Positions 1 to 64,000 of a stretch of 64,000 bases of DNA are shown here, one piece after another. The notes under the pieces were generated by a model. That model had not been told where the DNA came from, made no database searches, and saw only the letters and a list, made by a program, of their open reading frames with translations. The position numbers and the translations under genes are program-made. Each line of letters starts with the position of its first letter. The stretch's first letter is position 1. Source of the stretch: Alphaproteobacteria bacterium (GTDB taxonomy: Bacteria; Pseudomonadota; Alphaproteobacteria; Reyranellales; Reyranellaceae). The DNA lies in NCBI GenBank assembly GCA_016870115.1, contig VGCH01000003.1, forward strand, positions 104,364 to 168,363, written 5' to 3'.

Positions 1-2098
1 AGTCCATCGGCGTCGCGGTCAGCAGCTGGCCGCTGTCGCGATCCCACACTACCTGCTCGCACAGAATCTGCCCGGCGCCCTGCGCCACACCGCCATGGAT
101 CTGCCCCTTGAGACCGATCGGGCTGATCACCGTGCCGACATCGTCGACCACGGCGTATCGATCCAGCCGCACCGTGCCGGTGTCGGGGTCGATCTCGACC
201 TCGCAGATGTGGCAGCCGTTGGGGAAGGTGTCGCTTTGCGGCAGGAACGTCGCATGCTCGTGCAAGCCGCCCTCGAATCCTTTCGGCCACTTGCCCGGCG
301 CAAAGGCCGTCGCCGCGACCTGCTTCAGCGTCACACTGCGATCGGTCCCAGCGACGCGGAAACTCCCGTCCCGGAACTCGAGGTCGGCGCCGTCGGCCTC
401 CAGCATGTGCCCGGCCAGCACGCGTGCCTTGGCGATCACCTTGTCCGCGGCGAACCACAGCGCCGATCCCCCCAGCACGGTCGAGCGCGAGCCGGTACTG
501 CCCATCCCGAAGGCGACCCGATCGGTGTCGCCATCGATGAACTGGACGTCGGCCGGGTCGAGACCCAGCCGCTCGTTCAGGATCTGCTTGTAGAGCGTTT
601 CGTGTCCCTGACCCTGCGCTTTGGTGCCCATGAGCAGCACCGCGGAGCCCGTCGGCGTAAAGCGAATCTCGGCGTACTCCTGCTGGTTCGTGCCGGCCGC
701 CTGTTCGATCGCGTTCACGATGCCGAGCCCGCGCTTCAGGCCGACAGCCTCCGACCGGGCACGGCGAGCGGCGAAGCCCGGCACGTCGGCCAGTGTCAGC
801 GCTTCATCGAGGCACTTTTCGAACTCGCCGCAATCATAGAGCGGCCCGGTGGGGCTGCGATAAGGCAGGTCGGCGGGCGCCAGCATGTTGCGCCGGCGCA
901 GCTCCAGGCGATCGACGCCCAACTCGCGCGCGGCGTCATCGACCAGCCGCTCGATGAGATAGATCGCCTCCGGCCGGCCGGCGCCGCGATAGGGCGCGGT
1001 CGGGTTGGTGTTGGTGAGCACGCCCACCACGCGGAGATACGCCGCCGGGATCCGGTAGACCCCGAGCACCGTGCCGATCTGGGTGAAGGGCGTCAGCAGG
1101 TTGCGGTCGGAACCGATATAGGCGCCGATGTTCGCCGTCATGTCGAGCCGCAGCCCGATGAAGCGATTGTCGGCGTCGAGTGCGAGCGCGACCTCGCCGA
1201 TATTGTCGCGTCCGTGCTCGTCGGCCATCACCGCTTCGCTACGATCGCACGCCCATCGGACCGGCCGACCGATCCGGCGCGCCGCCCACAGCACCAGCCG
1301 ATGCTCGACATACTGCCAACCCTTGCTGCCGAACGCCCCGCCGATGTCGCCGGAGATCACGCGAATCGACCCCTCGGGGACGCGGAACACGTTCTGGGCC
1401 AGCATGTTGCGAACACGGTGCGGGTACTGGACATCGATGTGCAGCGTATAGCGATCCTCGCCGGGATCGTAGGCACCGAGTGCGCCGCGGGTTTCCATGT
1501 ACTGTGCATGCACGCGGCTGATCGGATAGCGCCGCTTCACCACGCGAGCGGCGCGGGCGAACGCGGCGTCGGCAGCGGCGCGGTCGCCGCGCTCGATGAA
1601 GTTCGAGATGTTGTCGGGACATTCATCCCACACCGCAGCGGTACTCGCTTGCCCCACATCGGCGGTCCAGGTCACCGATCGCAGCGGTTCGTACTCGACT
1701 GCGACCAGCTCGGCGGCATCGCGGGCCTGATCGAGCGTCGTGGCGACAACCATCGCCACCGGATCGCCGACATAGCGCACCCGATCGACGCAGAGCGCCG
1801 GCCGGCCCGGCGCGAACATCGGCTTCCCATCCGGCCGCTTGCGCGGCATCGCGGCCTTGGGGGAGCCGAGCTTGTCGGCGGTATAGTCCGCGCCGGTGAG
1901 CACGGCGAGGACGCCGGGCGCCGCGGACGCGGCCCCGATATCGACAGCACGGATCAGCGCGTGTGCGTGCGGAGACCGAACGAACACCGCGTACGTTTCG
2001 CCGTGCAAGCGGACATCCGCCAGGAACCGGCCCTCTCCACGCAGCAGCCGGCGATCCTCGAAACGCGTCACCGGTTGGCCGATTCCGTACTTGCCCAT
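1..2098 (-). CDS. Xanthine dehydrogenase/CoxL-family molybdopterin-binding large subunit (3' end cut by window edge)
   Basis: This is a large subunit of a molybdenum hydroxylase (xanthine dehydrogenase / aldehyde oxidase / CO dehydrogenase superfamily), the chain that holds the Mo-molybdopterin cofactor and oxidises an aromatic, aldehyde or similar substrate. About 699 residues are visible; the stop lies left of the window, so perhaps 70-90 residues are missing. The N-terminus MGKYGIGQPVTRFEDRRLL is typical. The motif PYRGAGR near residue 368 matches the form-II (AYRGAGR) group and not the AYxCSFR loop of true aerobic CO dehydrogenase, so CO oxidation is unlikely. The ATG at 2098 was chosen; a GTG lies four codons upstream. 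The FAD and 2Fe-2S subunits are not seen and may lie to the left. It is divergent from the alcohol dehydrogenase at 2209. The substrate cannot be told. Confidence 0.88.
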   Translation of the reverse strand, partial: MGKYGIGQPVTRFEDRRLLRGEGRFLADVRLHGETYAVFVRSPHAHALIRAVDIGAASAAPGVLAVLTGADYTADKLGSPKAAMPRKRPDGKPMFAPGRPALCVDRVRYVGDPVAMVVATTLDQARDAAELVAVEYEPLRSVTWTADVGQASTAAVWDECPDNISNFIERGDRAAADAAFARAARVVKRRYPISRVHAQYMETRGALGAYDPGEDRYTLHIDVQYPHRVRNMLAQNVFRVPEGSIRVISGDIGGAFGSKGWQYVEHRLVLWAARRIGRPVRWACDRSEAVMADEHGRDNIGEVALALDADNRFIGLRLDMTANIGAYIGSDRNLLTPFTQIGTVLGVYRIPAAYLRVVGVLTNTNPTAPYRGAGRPEAIYLIERLVDDAARELGVDRLELRRRNMLAPADLPYRSPTGPLYDCGEFEKCLDEALTLADVPGFAARRARSEAVGLKRGLGIVNAIEQAAGTNQQEYAEIRFTPTGSAVLLMGTKAQGQGHETLYKQILNERLGLDPADVQFIDGDTDRVAFGMGSTGSRSTVLGGSALWFAADKVIAKARVLAGHMLEADGADLEFRDGSFRVAGTDRSVTLKQVAATAFAPGKWPKGFEGGLHEHATFLPQSDTFPNGCHICEVEIDPDTGTVRLDRYAVVDDVGTVISPIGLKGQIHGGVAQGAGQILCEQVVWDRDSGQLLTATPMD

Positions 2099-2208
2099 CG
2101 TCTGCCGCACTCCCCGATTGGGCGCCGACGCTACCGCCGCGCCGGCGTGCTGTCATGTAGCGCGCGGGCTCGTGTTAGAATGGCCGCCGCGAATCGGAGG
2201 AGCGTTCC

Positions 2209-3261
2209 ATGAAGAGCTACAAGGTCGTCGAGTTCGGCAAGCCGCTGCAACGGATCGAGGAGCCGACGCCAACGCCCACGGGCGGCGAGGTTCTGGTGCG
2301 CGTCACCGCTGCCGGCGTCTGCCACAGCGATGTCCATCTGTGGGAGGGCTACTTCGACATGGGGGGTGGCAACAAGGTCTCCACCCAAAAGACGATGAAC
2401 CCGCCACGCACCATGGGGCACGAAATCGTCGGCGTGGTCGCCGCCGTCGGCCCCGACGCGCGCGGTGCCAAGGTCGGCCAGAAAGCCGTGGTCTATCCCT
2501 GGATCGGTTGCGGCAAGTGCTGGCACTGCAAGGGCGGCATCGAGCATCTTTGCCCGACACCACGCGCGCTCGGGGTCAACAACGATGGCGGCTACGCCGA
2601 TCACGTTCTGGTGCCGGACGCCAAATACCTCTACGCCTACGGGGAACTCCCCGATTCTCTGGCTTGCCTCTATGCCTGCTCGGGCATCACGGCTTTCGGT
2701 GCCGTCAAGAAGGCCGTCGGTCAGGATGGCGGCAAGCCGATCCTGGTGATCGGCGCTGGCGGCGTCGGCCTGATGGGCGTGAAGTTTGCCAAGGCCGTGC
2801 TGGGGCGCGAGCCGATCGTGGCCGACATCGATCCCGCCAAGCGCAAACTGGCACTGGAGAACGGCGCGTGCGCTGCGTTCGATCCGCGCGAACCGGACGC
2901 GCGCAAGAAGGTGCAGGAGCTGACGGGCGGCACGGGCGTCGGTGCGGCCATCGACTTCGTCGGCGCGGAAAGCAGCGCACAGTTCGGCATCAAGGCGCTG
3001 GGGCGCGGCGGCCGGCTGATCATCGTCGGGCTGTTCGGCGGCACGTTCACGCTGCCGCTGCCGATGTTCGCCTTCACCGGTTGCCAGATCGTCGGCTCGG
3101 TCACGGGCAGCCCCGCCGAGATGAAGGAAATGATGGACCTCGTCGTCGCCGGCAAGGTGACGCCTGTGCCGATCCTGGAGCGCAAGCTCGACGACGCCGA
3201 TGCGGCGCTCCAGGACCTGCGCAAGGGCCTGATCATGGGACGCGCCGTCCTGGTGCCATGA
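2209..3261 (+). CDS. Zinc-dependent alcohol dehydrogenase (MDR superfamily)
   Basis: A 350-residue medium-chain dehydrogenase/reductase, expected to oxidise an alcohol to an aldehyde or ketone with NAD(P)+ in the cytoplasm. Catalytic zinc ligands are visible: Cys38 in GVCHSD and His71-Glu72 in TMGHE. Cys101, Cys104, Cys107 and Cys115 form the structural zinc lobe. The Rossmann glycine motif GAGGVG spans about residues 182-187. A strong ribosome-binding site (GGAGGAGC) precedes the ATG. The stop overlaps the next start (ATGA), so it is translationally coupled to the methyltransferase at 3258. Substrate is not deducible; neighbouring acyl-CoA genes do not form an obvious pathway with it. Confidence 0.9.
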   Translation: MKSYKVVEFGKPLQRIEEPTPTPTGGEVLVRVTAAGVCHSDVHLWEGYFDMGGGNKVSTQKTMNPPRTMGHEIVGVVAAVGPDARGAKVGQKAVVYPWIGCGKCWHCKGGIEHLCPTPRALGVNNDGGYADHVLVPDAKYLYAYGELPDSLACLYACSGITAFGAVKKAVGQDGGKPILVIGAGGVGLMGVKFAKAVLGREPIVADIDPAKRKLALENGACAAFDPREPDARKKVQELTGGTGVGAAIDFVGAESSAQFGIKALGRGGRLIIVGLFGGTFTLPLPMFAFTGCQIVGSVTGSPAEMKEMMDLVVAGKVTPVPILERKLDDADAALQDLRKGLIMGRAVLVP

Positions 3262-4244
3262 CTCCCGCCGCGCGGGCGCTGGAGCTCGCGCTCTCGACGC
3301 TGTCGGCCGGTGCCGCGCGGGCGTTCTTTCTGCGCGCCGAAGCGCTTGGCTCGGCCTGGCAGACGCGCATCGATGCGGAACAGTCGAACAAGACCGCGCA
3401 CGATCGGCTGGCCGCGGCCGGCTGGACGGTGACACCGCACCTGTCGGCCGAGGCGCGCCGGCCGCTTGGACTGGTCCTGCTCACACGCCACAAGGAGGAG
3501 AGCTTCGCCAACCTCGCGCGCGCCTGGTCGATGCTGGAGCCCGAGGGCACATTGCTCGCCGCCGGATCGAACGTCGACGGCGCGGCGAGCATCGAGCGCC
3601 ATGCCGAGGCGGCGTTCGGTGTCGTGGAGCGCTGGTCCAAGCACCATTGCCGGGTCTTTCGCCTGCGCCGCACAGACCGCGCCCCGCCCGACTACTGGAC
3701 CGCACTGTCGCGGCCGCATCGTGTGCCCGACGGCGGATGGTGGAGCGATCCCGCCCTCTTCTGCTGGGATCGCATCGACGATGGCTCCGCCCTGCTGGCG
3801 CTACATCTGCCGGGCGATCTCAGGGGCCACGTCGCCGACTTCGGCTGTGGCTGGGGCTACCTCGCGCGCGAAATCCTGGCCCGTGCCCCCTCGATCGAGC
3901 GCCTCGATGCCATAGACATTGAGCACCGCGCGGTTGAAGCCGCCCGCCGCAACCTCGATGCCTCGCGGGCTGCTTGCCATTGGCTTGATCTCGCGGTCGA
4001 TCCCGCGCCCGCCCGCTATGACGCCATCCTGTGCAACCCGCCCTTCCACGCCGATCGCGCCGCTGATCCGACGCTCGGCACAAAGATCATCGAGGCCGCC
4101 GCGCGGGCTCTGAAGCCCGGCGGGCGGCTGTTGCTGGTCGCCAATCGCGGGCTGCCCTACGCCCCCGTCCTGCAGCGCGCGTTCACGTCGGTGGAACAGC
4201 TCGCCGACAACAACAAGTTCAGGGTCTGGCGCGCCGTCCGTTGA
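3258..4244 (+). CDS. RsmC-like class I SAM-dependent methyltransferase
   Basis: A 328-residue protein with two methyltransferase-like halves, as in RsmC/RlmG rRNA guanine-N2 methyltransferases: a degenerate N-terminal half (about 1-140) and a catalytic C-terminal half. SAM motif I (VADFGCGWGY) lies at about 191-201 and the substrate-amine motif NPPF at about 260-263, which indicates N-methylation of a base. RsmC modifies G1207 of 16S rRNA in enterobacteria; whether this protein has the same target is inference. Its ATG overlaps the dehydrogenase stop, and its own stop is one base from the stop of the convergent tlyA-like gene. Confidence 0.8.
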   Translation: MTPAARALELALSTLSAGAARAFFLRAEALGSAWQTRIDAEQSNKTAHDRLAAAGWTVTPHLSAEARRPLGLVLLTRHKEESFANLARAWSMLEPEGTLLAAGSNVDGAASIERHAEAAFGVVERWSKHHCRVFRLRRTDRAPPDYWTALSRPHRVPDGGWWSDPALFCWDRIDDGSALLALHLPGDLRGHVADFGCGWGYLAREILARAPSIERLDAIDIEHRAVEAARRNLDASRAACHWLDLAVDPAPARYDAILCNPPFHADRAADPTLGTKIIEAAARALKPGGRLLLVANRGLPYAPVLQRAFTSVEQLADNNKFRVWRAVR

Positions 4245-4245
4245 G

Positions 4246-4989
4246 TCAGCCGGCCCCGTGTCTGGCGGCAAGCAGGAACTCGCGGTTCCCCTCGGCACCT
4301 TCGATCGGACTCTGCATCGTGCCCAGAACGCGCCAGCAGGGTCGGGCGCCGACCCAATCGCTCACCGCGGCGACGGTGCGCTCGTGGATGTGCGGATCGC
4401 GAACGATGCCCCCGTCGCCAACCTCGTGTCGCGCCGCCTCGAACTGCGGCTTCACCAGCACCACCAGCCACGCGCCGGGCGCGGCGAAAGTCAGCGCCGC
4501 GGGCAGGACCTCGCGCAGCGGTGCGAATGACACATCGCAGACGATGGCGGCGACCGGTTCAGGAATCTGAGCGGTCGTCGCGGCGCGGATACTGACCCGC
4601 TCGAGGGACACCACGCGCGGATCCCCACGCAGCTTCCAGGCGAGCTGATTGCTGCCGGAGTCCACCGCGTAGACCCGCGTCGCGCCGCGTTGCAGGAGAC
4701 AATCGGTGAACCCGCCGGTGGACGCCCCGACATCGAGCGCGACCACGCCGACGCAATCCAACACGAACGCGTCGAGCGCCGCCGCGAGCTTCACACCGCC
4801 CCGCGAGACGAAGGGATGCTCGGGCCGGCGGACGTCGATCGCGAGATCGTCCCGCACCGTCTCCCCCGGCTTTTCGAGGCGCCGGCTGCCCGACAGCACG
4901 AGCCCCGCCATCACCAGTCGCGCGGCCGCATCACGATCGGGCGCCAAACCGCGCGCCACCAGGAGATCGTCGAGCCGTCTGCGTGCCAT
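4246..4989 (-). CDS. tlyA: TlyA-family rRNA 2'-O-methyltransferase / hemolysin-like
   Basis: A 247-residue protein with an N-terminal S4 RNA-binding domain (about 1-60) and an FtsJ-like methyltransferase domain with motif I LDVGASTGGFTDCLL near residues 80-95. Family members 2'-O-methylate cytidines of 16S and 23S rRNA; older annotations call them hemolysin A. The start MARRRLDDLL at 4989 was preferred over an upstream in-frame Met because the S4 domain begins directly after it. In many alphaproteobacteria tlyA follows dxs; here an SDR gene on the opposite strand lies between them. The start faces the SDR start only about 32 bases away. Confidence 0.9.
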   Translation of the reverse strand: MARRRLDDLLVARGLAPDRDAAARLVMAGLVLSGSRRLEKPGETVRDDLAIDVRRPEHPFVSRGGVKLAAALDAFVLDCVGVVALDVGASTGGFTDCLLQRGATRVYAVDSGSNQLAWKLRGDPRVVSLERVSIRAATTAQIPEPVAAIVCDVSFAPLREVLPAALTFAAPGAWLVVLVKPQFEAARHEVGDGGIVRDPHIHERTVAAVSDWVGARPCWRVLGTMQSPIEGAEGNREFLLAARHGAG

Positions 4990-5021
4990 TCCGGCTGTCC
5001 CTCCTCGCGCCGGCTGATAGC

Positions 5022-5774
5022 ATGCAGCCCATGGCGACAAAACTCCTGCGCGGCGATCGGGCTCTGGTCACAGGGGCCGCCAACGGCATCGGTCGCGCCA
5101 TCGCGCGCGCGTTGGCCGCCGAGGGGGCCACTGTCCTGGGCAGCGACATCACCCGCCCGGGCGGCTGGGCCGCGCGCGATTTCATTCAGGCCGATCTCGC
5201 TCAGCGCGACGGGTGGAAGGCACTTCTCGCCGATGCAGAGGCACGGCTCGGACGCATCTCGTTGTTCGTGCATTGCGCGAGCCCGCGGCGACTGGAGCGC
5301 CATTCACCGCTGGCTCTCGATGAGGCGACGTGGGACCAGATGATGGATGTGAATCTTCGCTCCGGCTTCTTTCTCGGTCGCGAGATCGGCCGCCTCATGC
5401 GCAAGAAGAAGATCGCGGGTCGCCTCTTGTTCGTGACCTCTCTCCACCGCAGCATTCCCCGCAACCTGCCGCACTACAGCGCCGCCAAAGCCGGCCTCAC
5501 GATGGTGACCAAGGAACTGGCCCGCGCCTTCGCGGCCGACGGCATTCGCGTCAATGCGATCGCGCCGGGAGCAGTGCCGGGCGGCGGCTTCGTCGCCGAC
5601 GATCTCGCGGGACTCGTCCGCCAGATTCCGATGGGCCGCCCCGGCACGCCGGACGACATCGCACAGATGGCGGTGGCGGTCCTGTCGCAGCGGTTCGGGC
5701 GCTATGTCACCGGCACCACCATCGACGTCGATGGCGGGCTTGGCCTCTTGAGCTGGATACCGCCCCGTGCGTGA
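5022..5774 (+). CDS. SDR-family NAD(P)-dependent oxidoreductase
   Basis: A 250-residue short-chain dehydrogenase/reductase. The cofactor motif TGAANGIG is at about 17-24 and the catalytic YSAAK signature (Tyr-x-x-x-Lys) follows a serine in VTSLH. The C-terminus has the classical DVDGGLGL ending. An alternative ATG three codons downstream (5031, MATKLLRG) is equally plausible; no clear ribosome-binding site separates them. The gene is inserted on the plus strand between tlyA and dxs. The substrate is unknown. Confidence 0.87.
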   Translation: MQPMATKLLRGDRALVTGAANGIGRAIARALAAEGATVLGSDITRPGGWAARDFIQADLAQRDGWKALLADAEARLGRISLFVHCASPRRLERHSPLALDEATWDQMMDVNLRSGFFLGREIGRLMRKKKIAGRLLFVTSLHRSIPRNLPHYSAAKAGLTMVTKELARAFAADGIRVNAIAPGAVPGGGFVADDLAGLVRQIPMGRPGTPDDIAQMAVAVLSQRFGRYVTGTTIDVDGGLGLLSWIPPRA

Positions 5775-5874
5775 ACCTGAAGATTCGGGCCCACTCTGGC
5801 GCTGGTCCGCGGCCGCGCTCGGACTCGTCGGGTTTGCGCTCCGGCTGATCCCGGCCGGGTCGAAAAGCCTCTAG
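5767..5874 (+). CDS. Possible 35-residue small hydrophobic protein (uncertain)
   Basis: A GTG-started ORF that overlaps the last codons of the SDR gene and ends with TAG overlapping the dxs stop on the other strand. The translation has an acidic start (REPEDSG), one hydrophobic run that could cross a membrane once ([19 protein letters not shown]) and a basic end. It fills the whole gap between SDR and dxs. I recognise no family and it may be chance. Confidence 0.25.
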
Positions 5875-7787
5875 CCCCGCGCCCGCCCGGCCTCGACGCC
5901 AAGGGCGGCGAGCGCAGTCGCCACGATCTGCGGCGCGTTGAGACCGGCCCATTCATATTGCCGTTGCGGCGCGGCGTGATCGACCAGTCGATCCGGAAGC
6001 ACCATGGGCCTAACCTTGAGGCCGCGATCAAGCAGGCCTGCTGTGGCCAGGTACTGCAGTACGTGACTCCCGAAACCGCCGACCGAACCTTCCTCGACGG
6101 TGATCAGGACCTCGTGGTCGCGCGCCAGGCGGCGAACCAGATCGGTGTCGAGCGGCTTGGCGAAGCGGGCATCCGCCACGGTCGTGCTGAGACCGTGGGC
6201 CGCCAGATCCTCGGCTGCCTTCAGGCATTCGGCCAACCGCGTGCCAAAGCTCAGCAGGGCGATCTTGCTGCCTTCACGCAGCACCCGCCCCTTGCCGATC
6301 TCCAGCGGCTTGCCGCGCGCGGGGAGTTCGATACCGACGCCCTCGCCGCGCGGATAGCGGAACGCCGATGGCCGATCGTCGATCGCTGCCGCCGTCGCCA
6401 CCATGTGCATCAGCTCAAGCTCGTCGGCCGGCGCCATCACCACGAAATCGGGCAGGCACGCGAGATAGGCGACGTCGTAGCTGCCGGCATGGGTGGCGCC
6501 GTCGGCCCCCACCAGCCCCGCCCTGTCGATGGCGAAGCGGACCGGCAGCTTCTGCAGCGCAACGTCGTGCACGACCTGATCGTAGCCGCGCTGCAGGAAG
6601 GTCGAATAGATCGCGGCAAACGGCTTGAAGCCCTCGCACGCGAGGCCGGCGGCGAAGGTCACACCATGCTGCTCGGCGATGCCGACATCGAAACTGCGCC
6701 GCGGGAAGCGTTCGGCGAACTTGTCCAGTCCCGTACCCGACGGCATGGCAGCGGTAATCGCGACAATGCGCTGATCGACCTCGGCTTCGGCAATCAACGC
6801 CTTGGCGAAGACGGCGGTGTATTGCGGCGCGTTGGCCGGTGCCTTGGCCTGCTTGCCGGTGACGACGTCGAACTTCACGACGCCATGGTACTTGTCGGCA
6901 CTGTTCTCGGCCGGCGCATAGCCTTTGCCCTTGCGGGTCACGACATGGACCAGCACCGGCTTGTCGACGTCACTGTCGCGGGCGTTGCGCAGCACCGGCA
7001 GGAGATGGTCGAGATTGTGACCGTCGACGGGCCCGACATAGTAGAAGCCGAGTTCGTCGAACAGCGTGCCCCCCGCGACCAGACCGCGAGCGAACTCCTC
7101 GGCACGACGCGCCGCCACTTCCAGCGGCTTGGGCAGCGAGCCCGCGACGCTGCGGCCGATGCTGCGCAGCGTGAGATAGGGCCGGCTCGACAGGAGCTGC
7201 GAGAGATGGGCCGACAGCGCGCCGACCGGCGGCGCGATCGACATGTCGTTGTCGTTCAGCACCACCACCAGCCGGCTGCGCAACGCACCGGCGTTGTTCA
7301 TCGCCTCATAGGCCATGCCGGCGCTGAGCGCGCCGTCGCCGATCACCGCCACGACGCGATTGTTCCCGCCGGACAGGTCGCGCGCGACCGCCATGCCGAG
7401 GCCGGCCGAAATCGACGTCGAGGAGTGCGCCGCGCCGAACGGATCGTATTCGCTCTCGGATCGGCGGGTGAAGCCGGAGAGCCCGCCTTCCTGGCGGAGC
7501 GTGCGGATACGACCGCGCCGTCCGGTCACGATCTTGTGCGGATAGGCCTGGTGGCCCACATCCCAGATCAGCCGGTCGCGTGGGGTGTCGAACACGCGGT
7601 GCAGGGCGACCGTCAGCTCCACCACGCCCAGCCCGGCGCCGAGATGACCGCCCGTGACGGACACCGCTGAAATCGTCTCGGCCCTGAGCTCGTCGGCGAG
7701 CTGACGCAGCTGGTCGTCGCGCAGCCGGCGGATGTCGGCCGGACTGTCGATCGTATCGAGCAGCGGCGTGAGGCTGGGGATAGACAT
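5871..7787 (-). CDS. dxs: 1-deoxy-D-xylulose-5-phosphate synthase
   Basis: First enzyme of the MEP isoprenoid pathway: condenses pyruvate and glyceraldehyde-3-phosphate to DXP using thiamine pyrophosphate. The length of 638 residues is normal. Visible signatures are the GGHLGAGLG His loop (His48-region), the TPP/Mg motif GDGALSAG at about 150-157 and the transketolase DRAG segment ([16 protein letters not shown]) in the second half. It is the third gene of a minus-strand run xseB-ispA-dxs, 27 bases after ispA, the standard alphaproteobacterial arrangement that links DXP supply to farnesyl-diphosphate synthesis. Confidence 0.98.
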
Positions 7788-7814
7788 GACGCGACGATAC
7801 TCCGGGCGGCCAGC

Positions 7815-8723
7815 TCAGCTGCGCCGATCGACGACGAACCGCGCGGCCTGCCTTAACAGGTCGGCGGCCGGACCGAACGGTTCAAGATGCGCGGCGGCCT
7901 GTCGCGCCAGCAGCGCGGCCTGCGCCCGGGCCCGTTCGGGGCCCAGGGTCGAGACGAAAGTCGCCTTGCCGGCGGCGGCATCCTTGGCGGTCGCCTTGCC
8001 GACCTCCTCCGACGTGCCCTCGACGTCGAGAAGATCGTCGGCGATCTGGAAGGCAAGGCCGAGATCGTGGGCATAGTTGCCGAGCGCGGCGCGCAGCGGC
8101 TCGCTCGCCTTGCCGAGAAGCGCGCCGGCCCCGCAGGAGAACGAGATGAGCGCGCCAGTCTTCAGCCGTTGCAGCCGGGTGATCGCGCCGATCGCCATTT
8201 CGGCGGCGCGATGCTCCGCCAGCAGATCAAGCATCTGGCCGCCCACCATGCCGCCGGCACCGACGGCCCGCGCGAGCTCGCTGACCAGCGCGACGCGAAC
8301 CGCCGGATCGCCGTGCGTATCCTCATGCGCCAGGACCTCGAAGGCGAGCGCCTGCAACGCATCGCCCGCCAGGATCGCCGTGGCCTCGTCGAACTGGCGA
8401 TGGCAGGTCGGTTTGCCCCGGCGCAGATCGTCGTCATCCATTGACGGCAGATCGTCGTGGATCAGGGAATAGGCATGCAGGAACTCGACGGCGGCGGCAG
8501 TGCGCAGGGCCGAGGTGGCGGAAACGCGAAACAGCGTGGCGCCCCCCATCACGAAGAACGCACGCAGCCGCTTGCCGCCGCCCAGCGCGGAGTAGCGCAT
8601 CGCCTCGAACAGGCGCGACTCGCCGGTCTCGCCGCGCGGCAGCAGACGATCCATCATGCGCTCGACCGACTCGGCAGCGAAGCGCAGCGCGCCCGGGAAC
8701 TCGATCTGTGACGAGAGCGGCAT
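7815..8723 (-). CDS. ispA: Farnesyl/geranyl diphosphate synthase (polyprenyl synthetase family)
   Basis: A 302-residue trans-isoprenyl diphosphate synthase that condenses IPP with DMAPP/GPP. The first aspartate-rich motif is HDDLPSMDDDD (about 89-99) and the second is FQIADDLLDVEG (about 225-237); the GGGKRLR substrate loop is at 48-54. Position between xseB and dxs supports ispA. Product length (GPP, FPP or GGPP) cannot be proven from sequence alone, but FPP is the usual product at this locus. Confidence 0.95.
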   Translation of the reverse strand: MPLSSQIEFPGALRFAAESVERMMDRLLPRGETGESRLFEAMRYSALGGGKRLRAFFVMGGATLFRVSATSALRTAAAVEFLHAYSLIHDDLPSMDDDDLRRGKPTCHRQFDEATAILAGDALQALAFEVLAHEDTHGDPAVRVALVSELARAVGAGGMVGGQMLDLLAEHRAAEMAIGAITRLQRLKTGALISFSCGAGALLGKASEPLRAALGNYAHDLGLAFQIADDLLDVEGTSEEVGKATAKDAAAGKATFVSTLGPERARAQAALLARQAAAHLEPFGPAADLLRQAARFVVDRRS

Positions 8724-8733
8724 GGCGTGCCGC

Positions 8734-8988
8734 TCAGCCCGGTGCGACGGGCTCGGTGCCGGGCGCGCCGTCGGCGGCGAACACGATCTTCTCGACCTTC
8801 ATGCGCGCCTCCGCGAGTCGTGCCTCGCAGTGGCGCTTCAGCGCGGCGCCACGCTCGTAGGCCGAAATCGCCTCGTCGAGCTTGATCTGCCCGCGCTCGA
8901 GCTGCTGCACGATCGTCTCCAGCTCCTTCAGCGCATCCTCAAAGGAGAGCTGGGCGATGTCTTTCGGGACGGCGGGTTCCTTGGCCAC
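8734..8988 (-). CDS. xseB: Exodeoxyribonuclease VII small subunit
   Basis: An 84-residue protein with the family signature LSFEDALKELETIVQQLERG followed by a coiled-coil region (LDEAISAYERGAALKRHCEARL). XseB packs around XseA to form exonuclease VII, which degrades single-stranded DNA from both ends. It stands ten bases upstream of ispA, as usual. The large subunit XseA is not in this window. Confidence 0.96.
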   Translation of the reverse strand: MAKEPAVPKDIAQLSFEDALKELETIVQQLERGQIKLDEAISAYERGAALKRHCEARLAEARMKVEKIVFAADGAPGTEPVAPG

Positions 8989-9013
8989 GCGGGTTCCTTT
9001 CCGGTGCTGCGGT

Positions 9014-9940
9014 TCAGCGCGCCATCAGCACGCGCACATGCGCGGCAACCGAGGCGGCGAGCGCGTCGAGATCGTATCCGCCCTCCAGTGCCGATACCAG
9101 CCGCCCGCTGGCACTCGCCGCCGCCACGTCGCAGAGCGCGTCGGTCGCCCAGGCGAAATCGTCCTCGTCGAGCGCCACCTGGGCCAGCGGATCGCGGAGA
9201 TGCGCGTCGAACCCGGCCGAGATCAGCACCAGCTCGGGCGCGAAGCGCCGCAGCGCCGGCAGGACGGTTCGCTCCATGGCGGCGCGAAACTCGGCGGAGC
9301 CCGCGCCAGCGTCGAGGGGCGCATTCACGAGGTTGGGGACAGCGGGGTCGTTCGCCTCACCGGTGCCCGGATAGAACGGCGACTGGTGCGTCGAGGCATA
9401 GAACAGCCGCGCGTCGCGTCGTGCCCACGTCTCCGTCCCGTTGCCGTGATGGACGTCGAAATCCATCACCGCCACACGGGCGAGCCCATGACGCTCCAGG
9501 GCATGGCGCGCGGCGATCGCCACATTGTTGAAGAGGCAAAAGCCCATCGGTCTGTCCGGTTCGGCATGGTGCCCCGGCGGACGCACCGCGCAGAACGCGT
9601 TTCGGGCGTCCCCCTTCAGGACCCGATCGACCGCGGCGATGACCGCGCCCGCAGCCCGGCGGGCGGCAGGGCCCGACCCCGGGGACACGATGGTGTCGGC
9701 ATCGAGCATGCCGTAGCCCTGCGTCGGCAAGGCTCCGACCAGCGCCTGCACGTAGGCGGCGGGGTGCCCCAGGGCGAGATCGGCGTCGCTCGCCTCCGGT
9801 GCCTGGAAACGCTGCAGAGCAGCGAAATCCGGCCCCTCCAGGGCGTTCCAGACCGCACGCAGCCGATCGGCGCGCTCGGGGTGGCCCGGCCCCGTGTCGT
9901 GGTCCAAAAACGCAGGGTGGGTGAAATAGGCGGTCGGCAT
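9014..9940 (-). CDS. Histone deacetylase-family (acetoin utilization/acetylpolyamine amidohydrolase-like) protein
   Basis: A 308-residue zinc amidohydrolase of the arginase/deacetylase fold. The start MPTAYFTHPAFLDHDTGPGH places the family's opening at residue 1; an upstream in-frame Met would add 44 low-complexity residues. Catalytic signatures are RPPGHHAEPD (His124-His125) and the zinc-binding segment DFDVHHGNG (Asp162, His164), with a second zinc Asp in the AGFDAH region. Probable activity is removal of acetyl groups from polyamines, proteins or small molecules. It lies 25 bases upstream of xseB and may be first in that operon. Confidence 0.9.
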   Translation of the reverse strand: MPTAYFTHPAFLDHDTGPGHPERADRLRAVWNALEGPDFAALQRFQAPEASDADLALGHPAAYVQALVGALPTQGYGMLDADTIVSPGSGPAARRAAGAVIAAVDRVLKGDARNAFCAVRPPGHHAEPDRPMGFCLFNNVAIAARHALERHGLARVAVMDFDVHHGNGTETWARRDARLFYASTHQSPFYPGTGEANDPAVPNLVNAPLDAGAGSAEFRAAMERTVLPALRRFAPELVLISAGFDAHLRDPLAQVALDEDDFAWATDALCDVAAASASGRLVSALEGGYDLDALAASVAAHVRVLMAR

Positions 9941-10147
9941 GCCCCCCGGCTTTAGTCCAACATCGCCCGGATTGCAGCGCCTTTCCGCATCCGACCGGGA
10001 CACCGCCCAGCGGTCTTTGCTTCCGCAGCATGGGAGCTCTGCACGTTCGCGCGGCGAAACCTGCTTCCGCAATCTTGCCCATCGGAACCCGGACTGGCAG
10101 GTTTCACGCCGCCGTATGAACGGTCATTCAGTTTCGGGGGGAGACCA

Positions 10148-11065
10148 ATGGGCAATGTAAGCCATCTCGTGACGCGCTCGGCGCATTACCAGAGCGCGGT
10201 GGAGAACGGCCTCGATGAGGGCACGGGCGGCAAGGATCGCCAATTCGTCACCGCGCTTGCGCGCGGCCTCGACATCCTGCGCGCGTTCCACGCCGGCGAG
10301 GGCATGCTTGGCAATCAGGAGATCGCCCATCGCACCGGACTGCCGAAGCCGACCGTGGCGCGACTGACGCACACGCTGACCGAACTCGGCTACCTCAACT
10401 ACATCCGCCGCTTCCGCAAGTACGAGCTCGGCGCCTCGGTGCTGGCGCTGGGCTATGCTGCGATCTCGAGCATGGATGTGCGGCGGGCCGCGCGTCAGCC
10501 GCTCGACCAGTTGGCGCATGCGCTCAACGCCTCAACCGCGTTGGGCGGCCGCGATCGCCATTCCATGATCTATCTCGAAGCCTGTCGCGGTCCGTCGGTG
10601 GTCGCGATCACGCACGATGTCGGCACGCGCGTGCCGATGGCGAACACCGCGATAGGTCGCGCCTATCTCTTCTCGCTGCCCGACGCCGATCGCAACCGCC
10701 AGATCGACGCGATCCGCCGGCGCTGGCGCGACGACTGGGCCAAGGTGAAGGCGGGTATGGAGCGCTCGTTCAAGGAGCTGACTGACCGCGGCTTCTGCGT
10801 GACCTGGGGCGAGTGGCTTCCCGAGCTGTGCGGCGTCGGCGCGGCGCTGCGCAATGCCGACGGTACCGCAGCCTACGCCATCAACGCCTCGGCACCGATC
10901 TATCAGATCAGCCGCGACCGACTCGAGGCCGACTGGGGCCCGCGCCTGGTCAAGGTCGGGCGCGATATCCGGACCGCGATGATCGCGCCCGCCGCCCAAC
11001 AGCAGCCAGCGCAGCCCACCCGTCCCATGCCGGGCCTCCGTCCCGCGCTCGCCGGCCGGCGCTGA
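10148..11065 (+). CDS. IclR-family transcriptional regulator
   Basis: A 305-residue regulator with an N-terminal winged helix-turn-helix (about 35-95, including NQEIAHRTGLPKPTVARLTH) and an IclR effector-binding domain (about 110-275). IclR proteins usually control catabolic genes for aromatic or organic acids in response to a small ligand. A GGGGGAG ribosome-binding site precedes the ATG. It is followed four bases later by a PaaI-like thioesterase and faces the FAH-family hydratase, so it may regulate these or the adjacent beta-oxidation genes (inference). The 207-base gap upstream, divergent to the deacetylase gene, should hold its promoter. Confidence 0.92.
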   Translation: MGNVSHLVTRSAHYQSAVENGLDEGTGGKDRQFVTALARGLDILRAFHAGEGMLGNQEIAHRTGLPKPTVARLTHTLTELGYLNYIRRFRKYELGASVLALGYAAISSMDVRRAARQPLDQLAHALNASTALGGRDRHSMIYLEACRGPSVVAITHDVGTRVPMANTAIGRAYLFSLPDADRNRQIDAIRRRWRDDWAKVKAGMERSFKELTDRGFCVTWGEWLPELCGVGAALRNADGTAAYAINASAPIYQISRDRLEADWGPRLVKVGRDIRTAMIAPAAQQQPAQPTRPMPGLRPALAGRR

Positions 11066-11069
11066 GCGG

Positions 11070-11531
11070 ATGGCGATTGAGCGGCCGGCCGATGCGCGGC
11101 CGGCCGACTACGCGTTCCGCGGCTTCAACGCGCTGATCGGACACAAGGTCGAGTTCTGGCGGCCGGGCTTCGTCGAGATGTCGCTCGAGGTCCGGCCCGA
11201 GCTCTGCAACGCGAGCGGCATCGTGCATGGCGGCGTGCTGATGACCCTGCTGGATTCGGCGAGCGGCGTGGCCTGCACGTTCGACGAGAAGGCCGGCACA
11301 CGCCGCTACAGCGTCACCCTCGCCTTCACGACGCAGTTCCTGAAGGCCGCGCGGTCGGGCGACCGGTTGCGCATCCTCGGCGCCAAGCGCGAGAGTCCGG
11401 GCCGCACGACCTTCTTCGCGGAGACCGAAATCCTGGACGGTTCGGGCGCGCTGATCGCCACCGGCTCGGGCACGTTCCGCTATCGCGCGGGCGAACGCGC
11501 CGACGGCAGCCTCCGCCTCGGCGCCGACTGA
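11070..11531 (+). CDS. PaaI-family hotdog thioesterase
   Basis: A 153-residue single hotdog-fold protein with the signature GIVHGGVLMTLLDSASGVA, which carries the central helix and the catalytic acidic residue of PaaI-type acyl-CoA thioesterases. These hydrolyse phenylacetyl-CoA-type or other acyl-CoA esters to recycle CoA. It starts four bases after the IclR regulator (likely one transcript) and ends four bases from the convergent FAH-family gene. Confidence 0.88.
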   Translation: MAIERPADARPADYAFRGFNALIGHKVEFWRPGFVEMSLEVRPELCNASGIVHGGVLMTLLDSASGVACTFDEKAGTRRYSVTLAFTTQFLKAARSGDRLRILGAKRESPGRTTFFAETEILDGSGALIATGSGTFRYRAGERADGSLRLGAD

Positions 11532-11535
11532 GCGC

Positions 11536-12330
11536 TCAGGCCACCACGATGCTGGCCGAGCCGATGCCCACGAACTCCGACTTGGCGTTGCCCGGTCCCG
11601 GCAGGAACTGCGGCGGATGCACCGATCCCGTCAGCACCACATCGCCCGCCTTCAGATAGCGGCCGTTGGCGATCAGACGGTTGGCAAGCCAGGCGAGCGA
11701 GATCATCGCGCCGCCCATGACATTGGCGCCGGGACCGGCCGCCAATTCCTTCCCCTCATGCTCCGACCGGCCCTGCACCTTCGCGAAGTCGAGCGTGCGC
11801 CAGTTGGTGATCTCGGTGCCGACGATGCACGCGGCCTGGAGAATGTCGTCGCAGATGCGGCCGACGCCGTTCAGCTTCGAGGGATCGCCGTACCGGTTCT
11901 CGACGACTTCCATGCCGCAATAGAGATTGGCCACGAAACCCGCGATCGTCTCGGCGGTGTAGGCGCCGTTGGCCGGCGCCACGTCGCGGGCGATGCGCGC
12001 GACCATCTCGCACTCGACCCCGGCCTTGATCGGCCAGCCCTTCTCGAAGCGCGCACCGCTTGGCCGCACGCCGGTCTGGTAGATGCCGGCGAACCCGGGA
12101 CCGGACAGTCCGAGCGGTTCGTACTGCGCGGGCACCGCAAACGCGACCTTCCACCCGGCGAGCCGGTTCTGGCCGTTGCCGGTCAATCGATCGTGGACAG
12201 CGAACTGCACCGTGTAGGCATCGGCCTCGCTCAGCCCGGCGGTCTCGCCCGCCAGCCAATCCATCACCGTCCGTTCGGTCCTCGCCTTGGCGATGCGATC
12301 CGCCAATGCCACAATCTGCTTGCCGTCCAC
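11536..12330 (-). CDS. Fumarylacetoacetate hydrolase-family protein / 2-keto-4-pentenoate hydratase-like
   Basis: A 264-residue member of the FAH superfamily, MhpD/DmpE subgroup. It has the metal-site acidic residues in the AGVECEMVARIARDV and GMEVVENRYGDP segments and the usual C-terminal GSVHPPQFLPGPG region. Members hydrate 2-oxopent-4-enoate or decarboxylate/hydrolyse related keto acids from aromatic meta-cleavage pathways. No meta-cleavage dioxygenase is seen here, so the substrate is open. It is convergent with the thioesterase gene. Confidence 0.85.
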   Translation of the reverse strand: MDGKQIVALADRIAKARTERTVMDWLAGETAGLSEADAYTVQFAVHDRLTGNGQNRLAGWKVAFAVPAQYEPLGLSGPGFAGIYQTGVRPSGARFEKGWPIKAGVECEMVARIARDVAPANGAYTAETIAGFVANLYCGMEVVENRYGDPSKLNGVGRICDDILQAACIVGTEITNWRTLDFAKVQGRSEHEGKELAAGPGANVMGGAMISLAWLANRLIANGRYLKAGDVVLTGSVHPPQFLPGPGNAKSEFVGIGSASIVVA

Positions 12331-12408
12331 GCGCTTGCTCCCTCGTTCTTCCGGCGCCCTCTTTGCCGGGCGCCGACGCGGGGTGCAAGCGCCGTCAGCC
12401 GCGGCCGG

Positions 12409-14658
12409 TCAGGCGGCCGCCTTGGACGCGCGCGCGCCGTAGAAGCTCTGGCCCTTCGCCGCCATGTCGCGCAGCAGCTTGGGCACAGCGAACTGGGTGC
12501 CGTACTTCTGGGCAAGCGAATCGCACTCCGCGACGAACTGCGCCACGCCGACCTGATCGATCAGCGAGATCGCGCCGCCGGTCTGCGGCGCGAAACCCAG
12601 GCCCAGGATTGAGCCCACGTCGCCGTCCTGCGGGTCGGTGAGCACGTTGGCCTCAAGGCAGCGCGCGGTATCGACGGCCTGCACATAGAGCAACCGCTTG
12701 CGGACCTCGAGCTCCTTCTCGCGCTTCGCCAGGCCCTCGTCTAGGGCCAAGTCCCGGTCGACCGGGAAGTGCCGCGCAAGGTCGGGCCACAGGCGCTTCT
12801 TGCCGTCGGCGGGGTAGTCGTAGAAGCCCTTGCCGTTCTTGCGACCGAAGCGCTCCAGCTTCTTCACCATCAGCTCGAGCATGTCCTCGGTCCCGCTGCC
12901 CTCGTACTTCTGGCCAGCCGCCTCGGCGTCGCGCCGGGTCTGGTCCATGATCTTCCAGCTGAGATCGATCGCGACCTCGTCGTTCAACGCCAGAGGTCCC
13001 ACCGGCATGCCGGCCATCCGCGCGCAATTCTCGATCATCGCCGCGGGCACCCCCTCCTTCAGGAGGCGGTGACCCTCGCCGATGTAGGCTCCGCAGACGC
13101 GGCTGGTGAAGAAGCCGCGGCTGTCATTCACCACGATCGGCGTCTTGCGGATCTTCTGAACGAAGTCGAGCGAGCGCGCGAGAGTCTCGGGCGAGGTCTT
13201 CCTGCCGACAATGATCTCGACCAGCGGCATCTTCTCGACCGGCGAGAAGAAATGCAGTCCGATGAAGTTCGCCGGCCGCGCCGACGCCTCGGCGAGGCCC
13301 GTGATCGGCAACGTCGACGTGTTGGATGCGAAGATCGCGCCGGGAGCCAGCGCCGCCTCCGTCCGCTTCGTGACCTCGGCCTTGACCTCGCGGTTCTCGA
13401 ACACGGCCTCGATCACCAGATCGCAGCCCGCGAACGCGGCGTAGTCCGGCGTCGCCGTGACCCGCGCCAGCGTGGCATCCCGCTTGTCCTTGGCCATGCG
13501 GCCGCGCCACACCAGCTTGTCGAGCTCGGCCGCGATATGCGCCTTGCCCTTGTCGGCAGCGGCCTGGTCGCGATCCACCAGCACGACCTCAAGCCCGGCC
13601 TGCACCGAGACCGTGGCAATGCCGGCACCCATCAGACCAGCACCGACGATGCCGATGCGCTTGTACTCCTGCTTGGCGACGCCCTTGGGGCGGCGCGTCA
13701 GCTTGTTGGCGTCCTGCAGGCCGAAGAACAGCGTGCGGATCATGCTCTTGGCGACCGGGTCGCGCAGCAGCGAAACGAAGTAGCGGGTCTCGACCCTGAG
13801 CGCGCTGTCGAACGGCAGCTGCAGCCCCTCGTAGACGCAGCTCATGATCGCCTTCGGCGCCGGATAGACGCCCCAGGTCTTGCCCGCGATCATGGCGTTG
13901 CCGCCGATGAACGTCTGCACACCGGCCGGGCTCCACACCAGGCCACCCGGGAAGCCCGGAACCTTGAACCCGGGACGATCCCAGGGCTGCACGGCGCGCG
14001 CGTCGATAGCCGGGGAGCCCTTGGCGGCGAAGGTCGGCACGACCTTCTCGCCCGCTGGCGCCATCAGCCACGCCTTGGCGCGCGCGAGCAGTTCACCCGC
14101 CGGCACGATCTCGTGGATGAGTCCCATGCCCTTGGCCGTCTCGACGGGCAGGTCCTTGCCTTCGAGCAGCACCGGCGCCGCGTTCATCACGCCGATCAGG
14201 CGCGGGATGCGCTGGGTGCCGCCGCCGCCCGGCAGCAGGCCGATCTTGACCTCGGGCTGGCCGACCTTGGCCTTGGGATTGGCCGCGGCGATGCGGTAGT
14301 GGCAGGCGAGGCAGATCTCGAAACCGCCGCCGAGCGCCGTTCCGTTGATCGCGGCCACGAACGGCTTGCCGCCGGTCTCCATGGCGCGGAACATTTTTTG
14401 CAGCCGGCTGAACTCCTCCATCGTCTGCGCGGCGTCGGAGACATCGGCGGCCAGCAGCATCTCGAGGTCGGCGCCGGCAATGAAGTCGGCCTTGCCCGAG
14501 GTCAGGATCACGCCCTTCACCGCAGGGTCCTTGAGCACCCGCTCGACCGTGGCGCCGTAGGCGGAAAGCGAGTCCTGGTTCAGCACGTTCATCGTGCGAC
14601 CGGGCATGTCCCAGGTAACGGTGGCGATGCCGTCCGCGTCGACCTTGCAATCGATCAT
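12409..14658 (-). CDS. fadJ: Fused enoyl-CoA hydratase / 3-hydroxyacyl-CoA dehydrogenase (FadJ/FadB-type)
   Basis: A 749-residue multifunctional beta-oxidation enzyme. The N-terminal crotonase domain (1-190) has the two catalytic Glu segments [11 protein letters not shown] (about 111-121) and GQPEVKIG (about 133-140). The NAD-binding domain begins at [15 protein letters not shown] (about 334-348), followed by two C-terminal 3HCDH domains. It hydrates trans-2-enoyl-CoA and oxidises the 3-hydroxyacyl-CoA. The start at 14658 is set by [10 protein letters not shown]; the frame remains open upstream into the thiolase gene but has no homology there. It is third in the operon acyl-CoA dehydrogenase-thiolase-fadJ, 11 bases after the thiolase. 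Confidence 0.95.
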
Positions 14659-14669
14659 AGCCCTCTCCC

Positions 14670-15881
14670 TCAGACGCGCTCGATGATGGTGGCGGTGCCC
14701 ATGCCGGCGCCGATGCAGAGCGTCGCGAGGCCGGTCGAGAGGCCGCGGCGCTCCAGCTCGTCGAGCAAGGTGCCGAGGATCATGGCGCCGGTCGCGCCCA
14801 GCGGATGGCCCATGGCGATCGCGCCGCCATTCACGTTGATCTTGTCGTGCGGCATGCCGAGCACCTGCATGTAGCGCAGCACGACCGAGGCGAAGGCCTC
14901 GTTCAGCTCGTAGAGGTCGATGTCGGTCGACTTCATGCCGGCACGCTGCAACGCCTTCAGCGACGCGGGCGCCGGACCTGTCAGCATGATGCTGGGCTCC
15001 GACCCGATCGAGGCGAAGGCGCGGATGCGCGCCCGCGGCTTCAGGCCATTGCGCTGGCCCCACTCCTTCGTGCCAATCAGGATCGCGGCCGACCCGTCGA
15101 CGATGCCGGACGAGTTGCCGGCGTGATGCACGTGATTGATGCGCTCGACCTCGGGATAGCGCTGGAGAGCCACGGCGTTGAAGCCCGGCATCATCTCGCC
15201 CATCGCCTTGAAGGAAGGCTCAAGCGCGGCCAGCGTCTGCATGGTCGTGGTCGGGCGCATGTGCTCGTCGGCCCCCAGCAGTTCCACGCCGTTGACGTCG
15301 CGAACCGGCACGATCGACTTCTTGAAGTAGCCGTTGTCCCACGCGTGCTTGGCGCGCTTCTGCGACTCCACGGCATAGCCGTCCACGTCGTCGCGGCTGA
15401 TGCCGTACTTGGTGGCAACCAGATCTGCCGAGATGCCCTGTGGAATGAAGTAGGTCGGAATGGCGACCGACGGGTCGACCGGCCAGGCGCCGCCGTCGGA
15501 GCCCATCGGCACGCGCGACATCGACTCGGTGCCAGCGCCGATCGCCGCCTGCGACTGGCCGGACATGACCTGGGCCGCCGCCATGTTGGTAGCTTCCAGG
15601 CCAGAAGCGCAGAAGCGGTTGATCGACACGCCCGAGACGTCCTCGGAGTAGCCGGCCGCCAGCACGGCGGTGCGCGCGACGTTGGCGCCCTGCTCGCCGA
15701 TCGGCATGACGCAGCCCATCACCACGTCGTCGACCTGCGAGGTGTCGAGGTTGTTGCGGTCGCGCAGGGCCTCGAGTGCCGTCGCGGCGAGCCGCACCGG
15801 AGTGACCTCGTGCAGCGAGCCGTCCTTGCGGCCGCGGCCGCGCGGCGTGCGCACGGCGTCGAAGATATAGGCATCGGTCAT
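14670..15881 (-). CDS. fadA: Acetyl-CoA C-acyltransferase (3-ketoacyl-CoA thiolase)
   Basis: A 403-residue degradative thiolase. The nucleophilic cysteine is Cys91 in [12 protein letters not shown], the conserved His is in [14 protein letters not shown] and the second Cys is in TLCIGAGMG. It cleaves 3-ketoacyl-CoA with CoA to release acetyl-CoA, the last step of the beta-oxidation cycle. AAGGAGG lies six bases before the ATG. It is co-transcribed with the acyl-CoA dehydrogenase upstream (24-base gap) and fadJ downstream, so all four cycle reactions are encoded in one run. Confidence 0.95.
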
Positions 15882-15905
15882 CGCATCCTCCTTGTCGGCG
15901 CGCCC

Positions 15906-17045
15906 CTAGAGGGTCCGGCCGATCAGCTCCTTCATGATCTCGTTGGTGCCGCCGTAGATTTTCTGCACGCGCGCGTCGGCGTAGAGACGCGCGATCGGAA
16001 ACTCCCACATGTAGCCGTAGCCACCATGGAACTGCAGGCATTGGTCGACCACCTCGCACTGCAGGTCGGTCGTCCAGTACTTGGCCATCGCGGCGGTGGC
16101 GACGTCGAGTTCACCCTTGAGGTGACGCGCGACGCAATCGTCGACAAAGACCCGCGCGACATGCGCCTTGGTCTTGAGTTCGGCGAGGCGAAAGCGGGTG
16201 TTCTGGAAGTCGATCACCGCCTTGCCGAACGCCTTGCGCTCCTTGACGTACTTCAGCGTGTGTTCGAGCGCGGCCTCGATGGCCGCGACCGCCTGGATGG
16301 CGATGACCAGCCGCTCCTGCGGCAGCTGCTGCATCAGCTGGATGAAGCCCATGCCGGCGGCGCCCAGCAGGTTGTCGGCCGGGACTCGCACGTTGTCGAA
16401 GAACAACTCGGAGGTGTCCTGCGCCTTCATTCCGATCTTTTCGAGATTGCGCCCGCGGGTGAAACCCGGGGTGTCGCGCTCGACGACGATCAGTGAGGTG
16501 CCCTTGGCGCCCAGCTTCGGATCGGTCTTGCACACGACGATGACGAGGTCCGCAAGCTGGCCGTTGGTGATGAAGGTCTTGGAGCCGTTGATGACCCAGT
16601 GGTTGCCTTCCATCACGGCGGTGGTTTTGATCGACTGCAGATCGGAGCCTGTGCCCGGCTCCGTCATGGCGATCGCCGTCACGACGTCGCCGGAGCACGC
16701 CTTCGGAATCCACCGCTGCTTCTGCTCGTCGTTGGCATAGGCATTGAGATACGGAACGACGATGTCGTTGTGCAGCGAGAACGCGGGCCCCGAGGCGAGC
16801 GCCCGCCCCTGCTCTTCGATCAGGATCGAGCTGTAGAGAAAGTCGCCGCCCGCGCCGCCCAGCTCCGCCGGCATCGTCATCCCGAGCAGGCCCTGCTGGC
16901 CCGCCTTGCGCCACAGCTCGCGCGGCACGATCCCGTCCTCTTCCCACGAGAGATGGAACGGGGTCACTTCCTTGTCAAAGAAGCGTCGGCACGTCTCGCG
17001 AAACAGCGCATGTTCAGGCGTCAGGTGCTGGGCGAGCGCACTCAC
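15906..17045 (-). CDS. Acyl-CoA dehydrogenase
   Basis: A 379-residue flavoprotein that makes trans-2-enoyl-CoA from acyl-CoA and passes electrons to ETF. FAD/substrate motifs AMTEPGTGSDL and NGSKTFITNG are clear. The C-terminal motif is YGGTNEI, lacking the Glu of the medium-chain group; instead LPQERL (Glu244) matches the catalytic position of isovaleryl-/long-chain acyl-CoA dehydrogenases. The start is GTG with GAGGAG upstream. It is first gene of the operon and lies directly behind a LiuR-like operator overlapping a sigma70-like promoter (17072-17100), which suggests branched-chain or fatty acyl-CoA use. Confidence 0.95.
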   Translation of the reverse strand: MSALAQHLTPEHALFRETCRRFFDKEVTPFHLSWEEDGIVPRELWRKAGQQGLLGMTMPAELGGAGGDFLYSSILIEEQGRALASGPAFSLHNDIVVPYLNAYANDEQKQRWIPKACSGDVVTAIAMTEPGTGSDLQSIKTTAVMEGNHWVINGSKTFITNGQLADLVIVVCKTDPKLGAKGTSLIVVERDTPGFTRGRNLEKIGMKAQDTSELFFDNVRVPADNLLGAAGMGFIQLMQQLPQERLVIAIQAVAAIEAALEHTLKYVKERKAFGKAVIDFQNTRFRLAELKTKAHVARVFVDDCVARHLKGELDVATAAMAKYWTTDLQCEVVDQCLQFHGGYGYMWEFPIARLYADARVQKIYGGTNEIMKELIGRTL

Positions 17046-17071
17046 GGTCGGCTCCTCTCGAAGGCTGGCGG

Positions 17072-17100
17072 GATGTAGTTTACCTTTACGTAAACGTCAA
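17072..17100 (-). promoter_or_regulatory. Promoter with LiuR-like operator before the beta-oxidation operon
   Basis: Read on the minus strand, TTGACG (17100-17095) and TACATC (17077-17072) are 17 bases apart, a good sigma70-type pair ending about 27 bases before the acyl-CoA dehydrogenase GTG. The spacer holds TTTACGTAAA, a perfect 10-base palindrome, and overlapping arms GTTTAC/GTAAAC. TTGACGTTTACGTAAA resembles the operator I recall for LiuR (MerR-type regulator of branched-chain acyl-CoA genes). Identification of the regulator is inference. Confidence 0.55.
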
Positions 17101-17883
17101 TCAGGGCAAGGCGGCCCGCAAAGCGGCCGCCAGATCGCGGCCCTTCATGCCGGGCGCCACGCCGTCGGCGTTCATGATCGTGAAGTTCAGGATGTCGTAG
17201 GCGTGCAGCTCCGGCACGTCGTAGTTCCTCGTTATGGCGTGGTTCAAGAGCGACCGATCGTGCGGTTTCGAGATGTGAACCAGCCACCAGGTCATCGGGA
17301 ACGGCGCGCAAGGCACCGCCATTCCGGGGCGGGTGCGATTGCGACTGTAGTAGATGCCCTCATAGGCCCACCCCGCCGCCATCAGATGGCGCTGCGGGAA
17401 CCAGACCGTCGCCATATCCCAGCGCACCGCCATGGTGGTGCGCGGCGCCTTGTACGAGACCTGAGCGCCGGGCTGCTTGACCGCCGCCTGCCAGCCGCGA
17501 TCGAGCAACGGCACATCGTTCAGCTCGATCACGGCGTCGGCGTCCGCGGGACTGGCAACGCACGTGAATCGCGCGCCGGAGCGCGCCTGGAGCTCGGCGA
17601 TCGTCAGATCGAGGGTCGCGTCCAGTGTATTGGCGCAGGCCGGATCCATGTCGGGGCCGATCGCGAGATGAACCCGCGCCTTGCCATCCGGCCAACGTCC
17701 GACCCCCTCGATGTCGTCGAACATCGGCGAAAGGTCCTCACGCGTCAGCCGGAGTTTCGACATCTCCGCAGCGATCCGCGCGATGTCGAAGCGGATGCCA
17801 GGCCCGCGCTGCGGGTCGCGATCCTGGGCGGTCGCGGTGCACACGGTCGAAAGGAGCAGGACAAGGGCGACCGGCAGTCTCAT
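17101..17883 (-). CDS. Secreted protein of unknown function
   Basis: A 260-residue protein with a clear Sec signal peptide (MRLPVALVLLLSTVCTATA, probable cleavage before QDRD), so it is predicted periplasmic. The mature part is tryptophan- and proline-containing, with segments such as RWDMATVWFPQRH and WAYEGIYYSRNRTRPG; I see no recognised catalytic motif. The middle (IEGVGRWPDGKARVHLAIGP) vaguely recalls DUF2927-type secreted proteins, but that is weak. It starts nine bases after the methyltransferase gene and probably shares its transcript; its 3' end abuts the operator of the acyl-CoA dehydrogenase operon. Confidence 0.7.
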   Translation of the reverse strand: MRLPVALVLLLSTVCTATAQDRDPQRGPGIRFDIARIAAEMSKLRLTREDLSPMFDDIEGVGRWPDGKARVHLAIGPDMDPACANTLDATLDLTIAELQARSGARFTCVASPADADAVIELNDVPLLDRGWQAAVKQPGAQVSYKAPRTTMAVRWDMATVWFPQRHLMAAGWAYEGIYYSRNRTRPGMAVPCAPFPMTWWLVHISKPHDRSLLNHAITRNYDVPELHAYDILNFTIMNADGVAPGMKGRDLAAALRAALP

Positions 17884-17892
17884 CGGGGCGTC

Positions 17893-18645
17893 CTACGCGG
17901 GAAGCCGACCCACTGGATCGACAAAGCTTTCGCTGTGACCCAGCGCGACGATTTGGGGGGACTGGCGATAATGGTCGCGCGACTGTCGGTTGGGGTTGAA
18001 CGACAGGACGTGGGCGAAGCGGCGTTCCAGGACGTCGATGTCATCGAACAGGGAGTAGGAATAGAAGATGCCGTCCCCTTCGGACCAGAAGTAGCCCTTG
18101 CCACGGCTGCGGACCAAGTTCGCCGTGCGCCATAGTCCAAGCCCCCAGATCATTCGCTTGACCACCCGCAGCCCCGGCGAGCCCTGACCAAACACGTTTG
18201 CGTCAGACACCATGACGGCGACTTTCGCCACACGGCAATACTCCTCCAGCGCGCGCCTGGGGTAGCGAAGGTGGTGGAGAATCCCGAACGAGCAGACGAT
18301 GTCGATGCTGCGGTCCGGAAACGGAAGGCAAGACGCGTCGCCATAGATCAACTGTGCCGGCGCCAGCCCCCACTTCTCGACGCTCGCGCGGCGCAGTGCC
18401 GGGCTCGGCTCGATACCGTGGAGTTCGAGCGTCGGGAACGCGTCGCGGATCATGGACAGGGCGCGACCGGTCCCCGCCCCTACATCGAGCAGCGACTGGA
18501 CGGGCTGCCACCGCATGAAGCCCATCAACATCGACAAGGGCAGGTCGTGCAGACCCTGACCGCCTGGCGCCGGGTCAAGTTGCCGGACACCTTGCTCGGC
18601 GTAATACGCTAGCTGGAGCTCCCGTTCGGGGCGATCGACGGTCAT
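17893..18645 (-). CDS. Class I SAM-dependent methyltransferase
   Basis: A 250-residue methyltransferase. SAM motif I LLDVGAGTGRAL is at about 52-63, the acidic loop HGIEPSP follows, and the post-I region SIDIVCSFGILHHLRYP is typical of the UbiE/COQ5-like Methyltransf_11 group. The C-terminal 90 residues (FWSEGDGIFYSYSLFDD) are outside the catalytic core and unassigned. It lies between a 3-hydroxyacyl-CoA dehydrogenase gene and a secreted protein gene, all on the minus strand with gaps of 9-23 bases. The substrate is unknown. Confidence 0.82.
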   Translation of the reverse strand: MTVDRPERELQLAYYAEQGVRQLDPAPGGQGLHDLPLSMLMGFMRWQPVQSLLDVGAGTGRALSMIRDAFPTLELHGIEPSPALRRASVEKWGLAPAQLIYGDASCLPFPDRSIDIVCSFGILHHLRYPRRALEEYCRVAKVAVMVSDANVFGQGSPGLRVVKRMIWGLGLWRTANLVRSRGKGYFWSEGDGIFYSYSLFDDIDVLERRFAHVLSFNPNRQSRDHYRQSPQIVALGHSESFVDPVGRLPA

Positions 18646-18668
18646 TCGGTCCGGGGCCTCGCGCGACG

Positions 18669-20174
18669 TTAGTCAGTAACGGTCGCACTCAAGCCCAATT
18701 GCGCCCGTCGGCGCAACCACTGACTGGGCCGGTAGCGGTCGTCACCGGTGATCGCCTGCGTCCGGACCAGAATCTCGTGGCACTCGCGCACGCCCAGCCA
18801 GTCGGCCAGCGCCAGCGGTCCACGCGGATAGTTGAGCCCGAGAGTCATGGCCGTATCCACGTCGGCCGCCGAGGCAATGCCGATCATCGCCATTTCACAC
18901 CCGAGGTTGGCGATCATCGCGCACATGCGCTGCGCGATGAACCCGGGCGAGTCCTTGATCGCGGTGACCTTGGTGCCGCTCTTCGCCAGAAGTGCAGCGA
19001 CCGCGTCTAGGGCCGTGGCACCGGGCGCGGCCATGATCGTGACCCGCCGGCCGACATCGCCGGTCAGGTCCACTGCCACGGTACGCGCGGGATCAAGTCC
19101 GCGCGTCACCGCGACGGTGGTGCAATCATCACCCAGTGGTGCGACGAGGATCGGACTCTTGCCGTCATCGGCGGCCAGGACCCGACCGCCAGCGGTCCGC
19201 ACCACTTCTTCGAGCTTCGGCCGCGCATCCGCCAGGACCACCGCAGCGGCTGGCGCGACTCCAGGCGCGTGATCGGCGCCGGGATCGACCTTCTGGCCCT
19301 TGTCGTCGTAGCCATACCAGCCACCGCCGGTCTTGCGGCCGAGGCGGCCGGCATGGAACAGCCCCTCGTGATAGGGGCTGGGCGTCATGCGCCGGTCATG
19401 GAAGAAGCCCTCATAGATGATGCGCCGCGCGGGGAAGTTCACGTCGATCCCCGTGAGGTCCATCAATTCGAACGGTCCCATCCGGAAGCCGCAGGTGTCG
19501 CGCATCACCGCATCGATCTGCGACGGCGTCGCCCGCCCTTCCTGAAAAATGCGCAGCCCTTCGGTGCCAATCGCCGTGCCACCGAGATTGACCAGGAAGC
19601 CGGGCGTGTCGCCGACCACCACCGGCACCCGCGTCTGGCGTTTGCCCAACGCGACCATCGCGGCAACCGTCTCGGGGGAGGTGTCAGCCGCACGGATGAC
19701 CTCGACCAACTTCATGAGCGGCACAGGATTGAAATAGTGCATGCCGCAAACCCGACCGCGGTGCTTCAGCCCGCGCGCGATCGAGGCGATTCGGATCGAT
19801 GACGTATTCGAGGCCAGGATCGCGTCGGCCGACACCACCGCCTCGAGTTCGGCAAAGAGCTTGCGCTTGACCTCGAGGTCCTCGAACACCGCTTCGACCA
19901 CCACGTGGCAGCCCTTGAGATCGTCGAGACCGGTCGCGGCGACCAGATTCCGCTCCGCCACGGAGAGGTCAGCGTCGGAGAGCCGACCCTTCGCCACCAA
20001 CCCCTTCAAGGTGTCGAGGATCGCGGTGCGCGCGCGCTCCGCGCCGCCCGGTGCGGCGTCGAACATGACGGCCTTCATGCCGCCCTGGGCCGTCACTTGC
20101 GCGATCCCGCGCCCCATCGCGCCGGTCCCCACAACGCCCACGACAAGATCGGGCCGATTCACGTCGAGGCTCAT
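18669..20174 (-). CDS. 3-hydroxyacyl-CoA dehydrogenase (PaaH/PaaC-like, two 3HCDH C-terminal domains)
   Basis: A 501-residue NAD-dependent dehydrogenase. The Rossmann motif GVVGTGAMGRGIAQ opens the protein, 3HCDH NAD-binding runs to about 185 and the first C-terminal domain to about 285 (GPFELMDLTGIDVN). A second C-terminal 3HCDH-like domain sits near 390-490 (LNYPRGPLALADWLG). This layout is that of phenylacetate-pathway PaaH-type enzymes rather than FadB fusions. It stands ten bases after the propionyl-CoA synthetase-like gene, suggesting activation of a short acid followed by acyl-CoA oxidation. Confidence 0.9.
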   Translation of the reverse strand: MSLDVNRPDLVVGVVGTGAMGRGIAQVTAQGGMKAVMFDAAPGGAERARTAILDTLKGLVAKGRLSDADLSVAERNLVAATGLDDLKGCHVVVEAVFEDLEVKRKLFAELEAVVSADAILASNTSSIRIASIARGLKHRGRVCGMHYFNPVPLMKLVEVIRAADTSPETVAAMVALGKRQTRVPVVVGDTPGFLVNLGGTAIGTEGLRIFQEGRATPSQIDAVMRDTCGFRMGPFELMDLTGIDVNFPARRIIYEGFFHDRRMTPSPYHEGLFHAGRLGRKTGGGWYGYDDKGQKVDPGADHAPGVAPAAAVVLADARPKLEEVVRTAGGRVLAADDGKSPILVAPLGDDCTTVAVTRGLDPARTVAVDLTGDVGRRVTIMAAPGATALDAVAALLAKSGTKVTAIKDSPGFIAQRMCAMIANLGCEMAMIGIASAADVDTAMTLGLNYPRGPLALADWLGVRECHEILVRTQAITGDDRYRPSQWLRRRAQLGLSATVTD

Positions 20175-20184
20175 GTGCGCTCCG

Positions 20185-22089
20185 TCACTTGCTCGGAAAG
20201 CCCGCGCCGGCCAGCGCCGTCGCGATCTCGTCCAGTGTCGCGGGATCGTCGATCGTCGCCGGCATCTTCCAGGGCTGCCGGTCGGCGATCTTCTGCATGG
20301 TGCCGCGCAGGATCTTGCCAGAACGCGTCTTGGGCAATCGCGCGACGACGATGGCCATCTTGAAGAACGCGACCGGCCCGATGCGCTCGCGCACCAGCTT
20401 CACGACGTCGCCGGTCACTTCGCCCGGCGCGCGCGCCGCACCAGTTTTCAGCACGACGAAGCCGAGGGGCACCTGACCCTTGAGCTCATCGGCGACACCA
20501 ATCACCGCGCACTCCGCGACGTCGGGATGCGCTCCCAGCGCCTCTTCCATCTGCCCGGTGGAGAGTCGGTGGCCGGCCACATTGATCACGTCGTCGACGC
20601 GCGTCATCACCGAGACGTAGCCATCGGTGTCGATCACGCCGGCGTCGCCGGTCTTGTAGTAGCCGGGATACTCGGCGAGGTAGGACTGGTGGAACCGCTC
20701 TTCGGCATTCCACAGCGTGGGGAACGTGCCCGGCGGCAAGGGCAGCCGTGCGGCAAGGGCCCCGACCTCGCCCGCCTTCATCGGCTTGCCGGCCTCGTCG
20801 AGCACCTCGAGATGCCAGCCGGGCGACGGCACTGACGTCGATCCCGGCTTCACCGGCATCGGCTCCAGCCCCTGGAAGTTGCCGCAGATCGCCCAGCCGG
20901 TTTCGGTCTGCCACCAGTGATCGACGATCGGCACGCCCAGCAGCTTCTGCGCCCACTCGATCGTCGGTGGATCGCCACGTTCGCCCGCGAGGAATAGCGT
21001 GCGGAACTTCGAGAGGTCGTAGCGGCTGAGCAACTTGCCTTCGAAGTCTTCCTTCTTGATCGCGCGGAACGCGGTCGGCGCGGTGAACAACGCCACGGCC
21101 TTGTGCTCGGAGATCACCCGCCAGAACGCACCGGCATCCGGTGTGCCGACCGGCTTGCCCTCGTAGAGGATCGTGGTCGCGCCGTGGATCAGCGGGCCAT
21201 AGACGATGTAGCTGTGGCCCACGACCCAGCCGACATCCGACGCGCACCACCAGATCTCACCGGGTTCGACGCCGTAGAGGTTCTTCATCGACCAGGCGAG
21301 CGCCACCGCGTAGCCGCCATTGTCGCGCACCACGCCCTTGGGCTGACCGGTCGTTCCCGACGTGTAGAGGATGTAGAGCGGATCGGTGGCCTTCACCGGC
21401 ACGCAATCGTGCGGTGCGGCCGCCGCGACCGCCGTCGGCCAGTCGAGATCGCGGCCCGCCACCAGCGTGGCCTCCGCCTGCGGCCGTTGCAGCACCAGGC
21501 ACCGCGGCACCTTGTGGCGGGCGAGCGCGATCGCCTCGTCGAGCAGCGGCTTGTAGGCGACGATGCGGCCCGGCTCGATGCCGCAGGACGCTATCAGCAC
21601 GAGCTTCGGTTGGCAGTCGTCGATGCGAGTCGCGAGTTCGGCCGCGGCAAAACCACCGAACACGACGGAGTGGACGGCGCCCAGACGCGCGCAGGCCAGC
21701 ATGGCCATGGCCGCTTCAGGGATCATGGGCATGTAGACGATCACCCGATCACCGCGACCCACTCCTTGGGCGGCGATGGCGCCGGCCAGCCGCGCGACCT
21801 CATCGCGCAATTGCCGGTAGCTGTAGGCGCGCTTGGTGCCTGTGACCGGCGAATCGTAGATCAGTGCCGTCTGTTCGGCCCGCCCGCCTGCGACATGACG
21901 GTCGAGGGCATTGTGGCAGGTGTTGAGCTCTGCGCCGGGAAACCACCGGTAGAAGGGCAGCCGCGAGTCGTCGAGCACGCGATCCCAGCGGCGCGTCCAT
22001 TCGATGGCTTCCGCCTGCTCCGCCCAGAAGCCGGAGGGGTCGCGCAGCGAGCGCTCATACAGCGCCCGATAGGTGTCGCCCAGGGCCAT
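20185..22089 (-). CDS. prpE: Acetyl/propionyl-CoA synthetase (PrpE/ACSS3-like)
   Basis: A 634-residue AMP-forming acyl-CoA synthetase. The P-loop-like motif YILYTSGTTGQPKG, the ATP motif HWWQTETGW and the C-terminal lysine signature KTRSGKILRGT are all present. WWCASDVGWVVGHSYIVYGP is typical of acetate/propionate synthetases. It activates short carboxylates to acyl-CoA with ATP. The start MALGDTYRALYERS at 22089 was chosen; the frame stays open for 85 codons upstream without homology and into the opposing ligase gene. First gene of a likely prpE-PaaH-methyltransferase-secreted-protein unit. Propionate versus acetate preference is inferred only. Confidence 0.9.
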   Translation of the reverse strand: MALGDTYRALYERSLRDPSGFWAEQAEAIEWTRRWDRVLDDSRLPFYRWFPGAELNTCHNALDRHVAGGRAEQTALIYDSPVTGTKRAYSYRQLRDEVARLAGAIAAQGVGRGDRVIVYMPMIPEAAMAMLACARLGAVHSVVFGGFAAAELATRIDDCQPKLVLIASCGIEPGRIVAYKPLLDEAIALARHKVPRCLVLQRPQAEATLVAGRDLDWPTAVAAAAPHDCVPVKATDPLYILYTSGTTGQPKGVVRDNGGYAVALAWSMKNLYGVEPGEIWWCASDVGWVVGHSYIVYGPLIHGATTILYEGKPVGTPDAGAFWRVISEHKAVALFTAPTAFRAIKKEDFEGKLLSRYDLSKFRTLFLAGERGDPPTIEWAQKLLGVPIVDHWWQTETGWAICGNFQGLEPMPVKPGSTSVPSPGWHLEVLDEAGKPMKAGEVGALAARLPLPPGTFPTLWNAEERFHQSYLAEYPGYYKTGDAGVIDTDGYVSVMTRVDDVINVAGHRLSTGQMEEALGAHPDVAECAVIGVADELKGQVPLGFVVLKTGAARAPGEVTGDVVKLVRERIGPVAFFKMAIVVARLPKTRSGKILRGTMQKIADRQPWKMPATIDDPATLDEIATALAGAGFPSK

Positions 22090-22183
22090 ATATCCTCTCC
22101 GAGTCCTCAGTGCTGCGTCAGGCGCTCTTGATGCGTCATCATCCGCACGGGCACAATACCCCGAAAGGTCGGAGATCGCGGGC

Positions 22184-24031
22184 ATGGCGAAGGGCAAGTC
22201 GGCGGGAGGCGGACGCGGCAAGGGCGCGGGTCGGAAATCCGGCAAACGGCCGCGCAAGCCGCCCGCGCGGAAGACGGCGAAGGCGGTCAAGCGGCCCCAG
22301 CTCGCGAAGCCGATCGCGCGCGTCGCTCCACGGCGCCCGGTCAAGGCGCGCGCCTCGGTCCAGCGTCTGGCCGCGCCCCGCCCGACGACTCACAAGCCGG
22401 CCGCTCCCCGTCACAACATCTATGAGCGCGACCTCGAAAGAAACGCGGCGAACTACGCCGCCCTCACACCGCTGCAATTCATCGAGCGAACCGCGAGCGT
22501 CTATCCCGACCGCGTAGCGCTGATCCACGGCGCGCGCCGCCAGACCTGGGCGGACACCTGGACGCGCTGCCGCAAGCTCGCCTCGGCGCTTGTACGTGCG
22601 GGCATCGGCATCGGCGACACGGTGGCGATCATGGCGCCCAACGTGCCTGAGATGTACGAGGCCCATTTCGGCGTCCCGATGACCGGCGGGATTCTCAACT
22701 CGCTCAACACCCGGCTCGATGCCGCCATGGTCGCGTTCATCCTGGACCACAGCGAGACCAAGGTTCTGCTGGTCGACCGGGAGTTCCACCGGGTCGTGGG
22801 TGAGGCGCTGAAACTCGCCAAGGTGCGGCCGCTGGTGGTCGACATCGACGATCCGACCTGCGAGGACCGCGCGCCCATCGGCGGCACCACCTACGAAACC
22901 TTCATCGCTTCGGGCGACGCGGACTTCACCTGGACGCCGCCCGCGGACGAGTGGAACGCGATCTCGCTCAACTACACCTCCGGCACCACGGGCAATCCCA
23001 AGGGCGTCGTCTACTCACATCGCGGCGCCGCGCTCTCGGCCTACGGCAACGCGGTCCAGTGGGGGATGGGTCTGCATCCGACCTACCTCTGGACGCTGCC
23101 GATGTTCCATTGCAACGGCTGGTGCTTCCCGTGGACGCTGGCGCTGGTGGCCGGCACGTCGGTTTGCCTGCGCCGGGTCGCGGCCCGGGCCATCTTCGAT
23201 GCGCTCGCCGATCACGATGTCAGCCATCTGTGCGGCGCGCCCATCGTGATGCAGTTCATCATTGGCGCGGCTCCCGCTGAGCGCCGGCCGCTGGCCCGAC
23301 GCGTCGAGTTCATGACCGCCGCGGCCCCGCCGCCCGCCGCCGTGCTGGAGGCGCTGGAGCGCGAGAACTTCCGGGTGACGCATGTCTACGGTCTCACCGA
23401 GGTCTACGGTCCCGCCACCATCTGCGCCTGGCACGAGGAGTGGGATGCCCTGCCCTCGTCCGAGCGCGCGCGGCTGAAGGCGCGTCAGGGTGTACGCTAT
23501 ACCGCCGAGGATGGCGTCACGGTGATGGACCCTACGACAATGGCCGAAGTGCCGCGCGACGGCACGACGATGGGCGAGGTGATGTTCCGCGGCAACCTCA
23601 CCATGAAGGGGTATCTCAAGAACCCCGACGCCACGCGCGAGGCGTTTGCCGGCGGATGGTTCCACTCCGGCGATCTGGGCGTCTTGCACGCCGACGGCTA
23701 CATCGAGCTGCGCGATCGCTCGAAGGACATCATCATCTCGGGCGGCGAGAACATCTCCACCATCGAGGTCGAGGGCGCGATCATGAAGCACCCGGCCGTG
23801 GTCAGTGTCGCAGTGGTCGCGAAGCCGGATGAGAAATGGGGCGAGACGCCCTGCGCCTTTGTCGTGCTGAAACCGGGCATGGCCGCCACCGCCGAGGAGA
23901 TCGTGGCGCATTGCCGCACGCTGCTCGCCGGCTACAAGTGCCCGCGCCATGTGGTGTTTCGCGAACTGCCGATGACCTCGACCGGCAAGGTCCAGAAGTT
24001 CGTCCTGCGCGACTGGGCCAAGGCGCTCTGA
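22184..24031 (+). CDS. Acyl-CoA synthetase (AMP-forming) with histone-like basic N-terminal tail
   Basis: A 615-residue protein. From about residue 78 onward it is a standard ANL-superfamily medium/long-chain or 3-methylmercaptopropionyl-CoA-ligase-like enzyme: LNYTSGTTGNPKGVVYSHRG, YGLTEVYGP, GWFHSGDLG and the catalytic-lysine end TSTGKVQKFVLRD. Residues 1-76 are unlike the family: 12 Lys and 13 Arg, many Ala/Pro/Gly and no acidic residue, resembling histone H1 C-terminal tails. No ATG, GTG or TTG occurs in frame between the ATG at 22184 and the catalytic core, so the tail appears to be genuinely translated. It is divergent from prpE, 94 bases away. Confidence 0.9.
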   Translation: MAKGKSAGGGRGKGAGRKSGKRPRKPPARKTAKAVKRPQLAKPIARVAPRRPVKARASVQRLAAPRPTTHKPAAPRHNIYERDLERNAANYAALTPLQFIERTASVYPDRVALIHGARRQTWADTWTRCRKLASALVRAGIGIGDTVAIMAPNVPEMYEAHFGVPMTGGILNSLNTRLDAAMVAFILDHSETKVLLVDREFHRVVGEALKLAKVRPLVVDIDDPTCEDRAPIGGTTYETFIASGDADFTWTPPADEWNAISLNYTSGTTGNPKGVVYSHRGAALSAYGNAVQWGMGLHPTYLWTLPMFHCNGWCFPWTLALVAGTSVCLRRVAARAIFDALADHDVSHLCGAPIVMQFIIGAAPAERRPLARRVEFMTAAAPPPAAVLEALERENFRVTHVYGLTEVYGPATICAWHEEWDALPSSERARLKARQGVRYTAEDGVTVMDPTTMAEVPRDGTTMGEVMFRGNLTMKGYLKNPDATREAFAGGWFHSGDLGVLHADGYIELRDRSKDIIISGGENISTIEVEGAIMKHPAVVSVAVVAKPDEKWGETPCAFVVLKPGMAATAEEIVAHCRTLLAGYKCPRHVVFRELPMTSTGKVQKFVLRDWAKAL

Positions 24032-24104
24032 TCCCGACATGATGCCACCACAATCGACGGTTTTTGTGGCGCGGCCCGGTACTGTGCCGGCGTAGCGGCG
24101 AACG

Positions 24105-25466
24105 ATGGCGGAACGAGGCTTCCTGATTGCGACGACCAAGGGCGGTGTGCGACCGCTCGGGGTGCGCGGCGAGCCGCTGCATAGTGCCGCCGCTCAGCTG
24201 CGCCGCATCGTGCGCCGCCGGTTGGGTGACGCTGCCGCCGATCTGCTGGCCGATCCGCAACCGCACCCCGACGGCGATGGCGTAGACTGGTACGCGACGG
24301 GCCAGCCCGGCGTCGTGACGCCGCTCCCCTCCCACCCTCCCGATCGCCGCGCCGACGTGCGGACCGAAGTCGACCGCCAGCTCGTAGCGATCGAGGCGCT
24401 CGGCCAGTCGCTCTCGGGTGCGGGCGAAGGCGACGATCGCGGCATCGTCGGCCGTTCGCTGATCCTGGCCGCGCGCCGACCGCCGGACTCATTCATCTAT
24501 CTGGCCGGCGACCAACCCGTGATCATCGCGTGGGGCTACGAGCCCGCGGCGCTGCCAACCGCCGTGCAGCTCGCGGCGCCGCCGCCACCGCCGCCCGCTC
24601 CCCTCGAACGGGCCTCCGTGCTGGCGCCGGATCAGATCACGACCATGCCGCCTGTGCCCGCGATGGCGGTCGGCGTTCCGTGGGGCCGCATGCTGGCCCT
24701 CGCGCTGCCGCTGCTGCTCTTGCTCCTGGGAGGTGTCTTCGGGCTGCGGGCCTGCGCGCCTGACGCCGGCATCACGACGCTCGCCACTCGGGAACCGCCA
24801 CCGCGGCCAACGCCCCCGCCACCACCCGATCCCACTCTGCTGCTCAAGGCGTCGCTTCAGACCGAACAGGCGGCGCAGGCGGCTTTGCGGATCGAGCTCG
24901 CCGCCATTGAAGCCGAACTGCGCAACCGCATCGCTGCGTGTCCAAGCGCGGAGCCACCGAAGCCGCCACCGCAGGTCGCGGTTCAACCCCCGCCGCCACC
25001 CTCGGCCACGCCGGCACCCCCGGTCACGCCGGCGCCGCAGCGCCCGCCGGCACCGGCGCCCCCGCCCCCGCCGCCGCGCGCCGCACCCGGCGACGATCGG
25101 CTGCGCCTACCCGCGCCGACCGCCAACATGTCCTTCATGCAAGGCTGCTGGCGGACCGATCCCTTCTTCCACGACCGCAGTCAGCCCTCCCCCGGCGTTT
25201 CAACCTACTGCTTCGATCAGGCGGGGAACGGCCAGCTGGAATGGCGCCGCGGCCGGACGGCCTGCCGCACCCGCGCCTCGGCACGGTTCGAAGGCAGCGC
25301 GATGCGCATCCGGGATTCAGACGCGCGCTGCAACGATGGCAGCACCTGGTATGCGGATCAGCTTGTGTGCCGTCGCGGCGCCGACGGCGTCGCACAGTGC
25401 AACGGCGACGCGCAGGGCCAATCCGGCCGCGTCACTTGGACCGTCAACCTGCACAAGCTGCCTTAG
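24105..25466 (+). CDS. SrfA-like membrane-anchored, proline-rich protein
   Basis: A 453-residue protein of three parts. The N-terminal 140 residues (AAAQLRRIVRRRLGDAAADL, then DGVDWYATG) resemble what I recall of SrfA-family putative virulence proteins. A transmembrane helix follows at about 197-210 (MLALALPLLLLLLGG). Then comes a proline-rich linker with a short coiled coil (LLKASLQTEQAAQAALRIE) and a cysteine-containing C-terminal domain beginning MSFMQGCWRTDPFFHDR, probably periplasmic. SrfA normally travels with SrfB and SrfC; neither is in this window. Function is unknown even in the family. Family call is from memory and moderate. Confidence 0.6.
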   Translation: MAERGFLIATTKGGVRPLGVRGEPLHSAAAQLRRIVRRRLGDAAADLLADPQPHPDGDGVDWYATGQPGVVTPLPSHPPDRRADVRTEVDRQLVAIEALGQSLSGAGEGDDRGIVGRSLILAARRPPDSFIYLAGDQPVIIAWGYEPAALPTAVQLAAPPPPPPAPLERASVLAPDQITTMPPVPAMAVGVPWGRMLALALPLLLLLLGGVFGLRACAPDAGITTLATREPPPRPTPPPPPDPTLLLKASLQTEQAAQAALRIELAAIEAELRNRIAACPSAEPPKPPPQVAVQPPPPPSATPAPPVTPAPQRPPAPAPPPPPPRAAPGDDRLRLPAPTANMSFMQGCWRTDPFFHDRSQPSPGVSTYCFDQAGNGQLEWRRGRTACRTRASARFEGSAMRIRDSDARCNDGSTWYADQLVCRRGADGVAQCNGDAQGQSGRVTWTVNLHKLP

Positions 25467-25548
25467 CGCGGCCTGCTCATGCGGAGTCGCAGGCGCGGCT
25501 TCACCCGAGCCGCAGACACTCTAGACGGCCGGGCGGCCCTCCGGCGCG

Positions 25549-25725
25549 TCAGTGGACGGAGGCGGTGCTCAACCGGGCGATCTGGTCCTTGATCGCGAGC
25601 TTGCGCTTCTTCAATTCGTGAATCGCGTCGTCGTCGGGATGAAGTCGCGTCTCTTCCTGGGCGATGGCCTGTTCGAGGGTCCGGTGCCGAGCCTCGAGAG
25701 CTGCGCGCTGATCCACGTTGCCCAT
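25549..25725 (-). CDS. DUF465 / YdcH-family small coiled-coil protein
   Basis: A 58-residue protein starting MGNVDQRAALEARHRTLEQA and carrying the family core DDAIHELKKRKLAIKDQIARL. DUF465 proteins are short helical hairpins of unknown function, common in alphaproteobacteria. GGAGG (in the reverse of cctcc, 25732-25736) lies about six bases before the ATG. It is divergent from ubiX (111-base gap). A second, related protein is encoded at 27184. Confidence 0.88.
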   Translation of the reverse strand: MGNVDQRAALEARHRTLEQAIAQEETRLHPDDDAIHELKKRKLAIKDQIARLSTASVH

Positions 25726-25836
25726 AGGCGACCTCCAACGTGATGACGGACACTGAAACTGTGACTCCGGACCGGCCGGGAGTCACGCCGATTTGGCCGG
25801 GCTCCCGGATTTGTGCACAAGCGGGTATGGTGGGCC

Positions 25837-26433
25837 ATGGCCACCAAGAAACGCCTGATTGTTGGGATTTCCGGCGCCTCGGGCGCGATCTATGGCGTGC
25901 GTCTGTTGCAGGCGCTGCGCAAGCTGGCCGTCGAGACGCATCTCGTGCTGTCGCGGACCGCCCAGGTGACGCTGGCACACGAAACGGACTTCAAGGTGAC
26001 CGACGTCGAGGCACTGGCCAGCGTCGTCCATCGCAACGACGATCTCGCGGCGGCGATCTCGAGCGGTTCGTTCCGCACCGACGGCATGATCGTCGCCCCC
26101 TGCTCGATGCGCAGCGTCGGCGAGATGGCGGCCGGGATCGGCTCGACGCTGCTCACGCGCGCGGCCGATGTGGTGCTGAAGGAACGTCGGCGACTGGTGC
26201 TGCTGGTCCGCGAGACGCCGCTACATGCCGTCCATCTCCGCAACATGGCGACACTGGCCGACCTCGGCGCGATCATCGCGCCACCGGTTCCCGCCTTCTA
26301 CAATCGTCCGCGAACGCTCGATGATGTGGTCGACCATACGGTGGGCCGCGTGCTTGACCTGTTCGATCTCGACACCGGCGCACTCAAGCGATGGGGCGAG
26401 GACGCCGGACCCAAACCGCGACGCCAGCGCTAG
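25837..26433 (+). CDS. ubiX: Flavin prenyltransferase UbiX
   Basis: A 198-residue flavoprotein that attaches a dimethylallyl group to FMN, making the prenyl-FMN cofactor used by UbiD-type decarboxylases in ubiquinone synthesis. The FMN site GISGASGAIYG opens the protein and the phosphate/prenyl segments APCSMRSVGEMAAG, VLKERRRLVLLVRETPL and the AFYNRP end are conserved. MATKKRLIVGIS at 25837 is the expected start; an ATG eight codons earlier is less likely. Other quinone genes in the window are COQ9 (28980) and a UbiB-type kinase (38191); ubiD itself is not seen. Confidence 0.95.
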   Translation: MATKKRLIVGISGASGAIYGVRLLQALRKLAVETHLVLSRTAQVTLAHETDFKVTDVEALASVVHRNDDLAAAISSGSFRTDGMIVAPCSMRSVGEMAAGIGSTLLTRAADVVLKERRRLVLLVRETPLHAVHLRNMATLADLGAIIAPPVPAFYNRPRTLDDVVDHTVGRVLDLFDLDTGALKRWGEDAGPKPRRQR

Positions 26434-26522
26434 ACCGTTTCCGACCCAGAACGCCCAGGTCATCGCGCGGCCTCGTTCGCCGGCTCTCCAACCCAGTTGA
26501 GTCCAGCCCGCGCCAACAGACG

Positions 26523-27185
26523 CTAGGCGGGCCCCACTACCCGTTCGACCTCGGCACGGGCGAACTCCGGGAACGCGGCGGCGGCAATAGTCGCAACCGC
26601 CGCCCGATCGCGCGCATCGGGCACCACCCCCAGGCAGAGCGCATAGACGCCGAGATTGCCGACCGCCGCACGCAGCCGCTTGGCCGCGGGTCGATCGCGA
26701 TCGGCTGGCGGTGTGTGCAGCCGCGCCAGCATCAGCTGTTCGGTGTGCTCGGTGGCAAGCTCCGCATCCGCCACCCGGCGGCGCGCCGCTTCCACCGTTT
26801 CCGGCAAGGCGCCGGTCCAGTGGCCCTCGCGCAGCGCGCGGCGGACGGCCCGCAGCGGCACCACGACGCCATCCTGCCACGCCTGGGTCTCGCGCAGGAT
26901 CGCACGCAGCCGGTCGGCCGTCAGGGTCGGACGGCCGGAAACGCCCAGCCACACACAAAACAGCAGGACATTCACGTCGCACCCGCGCCGGTCCTGGAGG
27001 TCCAGGCACGCAGCCGAAACACCCTCGCCGGCATAGAGCTCCAGCGAGAAGTTCCAGAACGGATGGGGCAGGAAATCGGACAGGGGCGCTTCCCTTCGAC
27101 CGGGCGATTGGGTACACCGCGCAAGCCGGCGTGACCAGCCCGCCGGCGACTCAGGCCCCAAGGGCGCAAGGTCCGGAAGCGGCAT
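26523..27185 (-). CDS. TIGR02444/DUF2390 family protein
   Basis: Up to 220 residues. The recognisable region begins at [20 protein letters not shown] and continues with [20 protein letters not shown], the signature of the TIGR02444 conserved hypothetical family, of unknown function. The rest is helical and arginine-rich. The 42 residues before the signature are not typical; the start could lie further inside at a weak TTG or CTG codon. With the ATG at 27185 the gene shares its start bases (CATG) head-to-head with the DUF465 gene at 27184, which is unusual and argues for an internal start. Confidence 0.78.
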
Positions 27186-27384
27186 GGAAGACACCGAGGC
27201 GATCAAGGCGAAGCTCGAGGCGCTGCTCAGCGAACACCGCGACCTCGACGAGATCATCGAGCGCCTGATCGCGACCCCGCCCTTCGACCAGCTTCAGCTG
27301 CAACGCTTCAAGAAGCGCAAGCTCATGCTCAAGGACCAGATCCTGCGGCTGGAAAGCCAGCTCATCCCCGACATCATCGCCTGA
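27184..27384 (+). CDS. DUF465 / YdcH-family small coiled-coil protein (second copy)
   Basis: A 66-residue, almost fully helical protein ([20 protein letters not shown]) with the family core [20 protein letters not shown]. It closely parallels the core of the 25549 gene (KKRKLAIKDQIARL). GGAAGC precedes the ATG. It ends eight bases before purE and probably heads the purE-purK transcript. DUF465 genes are found next to purE in other alphaproteobacteria (from memory). Function is unknown. Confidence 0.9.
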
Positions 27385-27392
27385 GGCGCGCC

Positions 27393-27932
27393 ATGGCCAA
27401 ACGCACCGCATCGCGCCGCAAGGCGGCCGCACCCGTCGTTGGCATCATCATGGGCAGTCAATCGGACTGGCCGACCATGCGTCATGTCGCCGACACACTC
27501 ACCGCACTCGGGGTTCCGTTCGAAACCAGGATCGTTTCGGCGCACCGAACGCCTCGCCGCATGGTCTCCTACGCGGGCTCCGCGCAACGCCGTGGCCTCA
27601 AGGTGATCGTCGCCGGGGCCGGGGGCGCGGCCCACCTGCCAGGCATGACCGCGTCGCTCACGTCCCTGCCGGTGCTGGGCGTGCCGATGGAGAGCGCGGC
27701 CCTCAAGGGCATGGATAGTCTCCTGTCGATCGTCCAGATGCCGCCCGGCATTCCCGTGGGCACACTCGCCATCGGACGCGCCGGCGCCATCAATGCGGGC
27801 CTGCTCGCCGCCAGCATCGTCGGCCTCTCGAGTCCGGCGATTGCGCGTGCCGTGGCGCGTTGGCGAGCGGCGCAAAGCGCGGCGGTGACCCGCGCGCCGC
27901 GCGACGAGCCCGCACCCGCCGTCAAACCGTGA
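27393..27932 (+). CDS. purE: 5-(carboxyamino)imidazole ribonucleotide mutase
   Basis: A 179-residue class I PurE that converts N5-CAIR to CAIR in purine synthesis. The signatures [13 protein letters not shown] and [10 protein letters not shown] (substrate phosphate and carboxylate binding) and the [10 protein letters not shown] loop are intact. The 20 N- and C-terminal extra residues are low-complexity. The stop overlaps the purK GTG (GTGA), so translation is coupled to its partner enzyme. Confidence 0.97.
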
Positions 27933-29023
27933 GCGTGCGCCCTGCCCCGCTGCCGCCGGGATCGACCATCGGCATCCTGGGCGGCGGTCAGCTCGGCCGC
28001 ATGACTGCACTTGCCGCAGCGCGGCTTGGCTACCGCTGCCACATCTTCGCTCCTGAAGCGGACTCACCGGCCGCGCTGGTGGCGGCGGCGCACACGCGGG
28101 CGGACTTCGACGATCACGCGGCGCTCCGCGGGTTCGCGGCAGCCTGCGATGTCGTCACCTATGAGTTTGAGAATGTGCCGGAAGAGGCGGTCCTCGCCTG
28201 CGCCGACGCCACGCCCGTGCGGCCCGGCGCCAACGCGATCCATTTCGCCCAGCACCGGCTGCGCGAGAAGGACTTCTTTCGACGTCACGGCATCGGCACC
28301 GCCGAATACCAGCCTGTTACAAGCGACGCCGAACTCGCCGCCGCGACCCTGTTCCCCGGAATTCTGAAGACCTGCCGCGACGGCTATGACGGCAAGGGCC
28401 AGGCCCGGGTGGGGGACCGCGCCGCGCTCGTCGCCGCCTGGGCTTCACTGGGGCGCCGCCCTTGCATTCTGGAAGCCACAGTCGATTTCGCCTGCGAGGT
28501 CTCGGCCATCGTGGCGCGCGGCCTTGATGGCGCCGCGCGCTGCTTTCCGATCGGCATCAACGCGCATCGCGACGGCATCCTGCGGACCACGACGGTGCCC
28601 GCTGATCTCGCGCCGGCCATCGTGGCGCAAGCCGAAGCGGCGGGACTGGCCCTCGCCCGCGCCCTCGATCTGGTGGGCCTGGTGGCGCTGGAGTTGTTCG
28701 TCACGCGCGATGGCCGCGTGCTCGCCAACGAAATGGCGCCGCGGCCGCATAACTCAGGGCACTGGACAATGGATGCCTGCGCGACCAGCCAGTTCGAGCA
28801 GTTCGTGCGCGCGATCTGCGGCCTGCCGCTGGGGCCCGTCGACGTGCTGACGCCGTCCCGGATGGAGAACCTGATCGGCGATGACGTCGCGCGCTGGCCC
28901 GCCCTGCTATCCGATCCTGCCGCGCGCCTGCACCTCTATGGCAAGGCCGAGGCCCGGCCCGGCCGCAAGATGGGCCACGTCAACTTCCTGCGCGCGCCGT
29001 CCCCGGGGACATCCAGCCCCTGA
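27929..29023 (+). CDS. purK: 5-(carboxyamino)imidazole ribonucleotide synthase
   Basis: A 364-residue ATP-grasp enzyme that carboxylates AIR with bicarbonate and ATP to N5-CAIR, the substrate of PurE. The N-terminal [11 protein letters not shown], the ATP-grasp [10 protein letters not shown] loop and the metal site [14 protein letters not shown] are present. The start is GTG at 27929 within GTGA of the purE stop; an ATG 23 codons upstream would sit inside purE and was rejected. The 3' end overlaps the convergent COQ9 gene by 44 bases. Confidence 0.96.
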
Positions 29024-29621
29024 CGCGGGCCTTCACCTTCTCGATGGTCATCACATCCTCGATGCGACGATCGAGGAAGGCCCAGGTCTTCTCGTGCCCC
29101 GCCGAGCGATCATTCACCCAATGCAGGGTCGTGGCCGAAAGCACGCCGCCCAGAATCGCGCGCTTGGTGTAGAAGTTGAAATCTGCGCTGGTGTCGCCCG
29201 CGGCGTACCAGATCGCGTCGACGGTATCGTAAAGCAGCTTCAGCCCGAGCCCCGCCTGCGTCGGCAGCGCAAGGAACGCCAGCGCCCGCCGTACCGCCTC
29301 GGGCGCCCCACCGTGGGTCTCGAGGCGCGTGCGCACGCCCAGCCGGATGCGCTCCCGGATCTTGAGACGCCCGACGCCCGCGGCCTCCATGTCCCGGACC
29401 GTCCGCAAATCGGCGCGCCGGCTGGCGAAGGCAAGCACCTGGCCTGGACCGCCGGGGAAAAGCCGGTCCGCCTCGCCTTCAGGCAGCCCAAGGCCACTGG
29501 CCGCGGTCGCGAGGGCCGCCCGGGTCCAGCCGGAGAAGGCCGCCTCGCCCAGCAAGGCATCCACAAGCCCGTCGCGCGCGCTGGTATCAGGGTCGGTCGG
29601 TGGGGGTTCCAAGGGCTCCAT
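28980..29621 (-). CDS. COQ9-family ubiquinone biosynthesis protein
   Basis: A 213-residue protein with a short N-terminal linker and the COQ9 fold, related to TetR regulators but lacking DNA-binding function in known members. The segments LRTVRDMEAAGVGRLKIRER, LKLLYDTVDAIWYAAGDTS and DFNFYTKRAILGGVL are diagnostic. COQ9 binds lipids and supports hydroxylase/deaminase steps of ubiquinone synthesis. Start MEPLEPPPTDP at 29621 was chosen over an in-frame Met 47 codons upstream that would run into the rpsU leader. Its tail overlaps purK on the other strand. Confidence 0.93.
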   Translation of the reverse strand: MEPLEPPPTDPDTSARDGLVDALLGEAAFSGWTRAALATAASGLGLPEGEADRLFPGGPGQVLAFASRRADLRTVRDMEAAGVGRLKIRERIRLGVRTRLETHGGAPEAVRRALAFLALPTQAGLGLKLLYDTVDAIWYAAGDTSADFNFYTKRAILGGVLSATTLHWVNDRSAGHEKTWAFLDRRIEDVMTIEKVKARVRGWMSPGTARAGS

Positions 29622-29736
29622 AAAGCCAATATAGGGGCGGCCCCGGGGCTTCCCAAGGCCGATGCCCCATGATAGGAACCGCGCCCTTGAGGGGGGAAAC
29701 CCCGGCCCCAACGTGCTTCGAAGGAGAGCGGTCGTC

Positions 29737-29940
29737 TTGCAGGTAATGGTCCGCGAGAACAACGTCGATCAGGCGCTGCGCGTCCTGAAGAAGAAGATGC
29801 AGCGCGAGGGGATCTTCCGCGAGATGAAGCTGCGGCGTAACTACGAGAAGCCGAGCGAGCGCCGGGCGCGCGAGCGGGCCGAGGCCATCCGCCGCACGCG
29901 CAAGCTGATGCGCAAGCGCATGGAGCGCGAAGGCTACTAG
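29737..29940 (+). CDS. rpsU: 30S ribosomal protein bS21
   Basis: A 67-residue basic protein: [20 protein letters not shown] followed by the conserved [16 protein letters not shown]. bS21 joins the 30S subunit near the anti-Shine-Dalgarno region of 16S rRNA and helps initiation. The start is taken as TTG at 29737 (reading MQVMVREN), preceded at about eight bases by AAGGAGAG; an ATG three codons later is possible. It is a single gene with its own terminator at 30048. Confidence 0.95.
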
Positions 29941-30047
29941 AGCGCTTCCGGCCGAGGTGGAGTCGCTGACGCGGTTTCTTCTCCCCGGATACAGCCAATT
30001 CGCGAAGCCTCGTCGTCGGAAAGACCCGAGGCCCGCCGCGACCCCAG

Positions 30048-30071
30048 CCCCCGGTATCCCCGGGGGTTTTT
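30048..30071 (+). terminator. Rho-independent terminator after rpsU
   Basis: A perfect 7-bp G+C stem (CCCCCGG / CCGGGGG) with a five-base loop (tatcc) followed by five T residues, about 108 bases after the rpsU stop, in the orientation of rpsU. The convergent HAD gene ends at 30090, just beyond. Confidence 0.88.
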
Positions 30072-30089
30072 CGTTGCCGTGAGCCCGCC

Positions 30090-30776
30090 TCAGGCCACGA
30101 ACCGGCCGATCGCCTCTTCCAGCCCCGGCACGTCGCGCACCTCGGCGTCGGCCGTGCCCCATTCATCGCGCGGTCCCTGACGACGGTGCCGACCGGAGCG
30201 CAACAGGATCGCCGCCATGCCAAGTTGCCGCGCGGGCGCGATGTCGTTGTCGATCCGGTCGCCAACCATCACGCAGTCCGCCGGGGCGACACCCAGCACC
30301 TCGGTCACCGCCAGGAACGCGCTCGGGTCCGGTTTGCGCGCGCCTTCCCGGCCGGAGAGATGCAGCGCCGAGAAATGCCGCAGGATCCCCGCGCGCTCCA
30401 GCCGTTCGCGCGCCCGCGCGGGCTGATTGGCGACGATGCCCAGCCTAAGGCCTTGCCCGACCAACCGATCGAGCAGCCCGTCCATTCCCGGCCGCAATTG
30501 GAAAACCTCAAGATCGGACAGGATCGCGCGAACCCGGGCGCGCACGCGCGCCACCGTGGTGGGTTCGCCGCCGCAGAGCGTCTCGACCATATGCGCATAG
30601 GCGTCGGGCGCGTGCGCCTCGACCGCCGCATCCGAGGCGGCATCGAGCTCGGTCTGGCCGATCGGGATGCCTTCAAGCCCGCAGGCCGAGGCGATCGCGC
30701 CATCGACCGCGATCTCCCACGCGAATTCGGTGTCGAGCGGGCCGCCCACGTCGAACAGCACGACGCGGCGCGGCAT
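30090..30776 (-). CDS. HAD-superfamily hydrolase
   Basis: A 228-residue phosphatase-like protein. Motif I is LFDVGGPLDTE, where the second Asp of the usual DxD is replaced by Gly as in the FDLGG/N subgroup; motif II is the serine/threonine region near GIVANQ; motif III Lys and motif IV VMVGDRIDNDIAPARQLGM are present. Members dephosphorylate small metabolites or dehalogenate acids. It follows pntB on the minus strand by about 24 bases. Substrate unknown. Confidence 0.85.
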   Translation of the reverse strand: MPRRVVLFDVGGPLDTEFAWEIAVDGAIASACGLEGIPIGQTELDAASDAAVEAHAPDAYAHMVETLCGGEPTTVARVRARVRAILSDLEVFQLRPGMDGLLDRLVGQGLRLGIVANQPARARERLERAGILRHFSALHLSGREGARKPDPSAFLAVTEVLGVAPADCVMVGDRIDNDIAPARQLGMAAILLRSGRHRRQGPRDEWGTADAEVRDVPGLEEAIGRFVA

Positions 30777-30800
30777 GGCGGCGCCCCCGCCCTCCGCCGG

Positions 30801-32207
30801 TCAGTGCGAGGAGCCGGAGAGCGCCTTCACGATGGCGTCGCACATCGCCTTGGCGTCGGCGAACAGCATCATGGTGTTGTCGCGGAAGAACAGCTCGTTC
30901 TCGACGCCGGCGTAGCCCGACGACATGCCTCGCTTCACGAACAGCACGGTCTGGGCGCGGTCGACCTCCAGGATGGGCATCCCGTAGATCGCGCTTTGCG
31001 GGTCGGTCTTGGCCGCCGGGTTGGTGACGTCGTTGGCGCCGATCACGAAGGCGACATCGGTGCTGGCGAAGTCGCGGTTGATGTCGTCCAGCTCGAAGAC
31101 CTCGTCGTACGGCACGTTCGCCTCGGCCAGCAGGACGTTCATGTGGCCAGGCATGCGGCCGGCAACCGGATGGATCGCATAGCGCACCGTCACGCCCGAC
31201 TTCTTCAGGAGGTCCGACATCTCGCGCAGCGCGTGCTGGGCCTGCGCCACGGCCATGCCGTAGCCCGGCACAATGATGACGGAGCCGGCGTTCTGCATCA
31301 GGAAGGCCGCGTCCTCGGCCGAACCCGCCTTCACCGGCCGGTCGTTCTTGCCGGCAGCGGCGGCGGCGCCCGCCGCATCGGTGCCGAACCCGCCCAGGAT
31401 CACGTTGAAGATCGAGCGGTTCATGCCCTTGCACATGATGTAGCTCAGGATCGCGCCCGACGCGCCGACCAGCGCGCCGGTGACGATCAGCGCGGTGTTC
31501 GAGAGCGTGAAGCCGATGCCCGCCGCCGCCCAGCCCGAGTAGGAGTTCAGCATCGACACCACGACCGGCATGTCCGCGCCGCCAATCGGCAGGATCAGGA
31601 GGAACCCCAGCAGCAGCGAGAGCACGATCAGCAGGATGAAGGCCGCGGGATGGCCGCGCATCGCGAACCAGACCAGCAGAGCAACCAGCGCGACCCCGAG
31701 CAGGGCGTTCAGGAGATGTTGCCCGCGGAAGATCAACGGCGCGCCGGAGACCAGTCCCTGGAGCTTGGCGAAGGCCACGATGGAGCCGGTGAAGGTTACG
31801 GCACCGATGGCGGTGCCCAGCCCCATCTCGATCAAGCTCGCGGTCTTGATCTTGCCGGGGGCGCCCAGACCGAACGCGTCGGGCGAGACGAACGCGGCCG
31901 CCGCCACGAACACCGCCGCCAGACCGACCAGCGAATGGAAGGCCGCGACAAGCTGCGGCAGTGCCGTCATCTGGATGCGCAGCGCCACGACCGTGCCGAC
32001 CGATCCGCCGACCAACAGGCCGGCCACGATCAACCAGGGCGACACGACACCCGGCGTCAGCACGGTGACGCCGATGGCGATCACCATGCCCACGATGCCG
32101 AACAGGTTGCCGCCGCGCGCGGTCTCGGGCGAGCTCAGCCCACGCAGCGACATGATGAAAAAGATCGCCGCGATCAGATAGCCGTAGGCGGCCAGGTCCT
32201 GGGTCAT
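30801..32207 (-). CDS. pntB: NAD(P) transhydrogenase subunit beta
   Basis: A 468-residue membrane subunit with eight or nine predicted N-terminal transmembrane helices (for example LIAAIFFIMSLRGLS, GMVIAIGVTVLTPGVV) and a C-terminal NADP-binding domain III (VIIVPGYGMAVAQAQHAL, then VIGANDVTNPAAKTDP). With PntAA and PntAB it couples proton entry to hydride transfer from NADH to NADP+, supplying NADPH. It is last in the pntAA-pntAB-pntB operon. Confidence 0.97.
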   Translation of the reverse strand: MTQDLAAYGYLIAAIFFIMSLRGLSSPETARGGNLFGIVGMVIAIGVTVLTPGVVSPWLIVAGLLVGGSVGTVVALRIQMTALPQLVAAFHSLVGLAAVFVAAAAFVSPDAFGLGAPGKIKTASLIEMGLGTAIGAVTFTGSIVAFAKLQGLVSGAPLIFRGQHLLNALLGVALVALLVWFAMRGHPAAFILLIVLSLLLGFLLILPIGGADMPVVVSMLNSYSGWAAAGIGFTLSNTALIVTGALVGASGAILSYIMCKGMNRSIFNVILGGFGTDAAGAAAAAGKNDRPVKAGSAEDAAFLMQNAGSVIIVPGYGMAVAQAQHALREMSDLLKKSGVTVRYAIHPVAGRMPGHMNVLLAEANVPYDEVFELDDINRDFASTDVAFVIGANDVTNPAAKTDPQSAIYGMPILEVDRAQTVLFVKRGMSSGYAGVENELFFRDNTMMLFADAKAMCDAIVKALSGSSH

Positions 32208-32220
32208 CTCAGCGCTCCGC

Positions 32221-32646
32221 CTACTTCTTCACCGGCTGCTTTTTCTTGAACATCGAGAGCATGCGATGCGTCACGATGAAGCCGCCGAAAATGTTCACCG
32301 CTGCCAGCGCCACCGCGATCGCGCCGAACAGCTGCGCGGCGCCGAGCCCCTTGAGGCCGGCCGCCAGAAGCGCGCCCACGATGATCACCGACGAAACCGC
32401 GTTGGTGACGGCCATCAGCGGCGAGTGCAGCGCGGGCGTCACCCGCCACACGACGTAGTAGCCGACGAAACACGCCAGCGCGAAAATCGTGAGCAACGCC
32501 ACGAACGGCATGTGCCCATCGGGCAAGCCGGCCACATTCAGCGCCGCCTGGTCGGTGATCTGCTGAGCCACACCCCGCAGGTTCGAGGCGAGCTCCTGTG
32601 CCTGGCTCGCGAGCTTGGCGGCCTGACCGGCGAGTTTGTCGTCCAT
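32221..32646 (-). CDS. pntAB: NAD(P) transhydrogenase subunit alpha part 2
   Basis: A 141-residue protein with an N-terminal amphipathic region and three to four transmembrane helices ([60 protein letters not shown]). In this split arrangement PntAB supplies the membrane segment that is fused to the NAD domain in E. coli PntA. It is 13 bases behind pntAA and 13 bases before pntB. Confidence 0.95.
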
Positions 32647-32659
32647 CGGCGTCCCTCTC

Positions 32660-33805
32660 CTACTGCGCCAGCGCGGGATGCACGACCTGTCCGTCGCGCG
32701 TGACGAGCGTGCCTTTCACAACCTCGTCGTTGAGATCGATGCGGATCGCCTTGGTCTCCTTGTCGACCATGGGCGTCACGAAGTTGAGCAGGTTGCGGGC
32801 AAACAGCGCCGACGCGTCGGTCGGAAGCTCGGCCGGCAGGTTGGCCGGCCCGACGAGCGTGACGCCGTGCTTCACCACGACCTTGCCGAACTCCGACAGC
32901 GGGCAATTGCCGCCCTGCTCGACCGCCATGTCGACGATCACTGAGCCGGGTTTCATCGAGCGCACCATGTCCTCGGTCACCAGAACTGGCGCCGTGCGGC
33001 CCGGAATCAGCGCGGTGGTGACCACGATGTCCTGCGCCTTGATGTGCTCGGCCACAAGGGCGGCCTGCTTCGCGCGATACTCCGCGCTCATCTCCTTGGC
33101 ATAGCCGCCGGCGGTCTCGGCGGCCTTGAATTCCTCGTCCTCGACGGCGATGAACTTGCCGCCAAGTGACTGCACCTGCTCCTTCGTGGCCGGTCGCACG
33201 TCCGTCGCGGAAACCACCGCCCCCAGACGTCGCGCCGTCGCGATGGCCTGCAGGCCCGCGACACCGACACCCATGATGAAGGCGCGGGCCGGCACAAGCG
33301 TGCCCGCCGGCGTCATCATCTGCGGCATGATGCGACCGAAGCTGTTGGCGGCGACCAGCACCGCCTTGTAGCCAGCGAGGTTCGCCTGGCTGCTGAGAAT
33401 GTCCATCGACTGCGCGCGGGTGATGCGCGGGATGAGCTCCAGCGCGAAGGCGACCACGCCGCGCCGCGCGAGGTCGGCGACCAGCTCCCGGTTGGAGAGC
33501 GCGCCCAGCGGCGACATCAGCATCTGGCCGGGCCGCAGCAGGGACAACTCGTCGTGCCCCTCATCCGCCGACATCGGACGCTGGACCTTGAACACCGCAT
33601 CCGCGGACGCGATGGCGCTTGCAGCGTCGGGCGCGATGGTCGCCCCGGCATCCACATAGGCCTGATCCAGCAGCGCGGCGGCCGCGCCGGCACCGGACTC
33701 CACGACCAGCTCGGCGCCCAGCGCCCGAAGCTTTTTCACGGTCTCCGGCGTCGCGGCCACGCGGGTCTCGTGCGGCCGGCGTTCTTTGACGATGGCAATT
33801 TTCAT
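32660..33805 (-). CDS. pntAA: NAD(P) transhydrogenase subunit alpha part 1 (soluble NAD-binding domain)
   Basis: A 381-residue alanine-dehydrogenase-like NAD-binding subunit starting [20 protein letters not shown]. The NAD motif [19 protein letters not shown], the [13 protein letters not shown] loop and [14 protein letters not shown] are family hallmarks. It takes hydride from NADH and passes it to domain III of PntB. The start at 33805 fits the family; an in-frame Met 27 codons upstream has no homology. It is divergent from a 2-hydroxyacid dehydrogenase gene; the 149-base gap should hold both promoters. Confidence 0.96.
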
Positions 33806-33954
33806 GGGGCGCGAAGTTCGTTGGTGACGCTGGGAGTTCGTTTGCACTGCAACATGCACAGGGGCCGGTTCTTTGCCAAGCCGCAATTTGGCGCTCCGTC
33901 CCCGGGTCCGAAGACGCGATATCCTCGGGTCGCGCGCCGGTGTATGGCGGGACC

Positions 33955-34947
33955 ATGACCCAGCGACCCGCCCTGCTCACGGGCTTCAACTTCACCAAGG
34001 GCGTTCACGCGCTCCTCTCCGAAGCCTACGACCTTGTGGGGCACCTCGACCGGCCCGAGCCCGCACTGGTGACTCCCGCGCTTGCCGGGCGCGTTCAGGG
34101 GCTCGTTACAACCGGCAGCGTTGGCGTCAGCGCCGCGCTGATGGACGCGCTCCCCCGCTTGTCGATCGTGTGCTGCTATGGCACCGGTTACGAGCGCATC
34201 GATCTGGAGGCCGCGCGCAAGCGATCGATCGCGGTCACCCATGGCGAGGGCGCCAACGCGCCCGATGTCGCCGAAATGGCGGTCGGCATGTTGATCGCGT
34301 CGCATCGGCGGATCGTGCGCGGCGACCGCTTGATCCGCGCCGGCGGCTGGACCGAACGCATCCCCAATCGTTTCGGCGCCGTCGCCGGGTTGACCGGTGC
34401 GCGCATCGGCATTCTGGGGCTTGGCGCGATCGGCCTGGAGTTCGCCCGTCGGATGGCCGGCTTCGGCGTTGAGATCGGCTACCACAATCGGCGCAAGCGG
34501 GCCGACGTGGCCTTCCCCTACTTCGACACGCCCATGGCGCTCGCGACCTGGTGCGATCACCTGATCGTCTGCCTGCGTTCGGATGCCTCGAATCGGCACA
34601 TCGTGAACGCCGAACTCCTGAAGGCGCTGGGACCGCGCGGGCATCTGTTGAACATCTCGCGCGGCTGGGCGGTCGACGAGGCGGCGCTGGCCGAGGCTCT
34701 GCGCACCGGCACGATCGAGGGCGCGGCGCTGGATGTGTTCGACGAGGACACGCGTGTCCCCGCCGATCTGCTGATCCGCGAAAACATCGTCATGACACCG
34801 CACTTCGCGGGTGGCACGGAGCACTCGATCAAGCGCATGTCGGCGCTTGTGCGGGCCAATCTCGACGCCCACTTCGCCGGCAAGCAGCCGGTGACGTCCG
34901 TGCCCGAACTGCGCGATCTCGTCAGCCGGCCGCGTCCCGCCCGATAG
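33955..34947 (+). CDS. D-2-hydroxyacid dehydrogenase (hydroxypyruvate/glyoxylate reductase-like)
   Basis: A 330-residue NAD(P)-dependent dehydrogenase. The cofactor motif GILGLGAIGLEFARRM is in the middle, catalytic Arg in VCLRSD, Glu in the DVFDEDTRVP loop and His in TPHFAGGTEHS, which is the Arg-Glu-His triad of the family. It reduces a 2-oxoacid such as glyoxylate or hydroxypyruvate. ATG at 33955 (MTQRPALL) was used; another ATG lies five codons upstream. Its 3' end overlaps the convergent SanA-like gene by 26 bases. Confidence 0.88.
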   Translation: MTQRPALLTGFNFTKGVHALLSEAYDLVGHLDRPEPALVTPALAGRVQGLVTTGSVGVSAALMDALPRLSIVCCYGTGYERIDLEAARKRSIAVTHGEGANAPDVAEMAVGMLIASHRRIVRGDRLIRAGGWTERIPNRFGAVAGLTGARIGILGLGAIGLEFARRMAGFGVEIGYHNRRKRADVAFPYFDTPMALATWCDHLIVCLRSDASNRHIVNAELLKALGPRGHLLNISRGWAVDEAALAEALRTGTIEGAALDVFDEDTRVPADLLIRENIVMTPHFAGGTEHSIKRMSALVRANLDAHFAGKQPVTSVPELRDLVSRPRPAR

Positions 34948-35578
34948 ACACTGGCGGATCGCGTCGCACCGCTGGCACACGGCGCCAGATGTCATGCCAG
35001 GCCCGCAACGCCGAGGGATAGCGGCGCAGCTCGGTCCACAGGCTGTAGGCGCGCTCCACATCGCGCGCCTCGTACCCCCAGGCCTCGATGCCCTCGGCCC
35101 GCGCCATCCAGACCGCACGATCGAGATGGAAACGCTGCGACACGATGAGCAGTCGGCGCTGTCCGTAGACGTCGCGCGCGCGCAGGACCGAGTCGCGTGT
35201 GCGAAGACCCCACACATCGGCATGGATGCGGTCGGCGGGTATCCCGCGCGCCTCGAGGCCCGCCCGCATCGCCGTCGGTTCGTCTTGCGCCACGTCCCGG
35301 CCGTCGCCGCTGACCAGCACGTGGCGCAGCCGGCCAGCGCGCCACAACTCGGCAACCGCGTCGAGCCGGTGTTGCAGGTAGACGTTCGGACCGCCCTCCG
35401 GCCCGATCGGCGCCGCGCCCAGCAGGAGCGTCACCTCGACTTCTGTCACGCGACCGAGGTCGCGCGTGATGAAGGGCGCACTGAGTGCGGCGAGTCGGCG
35501 CTCCGCAAACCACGCCGTGGCCACGCCGAGCACCGCGGAGAGCGCGATGACGCCGACGATGAGGCTTGCGATCTTCAC
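34922..35578 (-). CDS. SanA/YdcF/ElyC-family (DUF218) membrane protein
   Basis: A 218-residue protein with one N-terminal transmembrane helix (IASLIVGVIALSAVLGVATA) and a DUF218 domain. Family landmarks are LLLGAAPIGPEGGPNVYLQ, VLVSGDGRD, EPTAMRAGLEARGIP and IVSQRFHLDRAVWMAR. DUF218 proteins affect envelope integrity and vancomycin sensitivity (SanA) or peptidoglycan precursor handling (ElyC). The soluble part should face the periplasm. It is divergent from the TPP enzyme gene. Confidence 0.88.
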   Translation of the reverse strand: MKIASLIVGVIALSAVLGVATAWFAERRLAALSAPFITRDLGRVTEVEVTLLLGAAPIGPEGGPNVYLQHRLDAVAELWRAGRLRHVLVSGDGRDVAQDEPTAMRAGLEARGIPADRIHADVWGLRTRDSVLRARDVYGQRRLLIVSQRFHLDRAVWMARAEGIEAWGYEARDVERAYSLWTELRRYPSALRAWHDIWRRVPAVRRDPPVSIGRDAAG

Positions 35579-35653
35579 GCCCGATGCCTTGAACGCCGTC
35601 CGGCCCGCCTATAGAGGCTTGGCCTCCTTGTCGTTCCAGCACAGGTCCGCCGC

Positions 35654-37279
35654 ATGCCCCGTCTCTCCACCGCCGAAGCTGCCGTCGAAGCCCTGCTGCG
35701 GCACGGCATCGACACCGTCTATGCGCTGCCCGGGCTGCACAGCGATCCGCTGTTCGACGCCTTCTACCACGCCGCCGACCGGCTGCGCGTCATCCACCCG
35801 CGCCACGAACAGACCGCGGCCTACATGGCACTGGGCGCCGCGCTTGCCACCGGCAAGCCGCAGGCCTTCGCCGTCGTTCCGGGGCCGGGCCTGCTCAACG
35901 CCGGCGCCGCGCTGCTCACGGCCTACGGCATGAACGCACCGGTGATCGCGCTGGTCGGCCAGATCCCGCAGGTCGATATCGATCGCGGTCACGGTCACCT
36001 GCACGAGATCCCCGACCAGCTCGGCCTCCTGCGCCATCTCACCAAGTGGGCCGCCCGCATTCGTGCGCCGCACGAGGCGCCGGCGCTGGTCGCCGAGGCG
36101 GTGCACCAGGCGACGACGGGCCGCCCTCGGCCCGTGGCGCTCGAATGCGCGCTCGATACCTGGGCCAAGAAGAGCGCGGTCGAGTTCCCCTCGATGCCGC
36201 TGCCCCGTCCGGTCGACGCGATCGATGACGAAGCGGTCGAGGCGGCGGCCCGTCTGCTGGGCGCCGCCGAACGGCCGGTGCTTGTGCTGGGAGGCGGCGC
36301 GCAGGGCGCCGCAGCGGAAGTCCGCGCACTCGCCGAGATGCTGGAGGCGCCCGTCATCTCGTATCGGCGCGGTCGCGGCGTGATGCCGGACTCCCATCGG
36401 CTCGCCGTCAACATGCCGATTGGCCACCGGCTGTGGCGCACGACGGACGCGGCGCTCGCGATCGGCACGCGCTTTTTCGTGCAGAACAGCCAATGGGGTG
36501 TCGATGCCAGCCTCAAGGTCGTGCGCGTCGACGTCGATCCCGACGAACCCGAGCGTCTGCGCAAGCCCGACGTGGCGCTGGTGGGCGATGCCGCGCCGCA
36601 ATTGCGGGCGCTGCTTGCGGCCCTGCCGAAGCACAATCGTGCGCGCGCGCGCCGGGACTCGGAGCTGGCCGATCATCGCGCCTGGATGACCGAGCGCCTC
36701 TCGCGCCTGGAGCCGCAGGCCGGTTACCTGCGCGCCATCCGCGCGGCACTTCCCACCGACGGCATCTTCGTGGACGAGGTCTCCCAGATCGGCTTCGCCT
36801 CGCGCGTCGCGCTCCCCATGGAACTGCCCAGGACGTTCTTGTCGCCCGGCTACCAGGACAATCTCGGCTGGGGTTATGGCACGGCGCTTGGCGTCAAGGC
36901 GGCGATGCCTCACCGGAAGGTGCTGTCCATCGCGGGCGATGGCGGCTTCCTCTATCAGATGGGCGAGCTCGCCACGGCCGTACGTCACAATCTGGCGGTC
37001 GTGGTCGTGGTGTTCGACAATGGCGCCTTCGGCAACGTCCGGCGTATCCAGCAGGACCGCTACGGCAACCGCCTCATCGCCTCGGATCTCGCCAACCCCG
37101 ATTTCGGCCAGCTCGCCCGCAGCTTCGGCATCGCGCATTGGCGCGCCGACACGCCGGAGACGCTGGAGAAAGCGCTGAAGGAGGCCTTCGCCCTCGACGC
37201 GCCGGCCCTCGTCTGGGTGAAGCATGGCGACGTGCCGAGCCCGTGGGACATGATCATGATGCCGAAGGTGCGCGGCTGA
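35654..37279 (+). CDS. Thiamine pyrophosphate-dependent enzyme (acetolactate synthase large-subunit-like)
   Basis: A 541-residue TPP enzyme of the acetolactate synthase/benzoylformate decarboxylase group. Catalytic Glu52 is in HPRHEQTAAYMALG, and the TPP/Mg motif IAGDGGFLYQMGEL is near 429-441, closed by FDNGAFGN. No small subunit or branched-chain amino-acid gene is adjacent, so true acetolactate synthase is doubtful; decarboxylation or carboligation of another 2-oxoacid is likely. Its stop directly abuts the stop of the convergent epimerase-like gene with no bases between. Confidence 0.87.
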   Translation: MPRLSTAEAAVEALLRHGIDTVYALPGLHSDPLFDAFYHAADRLRVIHPRHEQTAAYMALGAALATGKPQAFAVVPGPGLLNAGAALLTAYGMNAPVIALVGQIPQVDIDRGHGHLHEIPDQLGLLRHLTKWAARIRAPHEAPALVAEAVHQATTGRPRPVALECALDTWAKKSAVEFPSMPLPRPVDAIDDEAVEAAARLLGAAERPVLVLGGGAQGAAAEVRALAEMLEAPVISYRRGRGVMPDSHRLAVNMPIGHRLWRTTDAALAIGTRFFVQNSQWGVDASLKVVRVDVDPDEPERLRKPDVALVGDAAPQLRALLAALPKHNRARARRDSELADHRAWMTERLSRLEPQAGYLRAIRAALPTDGIFVDEVSQIGFASRVALPMELPRTFLSPGYQDNLGWGYGTALGVKAAMPHRKVLSIAGDGGFLYQMGELATAVRHNLAVVVVVFDNGAFGNVRRIQQDRYGNRLIASDLANPDFGQLARSFGIAHWRADTPETLEKALKEAFALDAPALVWVKHGDVPSPWDMIMMPKVRG

Positions 37280-38194
37280 TCAGGCGCGCAGCGCGTCCAG
37301 AACCTGGGCAAATCCGGTGCGACAGGTGAAGCCGATATCACGCGCGATCTTGGACGCGTCGTAGACCCGGTCGATCGAGTCGAACATCGTCCAGCCCCTC
37401 CGGGCATAGAGCGCGGGATAGTCCGGAAAGTACCGCGCCACCACCGCGGGCGCGTTGTCGATCAGCTCGGCACCGTCCGCCGGCGAGAACGGCGTCGGGG
37501 CAGACACGATGTAGGTGTCGAAGCCAACGCGTGGCGCGGCCGCGAGCGCCACCAGATGAGCCTCTGCCGCGTCATCGACCGTGAGGCGGCGAAACAGGAA
37601 CTCGTTCGCCTTGGTGTTCTCCGCCGACTGGGCGATGGCATGCGCCATGTCATCCTCCTCGGGAAAGAACCTCGAGGTGCGCAGCAAAAGCACCGGCAGG
37701 CCATGCAGCGCATGGACCAACCGGCACATATCCTCGGCCGACCGCTTGGTCACACCGTAAATGTTGCGTGGCTCCAGCGGGGTCATGCTCTCATCAAGCC
37801 AGGCCGCCGCACGGGCACCTCCGACCTTTCCGGCGCGAATGCGGCGCGAGATCATGAGCGACGTGGTCGAGGTGAAGACGAACCGGTCGACCGTTCCGGC
37901 GGCGACCGCCTCCTCAAGAAGATTGAGCGTGCCCTGCACGTTCACGGCCACGAAGTCCGTCGCGGAGTGGGTGGCCACCTGCGGCTTGTGCAGGGCGCCC
38001 GCATGGACGATCGCATCGATCTCACGGCCCCGGATGACCTCGCGCACCAGGCCCCGATCGACCACAGAGCCCACCACGTCCGTCGCGGGCCCCGGCGCCG
38101 GGTCGAGCCCCACCGCGCTGTGCCCGGCGCGCCGCAGGAGTGGCACCAGGGTCCGACCCAGCCACCCCGAGGATCCCGTTACCAAGACGTTCAT
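37280..38194 (-). CDS. NAD-dependent epimerase/dehydratase family protein
   Basis: A 304-residue extended SDR. NVLVTGSSGWLGRTLVPLL binds NAD, STTSLM carries the catalytic serine region, and YGVTKRSAED is the Tyr-x-x-x-Lys pair. Substrates are generally nucleotide sugars or similar, not assignable here. The start overlaps the stop of the UbiB-like kinase by four bases (ATGA), so the two are translationally coupled. Confidence 0.87.
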   Translation of the reverse strand: MNVLVTGSSGWLGRTLVPLLRRAGHSAVGLDPAPGPATDVVGSVVDRGLVREVIRGREIDAIVHAGALHKPQVATHSATDFVAVNVQGTLNLLEEAVAAGTVDRFVFTSTTSLMISRRIRAGKVGGARAAAWLDESMTPLEPRNIYGVTKRSAEDMCRLVHALHGLPVLLLRTSRFFPEEDDMAHAIAQSAENTKANEFLFRRLTVDDAAEAHLVALAAAPRVGFDTYIVSAPTPFSPADGAELIDNAPAVVARYFPDYPALYARRGWTMFDSIDRVYDASKIARDIGFTCRTGFAQVLDALRA

Positions 38195-39543
38195 CCCGAC
38201 TCACTCGGTGCCAGTCCTGCCTCACGCAAGGCGACGCCCTGCTGCCGCGCCAACGCGTCACTGTCGAACCCGTCGATCAGTTCCTCGAACAGGCGGTGCC
38301 AGTTGATCGAGGCGCGGAGGTGGATGAACACGCTGCCGAGCCCGATGGCAGCGCGATCCATGAAGACGAACTCGCGCGGCGGGCGCACGCCGCCCATCTT
38401 GCGCAGCTCGGCGAAGACCTCGCGCGCGACATCCCGCCCATAGCCCTGGGCGATGCCCTCAGTCAGCCGGCGCACCCGGTCATCCATCAACGGTCCATAC
38501 AGGAACGCCGCCCATCGGTTCAGCACCGTGATCGTCTCGCGCGACAGATCGCGAAAACCCCAATCTTCATAAGCGGCAACCGCGCGCGCCGTGTCGTCGG
38601 TCATCAGCGCGCGATAGAGCTCGATCGAGCCATGAACGAAGCGCGGCGGAAAGATCCGCACGCAGCCGAAATCCAGAAGATTGACGCTTCCGTCGGGGCG
38701 CACCGTGTAGTTGCCGAGATGCGGGTCGCCATGGATCGCGCCGTAGCGGTAGAGCGGCACATACCAGGCGCGGAACATCGCGACCGCGAGCGCGTCCCGC
38801 TCCTCCTGCGCACGCTCCTTCCAGTCGAGCAGCCGCCCGCCCTCCAGCCATTCCATCGTGAGCAAGCGGTCGGTTGAGAGTTCCGGCACCGTGGCGGGCA
38901 CATGCACCGCGGGCTCGCTGGCGAGGATCGCGCGATAGAGCGCGGCGTGTCGGGCCTCGCGGCGATAGTCCAGCTCCTCGCGCAGTCGCTCGGCGATCTC
39001 GGTGTGGATCTCGTCCGTGCGGATCGCGGGATCAAGGCGTTGGCCGACCGAAAAGACGACCTTGAGCTGGTTGAGGTCGGCCTCGAGCGCGGAGGCCATG
39101 TCCGGATACTGGAGTTTGCAGGCGATGGCGCGCCCGTCCGGCAGCGTCGCGCGATGGACCTGCCCAAGGGACGCAGCAAAGCTCGCCTGCTTGTCGAAGC
39201 TCGCGAATCGTTCCAGCCAGGCCGGGCCCAGCTCCGTCGTCATGCGCCGCTTCACGAAGGGCCAGCCCATCGCCGGCGCGTCGGCCTGAAGCTGGGTGAG
39301 CTCCCGGGCATACTCGGGCGGCAGCGCGTCGGGGATCGTCGCCAGGAGCTGCGCGGCCTTCATCAGCGGGCCCTTCAGCCCGCCCAGCGCCGCCGCCAGA
39401 TCGGCCGCGTGGCGATCGCGATCGAGCCCGAGACCAAGGTAACGCTGGCCGGCGAGCCGCGCCGCCAGCCCGCCCACCGAGCTGCCGACGCGGACATAGC
39501 GACCGAGCCGGCCTCCGAGACGATCGCTTTCCGGGTCGGCCAC
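38191..39543 (-). CDS. ABC1/UbiB (AarF)-family atypical kinase
   Basis: A 450-residue member of the ABC1/ADCK kinase-like family, whose best known member UbiB supports ubiquinone biosynthesis. The Ala-rich nucleotide loop appears as FAASLGQVHRATLPDG and the catalytic segment as AIHGDPHLGNYTV. The family's KxGQ motif is KAAQ here, Gly to Ala, within LMKAAQLLATIPDALPPEY; I recall that variant in an alphaproteobacterial subgroup. It lacks the C-terminal transmembrane pair of classical UbiB. It lies between the M3 peptidase and an epimerase, in one close-packed run. Confidence 0.87.
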   Translation of the reverse strand: MADPESDRLGGRLGRYVRVGSSVGGLAARLAGQRYLGLGLDRDRHAADLAAALGGLKGPLMKAAQLLATIPDALPPEYARELTQLQADAPAMGWPFVKRRMTTELGPAWLERFASFDKQASFAASLGQVHRATLPDGRAIACKLQYPDMASALEADLNQLKVVFSVGQRLDPAIRTDEIHTEIAERLREELDYRREARHAALYRAILASEPAVHVPATVPELSTDRLLTMEWLEGGRLLDWKERAQEERDALAVAMFRAWYVPLYRYGAIHGDPHLGNYTVRPDGSVNLLDFGCVRIFPPRFVHGSIELYRALMTDDTARAVAAYEDWGFRDLSRETITVLNRWAAFLYGPLMDDRVRRLTEGIAQGYGRDVAREVFAELRKMGGVRPPREFVFMDRAAIGLGSVFIHLRASINWHRLFEELIDGFDSDALARQQGVALREAGLAPSESG

Positions 39544-39546
39544 GCG

Positions 39547-41316
39547 CTACAGCGTCTCGAGTTCGTCGATCAGGCCCGACACCACGTCGAGGCCGCGATC
39601 CCAGAAGGCCGGATCGCTGGCGTCGAGTCCGAACGGCGCCAGCAGTTCTTTGTGCCGATTCACGCCGCCGGCGCGCAGCATGTTGAGATACTTCGCCTCG
39701 AAACCGGGCAGGCCCGATTTGTAGGCGCCGTAGAGCGAGTTCACGAGACAATCGCCGAACGCGTAGGCGTAGACGTAGAACGGCGAATGAATGAAGTGGC
39801 CGATATAGGTCCAGTAGACGCGGTACTCGTCGTCGTAGAGGAACGCGGGCCCCAGACTCTCGGTCTGCACCCCCATCCAGAGGTCGCCGATCTCGTCGGG
39901 CGTCAGCTCACCCTTGCGACGGGCGGCGTGAACGCGCTGCTCGAACTCGTAGAACGCGATCTGGCGCACCACGGTGTTCAGCATGTCCTCGACCTTCTGC
40001 GCCAACATCGCCTTGCGTGCGCGCCGGTCCGGCGCAGTGGCGAGCAACGACTGGAAGGTGAGCATCTCGCCGAACACCGACGCGGTCTCGGCGAGCGTGA
40101 GCGGCGTGTCGGCCATCAGCGCGCCCTGCCCGGCGGCCAGCACCTGATGGACGCCGTGGCCCAGCTCGTGGGCAAGCGTCATGACGTCCCTGATCTTGCC
40201 CTGGTAGTTCAGCAGCAGATAGGGATGCGCCGACGGCACGGTGGGATGGGCGAACGCGCCAGGCGCCTTGCCCGGCCGCATCGCGGCGTCGATCCAGGCA
40301 TTGTCGAAGAAGCGTCGCCCCACCGACGCGAGTTCGGGCGAGAACGCGTTGTAGGCATCGAGCACGATGCGGCTCGCCTCGGGCCACGACACCAACCGGT
40401 CGTCGGCCTCCGGCAGCGGCGCGTTGCGGTCCCAATAGGGCATTTTCTCGACGCCGAACCAGCGCGCCTTCATCGAGTAGTAGCGGTGCGACAGCTTCGG
40501 ATGGGCGCGGCGCACCGCGCTCGCCAGCGCGTCCACGACCTCGTCCTCGACCTGGTTCGCGAGATTGCGCGAGGACTGCGCGCGCGGATACTTGCGCCAG
40601 CGATCCTCGATCTCCTTGTCCTTGGCGAGCGTATTGGTGATCAGCGCGAAGGTCGCGACATTGTCGCCCATCACCGAGCCGAACACCTTGGCCGCCTCGC
40701 GCCGCACCTCGCCATCGCGGTTGGCGAGTTTGTCGAGAATCTGCGGCTCGGTGAGCTGCTCGCCCCGGAAGGGATAGCGGAGCCGCGCGATGGTTTCGTC
40801 GAACAGCCGGCACCACGCGGCGCGTCCCGCGACGTACTTCTCGTGCAGGAGCTTCTCCAATTCGTCGGAGAGCTGGTGCGGCCGGAAGGCGCGGACGTCG
40901 CGCAGCCACGGCCCATAATGAGCGAGCGCCGGCGTCGCCAGCATGCGCGCGAGCGCCGCCTCGTCGAGTCGATTGAGCTCCAGAGTGAAGAACACCAGCT
41001 TCGTGCCGATGTCGGTCAGCTTCTCCTGCATGTTCTGCGAGAAGCGGCCGCGCTCGGGATCGGCCATGTCACCGGCATAGTGGAGTCCGGAGTAGGAGCC
41101 GATGCGGCCGATCAGGTCCTGCAGAGCCTCGTAGGCGGCGATCGCGGCGGCGAGACCCGCGGCATCGAGGCTCCCGACCTTACCCTCGTAGGACGCCGCG
41201 AAGGCGGTCGCGCGCTCCGCGGCGGTGGCGAGGTCGCGCTCCAGATCGGGCCCGGCAGGGCTGGAATAGAGGTCGGTCAGGTCCCAGGTCGGCAGCTCGG
41301 ACGTCGTCGCCGTCAT
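39547..41316 (-). CDS. pepF: M3-family oligoendopeptidase F
   Basis: A 589-residue zinc metallopeptidase. The active-site motif LAHELGHGVHQ (HExxH) is near residues 380-390, and the third ligand Glu lies in TLAETASVFGEML. It degrades short peptides in the cytoplasm. Length and the WDLTDLYSSP start agree with the family's pepF/M3 group. It ends three bases before the kinase gene start. Confidence 0.94.
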   Translation of the reverse strand: MTATTSELPTWDLTDLYSSPAGPDLERDLATAAERATAFAASYEGKVGSLDAAGLAAAIAAYEALQDLIGRIGSYSGLHYAGDMADPERGRFSQNMQEKLTDIGTKLVFFTLELNRLDEAALARMLATPALAHYGPWLRDVRAFRPHQLSDELEKLLHEKYVAGRAAWCRLFDETIARLRYPFRGEQLTEPQILDKLANRDGEVRREAAKVFGSVMGDNVATFALITNTLAKDKEIEDRWRKYPRAQSSRNLANQVEDEVVDALASAVRRAHPKLSHRYYSMKARWFGVEKMPYWDRNAPLPEADDRLVSWPEASRIVLDAYNAFSPELASVGRRFFDNAWIDAAMRPGKAPGAFAHPTVPSAHPYLLLNYQGKIRDVMTLAHELGHGVHQVLAAGQGALMADTPLTLAETASVFGEMLTFQSLLATAPDRRARKAMLAQKVEDMLNTVVRQIAFYEFEQRVHAARRKGELTPDEIGDLWMGVQTESLGPAFLYDDEYRVYWTYIGHFIHSPFYVYAYAFGDCLVNSLYGAYKSGLPGFEAKYLNMLRAGGVNRHKELLAPFGLDASDPAFWDRGLDVVSGLIDELETL

Positions 41317-41380
41317 TCAGGCACTCCGTTGTCGCTTGAATATGGGGTGGCGCCGGCGCGCCGCCAAGCGCGACGCGCGC

Positions 41381-42349
41381 CTACAGGCGATTGTAGTCCT
41401 TGAACCAGGCGACGAAGCGGGGAATCCCCTCCTCGACTCCGGTCTTGGGCGTCCAGCCGAACTCGCGCGTGGTCGCGGCGATGTCCGCTGCGGTCTCCAG
41501 CACGTCGCCGGGCTCGCTGGGTCGGAGCTCGATCTTGGCCTCGCGGCCGATCGTCTTCTCGAACAGCGCGATCACATTCAGGATGTCGGCGCTTTGGGAG
41601 GTCCCGAGGTTGAACAGCCGATGCCCCGGCTCGGCCTGCGGCTTGTCGAGGACCGCCACGGTGCCGGCCACGATGTCGTCGATGTAGCTGAAATCGCGCT
41701 TCACGAAGCCGAGATGGTAGAGCGGGATCGTCTCGCCATCGAAAATCGCCTTGGCGAAGATGTAGGGCGACATGTCCGGCCGGCCCCACGGGCCATAGAC
41801 CGTGAAGTAGCGCAGTCCCGTCAGCTTCATGCCATGCAGCCCGGCATAGGTGCCCGACATCAGCTCGTCGGCCCGCTTGGTGACGGCGTAGAGCGAAATC
41901 GGATTGTCGACCCGGTCCTCGACCGTGAACGGCAGGGTTCGATTGCCGCCATAGACCGACGAGGACGAGGCGTAGACGAAGTGGCGCAGCTTCGACAGCC
42001 CACGCGCCAACTCAAGCATCGTCAGGTGCCCGAGCACGTTGGTCCGGACATAGACGTAGGGATCGACCAGCGAATGGCGGACGCCCGGTTGGGCGGCCAG
42101 ATGCACCACGCGATCGATGGTGGAATGGCGCTGCACGAGCGTCGTCATCGCGTCGCGATCGGCGATATCGGCCTCGACAAAGGTGAAGCCCGGCCGGTCG
42201 CGCAGCGGCTTGAGGCGCGCGAACTTCAACACCGGATCGTAATAGTCGCTGAAATTGTCCACCCCCACCACAGCATCACCCCGCGCCAGCAGGGCGCGCG
42301 CGACGGCCGAGCCGATGAAGCCGGCAACACCGGTAACGAGGACGGTCAT
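41381..42349 (-). CDS. UDP-glucuronate 4-epimerase-like NAD-dependent epimerase
   Basis: A 322-residue extended SDR starting MTVLVTGVAGFIGSAVARAL. The segment VVGVDNFSDYYDPVLKFARL is typical of UDP-glucuronate 4-epimerases; the catalytic motif is YAVTKRADELM and the FTVYGPWGRPDM loop binds the nucleotide sugar. It interconverts UDP-GlcA and UDP-GalA for capsule or lipopolysaccharide. No glycosyltransferase cluster is adjacent. A 230-base gap separates it from the divergent indolepyruvate oxidoreductase gene. Confidence 0.92.
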   Translation of the reverse strand: MTVLVTGVAGFIGSAVARALLARGDAVVGVDNFSDYYDPVLKFARLKPLRDRPGFTFVEADIADRDAMTTLVQRHSTIDRVVHLAAQPGVRHSLVDPYVYVRTNVLGHLTMLELARGLSKLRHFVYASSSSVYGGNRTLPFTVEDRVDNPISLYAVTKRADELMSGTYAGLHGMKLTGLRYFTVYGPWGRPDMSPYIFAKAIFDGETIPLYHLGFVKRDFSYIDDIVAGTVAVLDKPQAEPGHRLFNLGTSQSADILNVIALFEKTIGREAKIELRPSEPGDVLETAADIAATTREFGWTPKTGVEEGIPRFVAWFKDYNRL

Positions 42350-42579
42350 GGAGCGTCTGGGAAGCTGAAAGCGTCGAAAGGAGCAAGTTTAGCCGGAAAA
42401 TCCGTGAACGCGCTGTGCTTACAACCTTTCGTCCGGAAGCGAAACCGCGAAACGCCCCGCGCGTCCAACCGCAGTCCCGATGCGCAATCGAACTATTTGC
42501 ACGCCGCGCGTTCTTCCCCGTTGCCGGCAGAAACAATCTGTCGTTACCGTGCGCGCATCCACGAACTGGGGAGCGCGCC

Positions 42580-45500
42580 TTGACCCTCGCCGCCGTAACC
42601 CTGGACGACAAGTACGCGCTGGAAAGCGGGCGCGTCTATCTGACCGGCACCCAGGCGCTGGTCCGCCTGCCCCTGATGCAGCGTCAGCGCGACCGGGCCG
42701 CCGGCCTCAACACCGCGGGATACATTTCCGGCTATCGCGGCTCGCCGCTGGGTGGTTTCGACCAGGCGCTGTGGCAGGCGCGCAAGTTCCTGGAGCGCCA
42801 GGACATCCGCTTCCAGCCCGGCACCAATGAGGACCTCGCCGCCACCTCGATCTGGGGCACCCAGCAGCTCCACCTGTTCCCCGGCGCCCGCCACGATGGC
42901 GTCTTCGGAATCTGGTACGGCAAGGGTCCGGGCGTCGACCGCTCCGGCGACGCCTTCAAGCACGCGAACTATGCCGGCACTTCGCGCCATGGCGGCGTGT
43001 TGGCGCTGGGGGGCGACGACCACACCGCCAAGTCGTCCACCGTGGCCCACCAGAGCGAGCCCGCCTTCATCGCCGCCGGCATGCCGGTGATCCATCCCGC
43101 GAGCGTGCAGGAGTACCTGGATCTCGGCCTGCACGGCTTCGCGCTGTCGCGCTTCAGCGGCCTGTGGGCCGCGATGAAGGTGCTGAGCGAGACCGTCGAC
43201 TCGTCGGCGTCCGTCCAGGTCGATCCGGGGCGCGTGACGATCGTCCCGCCCGACTTCGCGCTGCCACCCGATGGCCTGCATATCCGTTGGCCCGACGATT
43301 GGCTGGGCCAGGAAAAGCGCGTGATCACCCAGCGCCTGCCGGCCGCGCTGGCCTATTGGCGCGCCAACCGGCTGGATGGGCTGGCGTTCGGTGCCGCCGA
43401 TGCGCGCTTCGGCATCGTGACGGTCGGCAAGTCGTTCGGCGATGTCCGCCAGGCGCTGGACGATCTCGGCATCGACGAGGCCGAGGCGCGCCGGATCGGT
43501 CTGGCTGTCTACAAGGTGGCGCTGGTCTGGCCGCTCGAGACCGAGGGTTTGCGCGCCTTCGCATCGGGCAAGCGCGAGATTCTGGTGGTCGAGGAGAAGC
43601 GGCCCCTGATTGAACAACAGGTCAAGGACGCGCTGTTCAACGAACCGGCCGACCGTCGCCCCGCCGTCACCGGCAAGCAGGACGACCGCGGCGCGGCCCT
43701 GTTGCGTTCCGACGGGGAGCTGACGCCCGCCGAGATCGCGGAGGCGCTGGTGCGCCGTCTGGGCATCGAGGCGCTCTCGCCGCCCGCCCGCGCGCGCTGG
43801 GAGACGATCGCCGCGCGACGGTCGCGCCAGCAAGCCAACCGGCCCGCCGTGGTGCGCACGCCGTACTTCTGCAGCGGCTGCCCGCACAACAGCTCGACCA
43901 AGGTGCCCGAAGGTTCGATGGCGATGGCCGGCATCGGCTGCCACACCATGGCGATCTCGATGGAGCGCGAGACCCGCACCTTCACCCATATGGGCGCCGA
44001 GGGCGCGCCCTGGGTCGGCGCCTCGCAGTTCTCCGACACGCCGCACATGTTCCAGAACCTCGGCGATGGCACGTACTTCCATTCCGGCTACATGGCGGTC
44101 CGCCACGCCGTCGCCGCGGGCACCAACATCACCTACAAGATTCTCTACAACGATGCGGTCGCCATGACCGGCGGCCAGCCGCATGACGGCCAGGTCACAC
44201 CGTGGACGATCAGCCGCCAGGTCCACGCCGAGGGCGTTCGGCGGATCGCGCTGGTCAGCGACGAGCCGGACAAATATCCGCCCGGCACCGACTGGGCGCC
44301 CGGCGTCACTTTCCATCACCGCGACACGCTCGACGCGGTTCAGCGCGAGTTGCGCGAGTGGCAGGGCGTGTCGGTCCTGATCTACGACCAGACCTGCGCC
44401 GCCGAGAAACGCCGCCGCCGCAAGCGCGGCGCCTTCCCCGACCCTCAACGCCGCGTCTTCATCAACACCGCGGTCTGCGAGGGCTGTGGCGACTGCTCGA
44501 CCCAGTCGAACTGCCTCTCGGTCGTGCCGGTCGAGACCGCGATGGGCGCCAAGCGCGCCATCGACCAGAGCTCCTGCAACAAGGACTTCTCCTGCCTCAA
44601 GGGCTTCTGTCCGAGCTTCGTCACGGTCGAGGGCGGAGCGGTGCGCAAGGGTCGCGCGGCCCCGCGCGCCGACGCCGCACGGTCCGAGCCGCCGCTGCCC
44701 GCGGACCCCGCGCTGCCGTCGCTCGACGGCCGGCCCTACGGCATCCTGGTCACCGGCATCGGCGGCACGGGCGTCGTCACCATCGGCGCGATCCTCGGCA
44801 TGGCCGGTCACCTGGAGGGGCTGGGCGTCAGCGTGCTCGACCAGCTCGGCATGGCCCAGAAGGGCGGCGCCGTGGTGAGCCACGTGCGCCTCGCCGCGTC
44901 GCCCGAGCAACTGACCGCGGTTCGGCTCGGCCAGGGCGGCGCCGACCTTCTGCTGGGCTGCGATCTCGTGGTCAGCGCCGGCGCGGATGCGCTCGCGCGA
45001 CTGGATACCGGCGTGAGCCACGCGGTCGTGAACACCCACGAGACCATCACCGGCGACTTCACCCGCAATCGCGACCTCGCCTTCCCGGCCAACACGCTCC
45101 GGCTGGCGATCGAGGCCGCGGCCGGCGCGGGCGCGGTCGATTTCGTCGATGCGCAACGGCTCGCGACCGCCCTGCTGGGTGACGCGATGGCGACCAACAT
45201 GTTCATGCTGGGCTATGCGTGGCAGCTTGGCCGCGTGCCGATCTCCGCGTCCGCCCTGGAGCGTGCGATCGAGCTGAACGGCGCCGCCGTGGCGATGAAC
45301 CTCGCGGCCTTCCGCTGGGGCCGCCGCGCCGCTGCCGACCCGGCGTCGGTCGCCGCTCTCGCGACTCCGGCGGAGATCGTGCGTCTGCCGGCACGGCCCC
45401 AGACCCTGGCGGAGATCGTGGCGCACCGCAGCGCCCACCTGGTGGGTTATCAGAACGAGGCGCTGGCCGCGCGCTACCGTGCGCTGGTCGATCGCGTCGC

Positions 45501-46056
45501 GTCGCGCGAGACCGCGCTCACCCCCGGCCGCACGACGCTGGCCGAGGCTGTGGCGCGCAACTACGCCAAGCTGCTCGCCTACAAGGACGAGTACGAGGTC
45601 GCGCGGCTGCATGCCGATGCCGCCTTCTGCGCCGCTCTCGACGGCCAGTTCGAGAGCGAGTTCCGTCTGCGCTTCCACCTCGCCCCGCCCCTGCTTTCCG
45701 ACCGCGACCCGGTGACGGGCCATCTGATGAAGCGCGAATTCGGCGGCTGGGTGCTGCCGGTGTTCCGGGTGATGGCCAAACTCAAGGGCCTGCGCGGCAC
45801 CGCCTTCGACATCTTCGGGTGGACCGCCGAGCGCCGCGCCGAGCGTGCCTTGATCGCGACCTACGAGCGCTGGATCGACAGCGTGCTGGCCGGCCTCACG
45901 GCCGACCGCCACGCCCTCGCCGTCGAGATCGCCACGCTGCCCGATGCGATCCGTGGCTACGGGCATGTGAAGGAGGCTGCGATGGCGAAGGCCCACGCCC
46001 GCGCCGCTGAACTGCTCGCGAGCTACTCCGGAACGCCGCTGAAGCAGGCCGCGTAG
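42580..46056 (+). CDS. Indolepyruvate:ferredoxin oxidoreductase, fused IorAB-type
   Basis: A 1158-residue fused 2-oxoacid:ferredoxin oxidoreductase that decarboxylates aryl- or branched-chain 2-oxoacids to acyl-CoA, using TPP and Fe-S clusters. Order: alpha-like region with GYRGSPLGGFD (about 47), YFCSGCPHNSS (about 428) and the TPP-binding MGAEGAPWVG; Fe-S cysteines CEGCGDCSTQSNC (about 633-645) and CNKDFSCLKGFCPSF; gamma domain GILVTGIGGTGVVTIG (about 722); C-terminal DUF6537. Start is TTG (TLAAVTLDDKY), with GGGGAG seven bases upstream; an ATG 55 codons earlier lacks homology. It may supply acyl-CoAs to the beta-oxidation genes (inference). Confidence 0.93.
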   Translation: MTLAAVTLDDKYALESGRVYLTGTQALVRLPLMQRQRDRAAGLNTAGYISGYRGSPLGGFDQALWQARKFLERQDIRFQPGTNEDLAATSIWGTQQLHLFPGARHDGVFGIWYGKGPGVDRSGDAFKHANYAGTSRHGGVLALGGDDHTAKSSTVAHQSEPAFIAAGMPVIHPASVQEYLDLGLHGFALSRFSGLWAAMKVLSETVDSSASVQVDPGRVTIVPPDFALPPDGLHIRWPDDWLGQEKRVITQRLPAALAYWRANRLDGLAFGAADARFGIVTVGKSFGDVRQALDDLGIDEAEARRIGLAVYKVALVWPLETEGLRAFASGKREILVVEEKRPLIEQQVKDALFNEPADRRPAVTGKQDDRGAALLRSDGELTPAEIAEALVRRLGIEALSPPARARWETIAARRSRQQANRPAVVRTPYFCSGCPHNSSTKVPEGSMAMAGIGCHTMAISMERETRTFTHMGAEGAPWVGASQFSDTPHMFQNLGDGTYFHSGYMAVRHAVAAGTNITYKILYNDAVAMTGGQPHDGQVTPWTISRQVHAEGVRRIALVSDEPDKYPPGTDWAPGVTFHHRDTLDAVQRELREWQGVSVLIYDQTCAAEKRRRRKRGAFPDPQRRVFINTAVCEGCGDCSTQSNCLSVVPVETAMGAKRAIDQSSCNKDFSCLKGFCPSFVTVEGGAVRKGRAAPRADAARSEPPLPADPALPSLDGRPYGILVTGIGGTGVVTIGAILGMAGHLEGLGVSVLDQLGMAQKGGAVVSHVRLAASPEQLTAVRLGQGGADLLLGCDLVVSAGADALARLDTGVSHAVVNTHETITGDFTRNRDLAFPANTLRLAIEAAAGAGAVDFVDAQRLATALLGDAMATNMFMLGYAWQLGRVPISASALERAIELNGAAVAMNLAAFRWGRRAAADPASVAALATPAEIVRLPARPQTLAEIVAHRSAHLVGYQNEALAARYRALVDRVASRETALTPGRTTLAEAVARNYAKLLAYKDEYEVARLHADAAFCAALDGQFESEFRLRFHLAPPLLSDRDPVTGHLMKREFGGWVLPVFRVMAKLKGLRGTAFDIFGWTAERRAERALIATYERWIDSVLAGLTADRHALAVEIATLPDAIRGYGHVKEAAMAKAHARAAELLASYSGTPLKQAA

Positions 46057-46129
46057 ATCACGCGCGGTCGGCGCGACCCGCCTCGACTGTCCGGAACGCG
46101 CCCCACTCCCGGGCGCGCGGCGTCGGCGG

Positions 46130-46470
46130 CTAGGAGCCCAGCCGCTGCCACCACGGGGCTTTGGGGGTCCAGCCGCGGGCGGTCATGCAGCTTTCCATGA
46201 GCTTGGCCGTCCGGCTTCTGTCGCCGGTGGCGCTCATCTGCTCGCGGAGCGTCGTCTGGCCGAAGCGCTGGCCGTCGGATCGGCCCATCTCCTCGCGCTG
46301 GTCCGCGATGGCGCGATCGTCGCGGGTCATGCGCCGCACCTGGGCGCGACAGAGCGCCTCGTCGTTCAGGAACTGCGCCTCCGTGGCGCCCTCGCGCGTG
46401 AAGTCGACGCTGGCGCAGCCCGGCGCCAGCGCCAGCGCGGCGATCACGGTCGCAAGGCCCAGCGCGCGCA

Positions 46471-46471
<1 letters not shown>
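46130..46471 (-). CDS. Small putative lipoprotein
   Basis: A 113-residue protein with a signal peptide ending in LALAPGC, an acceptable though not ideal lipobox. The mature part is hydrophilic, with two further Cys residues (EALCRAQVRR and LMESCMTARGW) and ends in a Trp-rich tail (GWTPKAPWWQRLG). The family is unknown to me. The start shares a base with the alaS stop (TGATG), so it is translationally coupled to alaS. Confidence 0.75.
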
Positions 46472-49125
<2,654 letters not shown>

Positions 49126-49181
49126 GCGGGCGTTGTAGCGTGCGGCCCGCTCGCAAGTCCAGAACGGGGCCCGCGCCTACC

Positions 49182-49946
49182 ATGTCCTCCGCGCCTACCG
49201 GCTCTCCTCCGCCCGATAGCGTGACGCTGCGGCTGACGCTGAGATCGCTCAAGGTGGCGCACACGATCGCGACGCCAGCGCGACCGGTTGCGGCACGCGA
49301 GGCGCTGCCCGCCTTCCAGGGGCTCGTCAACGCCACGGTCGCAGCGGCCGAGCGCGCGAGCGTCGCAGCCGGCGGCGCGATCTCCTGCCGCAAGGGCTGC
49401 GGCGCCTGCTGCCGGCAGCTGGTGCCGATCTCGGCGACCGAAGGCGAGCGCTTGCTTGACCTGGTCGCCGCGCTCCCGGCCGAGCGACGCGCCGTCGTGG
49501 AGCAACGCTTCGCTGAGGCGCGCGCCAAGCTTGACCAAGCCGGTCTCGTGCCCGCCCTGCTCGATCCCGCCGCTCGCGCGGGCCGCAGCGACAATGATCT
49601 GTCCGCCGCCTACTTCAGGCTCGGCTTGGGCTGCCCCTTTCTCGACGAAGAGAGCTGCTCCATTCATTTGGATCGCCCGTTGGTCTGTCGGGAGTATCTA
49701 GTCACGTCGCCGGCGGCGCTGTGCGCGGGACCGGCGCAGGAAGGCGTGACGCCCGTCGCGGTGCCAAAGCTCTCGATGGCGGCGCGCGGTCTGGAAAGTC
49801 CCGATCCGGCACCCGACGCGGCTGGGCGCTGGTTCGCCCTCGCCCTCCTGCCGGCGTTCGCGCAGCGCCGGCCGACGGCGGGCCCCGCAATGCCCACCCT
49901 CGACTGGATCAAGCGCTTCGTGTCGCGACTCGGCCGGCGTCCCTAG
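49182..49946 (+). CDS. YkgJ-type zinc/iron-chelating cysteine-cluster protein
   Basis: A 254-residue protein with the YkgJ (UPF0153/CxxCxxCC) cysteine pattern: [12 protein letters not shown] early, then [12 protein letters not shown] and [11 protein letters not shown]. These cysteines are believed to bind zinc or an Fe-S cluster; function is unknown. The ATG at 49182 ([13 protein letters not shown]) was preferred; another Met lies 14 codons upstream. It sits on the plus strand between the divergent alaS and convergent recA. Confidence 0.85.
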
Positions 49947-50016
49947 AGCCTGACTGTTCCCAAGGAACCGCCAGCGCGGTTCCATCCTCGCCGAGAGCGC
50001 TCTTGCCGGTCCCCCA

Positions 50017-50056
50017 AAAGAAAGGCGGTGCCGCGCGTGGGGGAGCGGCACCGCCT
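50017..50056 (-). terminator. Rho-independent terminator of recA
   Basis: Read on the minus strand: an 11-bp perfect stem (GGCGGTGCCGC / GCGGCACCGCC, 50056-50046 with 50035-50025) around a ten-base loop, then TTTCTTTT (50024-50017). It begins about 83 bases past the recA stop and is correctly oriented for recA. Confidence 0.9.
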
Positions 50057-50138
50057 AGGATGACCGGAGACAGGGGTATTCCGGCCGAAAAATGTAGGGA
50101 GCAGCAGGCCGGGAGCCGCGAGCGGCTCCCGCGCCGGA

Positions 50139-51206
<1,068 letters not shown>

Positions 51207-51280
51207 TGGCTGCCTCCTCCGTATCCCATGCCCCTGTCAGGAGCGGCAACGCGGATAAGTCCGTCGTTGGGAAGGCCAAT

Positions 51281-51295
51281 GTACCTATTTTGTTC
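51281..51295 (-). promoter_or_regulatory. Probable LexA (SOS) box upstream of recA
   Basis: On the plus strand it reads GTAC-N7-GTTC, one base off the alphaproteobacterial direct-repeat LexA consensus GTTC-N7-GTTC (equivalently GAAC-N7-GAAC). On the minus strand GAACAAAATAGGTAC lies between a TTGCTG and a TACATT hexamer (16-base spacer), about 75 bases upstream of recA. A single mismatch in one half-site leaves some doubt. Confidence 0.5.
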
Positions 51296-51355
51296 CGTTC
51301 AGCAAGCGTGGAATTAACTCGCTGATTTAATTTATATTATTGACACAAGTTCTAG

Positions 51356-51808
51356 CTACGTTCCCATTGGACGATACCTAGGCTGGGACAAGCTAGCCCG
51401 CGCCCTGTCGCACTCGGCGCAACCGGCGTCGGCGTCGTGGAGGAACAGCAGCGGCGCTCGCCGCATAGCCTCGACCGCCAGGCCCACGACATCTTGTGCT
51501 CGAAACAGACGCGCCTGGCCGTGGCCGACCGGCCCCGAAGCCTGCAGCCCCCTCGCCCGCAGCCAGTCGTCGGCGAGCGCGAAGCGCTGGCAGCAATGCT
51601 CGTTTTCGCGATAGTCGAGCCGAACCGCCTGATCGCCGCGCATCACGGTGCAATGGCGCGGGACGCCATAAGGCACGCCGGCCAAAATCTCGGCGAGATG
51701 AAGTGATGTGTTGGCGTCGTGCCCCACGCCCAGCAACAGCACCTGCCCATCGAGATCATGCACGCGGCCCACCGGACTGTCCGGCACATGTGGCGGCAAA
51801 GGCAATGG
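51356..51808 (-). pseudogene. 5'-truncated aminoglycoside 3-N-acetyltransferase (AAC(3)-family) remnant
   Basis: About 150 codons encode the C-terminal half of an AAC(3)/antibiotic N-acetyltransferase-family protein: SPVGRVHDLDGQVLLLGVGHD, then HLAEILAGVPYGVPRH, DYRENEHCCQRFALADDWL and a terminal GCAECDRARAS, all typical. Homology ends at about 51808. Further upstream the frame stays open only because it is antisense to a receiver-HPt coding region. No start codon or promoter serves it, so it is a dead fragment. It lies upstream of recA in the same orientation. Confidence 0.78.
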
Positions 51809-51820
51809 AGTCTTCACGAT

Positions 51821-52330
51821 TGCCGCCGTGAGGCCGCCGAAGGTCGTCCCCGCACCCCGATCGTGGCGGTGACCGCCAACGCGCTCGCCGGCGAAGACGA
51901 GCGCTGCCGCGCCGCCGGCATGGACGCCTATCTCGCCAAGCCGGTCAATCTCGCCCGCCTGCGCGCCACCGCCCAGCGCTGGATCCGGGGCGCCGCGCCG
52001 ACCGACAGCGCGATCGACCGCACCGTGCTCGACCCCTGGGTCGGCGACGACGAGGCGGCGCGGCGTGATCTGGTGCTCAAGTTCGCAGAGACGGCCAGCG
52101 GCTCGCGCGCCGACATCGAGAGTGCGATGGCAAGCGGCGATCTGCCGGCGCTGGCCGCCGCCGCCCACCGCCTGAAGGGTGGCGCGCTGGCGGTTGGAGC
52201 GCGCGCCATCGCCGAGGTCGCGGCGACGCTCGAGAGCGCCGCCCGCGCCGGCGACCGCCCGAAATGCCAGGACGCCCTCGGCCCGCTCGCCAGTCAGGTC
52301 AACCGGCTCACCACCGAGCTGGCGGCATAG
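51821..52330 (+). pseudogene. 5'-truncated hybrid sensor kinase remnant (receiver C-terminus plus HPt domain)
   Basis: About 169 codons. They begin inside a response-regulator receiver domain (REAAEGRPRTPIVAVTANAL, with the conserved Lys in DAYLAKPVNLARL) and continue into a histidine phosphotransfer domain (LAAAAHRLKGGALAVGARA, with the phosphoaccepting His) to a normal stop. The kinase, ATPase and phospho-Asp half of the receiver are missing. The break at about 51821 lies within a dozen bases of the break in the AAC(3) remnant, so one event removed the 5' ends of both divergent genes. Confidence 0.78.
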
Positions 52331-52407
52331 CGACTCCTCCCCGTGCAGGGGGTCGTCGGCAGGCCCAGGACGCCGGGCGCAAGAGCTACGCGTGATGGGT
52401 GCGCGGA

Positions 52408-53589
52408 CTACGCCGCCAGCACGCCCTCGCGCCGGAGCGCCGCGATTGCGGCTTCATCGTAACCCAGCGCTGCCAGCACCTCGTCGTTGTGCTGGCCGAC
52501 CGACGGCGGGTCGGCAACCAGCGGCGGGCGCCAGCCGAAGAGTTGCAGCGGCAAGAGGGGCAGCCGCGTCTGCACGCCACCTGGCAGTGTCGTCGGCGCG
52601 AGCGAACCGTTGGCCGCCAGATGCGGATGTTCGAACAGGTCGTGTGGCCGCGCCACCGGCGCAAAGGAAATGTCGGCGGCGAGCGACAGCCGCTCGATCT
52701 CCTCGGCCGGCATGCCTTTGAACAACGTCGCGATCCGCGGCACCAGCCACGGCCGCGCCTCGATGCGCTGGTTGTTGGTGGCAAGCCGCGGGTCGCCCGC
52801 GAGGTCTGCTTGCCCGAACACTTCGCAGAAACGCCGCCATTGCCCATCGCTCGTGATGCCGATGAAGAGCTGGCGCCCATCGGCCGTGGCAAAGGTGTCG
52901 TAGACCGCCCAGGAGCTCACACGCTCCGGCATCGGCGGCGGCGGCGCGCCGTTGATCGCGGTGATGGCGAGATGCTGGCCCATCAGGAACACCACCGACT
53001 CAAACAGCGCGCTCTCCACGAGCCCGCCCCGCCCCGTGCGGTCGCGCTGCTGCAGCGCCAGCACGGTGCCGAAAGCGCCAAACAGCCCGCCCAGGATATC
53101 GACCACCGATGTGCCCGCCCGCAGCGGCCGCCCGGACGGCCCGGTCATGTAGGCGAGCCCGCCCATCATCTGCACGACCTCGTCCAGCGCCGGCCGTTTT
53201 TCGTAGGGGCCAGGAAGAAACCCCTTCAGCGCGCAGTAGACGAGGCGCGGATTGAGCTTCGCGAGATCGTCCGGCCCCAGACCGCGCTTGGCCATGCTGC
53301 CCGGCGCGAAGTTCTCGACCAGTACGTCGGCCTCCGCCAGCAACCGCTCCAGCACTTTGCGACCGGCCGGCGCGTCAACGTCGAGGGCGATGCCCTTCTT
53401 GTTGCGATTGAAGTAGCCGAAGAAACCCGCACCGAAGCCCTTCAGCTTGCGGGTGCGATCGCCGTCCTTCGGCTCGACCTTGATCACCTCGGCGCCCAGG
53501 TCGGCCAGCACCATGCCGCAACTCGGCCCCAGGATGGTGTGCGTCATCTCGACGACGCGCACGCCCTTGAGCGGCGGCGTCACGCTCAC
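52408..53589 (-). CDS. CaiB/BaiF family CoA-transferase
   Basis: A 393-residue class III CoA-transferase. It starts at GTG (53589) in GTGA overlapping the upstream stop, reading SVTPPLKGVRVVEMTH. Family features are LGPSCGMVLADLGAEVIKVE, NRNKKGIALDV and the catalytic-Asp region RPALDEVVQMMGG. Members move CoA between carboxylic acids, for example formyl/oxalyl, succinyl/citramalyl or carnitine CoA. It lies beside the tricarballylate dehydrogenase and TTT receptor genes, so a di- or tricarboxylate substrate is an attractive guess. Confidence 0.92.
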   Translation of the reverse strand: MSVTPPLKGVRVVEMTHTILGPSCGMVLADLGAEVIKVEPKDGDRTRKLKGFGAGFFGYFNRNKKGIALDVDAPAGRKVLERLLAEADVLVENFAPGSMAKRGLGPDDLAKLNPRLVYCALKGFLPGPYEKRPALDEVVQMMGGLAYMTGPSGRPLRAGTSVVDILGGLFGAFGTVLALQQRDRTGRGGLVESALFESVVFLMGQHLAITAINGAPPPPMPERVSSWAVYDTFATADGRQLFIGITSDGQWRRFCEVFGQADLAGDPRLATNNQRIEARPWLVPRIATLFKGMPAEEIERLSLAADISFAPVARPHDLFEHPHLAANGSLAPTTLPGGVQTRLPLLPLQLFGWRPPLVADPPSVGQHNDEVLAALGYDEAAIAALRREGVLAA

Positions 53590-54230
53590 GCGAACCAGCT
53601 CTCGATGTCCTTGGCGAGCGGCAGGCCCGCGCTCTCGGCGAGGACGCGCTGTGGCAGACCGCTCACGACCATGAAGGTCTCGCCGCGCGGGGCGTTGTGA
53701 TCGCGCAAGAGCGCCCGCAGCGTCGCGACATCGTGGCCGAAGCCCGCCGCTTCTACGCGCCCGGCGAACGCGGTGCGGATCGCGTCGACCAGCGCCGGCC
53801 GCTCGTCGGTCGTGGCCGCCGGCACCGCGTCGATATCGGCCAGCACGAACAGCCGGCCGCTGAAGCGCGCGAGCTTGGCGGCCACCGCCGCGCGCGGCTC
53901 CACGACAAATCGCCCGCCGGCGGCGCGCCGCAGTCGCGCCGCGAGCGACAGCGCGATCACGGCGCAGCCGAAATGCGCGCCCGAATCCATCAGCGCACCG
54001 GTGAACTCGCGATAGGTGAGACCGAGCCGCTCCGCTGACTTCAGGCGGCGCAGCGCCACCTCGGGCTTCGGCGTCTTCCACGCCTTGGCCGAGGCGCGGC
54101 GCCAGACCCAGGCGCCCCACGACATGTCGAACACCGGGCCGCCATTGTGACCGATTCCGGCCAGCGGACGGCGCAGCAGGCTCTCGACATTGACGTGTCG
54201 CACCCCTAGACGGTCGAAGCGGTCACCCAT
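53586..54230 (-). CDS. GHNGGP-motif protein of unknown function
   Basis: A 214-residue protein. Near the N-terminus it has PLAGIGHNGGP, a motif I recall in many alphaproteobacterial hypothetical proteins. It is followed by the equally characteristic WVWRRASAKAWKTPKPEVAL and RAERLG-like/GLTYREFTGALMDSG segments. The second half (LFVLADIDAV, GFGHDVATLRALLRDHNAPR, FMVVSGLPQRVLAESAGLPL) may be a separate domain with an alpha/beta look; I do not recognise it. The stop overlaps the CaiB-type start, so the two are coupled; it is divergent from the flavoprotein gene at 54277. Confidence 0.8.
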   Translation of the reverse strand: MGDRFDRLGVRHVNVESLLRRPLAGIGHNGGPVFDMSWGAWVWRRASAKAWKTPKPEVALRRLKSAERLGLTYREFTGALMDSGAHFGCAVIALSLAARLRRAAGGRFVVEPRAAVAAKLARFSGRLFVLADIDAVPAATTDERPALVDAIRTAFAGRVEAAGFGHDVATLRALLRDHNAPRGETFMVVSGLPQRVLAESAGLPLAKDIESWFA

Positions 54231-54276
54231 TGCGCTAGTTTAGCGCAAGACCGCGGCCAGAATCGAGGAGCGGCGC

Positions 54277-55761
54277 GTGAAGGATTTCGGGGTGGATGTC
54301 CTGGTGGTGGGCGCGGGCAACGCAGCGGCCTGCGCGGCGCTCGCGGCGCGCGAGGCCGGTGTCTCGGTCGCCATGCTGGAGGCCGCGCCCGAGGCCGAGC
54401 GTGGCGGCAACAGCACCTACACCGCCGGCGCGATGCGGGTGGTGTTTTCCGGGCCGGACGATCTCGAGCAGCTCTACGACCTCACGCCCGAGGAAAAGCG
54501 CGACGTCGATTTCGGCAGCTACTCGGCCGACCAGTATCTCGACGACATGGCGCGCGTGACCAACTATCGCTGCGATCCCGATCTCACCGAGCTTCTGGTG
54601 CGCGAGAGTTTCCCGACGCTGCGCTGGATGCGCGGCAAGGGCGTGCGGTTTCAGCCGTCCTACGGCCGCCAGGCCTTCAAGGTGAACGGCAAGTACAAGT
54701 TCTGGGGCGGCCTCGCGGTCGAGGCCTGGGGCGGCGGACCGGGCCTTGTCGATCTCGAACACAAGGCGGCGTCTCGCGAGGGCATCGCGATCCACTATGA
54801 GACCGCCGCGCAATCGCTGATCGAGGAGGACGGCCGCGTCATCGGCGTCGTCGCGCGCCACGGCGGCCGTCGGGTCACGATCCGCGCCCGCACCGTCGTC
54901 CTCGCCTGTGGCGGCTTCGAGAGCAACGCCGAGATGCGCACCCGCTATCTCGGCCCGACCTGGGACCTCGCCAAGGTGCGCGGCACGCGCTTCAACACCG
55001 GCGCCGGGCTCAACATGGCGCTCGCGATCGGCGCGGCACCGCACGGCCATTGGTCGGGCTGCCACGCGGTCGGCTGGGATCAGAATGCGCCGCCCTTCGG
55101 CGATCTCGAGGTCGGCGACAATTTCCAAAAGCACTCCTACCCGCTCGGGATCATGGTGAACGCCAACGGCGAGCGCTTCGTCGACGAGGGCGCGGACTTC
55201 CGCAACTACACCTACGCCAAGTACGGCGGCGTGATCCTCTCCCAGCCCAACCAGTTCGCGTGGCAGATCTTCGACGCCAAGGTGCTCGACCGCCTGCGCG
55301 ACGAGTACCGCATCAAGCGCATGACGAAGGTGAGCGCGCCCACGCTGGAAGAGCTCGTGACCCGACTGGACGGCGTCGATCCGGTGCGCTGCCTCGCCAC
55401 GCTGAAGGAGTGGAACAAGGCGGTGATGACCGAGGTGCCGTTCAATCCGGCGATCAAGGACGGCCGCGGCACCCGCGGTCTTGCCGTTCCGAAGACCAAC
55501 TGGGCCAACACGCTCGACACGCCGCCCTACGAGGCCTGGGCCGTCACCTGCGGCGTCACCTTCACCTTCGGCGGCCTCAAGACAACGCTTGAAGGCCAGG
55601 TCGAGGCGACCGACGGACGGCCGATCCCCGGCCTCTACGCCGCCGGCGAAATCGTGGGCGGGCTGTTCTATCACAACTATCCCGGCGGCACGGGACTGGT
55701 GTCAGGCGCCGTCCTCGGCAAGCTCGCCGGCACCCACGCCGGTCGCGCGGCGCGGGCGTAA
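54277..55761 (+). CDS. tcuA: FAD-dependent tricarballylate dehydrogenase (TcuA-like)
   Basis: A 494-residue flavoprotein of the fumarate reductase/succinate dehydrogenase family. The FAD motif VLVVGAGNAAACAAL opens it, and the ERGGNSTYTAGAMRV stretch and the C-terminal FHNYPGGTGL-type end (LFYHNYPGGTGLVSGAVLG) match TcuA, which oxidises tricarballylate to cis-aconitate. GTG start with GAGGAG six bases upstream. Followed by a TTT solute-binding protein; TcuB and TcuC partners are not seen, so the physiological substrate could be another tricarboxylate. Confidence 0.85.
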   Translation: MKDFGVDVLVVGAGNAAACAALAAREAGVSVAMLEAAPEAERGGNSTYTAGAMRVVFSGPDDLEQLYDLTPEEKRDVDFGSYSADQYLDDMARVTNYRCDPDLTELLVRESFPTLRWMRGKGVRFQPSYGRQAFKVNGKYKFWGGLAVEAWGGGPGLVDLEHKAASREGIAIHYETAAQSLIEEDGRVIGVVARHGGRRVTIRARTVVLACGGFESNAEMRTRYLGPTWDLAKVRGTRFNTGAGLNMALAIGAAPHGHWSGCHAVGWDQNAPPFGDLEVGDNFQKHSYPLGIMVNANGERFVDEGADFRNYTYAKYGGVILSQPNQFAWQIFDAKVLDRLRDEYRIKRMTKVSAPTLEELVTRLDGVDPVRCLATLKEWNKAVMTEVPFNPAIKDGRGTRGLAVPKTNWANTLDTPPYEAWAVTCGVTFTFGGLKTTLEGQVEATDGRPIPGLYAAGEIVGGLFYHNYPGGTGLVSGAVLGKLAGTHAGRAARA

Positions 55762-55825
55762 GGGAACACGCGGCAAAGCGCTCCCGCATCCCGTGGCGGG
55801 GCCACCGGACCTGAGTGCCGATGAG

Positions 55826-55841
55826 CGCAAGGGCCCTTGCG
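55826..55841. promoter_or_regulatory. 16-bp perfect palindrome upstream of the TTT receptor gene
   Basis: CGCAAGGGCCCTTGCG is perfectly palindromic and lies 90 bases before the ATG of the receptor gene, 65 bases after tcuA. No T-tract follows in either direction, so it is not a simple terminator. It could be an operator for a dimeric regulator, or an intergenic hairpin. Confidence 0.4.
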
Positions 55842-55930
55842 GTGCCGGCCTTGTGCTTGCGCCCTTTGCGCCTCCCGCGCGGGTTCGGTAGTGTCGCGGC
55901 AACAACCGAATGAAGCGACAGGAGGATTTC

Positions 55931-56908
55931 ATGACCTTACTTTCCCGCCGTCACGCGCTGATCGCCGGAGGAGCCTCGATGCTGGCGCCCGGTCTCGCGC
56001 GCGCTCAGGCCGCCTGGCCGACGCAGCCCGTCAGCTTCGTTGTGGGCTACGCCGCCGGCGGTGGCGCCGACATCATGGCGCGCGAGCTCGGCCACATCAT
56101 GACGCCCCTGTTCGGCCAGCAGATCGTGGTCGAGAACAAGGGCGGCGCGGCCGGCGCGATCGGCGCGCGCCACGTCTCCAACGCCAGGCCGGACGGCAAC
56201 ACCCTCTTCTATGCCGTCTCGACCAACGTGGTCACCAATCCGCACGTGCTGAAGACGTCGATCGACACGCTGGCCGGTCTGGTGCCGATCATCCAGACCA
56301 CCGACTACCAGTACGTTCTCGCGGTCAATCCCGACGTGCCCGCGAAGAACGCGGCCGAGCTGATCGCGCTCGCCAAGAAGGACCCTGGCAAGCTCACCTT
56401 CTCGTCCTCGGGCGTGGGCGGCAACAACCATCTCTCGGGCGCGCTGTTCGCCGACGTGACCGGCATCAAGATCACCCACGTGCCCTATCGCGGCACCGGA
56501 CCCGCGCTGGCAGACGTGTTGTCGGGTGTGATCACCATGAACTTCTCCTCGCTGCCGCCGGCGGTGGGCCAGATCAAGGCCGGCAAGCTGAAGGCGCTGG
56601 CGGTCACCGGCGAAAAGCGCGTGAGCTCGCTGGCCGACGTTCCGACGCTCAAGGAGCAGGGCATCAACGTCGCGATCACCGGATGGCACGGCCTGTTCGC
56701 GCCCCCCAAGACGCCCGACGCGATTCTCGACCGGGTGCACAAGGACGCCACCACGGCGATCAAGGATCCGAAATTCGCCGCGGCGCTCGCCAAGGACGGT
56801 CTCGAAATGCCGCCGCTGCAGAGCCGCGCCGACTTCACGAAGTATGTCCGCGACGAGCACGCCTTCTGGGGCAAGAAGCTGAAAGAGCTGAACATCCAGC
56901 CCGAGTGA
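55931..56908 (+). CDS. tctC: Tripartite tricarboxylate transporter (TTT/Bug) substrate-binding protein
   Basis: A 325-residue periplasmic receptor of the TctC/Bug family. It has a signal peptide with a twin arginine (LSRRHALIAGGASMLAPG, cleavage near ARAQA) and then family landmarks WPTQPVSFVVGYAAGGGAD, IVVENKGGAAGAIGA, VPYRGTGPAL and GWHGLFAPPKTP. It binds carboxylates for the TctAB membrane transporter, which is not in the window. AGGAGG sits before ATG 55931; an ATG seven codons upstream was rejected. Confidence 0.94.
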   Translation: MTLLSRRHALIAGGASMLAPGLARAQAAWPTQPVSFVVGYAAGGGADIMARELGHIMTPLFGQQIVVENKGGAAGAIGARHVSNARPDGNTLFYAVSTNVVTNPHVLKTSIDTLAGLVPIIQTTDYQYVLAVNPDVPAKNAAELIALAKKDPGKLTFSSSGVGGNNHLSGALFADVTGIKITHVPYRGTGPALADVLSGVITMNFSSLPPAVGQIKAGKLKALAVTGEKRVSSLADVPTLKEQGINVAITGWHGLFAPPKTPDAILDRVHKDATTAIKDPKFAAALAKDGLEMPPLQSRADFTKYVRDEHAFWGKKLKELNIQPE

Positions 56909-56917
56909 CGGACCGGA

Positions 56918-57472
56918 CTACGCCCGGGGCGGCACCACGCAGAAGCCCTGCGCCTCGATGCCGAGCGCGGGGTTGAACTTCGAGCGCAAATTCTCGAGCG
57001 CGATGACCGCCGTCAGCTCGACGATCTGGCCGTCGCTGTAGTGCCGCTTGAGGCGCGCGACGAGCGCGTCGTCCACCCGCTGGTCCGTGAAGGTGATGCG
57101 CTCGGCGTACTCCAGCGCCAGTCGCTCGGCCTCGCTGAACAGCGCGCTCTCGCGCCACGTCGCGACCTCGGCCAGCTTGGCGAGGCCCGCCTCGTCAGCG
57201 TCCAGCACACGGCTGGAATTCATATCAATTCAAAAGGGACAGCCGTTGATCGTGGCGACCCGCACGTTGAGGAGCGGCGGCAGGGCGCGCGGCAGCAGCC
57301 CCGATTGCTCGATCGATGCCCCCATGAGCTTGATCGCCCGCAGGATCGGCGGGCAATGCGCCATGACCCGCGTCGAGTTCAGGAGCCCGCCGAACAATTC
57401 CCGCTCCTTGGCGAAGATCGTCGCAAGCGTGGGATCGCCGCCGTCCTCCTCGATTTCGCGCACCCGGGCCAT
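56918..57472 (-). CDS. Carboxymuconolactone decarboxylase/AhpD-family selenoprotein candidate with in-frame UGA (Sec81)
   Basis: 184 codons read as one protein if the TGA at 57232-57230 encodes selenocysteine. Before it comes NVRVATINGCPF, after it IDMNSS; Cys-family members have CPFCIDM here, so Sec81 replaces the second Cys of the redox CxxC (Cys78-Pro-Phe-Sec81). Both halves keep one frame and normal family sequence up to VVPPRA, with no other damage. GAGGAGG precedes ATG 57472. A SECIS-like hairpin follows the TGA at 57201-57217. Likely role: thiol/peroxide reduction or alkylhydroperoxidase-type activity. It lies 93 bases after serA on the same strand. The alternative is a nonsense mutation of TGC/TGT. 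Sec machinery is not in the window. Confidence 0.78.
57201..57217 (-). promoter_or_regulatory. Bacterial SECIS-like hairpin
   Basis: Minus-strand RNA: UCCAGC-CGUGU-GCUGGA, a perfect 6-bp stem with a five-base loop. The stem begins 12 bases after the UGA and the loop 18 bases after it, with G as second loop base. From memory, the bacterial SECIS model asks for a loop 16-37 bases from the UGA with a G in the first two loop positions; this fits. The bulged U of the E. coli fdhF element is not seen. Confidence 0.65.
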
Positions 57473-57565
57473 GGTCCCTCCTCGATTTCGGTCGTCCCAC
57501 GATAGGCCGGCGATGCCTCGCTCGTCCGGAGTATCTTGCACCCCGGGTCGCCGACGCTGGCAGGG

Positions 57566-59149
57566 TCAGAAGTTCAGCACCTTCGACTGCACCACGCCGT
57601 CCAGCGCGCGAATGCGGGCGGTCAGATCGGCGCCGATCGGCTGATCGACCTGAACCAGCGCGATCGCCGAACCGCCCGGCTTGTCGCGGCCGAGATGGAA
57701 AGTGGCGATGTTCACCTTCTCCTGGCCAAGGAGCGTGCCGAGGCGGCCAATGAAGCCCGGCTTGTCGTCGTTGGTGATGTAGAGCATGTGCCGCCCGAAC
57801 GCGGCCTCGATCTCGATGCCCTTGATCTCGACCAGGCGCGGCTCGCGTCCGCCGAACAGCGTGCCGGAGACCGACCGGGTGAACTGGTCGGTCGTGATCG
57901 AAAGGCGGATCAGGGATTGATAGTCGCTCTCGCGATCGTGCTTAACTTCGGCGACATCGATGCCGCGCTCGCGCGCGATCACCGGGGCGTTCACCATGTT
58001 GACCGTGTCGAGCTGGGGACGCAGGACGCCCATCAGCGCGGTCTGGGTCAACGGCTTCACGTTCAGCGACGCCACCGCGCCCTCGTACTCGATCGAGATC
58101 GCCTTCACGTCGGTGTCGGTAAGCTGGCCGGCGAAGGCACCGAGATTCTCGGCGAGCCGCAGGAAGGGCGCGAGGCGCGGCGCATCTTCCGCCGAGACGT
58201 TGGGCATGTTGAGCGAGTTGGCGACCGCGCCCGTCAGCAGATAGTCCGACATCTGCTCGGCGACCTGTAGCGCCACGTTCTCCTGCGCTTCGGCAGTCGA
58301 GGCGCCGAGATGCGGCGTGCAAACGAGGTTGGGCGCGCCGAACAGGACGTTCTGCTTCGCCGGCTCCTCGACGAAGACGTCGAAGCCCGCGCCCGCGATA
58401 TGGCCCGAGACCAGCAGGTCGCGCACCGCCAGCTCGTCGACCAACCCGCCGCGGGCGCAATTCACGATACGCACGCCCTTCTTGGTCTTCATCAGATTGG
58501 CGCGAGAGAGGATGTTGCGCGTCTGGTCGGTGAGCGGCGTGTGGATGGTGATGAAGTCGGCGCGGGCAAGCACGTCGTCGAGCGTGCCTTTCTCGACGCC
58601 GAGCTCAACGGCACGGTCGTCGCTCAGGAACGGATCGTAAGCCAGCACCCGCATCTTGAGGCCGAGCGCGCGCTCCGCGACGATCGCGCCGATATTGCCG
58701 CAACCGATCAGGCCCAGCGTCTTGAAGCTGAGCTCGGCCCCCATGAAGCGGTTCTTCTCCCACTTGCCGGCTTGGGTGCTTGCGTTGGCCTCCGGCACCT
58801 GCCGCGCCACCGCGAACATCAGCGCGATCGCGTGCTCGGCGGTGGTGATGGCATTGCCGAAGGGCGTGTTCATGACCACCACGCCGCGCGATGTGGCGGC
58901 CTTGATGTCGACGTTGTCGACGCCGATGCCGGCGCGGCCGACGACGCGAAGCGACGTCGCCTCGGCCAGCAACTCGGCCGTAACCTTGGTCGCCGACCGG
59001 ATGGCGAGGCCCTGATAGCCGCCGATGATGCCGCGCAGCTCGGCGGGCTTGAGGCCCGGCTTGAAATCCACGTCGCAGCCGCGCTCGGCGAAGATCTCGA
59101 CCGCCCGCGCCGACAGCTCGTCGGAAATGAGAACCTTAGGCTTTGCCAT
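57566..59149 (-). CDS. serA: D-3-phosphoglycerate dehydrogenase
   Basis: A 527-residue long-form PGDH, first step of serine synthesis. It begins [17 protein letters not shown], has NAD motif [18 protein letters not shown], catalytic Arg in [10 protein letters not shown], Glu in FVEEPAKQN and His in [11 protein letters not shown], then an allosteric substrate-binding domain and a C-terminal ACT domain ([20 protein letters not shown]) for serine control. The start lies inside the last codons of serC (14-base overlap), so the two are coupled. An open frame upstream of 59149 is antisense-like noise. Confidence 0.97.
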
Positions 59150-60296
59150 AGTCCCTCTCGATCTCGCCGTAGGCCCAGTCGAGCCAAGGCAGCAGCGCTT
59201 GCAGGTCCGACGTCTCGACCGTGGCACCGCACCAGATGCGCAGGCCCGGCGGCGCGTCACGGTAGCCGCCGATGTCGTAGGCGGCCTTTTCCGCCTCCAG
59301 CAGGTCGGCCAGTTTCTTGGCCGCCGCCGCCTGCTTGTCCGCCGGCAGCGCCGCAAACCACGGCGCCGCGACGGTGAGGCAGACCGACGTGCTTGAGCGG
59401 GTCCGGCTGTCGGCCGCCAGGAACGCGCACCACGGCCGACTGGCGACGAAGCCCTCCAGCACGGCAAGGTTGGCCCGCGAGCGCGCCATCAGGCCCTTGA
59501 GCCCGCCCACGCTCTCGCCCCAGACGAGACCATCGATGGCATCCTCGACGCAGAGCATGGACGGCGTGTTGATGGTATCGCCCTTGAAGATCGCCTCGGA
59601 AAACTTGCCGCCCGAGGTCAGGCGGAAGATCTTCGGCAGCGGCCATGGCGGGCTGTAGCTCTCCAGCCGTGCGATGGCGCGCGGCGACAGCACCAGCATG
59701 CCGTGCGCACCCTCGCCACCCATCACCTTCTGCCAGGACCAGGTGACCACATCGAGCTTGGCCCATGGCAGGTCCATGGCGAACACCGCCGAGGTGGCGT
59801 CGCAGATCGCGAGCCCCTCGCGATCGGCCGCGATCCATGCGTCGTCCGGCACCCTCACGCCCGAGGTGGTGCCGTTCCACGGGAAGACGACATCGCGCTT
59901 CCAGTCGACCGCGCCCAGATCGGGCAGCTTGCCGTAGGGCGCCTTCAGCACGCGCACGTCTTTCAGCTTCAGCTGCTTCTGGACGTCGGTGACCCAACCC
60001 TCACCGAAGCTCTCCCAAGTGAGCATGTCGACGCCGCGCGGGCCCAAGAGCGACCACAGCGCCATCTCGACCGCGCCGGTATCGGAGGCCGGCACGATGG
60101 CGATGCGATAGTCGGCCGGAATGCCGAGCAGCGCGCGCGTACGATCGACCGCTTCGACGATCTTCTTCTTGCCGAGTTTTGAGCGGTGCGAGCGTCCGAC
60201 GGCGGCGCCGGCGAGAGCTTGCGGAGTCCAGCCCGGGCGCTTGGCGCAGGGGCCGGAAGAAAAGTCCGGACGCGCCGGACGGACAGCTGGCTTCAT
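59136..60296 (-). CDS. serC: Phosphoserine aminotransferase
   Basis: A 386-residue PLP enzyme converting phosphohydroxypyruvate and glutamate to phosphoserine. The alphaproteobacterial-type start is [20 protein letters not shown], and the PLP lysine is Lys190 in [11 protein letters not shown]. Start 60296 was chosen over a Met 28 codons upstream that lacks homology. First gene of serC-serA and possibly the selenoprotein candidate. Confidence 0.96.
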
Positions 60297-60405
60297 CGAC
60301 CTCTCCCTTCCAGAAGAGCTGCACTCCGGTGGGGGAGCGTGGCCCGCCGCCCCTATACGGAGGGCGCCGGCGGGCGTCAATGCGGCCGCGATGTCGCGGT
60401 CGAGC

Positions 60406-61461
60406 CTACTTCAGCGCGGAGGAACCGGGATGGCGCCACTGGTACTCGGACTCTAGATAGCCCTTCATGTATTCCTTGCTGGGCCAGCACCCTTCGAGGT
60501 CGGTCTTGGCCATGGCTTGCAGGGACTCGCAGGCCTTCTGCAGCCGCACATTCCACGCCTGCCACTTGCCGACGGCGCGCTGATACTCCGAGCTGGTCAC
60601 GTTGTCTTCGGCGGCCGACACACCCGCCGCTCGAAGCTGCCCCAGCGTCAGCTGCGCGTCGCGGATGAACGCGCCGCCGTACCATTCGACCTTGGAGGCA
60701 AGATTCAGCCCGTCGAGCGCGTAGCCAATAGCGACGCTGAGGTCGGGCACCGACCGCCCGACGACTGCACTGAAAAGGCTTTTCACGACGTACAGGAACT
60801 CGCGCGCGTTCACGCGGCTGATGTCGATCCCGACCTCGAACACGGCGGAGTGACGCTGTGCATTGCGGAAGAATGGCAACTCCCCATCCGCACCCATAAC
60901 AATCCGCCGCTCTTCAGCGCGTTCCTTTGCTCCCTTCAAGCCGTCGAGGGCCTGCCACCGCCCATTGGCCGACTGCCCCCACCGCGCGTCGAGGCCAGCC
61001 GGGCTCGCCGCCAACAGATGGCGCTGCGCCCGACGGATATGGGCAAGCATGCGCTGAGCATCCTCCGGTTTGGCGGATCGGCTGCTCGCCTCCAGCGTTT
61101 CAGCGCCGTACTGTGCGAGCAGGACGACAATGATGTGTCCGCGCAGGATGCGTCCTTCGAGGTCGTTCTGATGAACCGGGCCGATATAACAATCGAGGAA
61201 CTCATGGATCGCGCCCGGCCCCATTGGAACCGTGTCCGAAGTCTGTTCAGGCATGAGTCCGGTCTTGAACTTCGTCATGACGTGCGCGAACGAAACACCC
61301 GCGGCGTCGCCCACCCCAGGGTCCCCCCACTTGTCAGCGAGACACTTGTGGAAATAGCCCTGCGATTTGGAGGGAGGATTTGTCAGCACCGTTGGCAGCG
61401 TCGCCCCGCAGCCGCCAAGCATTAGTGCGATCGTCGCAAGCGTAGCAATTCGCGCGAGCAT
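60406..61461 (-). CDS. Putative lipoprotein of unknown function
   Basis: A 351-residue protein with a short signal peptide and a canonical lipobox (ALMLGGC, lipidation at Cys18), so it should be anchored to a membrane on the periplasmic side. The mature part is mostly helical with four Cys residues ([32 protein letters not shown]). I recognise no domain. Its base composition looks lower in G+C than the neighbours, with more A/T-ending codons, consistent with later acquisition. It lies between serC and the cupin gene, all on the minus strand. Confidence 0.75.
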
Positions 61462-61536
61462 GGTTCCCCCTCCGTACTCAACGCACCGAGCCTAGGGTGG
61501 GCCTCACTCGCGTGTCAATTGCTAAACCCGAGTCGT

Positions 61537-61557
61537 ACTCGCACACGCGCTGCGAGT
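61537..61557. repeat. Inverted repeat downstream of the cupin gene
   Basis: Arms ACTCGCA and TGCGAGT (7 bp) enclose CACGCGC, 20 bases beyond the cupin stop and 76 bases before the lipoprotein gene start. There is no T-run, so it is at best a weak transcription terminator or an operator for the lipoprotein gene. Confidence 0.35.
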
Positions 61558-61576
61558 GTGCCGCGCGCGACGAAGA

Positions 61577-61846
61577 CTATCGCTTGCGGCCGACCAGTGT
61601 CAGCGCGCCTTGGGGGCCGAAATCTTCGATGTGCGGGCAGCCGCGGGCCATCGTGAACACATCGCCCGGCCGGTAGGTCCGGGACTGGCCGTCCCACGCA
61701 AGCGTCAGTTCGCCTTCGAGCACCATGGCGCGGACGTCGAAGGGATGGCTGTGCTCGTCATTGTGGCGGTTGGGCGCGCTGCGGTTCTCCAGGACGTCAC
61801 CGTAGCCCGCGTCGCGCAGCTCACGTTCGAAAGCGGCTCGATCCAT
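61577..61846 (-). CDS. Small cupin-domain protein
   Basis: An 89-residue single cupin. Metal-binding signature NRHNDEHSHPFDVRAMVLEGE has the His-x-His-type spacing of cupin motif 1, and the GDVFTMARGCPH stretch is motif 2. Such short cupins bind a metal ion and act as sensors or small enzymes. It lies ten bases after the methyltransferase gene, so both are likely on one transcript. Confidence 0.87.
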   Translation of the reverse strand: MDRAAFERELRDAGYGDVLENRSAPNRHNDEHSHPFDVRAMVLEGELTLAWDGQSRTYRPGDVFTMARGCPHIEDFGPQGALTLVGRKR

Positions 61847-61856
61847 CTACGTCTCC

Positions 61857-62570
61857 TCAGGCTTGCTTGGTCGCGACCAGCACATACTGGCCGCCGAGCG
61901 GCAACCACTCCAGCAGCCGGTCGATCGGCGCCAGAAACGGCAGCCCGGGCGGCATGAACATCAGATAGGCCGAGCGCGTGTCGAAGCGTCCGGCCGCAGC
62001 CACCCGGTCGCGCGCCTCGCGCAGGTCGAGGAGGATCGCGTCGGCGTCGATCTCGGTGCGCGCCACGACATAGCGCACCAACGGGTTCCAGGGATTGTGT
62101 TCGAACACATAGAGCCGGCCACCCGGCTTCAGCACCCGCGCAAGCTCGGCGAAAACGGCTGGCCGTCCGGCGAGCGGCACGTGATGGATCACCGCGCTCA
62201 CCACCGCCATGTCGAACGAGGCGTCCGGCACCGGCACGCGGGCGCCGTCCTGGACCAGCAGCTCGGGCATGGGCCCGGCGCCCGGCGGCCAGCGCTTCGG
62301 CAGTTCCGACAGCATGCCGGTGGAGATATCGCAGCCGGCGAATGCCGCGCGGGCGCCGGCCAGCCGCAGCAAGCGCGGGATGGAACCGACGCCGCAGCCA
62401 TAGTCGAGCAGCCGCGCCGCCGGATCGGCCAGCGCCGGTTCGTGGCGCAGCATCCATCGGGTTTTCACGGCGATGTAGGAATCGGCTCCCGCGCCCAGCA
62501 TGCGCTTGACGGCGGTGTCCATGCCCCCGTCGTAGGCTGCCGCGTGCCGGTCAAAAGCGGGTTGGGTCAT
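61857..62570 (-). CDS. Class I SAM-dependent methyltransferase
   Basis: A 237-residue methyltransferase with LLDYGCGVGSIPRLL as motif I (about 52-66), GCDISTGML as the acidic loop, and FDMAVVSAVIHHVP as post-I region, Methyltransf_11/25 type. The LKPGGRLYVFEHNPWNP segment is typical of enzymes acting on small molecules or lipids. Adjacent to a cupin gene; divergent from hisZ. Substrate unknown. Confidence 0.85.
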   Translation of the reverse strand: MTQPAFDRHAAAYDGGMDTAVKRMLGAGADSYIAVKTRWMLRHEPALADPAARLLDYGCGVGSIPRLLRLAGARAAFAGCDISTGMLSELPKRWPPGAGPMPELLVQDGARVPVPDASFDMAVVSAVIHHVPLAGRPAVFAELARVLKPGGRLYVFEHNPWNPLVRYVVARTEIDADAILLDLREARDRVAAAGRFDTRSAYLMFMPPGLPFLAPIDRLLEWLPLGGQYVLVATKQA

Positions 62571-62655
62571 GCGCGACCTTTAGACCACTGGCGGCCCTTG
62601 GCAAGGGCGCCGGCGCCCTCCCAATCCCCACGCCGATGGGCTATCAAGCGCCGAC

Positions 62656-63819
62656 ATGGCCATCAACGACAACGATCATCGCGGCTTGCTGCCGGCGGGG
62701 CTGGGCGACCTGCTGCCGCCCGACGCGGCGCGCGAGGCGGCAGCCATCGACGCTGCCATCGAGCGCTTCGCGGCGTTCGGCTACGAGCGCGTGAAGCCGC
62801 CGCTGGTGGAGTTCGAGGAGTCGCTGCTGGGAGGACCCGGCGCGGCGCTGGCGGCCCAGACCTTCCGGCTGATGGATCCGGTGTCGCAGCGCATGATGGG
62901 TGTGCGACCCGACATGACGGTGCAGGTCGCGCGCATCGCAGTGACGCGGCTGAAGCACGAACCCCGCCCGCTGCGCCTCTCCTATGGCGGCAACGTGATC
63001 CGGGTCCGAGGATCGGCGCTGAAGCCCGAGCGGCAGTTCGCGCAGGTCGGCGCGGAGCTGATCGGGGTCGACAGCGCGTCGGCCGACGCCGAGGCGCTGC
63101 TGCTGGCGGTCGATGCGCTCCGCGCCACCGGCGTCGCGGCGCTCACGGTCGATCTCAATCTGCCAACCCTGGTCGCGTCGGTCTGTGCAGGCCTCGGCCT
63201 CGCCGCTGATCCAGTGCGCCGGCTGCGCCGCGCCCTCGATCGCAAGGACGAGGCGGCGGTACGCAAGGCCGCGCCGGATGCCGCGGCTGCCGACACCTTC
63301 ATCACGCTCTTGCGCGCGGCTGGCGAGGCGGGCCGCGGCATCGCCGCCTTGCGCGCGCTCGCGCTGCCAGCCACGGCGGCGGCCGAGATCGCGCGCCTCG
63401 GCGAGGTGCTCGATCTCGTAGACCGCGCCGACGCCGACCTGCCGCTCACCATCGACCCGGTGGAGTATCGCGGGCTCGAGTACCAGACCGGCGTCTCATT
63501 CTCGGTCTTCGCCGTCGCCGGCCGCCAGGAGCTGGCGCGCGGTGGCCGCTACTCGGCGGGCTATCCCGAGGACGGCGTCAGCGAACCCGCGACCGGCTTC
63601 ACGCTCTATCTCGACGCAGTGCTGGCCGCCTCGACGCCCACGACTCCGCGCCCCCGCCTGTTCATGCCGGTGGGCACCTCGTGGCGCGACGCCGCCGACT
63701 GGCAAGCCAAGGGCTATGCCACGGTGCGCGCGGTCGAGCCCGCCTCCGACCCGCGCGCGGAGGCCCGGCGCCTGCGCTGCGGACACACACTTATCGACGG
63801 CAACGCCGTGCCGCTCTGA
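62656..63819 (+). CDS. hisZ: ATP phosphoribosyltransferase regulatory subunit
   Basis: A 387-residue HisZ, a histidyl-tRNA-synthetase paralogue that activates short-form HisG for the first step of histidine synthesis. It has class II motif-1 and motif-2 regions (GLGDLLPPDAAREAAAIDAA, RPLRLSYGGNVIRV, RQFAQVGAELIGV) and lacks an anticodon-binding domain. It precedes purA by 27 bases, a common alphaproteobacterial pairing. HisG is not in this window. Confidence 0.95.
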   Translation: MAINDNDHRGLLPAGLGDLLPPDAAREAAAIDAAIERFAAFGYERVKPPLVEFEESLLGGPGAALAAQTFRLMDPVSQRMMGVRPDMTVQVARIAVTRLKHEPRPLRLSYGGNVIRVRGSALKPERQFAQVGAELIGVDSASADAEALLLAVDALRATGVAALTVDLNLPTLVASVCAGLGLAADPVRRLRRALDRKDEAAVRKAAPDAAAADTFITLLRAAGEAGRGIAALRALALPATAAAEIARLGEVLDLVDRADADLPLTIDPVEYRGLEYQTGVSFSVFAVAGRQELARGGRYSAGYPEDGVSEPATGFTLYLDAVLAASTPTTPRPRLFMPVGTSWRDAADWQAKGYATVRAVEPASDPRAEARRLRCGHTLIDGNAVPL

Positions 63820-63846
63820 CGCGGCCGGACTTCGGGGACAAGCGAC

Positions 63847-64000
63847 ATGGCGAACGTGGCAGTGGTCGGCGCCCAATGGGGCGACGAAGGCAAGGGCAAG
63901 ATCGTCGACTGGCTGAGTGAGCGCGCCGAGGTCGTCGTGCGCTTCCAGGGCGGCCACAATGCCGGCCACACGCTGGTGATCGGTAACCAGACCTACAAGC
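63847..64000 (+). CDS. purA: Adenylosuccinate synthase (N-terminal 51 codons, cut by window edge)
   Basis: The start [20 protein letters not shown] is the GTP-binding P-loop region of PurA, which joins IMP and aspartate with GTP in AMP synthesis. The catalytic Asp (in QWGDEGKGK) and the [12 protein letters not shown] loop are present. The rest lies beyond position 64000. Confidence 0.96.

Follow-up and report, generated by a model that had tools for sequence, protein, structure and literature searches.

The locus studied here raises the question of whether the TGA that splits a continuous reading frame is a stop or a selenocysteine (Sec) codon. The window, that is the whole 64,000-nucleotide stretch of contig VGCH01000003.1 that was analysed, contains a frame on the minus strand whose sole interruption is a TGA at codon 81 and whose terminator is TAG (Table 1). 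The initial annotation had described this frame as undamaged; its coordinates were right and only the strand had been left unstated. With UGA read as Sec, the product has 184 residues: MARVREIEEDGG...VRVATINGCPF-U-IDMNSSRVL...QGFCVVPPRA. As the annotation had also stated, a ribosome-binding site (GGAGGG) stands before the upstream Met only. Mechanical ORF calling reported two ORFs of 103 and 101 amino acids at the gene, the very split that had been foreseen. On the evidence set out below, an intact single redox enzyme should be expected from this gene, the frame of which would be halved by standard gene finding.

Table 1. Coordinates of the selenoprotein gene and its elements in the window
Feature	Position	Strand	Evidence
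Selenoprotein gene, CMD/AhpD fold, 184 aa + TAG stop, Sec at residue 81	56918..57472	minus	frame, Pfam, orthologues, AlphaFold
UGA codon as selenocysteine U81, second redox position of CxxU	57230..57232	minus	frame, orthologue and homologue comparison
Cys78 codon, opening residue of CPFU motif	57239..57241	minus	frame, alignment
Shine-Dalgarno-like GGAGGG ahead of ATG at 57472	57476..57481	minus	window sequence; relatives compared
Bacterial SECIS upper stem-loop UCCAGC-CGUGU-GCUGGA	57201..57217	minus	covariation, folding

First, the conservation of the UGA codon was investigated. When 76 genomes from the same order were searched, nearly every member of the family yielded a close, near-full-length orthologue, each with exactly one internal TGA and no other stop, and the motif NGCPFU was found in all 67 orthologue loci extracted from this order. 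In a scan of 84,980 species, which covers partly the same genomes, UGA was present in all of the best 80 of 154 matches. Beyond the order, the codon was carried, again within NGCPFU and with no other stop, by other Alphaproteobacteria and by MAGs labelled Betaproteobacteria, Burkholderiales and Rokubacteria. The carriers include the isolates R. massiliensis, R. soli, R. aquatilis, Enhydrobacter aerosaccus ATCC 27094 and Vineibacter terrae; since genera with cultured members carry the gene, the selenoprotein is directly testable. No relatives were found in the viral contigs searched, and plasmids held only forms less than 60% identical.

The exchange of UGA for Cys at this column, which had been anticipated, was indeed observed. 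In the samples of the class (385 genomes) and of the phylum (398 genomes), sequences above 59% identity were UGA forms only and full homologues below 50% identity had Cys. Homologues at 35-47% identity mostly carry Cys at the Sec column, in agreement with the earlier assignment of the UGA to the second Cys of Cys homologues. In the tree, a long, fully supported branch separates the CPFU clade from the YnjA-like Cys clade, L112 being a Cys form. No sampled Cys row lies inside the CPFU clade, apart from the outlying rows L114 and L116, whose placement is unsafe (branch length 4.75). The CPFU subfamily thus appears to be Sec-only among the best 80 of the 154 scan matches. We also compared the two sides of the UGA in 65 pairings with the window gene. 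Mean pS/pN was 0.52/0.18 on the 5' side and 0.44/0.19 on the 3' side; these similar values show that the part following the stop is under purifying selection similar to that on the part preceding it.

The second element examined was the hairpin that follows the UGA and that had been reported as SECIS-like, with its loop 18 nucleotides away and G as second loop base. Both features were confirmed. The hairpin starts 12 nt past the UGA and consists of a 6 bp stem and a 5-nt loop in which the G at position 2 is followed by U. It is the minimum free energy structure, with -8.6 kcal/mol for 39 nt and -7.9 for the hairpin alone. Folding had been proposed as a check. The bacterial SECIS model allows a loop of 3-9 nt, a stem of 4-16 bp, a G within the first two loop positions, a spacing of 16-37 nt and an MFE <= -7.5 kcal/mol (PMC13188914), and the window hairpin lies within all these limits. 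Some relatives' hairpins, taken alone, fold more weakly than -7.5. Folding of the single sequence was mildly unusual, with z -0.98 for 58 nt and z -1.84 for 39 nt, and the full stem of the window sequence had a P of about 0.036 under synonymous recoding. Single-sequence folding alone was judged insufficient for accepting the hairpin, and the case for a SECIS therefore rests on comparison across relatives.

This comparison gave a clear signal. Among 41 distinct sequences in the main register, 98.8% of the cells were paired, as compared to 82.7% in shuffles; two-sided stem changes numbered 36 against 8.6 expected, and the covariation score was 0.455 against 0.117. Sliding-partner controls gave 35-49% pairing. 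When both registers were considered, the complete 6-bp stem was found in 65 of 69 distinct sequences, whereas synonymous recoding of the same peptides retained it in 11% (at most 23% over 2000 trials). All 69 have G as the second base of the loop. Between subgroups, the stem varies as AGC/GCU, GUC/GAC, GCC/GGU, GCG/CGC, UUC/GAA, CUC/GAG and AUC/GAU, and some subgroups use a stem shifted by one base (GCAUCA-CGUG-UGAUGC). One sequence carries the loop GGUCU, which we take to be that of E. coli fdhF. What makes the SECIS so unusually clear is that the coding sequence yields to the RNA: joint changes at residues 87 and 90 of the protein preserve the helix. Overall, the aligned sequences identify the hairpin past the UGA as a bacterial SECIS, with middle stem bases that vary and pairing that is kept by two-sided changes. 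In one orthologue from a draft MAG (L083/L190, contig VBAF01000424.1), about 17 codons after the UGA are missing, SECIS included, as would result from an assembly error or a broken copy.

The initial annotation had called for a search of the genome for the Sec machinery. In this genome of a Reyranellaceae relative (3.56 Mb in 59 contigs, 100% complete), selA (560.7 bits), selB (443.8 bits), selD (287 bits) and a tRNA-Sec whose anticodon is UCA (72.3 bits) are all present. Formate dehydrogenase FdnG, encoded close to selA, selB and tRNA-Sec, carries a UGA at its usual place (ARI-U-HGPTV). SelB scored above cut-off in 72 of the 76 genomes of the order. The single genome from another family of the order is without SelB, and only a distant, stop-free homologue was found there. 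Of 23 further chosen genomes, 19 had SelB above cut-off; the lack of a full selB in the other four is probably caused by incomplete assemblies. Two features of the Sec genes were observed in passing. The selD gene (L015, G000:C34) lies within a 792-codon frame, the N-terminal part of which is NADH-dehydrogenase-like; NDH-SelD fusions of this type had been described earlier (PMC2398784). Near a contig end, an integrase-like ORF (L013:87-1412) directly adjoins the tRNA-Sec gene (L013:1472-1567), an arrangement suggestive of an island that integrated at selC.

As for the neighbourhood, serC-serA lies just upstream on the same strand, and in many Reyranella loci the gene is flanked by serC-serA together with TctC and an FAD-oxidoreductase as a convergent pair. 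These neighbours are missing at the distant members inspected, where the adjacent genes offered no clue to function, and the neighbourhood was therefore given no weight for function. At Rfam gathering thresholds there was no match at the selenoprotein gene; the sole match was the serC leader RNA at serC (RF00517, 45.6 bits, window 60297-60349, minus strand).

Overall, because the UGA is conserved, the SECIS covaries, both halves are under purifying selection and the Sec machinery is present, the locus is better explained by a selenoprotein than by a pseudogene or by two genes. The in-frame stop is very probably a genuine selenocysteine codon. We are close to certain that the gene is a functional selenoprotein gene in which UGA81 would be read as Sec within a 184-residue predicted enzyme of the CMD/AhpD fold; the candidate put forward initially is thus upheld. 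From these computed features we infer a course for Sec insertion and enzyme action. SelB with Sec-tRNA-Sec would bind the hairpin just past UGA81, and selenocysteine would be inserted as the second residue of the CxxU redox pair. Sec81 would be the residue attacking an oxidised substrate, Cys78 would resolve it as a selenenyl-sulfide, and recycling would be ensured by cellular thiols or a thioredoxin-type reductant. The conserved Cys40 is a possible further thiol.

We then asked which chemistry the protein may perform. PF02627 (carboxymuconolactone decarboxylase) was matched with 38.2 bits, above its gathering cut-off of 23. The AlphaFold model is all-helical with a pLDDT of 95, and within the PDB its fold comes closest to those of PA0269, peroxidase-related proteins, D. 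radiodurans AhpD and debrominase Bmp8. In 21 aligned Sec members, H39, C40, G77, C78, P79, U81, D83, N85, E160 and C178 are invariant. The most likely role suggested by these data is that of a thiol/selenol redox enzyme, either peroxidase or disulfide reductase, and peroxidase-type action appears about evenly balanced against other disulfide or organic-substrate chemistry. That the selenoprotein is no peroxidase at all, but a disulfide oxidoreductase of a general type or, like Bmp8, an enzyme with an organic substrate, is a serious possibility, somewhat short of an even chance. Indeed, the CxxCxxxH of AhpD proper, with its proton-relay His, is absent, the Sec members having CxxUxxxN with Asn85 in 21 of 21; the fold is common to Bmp8, and Cys40 and Cys178 are extra conserved cysteines. 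On the other hand, the structures that come nearest bear the names peroxidase-related or AhpD, which were given by annotation.

The selenoprotein reading was also weighed against other explanations of the stop. If the locus consisted of two separate short genes, as the mechanical ORFs would have it, the second would start at the internal ATG at 57223, three codons past the UGA. This ATG is without a Shine-Dalgarno-like site and occurs in the window sequence alone, the codon being ATC or ATA in 65 of 66 compared sequences. Moreover, the two halves jointly form one CMD fold, predicted with high confidence, and the CxxC/U active site straddles the stop. On these grounds the two-gene reading was dropped as highly improbable. 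We find it scarcely credible, too, that the UGA is read through in some other way, by a near-cognate Trp or Cys or under a reassigned code. Low-level reading of UGA by Trp-tRNA is a common occurrence. However, homologues have Cys, not Trp, at the column, the Sec system is complete and the SECIS covaries; in addition, TGA serves as an ordinary stop elsewhere, for instance at the end of TctC (56906..56908), and code reassignment was rejected accordingly. Least believable of all is that a CMD-family gene is decaying here into a pseudogene: seen in a single genome, a normal frame broken by one stop has the look of a fresh nonsense mutation, but the UGA conservation refutes this reading, the same stop occupying the same codon in every orthologue found (Alphaproteobacteria, Betaproteobacteria, Rokubacteria) with no other lesion, together with purifying selection on both halves and a SECIS that covaries.

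The selenoprotein reading adds an apparently unmodelled subfamily that standard annotation would split. Within it, residue 160 deserves attention. In alignment A4, covering two CMD clades, Glu160 is found in 23 of 23 Sec rows and Gln160 in 21 of 21 Cys rows. A functional coupling of Glu160 with Sec is possible, and the Sec-linked difference is a testable clue to the use of selenium by some CMD enzymes. Two Reyranellaceae genomes (L091:1959-2510 in G047 and L092:2022-2570 in G026) contain a second CMD lineage, distinct from the first, in which UGA occupies this same position. Its motifs are NGCEFU-MDAN and NGCPFU-QDVN, a stem GCUGCC-GUG-GGCAGC follows the UGA, and L090 is a close relative with Cys. 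Glu160 accompanies Sec in L091 and L092 and Gln160 accompanies Cys in L090, a lead from three sequences only.

Finally, the subfamily was compared with known systems. Marine data had already yielded AhpD-like selenoproteins with CxxU in 2005 and 2008 (PMC1088965, PMC2398784), which agrees with the earlier statement that they are a known class. The marine proteins (COG2128/TIGR01926, PF02627) have in common with the CPFU subfamily the CMD/AhpD fold, CxxU, a SECIS right after the UGA and Cys homologues. They differ in that the CPFU subfamily reaches only 36-46 bits against TIGR01926 (window protein 36.6, cut-off 81.8 for this peroxidase-related enzyme model), carries CPFU-[IMV]DIN, is Sec-only in the sample and occurs mainly in Reyranellaceae, Betaproteobacteria and Rokubacteria. 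'AhpD-like 1' or 'AhpD-like 2' of PMC2398784 may nevertheless include this subfamily. With the AhpD core domain TIGR00778 (cut-off 27.8), the window protein scored 25.5 and two Rokubacteria members 30.1 and 34.9. The best NCBIfam match, almost full-length, was NF053654 ('GroundWater_YciW, YciW-related (seleno)protein'), with 137.1 bits for the window protein and 128-156 for relatives, below the cut-off of 310. The second UGA lineage, L090-L092, scored 228-253, so that NF053654 is nearer to this paralogous clade than to the CPFU subfamily; a search of the class sample with this model found no further paralogues. The suggestion that the CPFU-IDMN subgroup might be undescribed stands in part: NCBIfam includes several models of this class, none of the full-length ones was reached at its cut-off by the window protein or the scored relatives, and no link of Reyranella or Rokubacteria to such a selenoprotein was found in the literature, but the wider CxxU class has been known since 2005. 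Tentatively, and with less than even confidence, we consider that these proteins form an undescribed subfamily which is obligate for Sec and distinct in catalytic design. It would combine CPFU-xDxN, the AhpD His being absent, with His39-Cys40, a clade-specific pair that may serve as third redox or ligand residue, and with Glu160 alongside Sec, versus Gln in Cys forms.

The closest Cys homologues are the YnjA-type CMD proteins, such as E. coli ynjA, at about 40% identity. They mostly share a C-x-F-C-[VI]-D-[IL]-N motif and the C-terminal GFC/GLC with the subfamily, and differ by Cys in place of Sec, mostly Arg39 and Ser40 in place of His-Cys, and Gln160 in place of Glu. Indeed, in 20 YnjA-like homologues, Arg39 and Asn85 were each found in 19, Cys40 in none and Gln160 in all, with Cys178 kept. 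At the level of structure, PA0269, Atu0492, D. radiodurans AhpD and Bmp8 (PDB 2ijc, 2gmy, 6k40, 6ohi) have the fold in common with the window protein (TM-score about 0.64-0.82 by query length) and the CxxC pair at the same position, with identities of roughly 20-29%. PA0269 and Atu0492 carry CxxCxxxH, whereas the CPFU subfamily carries CxxUxxxN.
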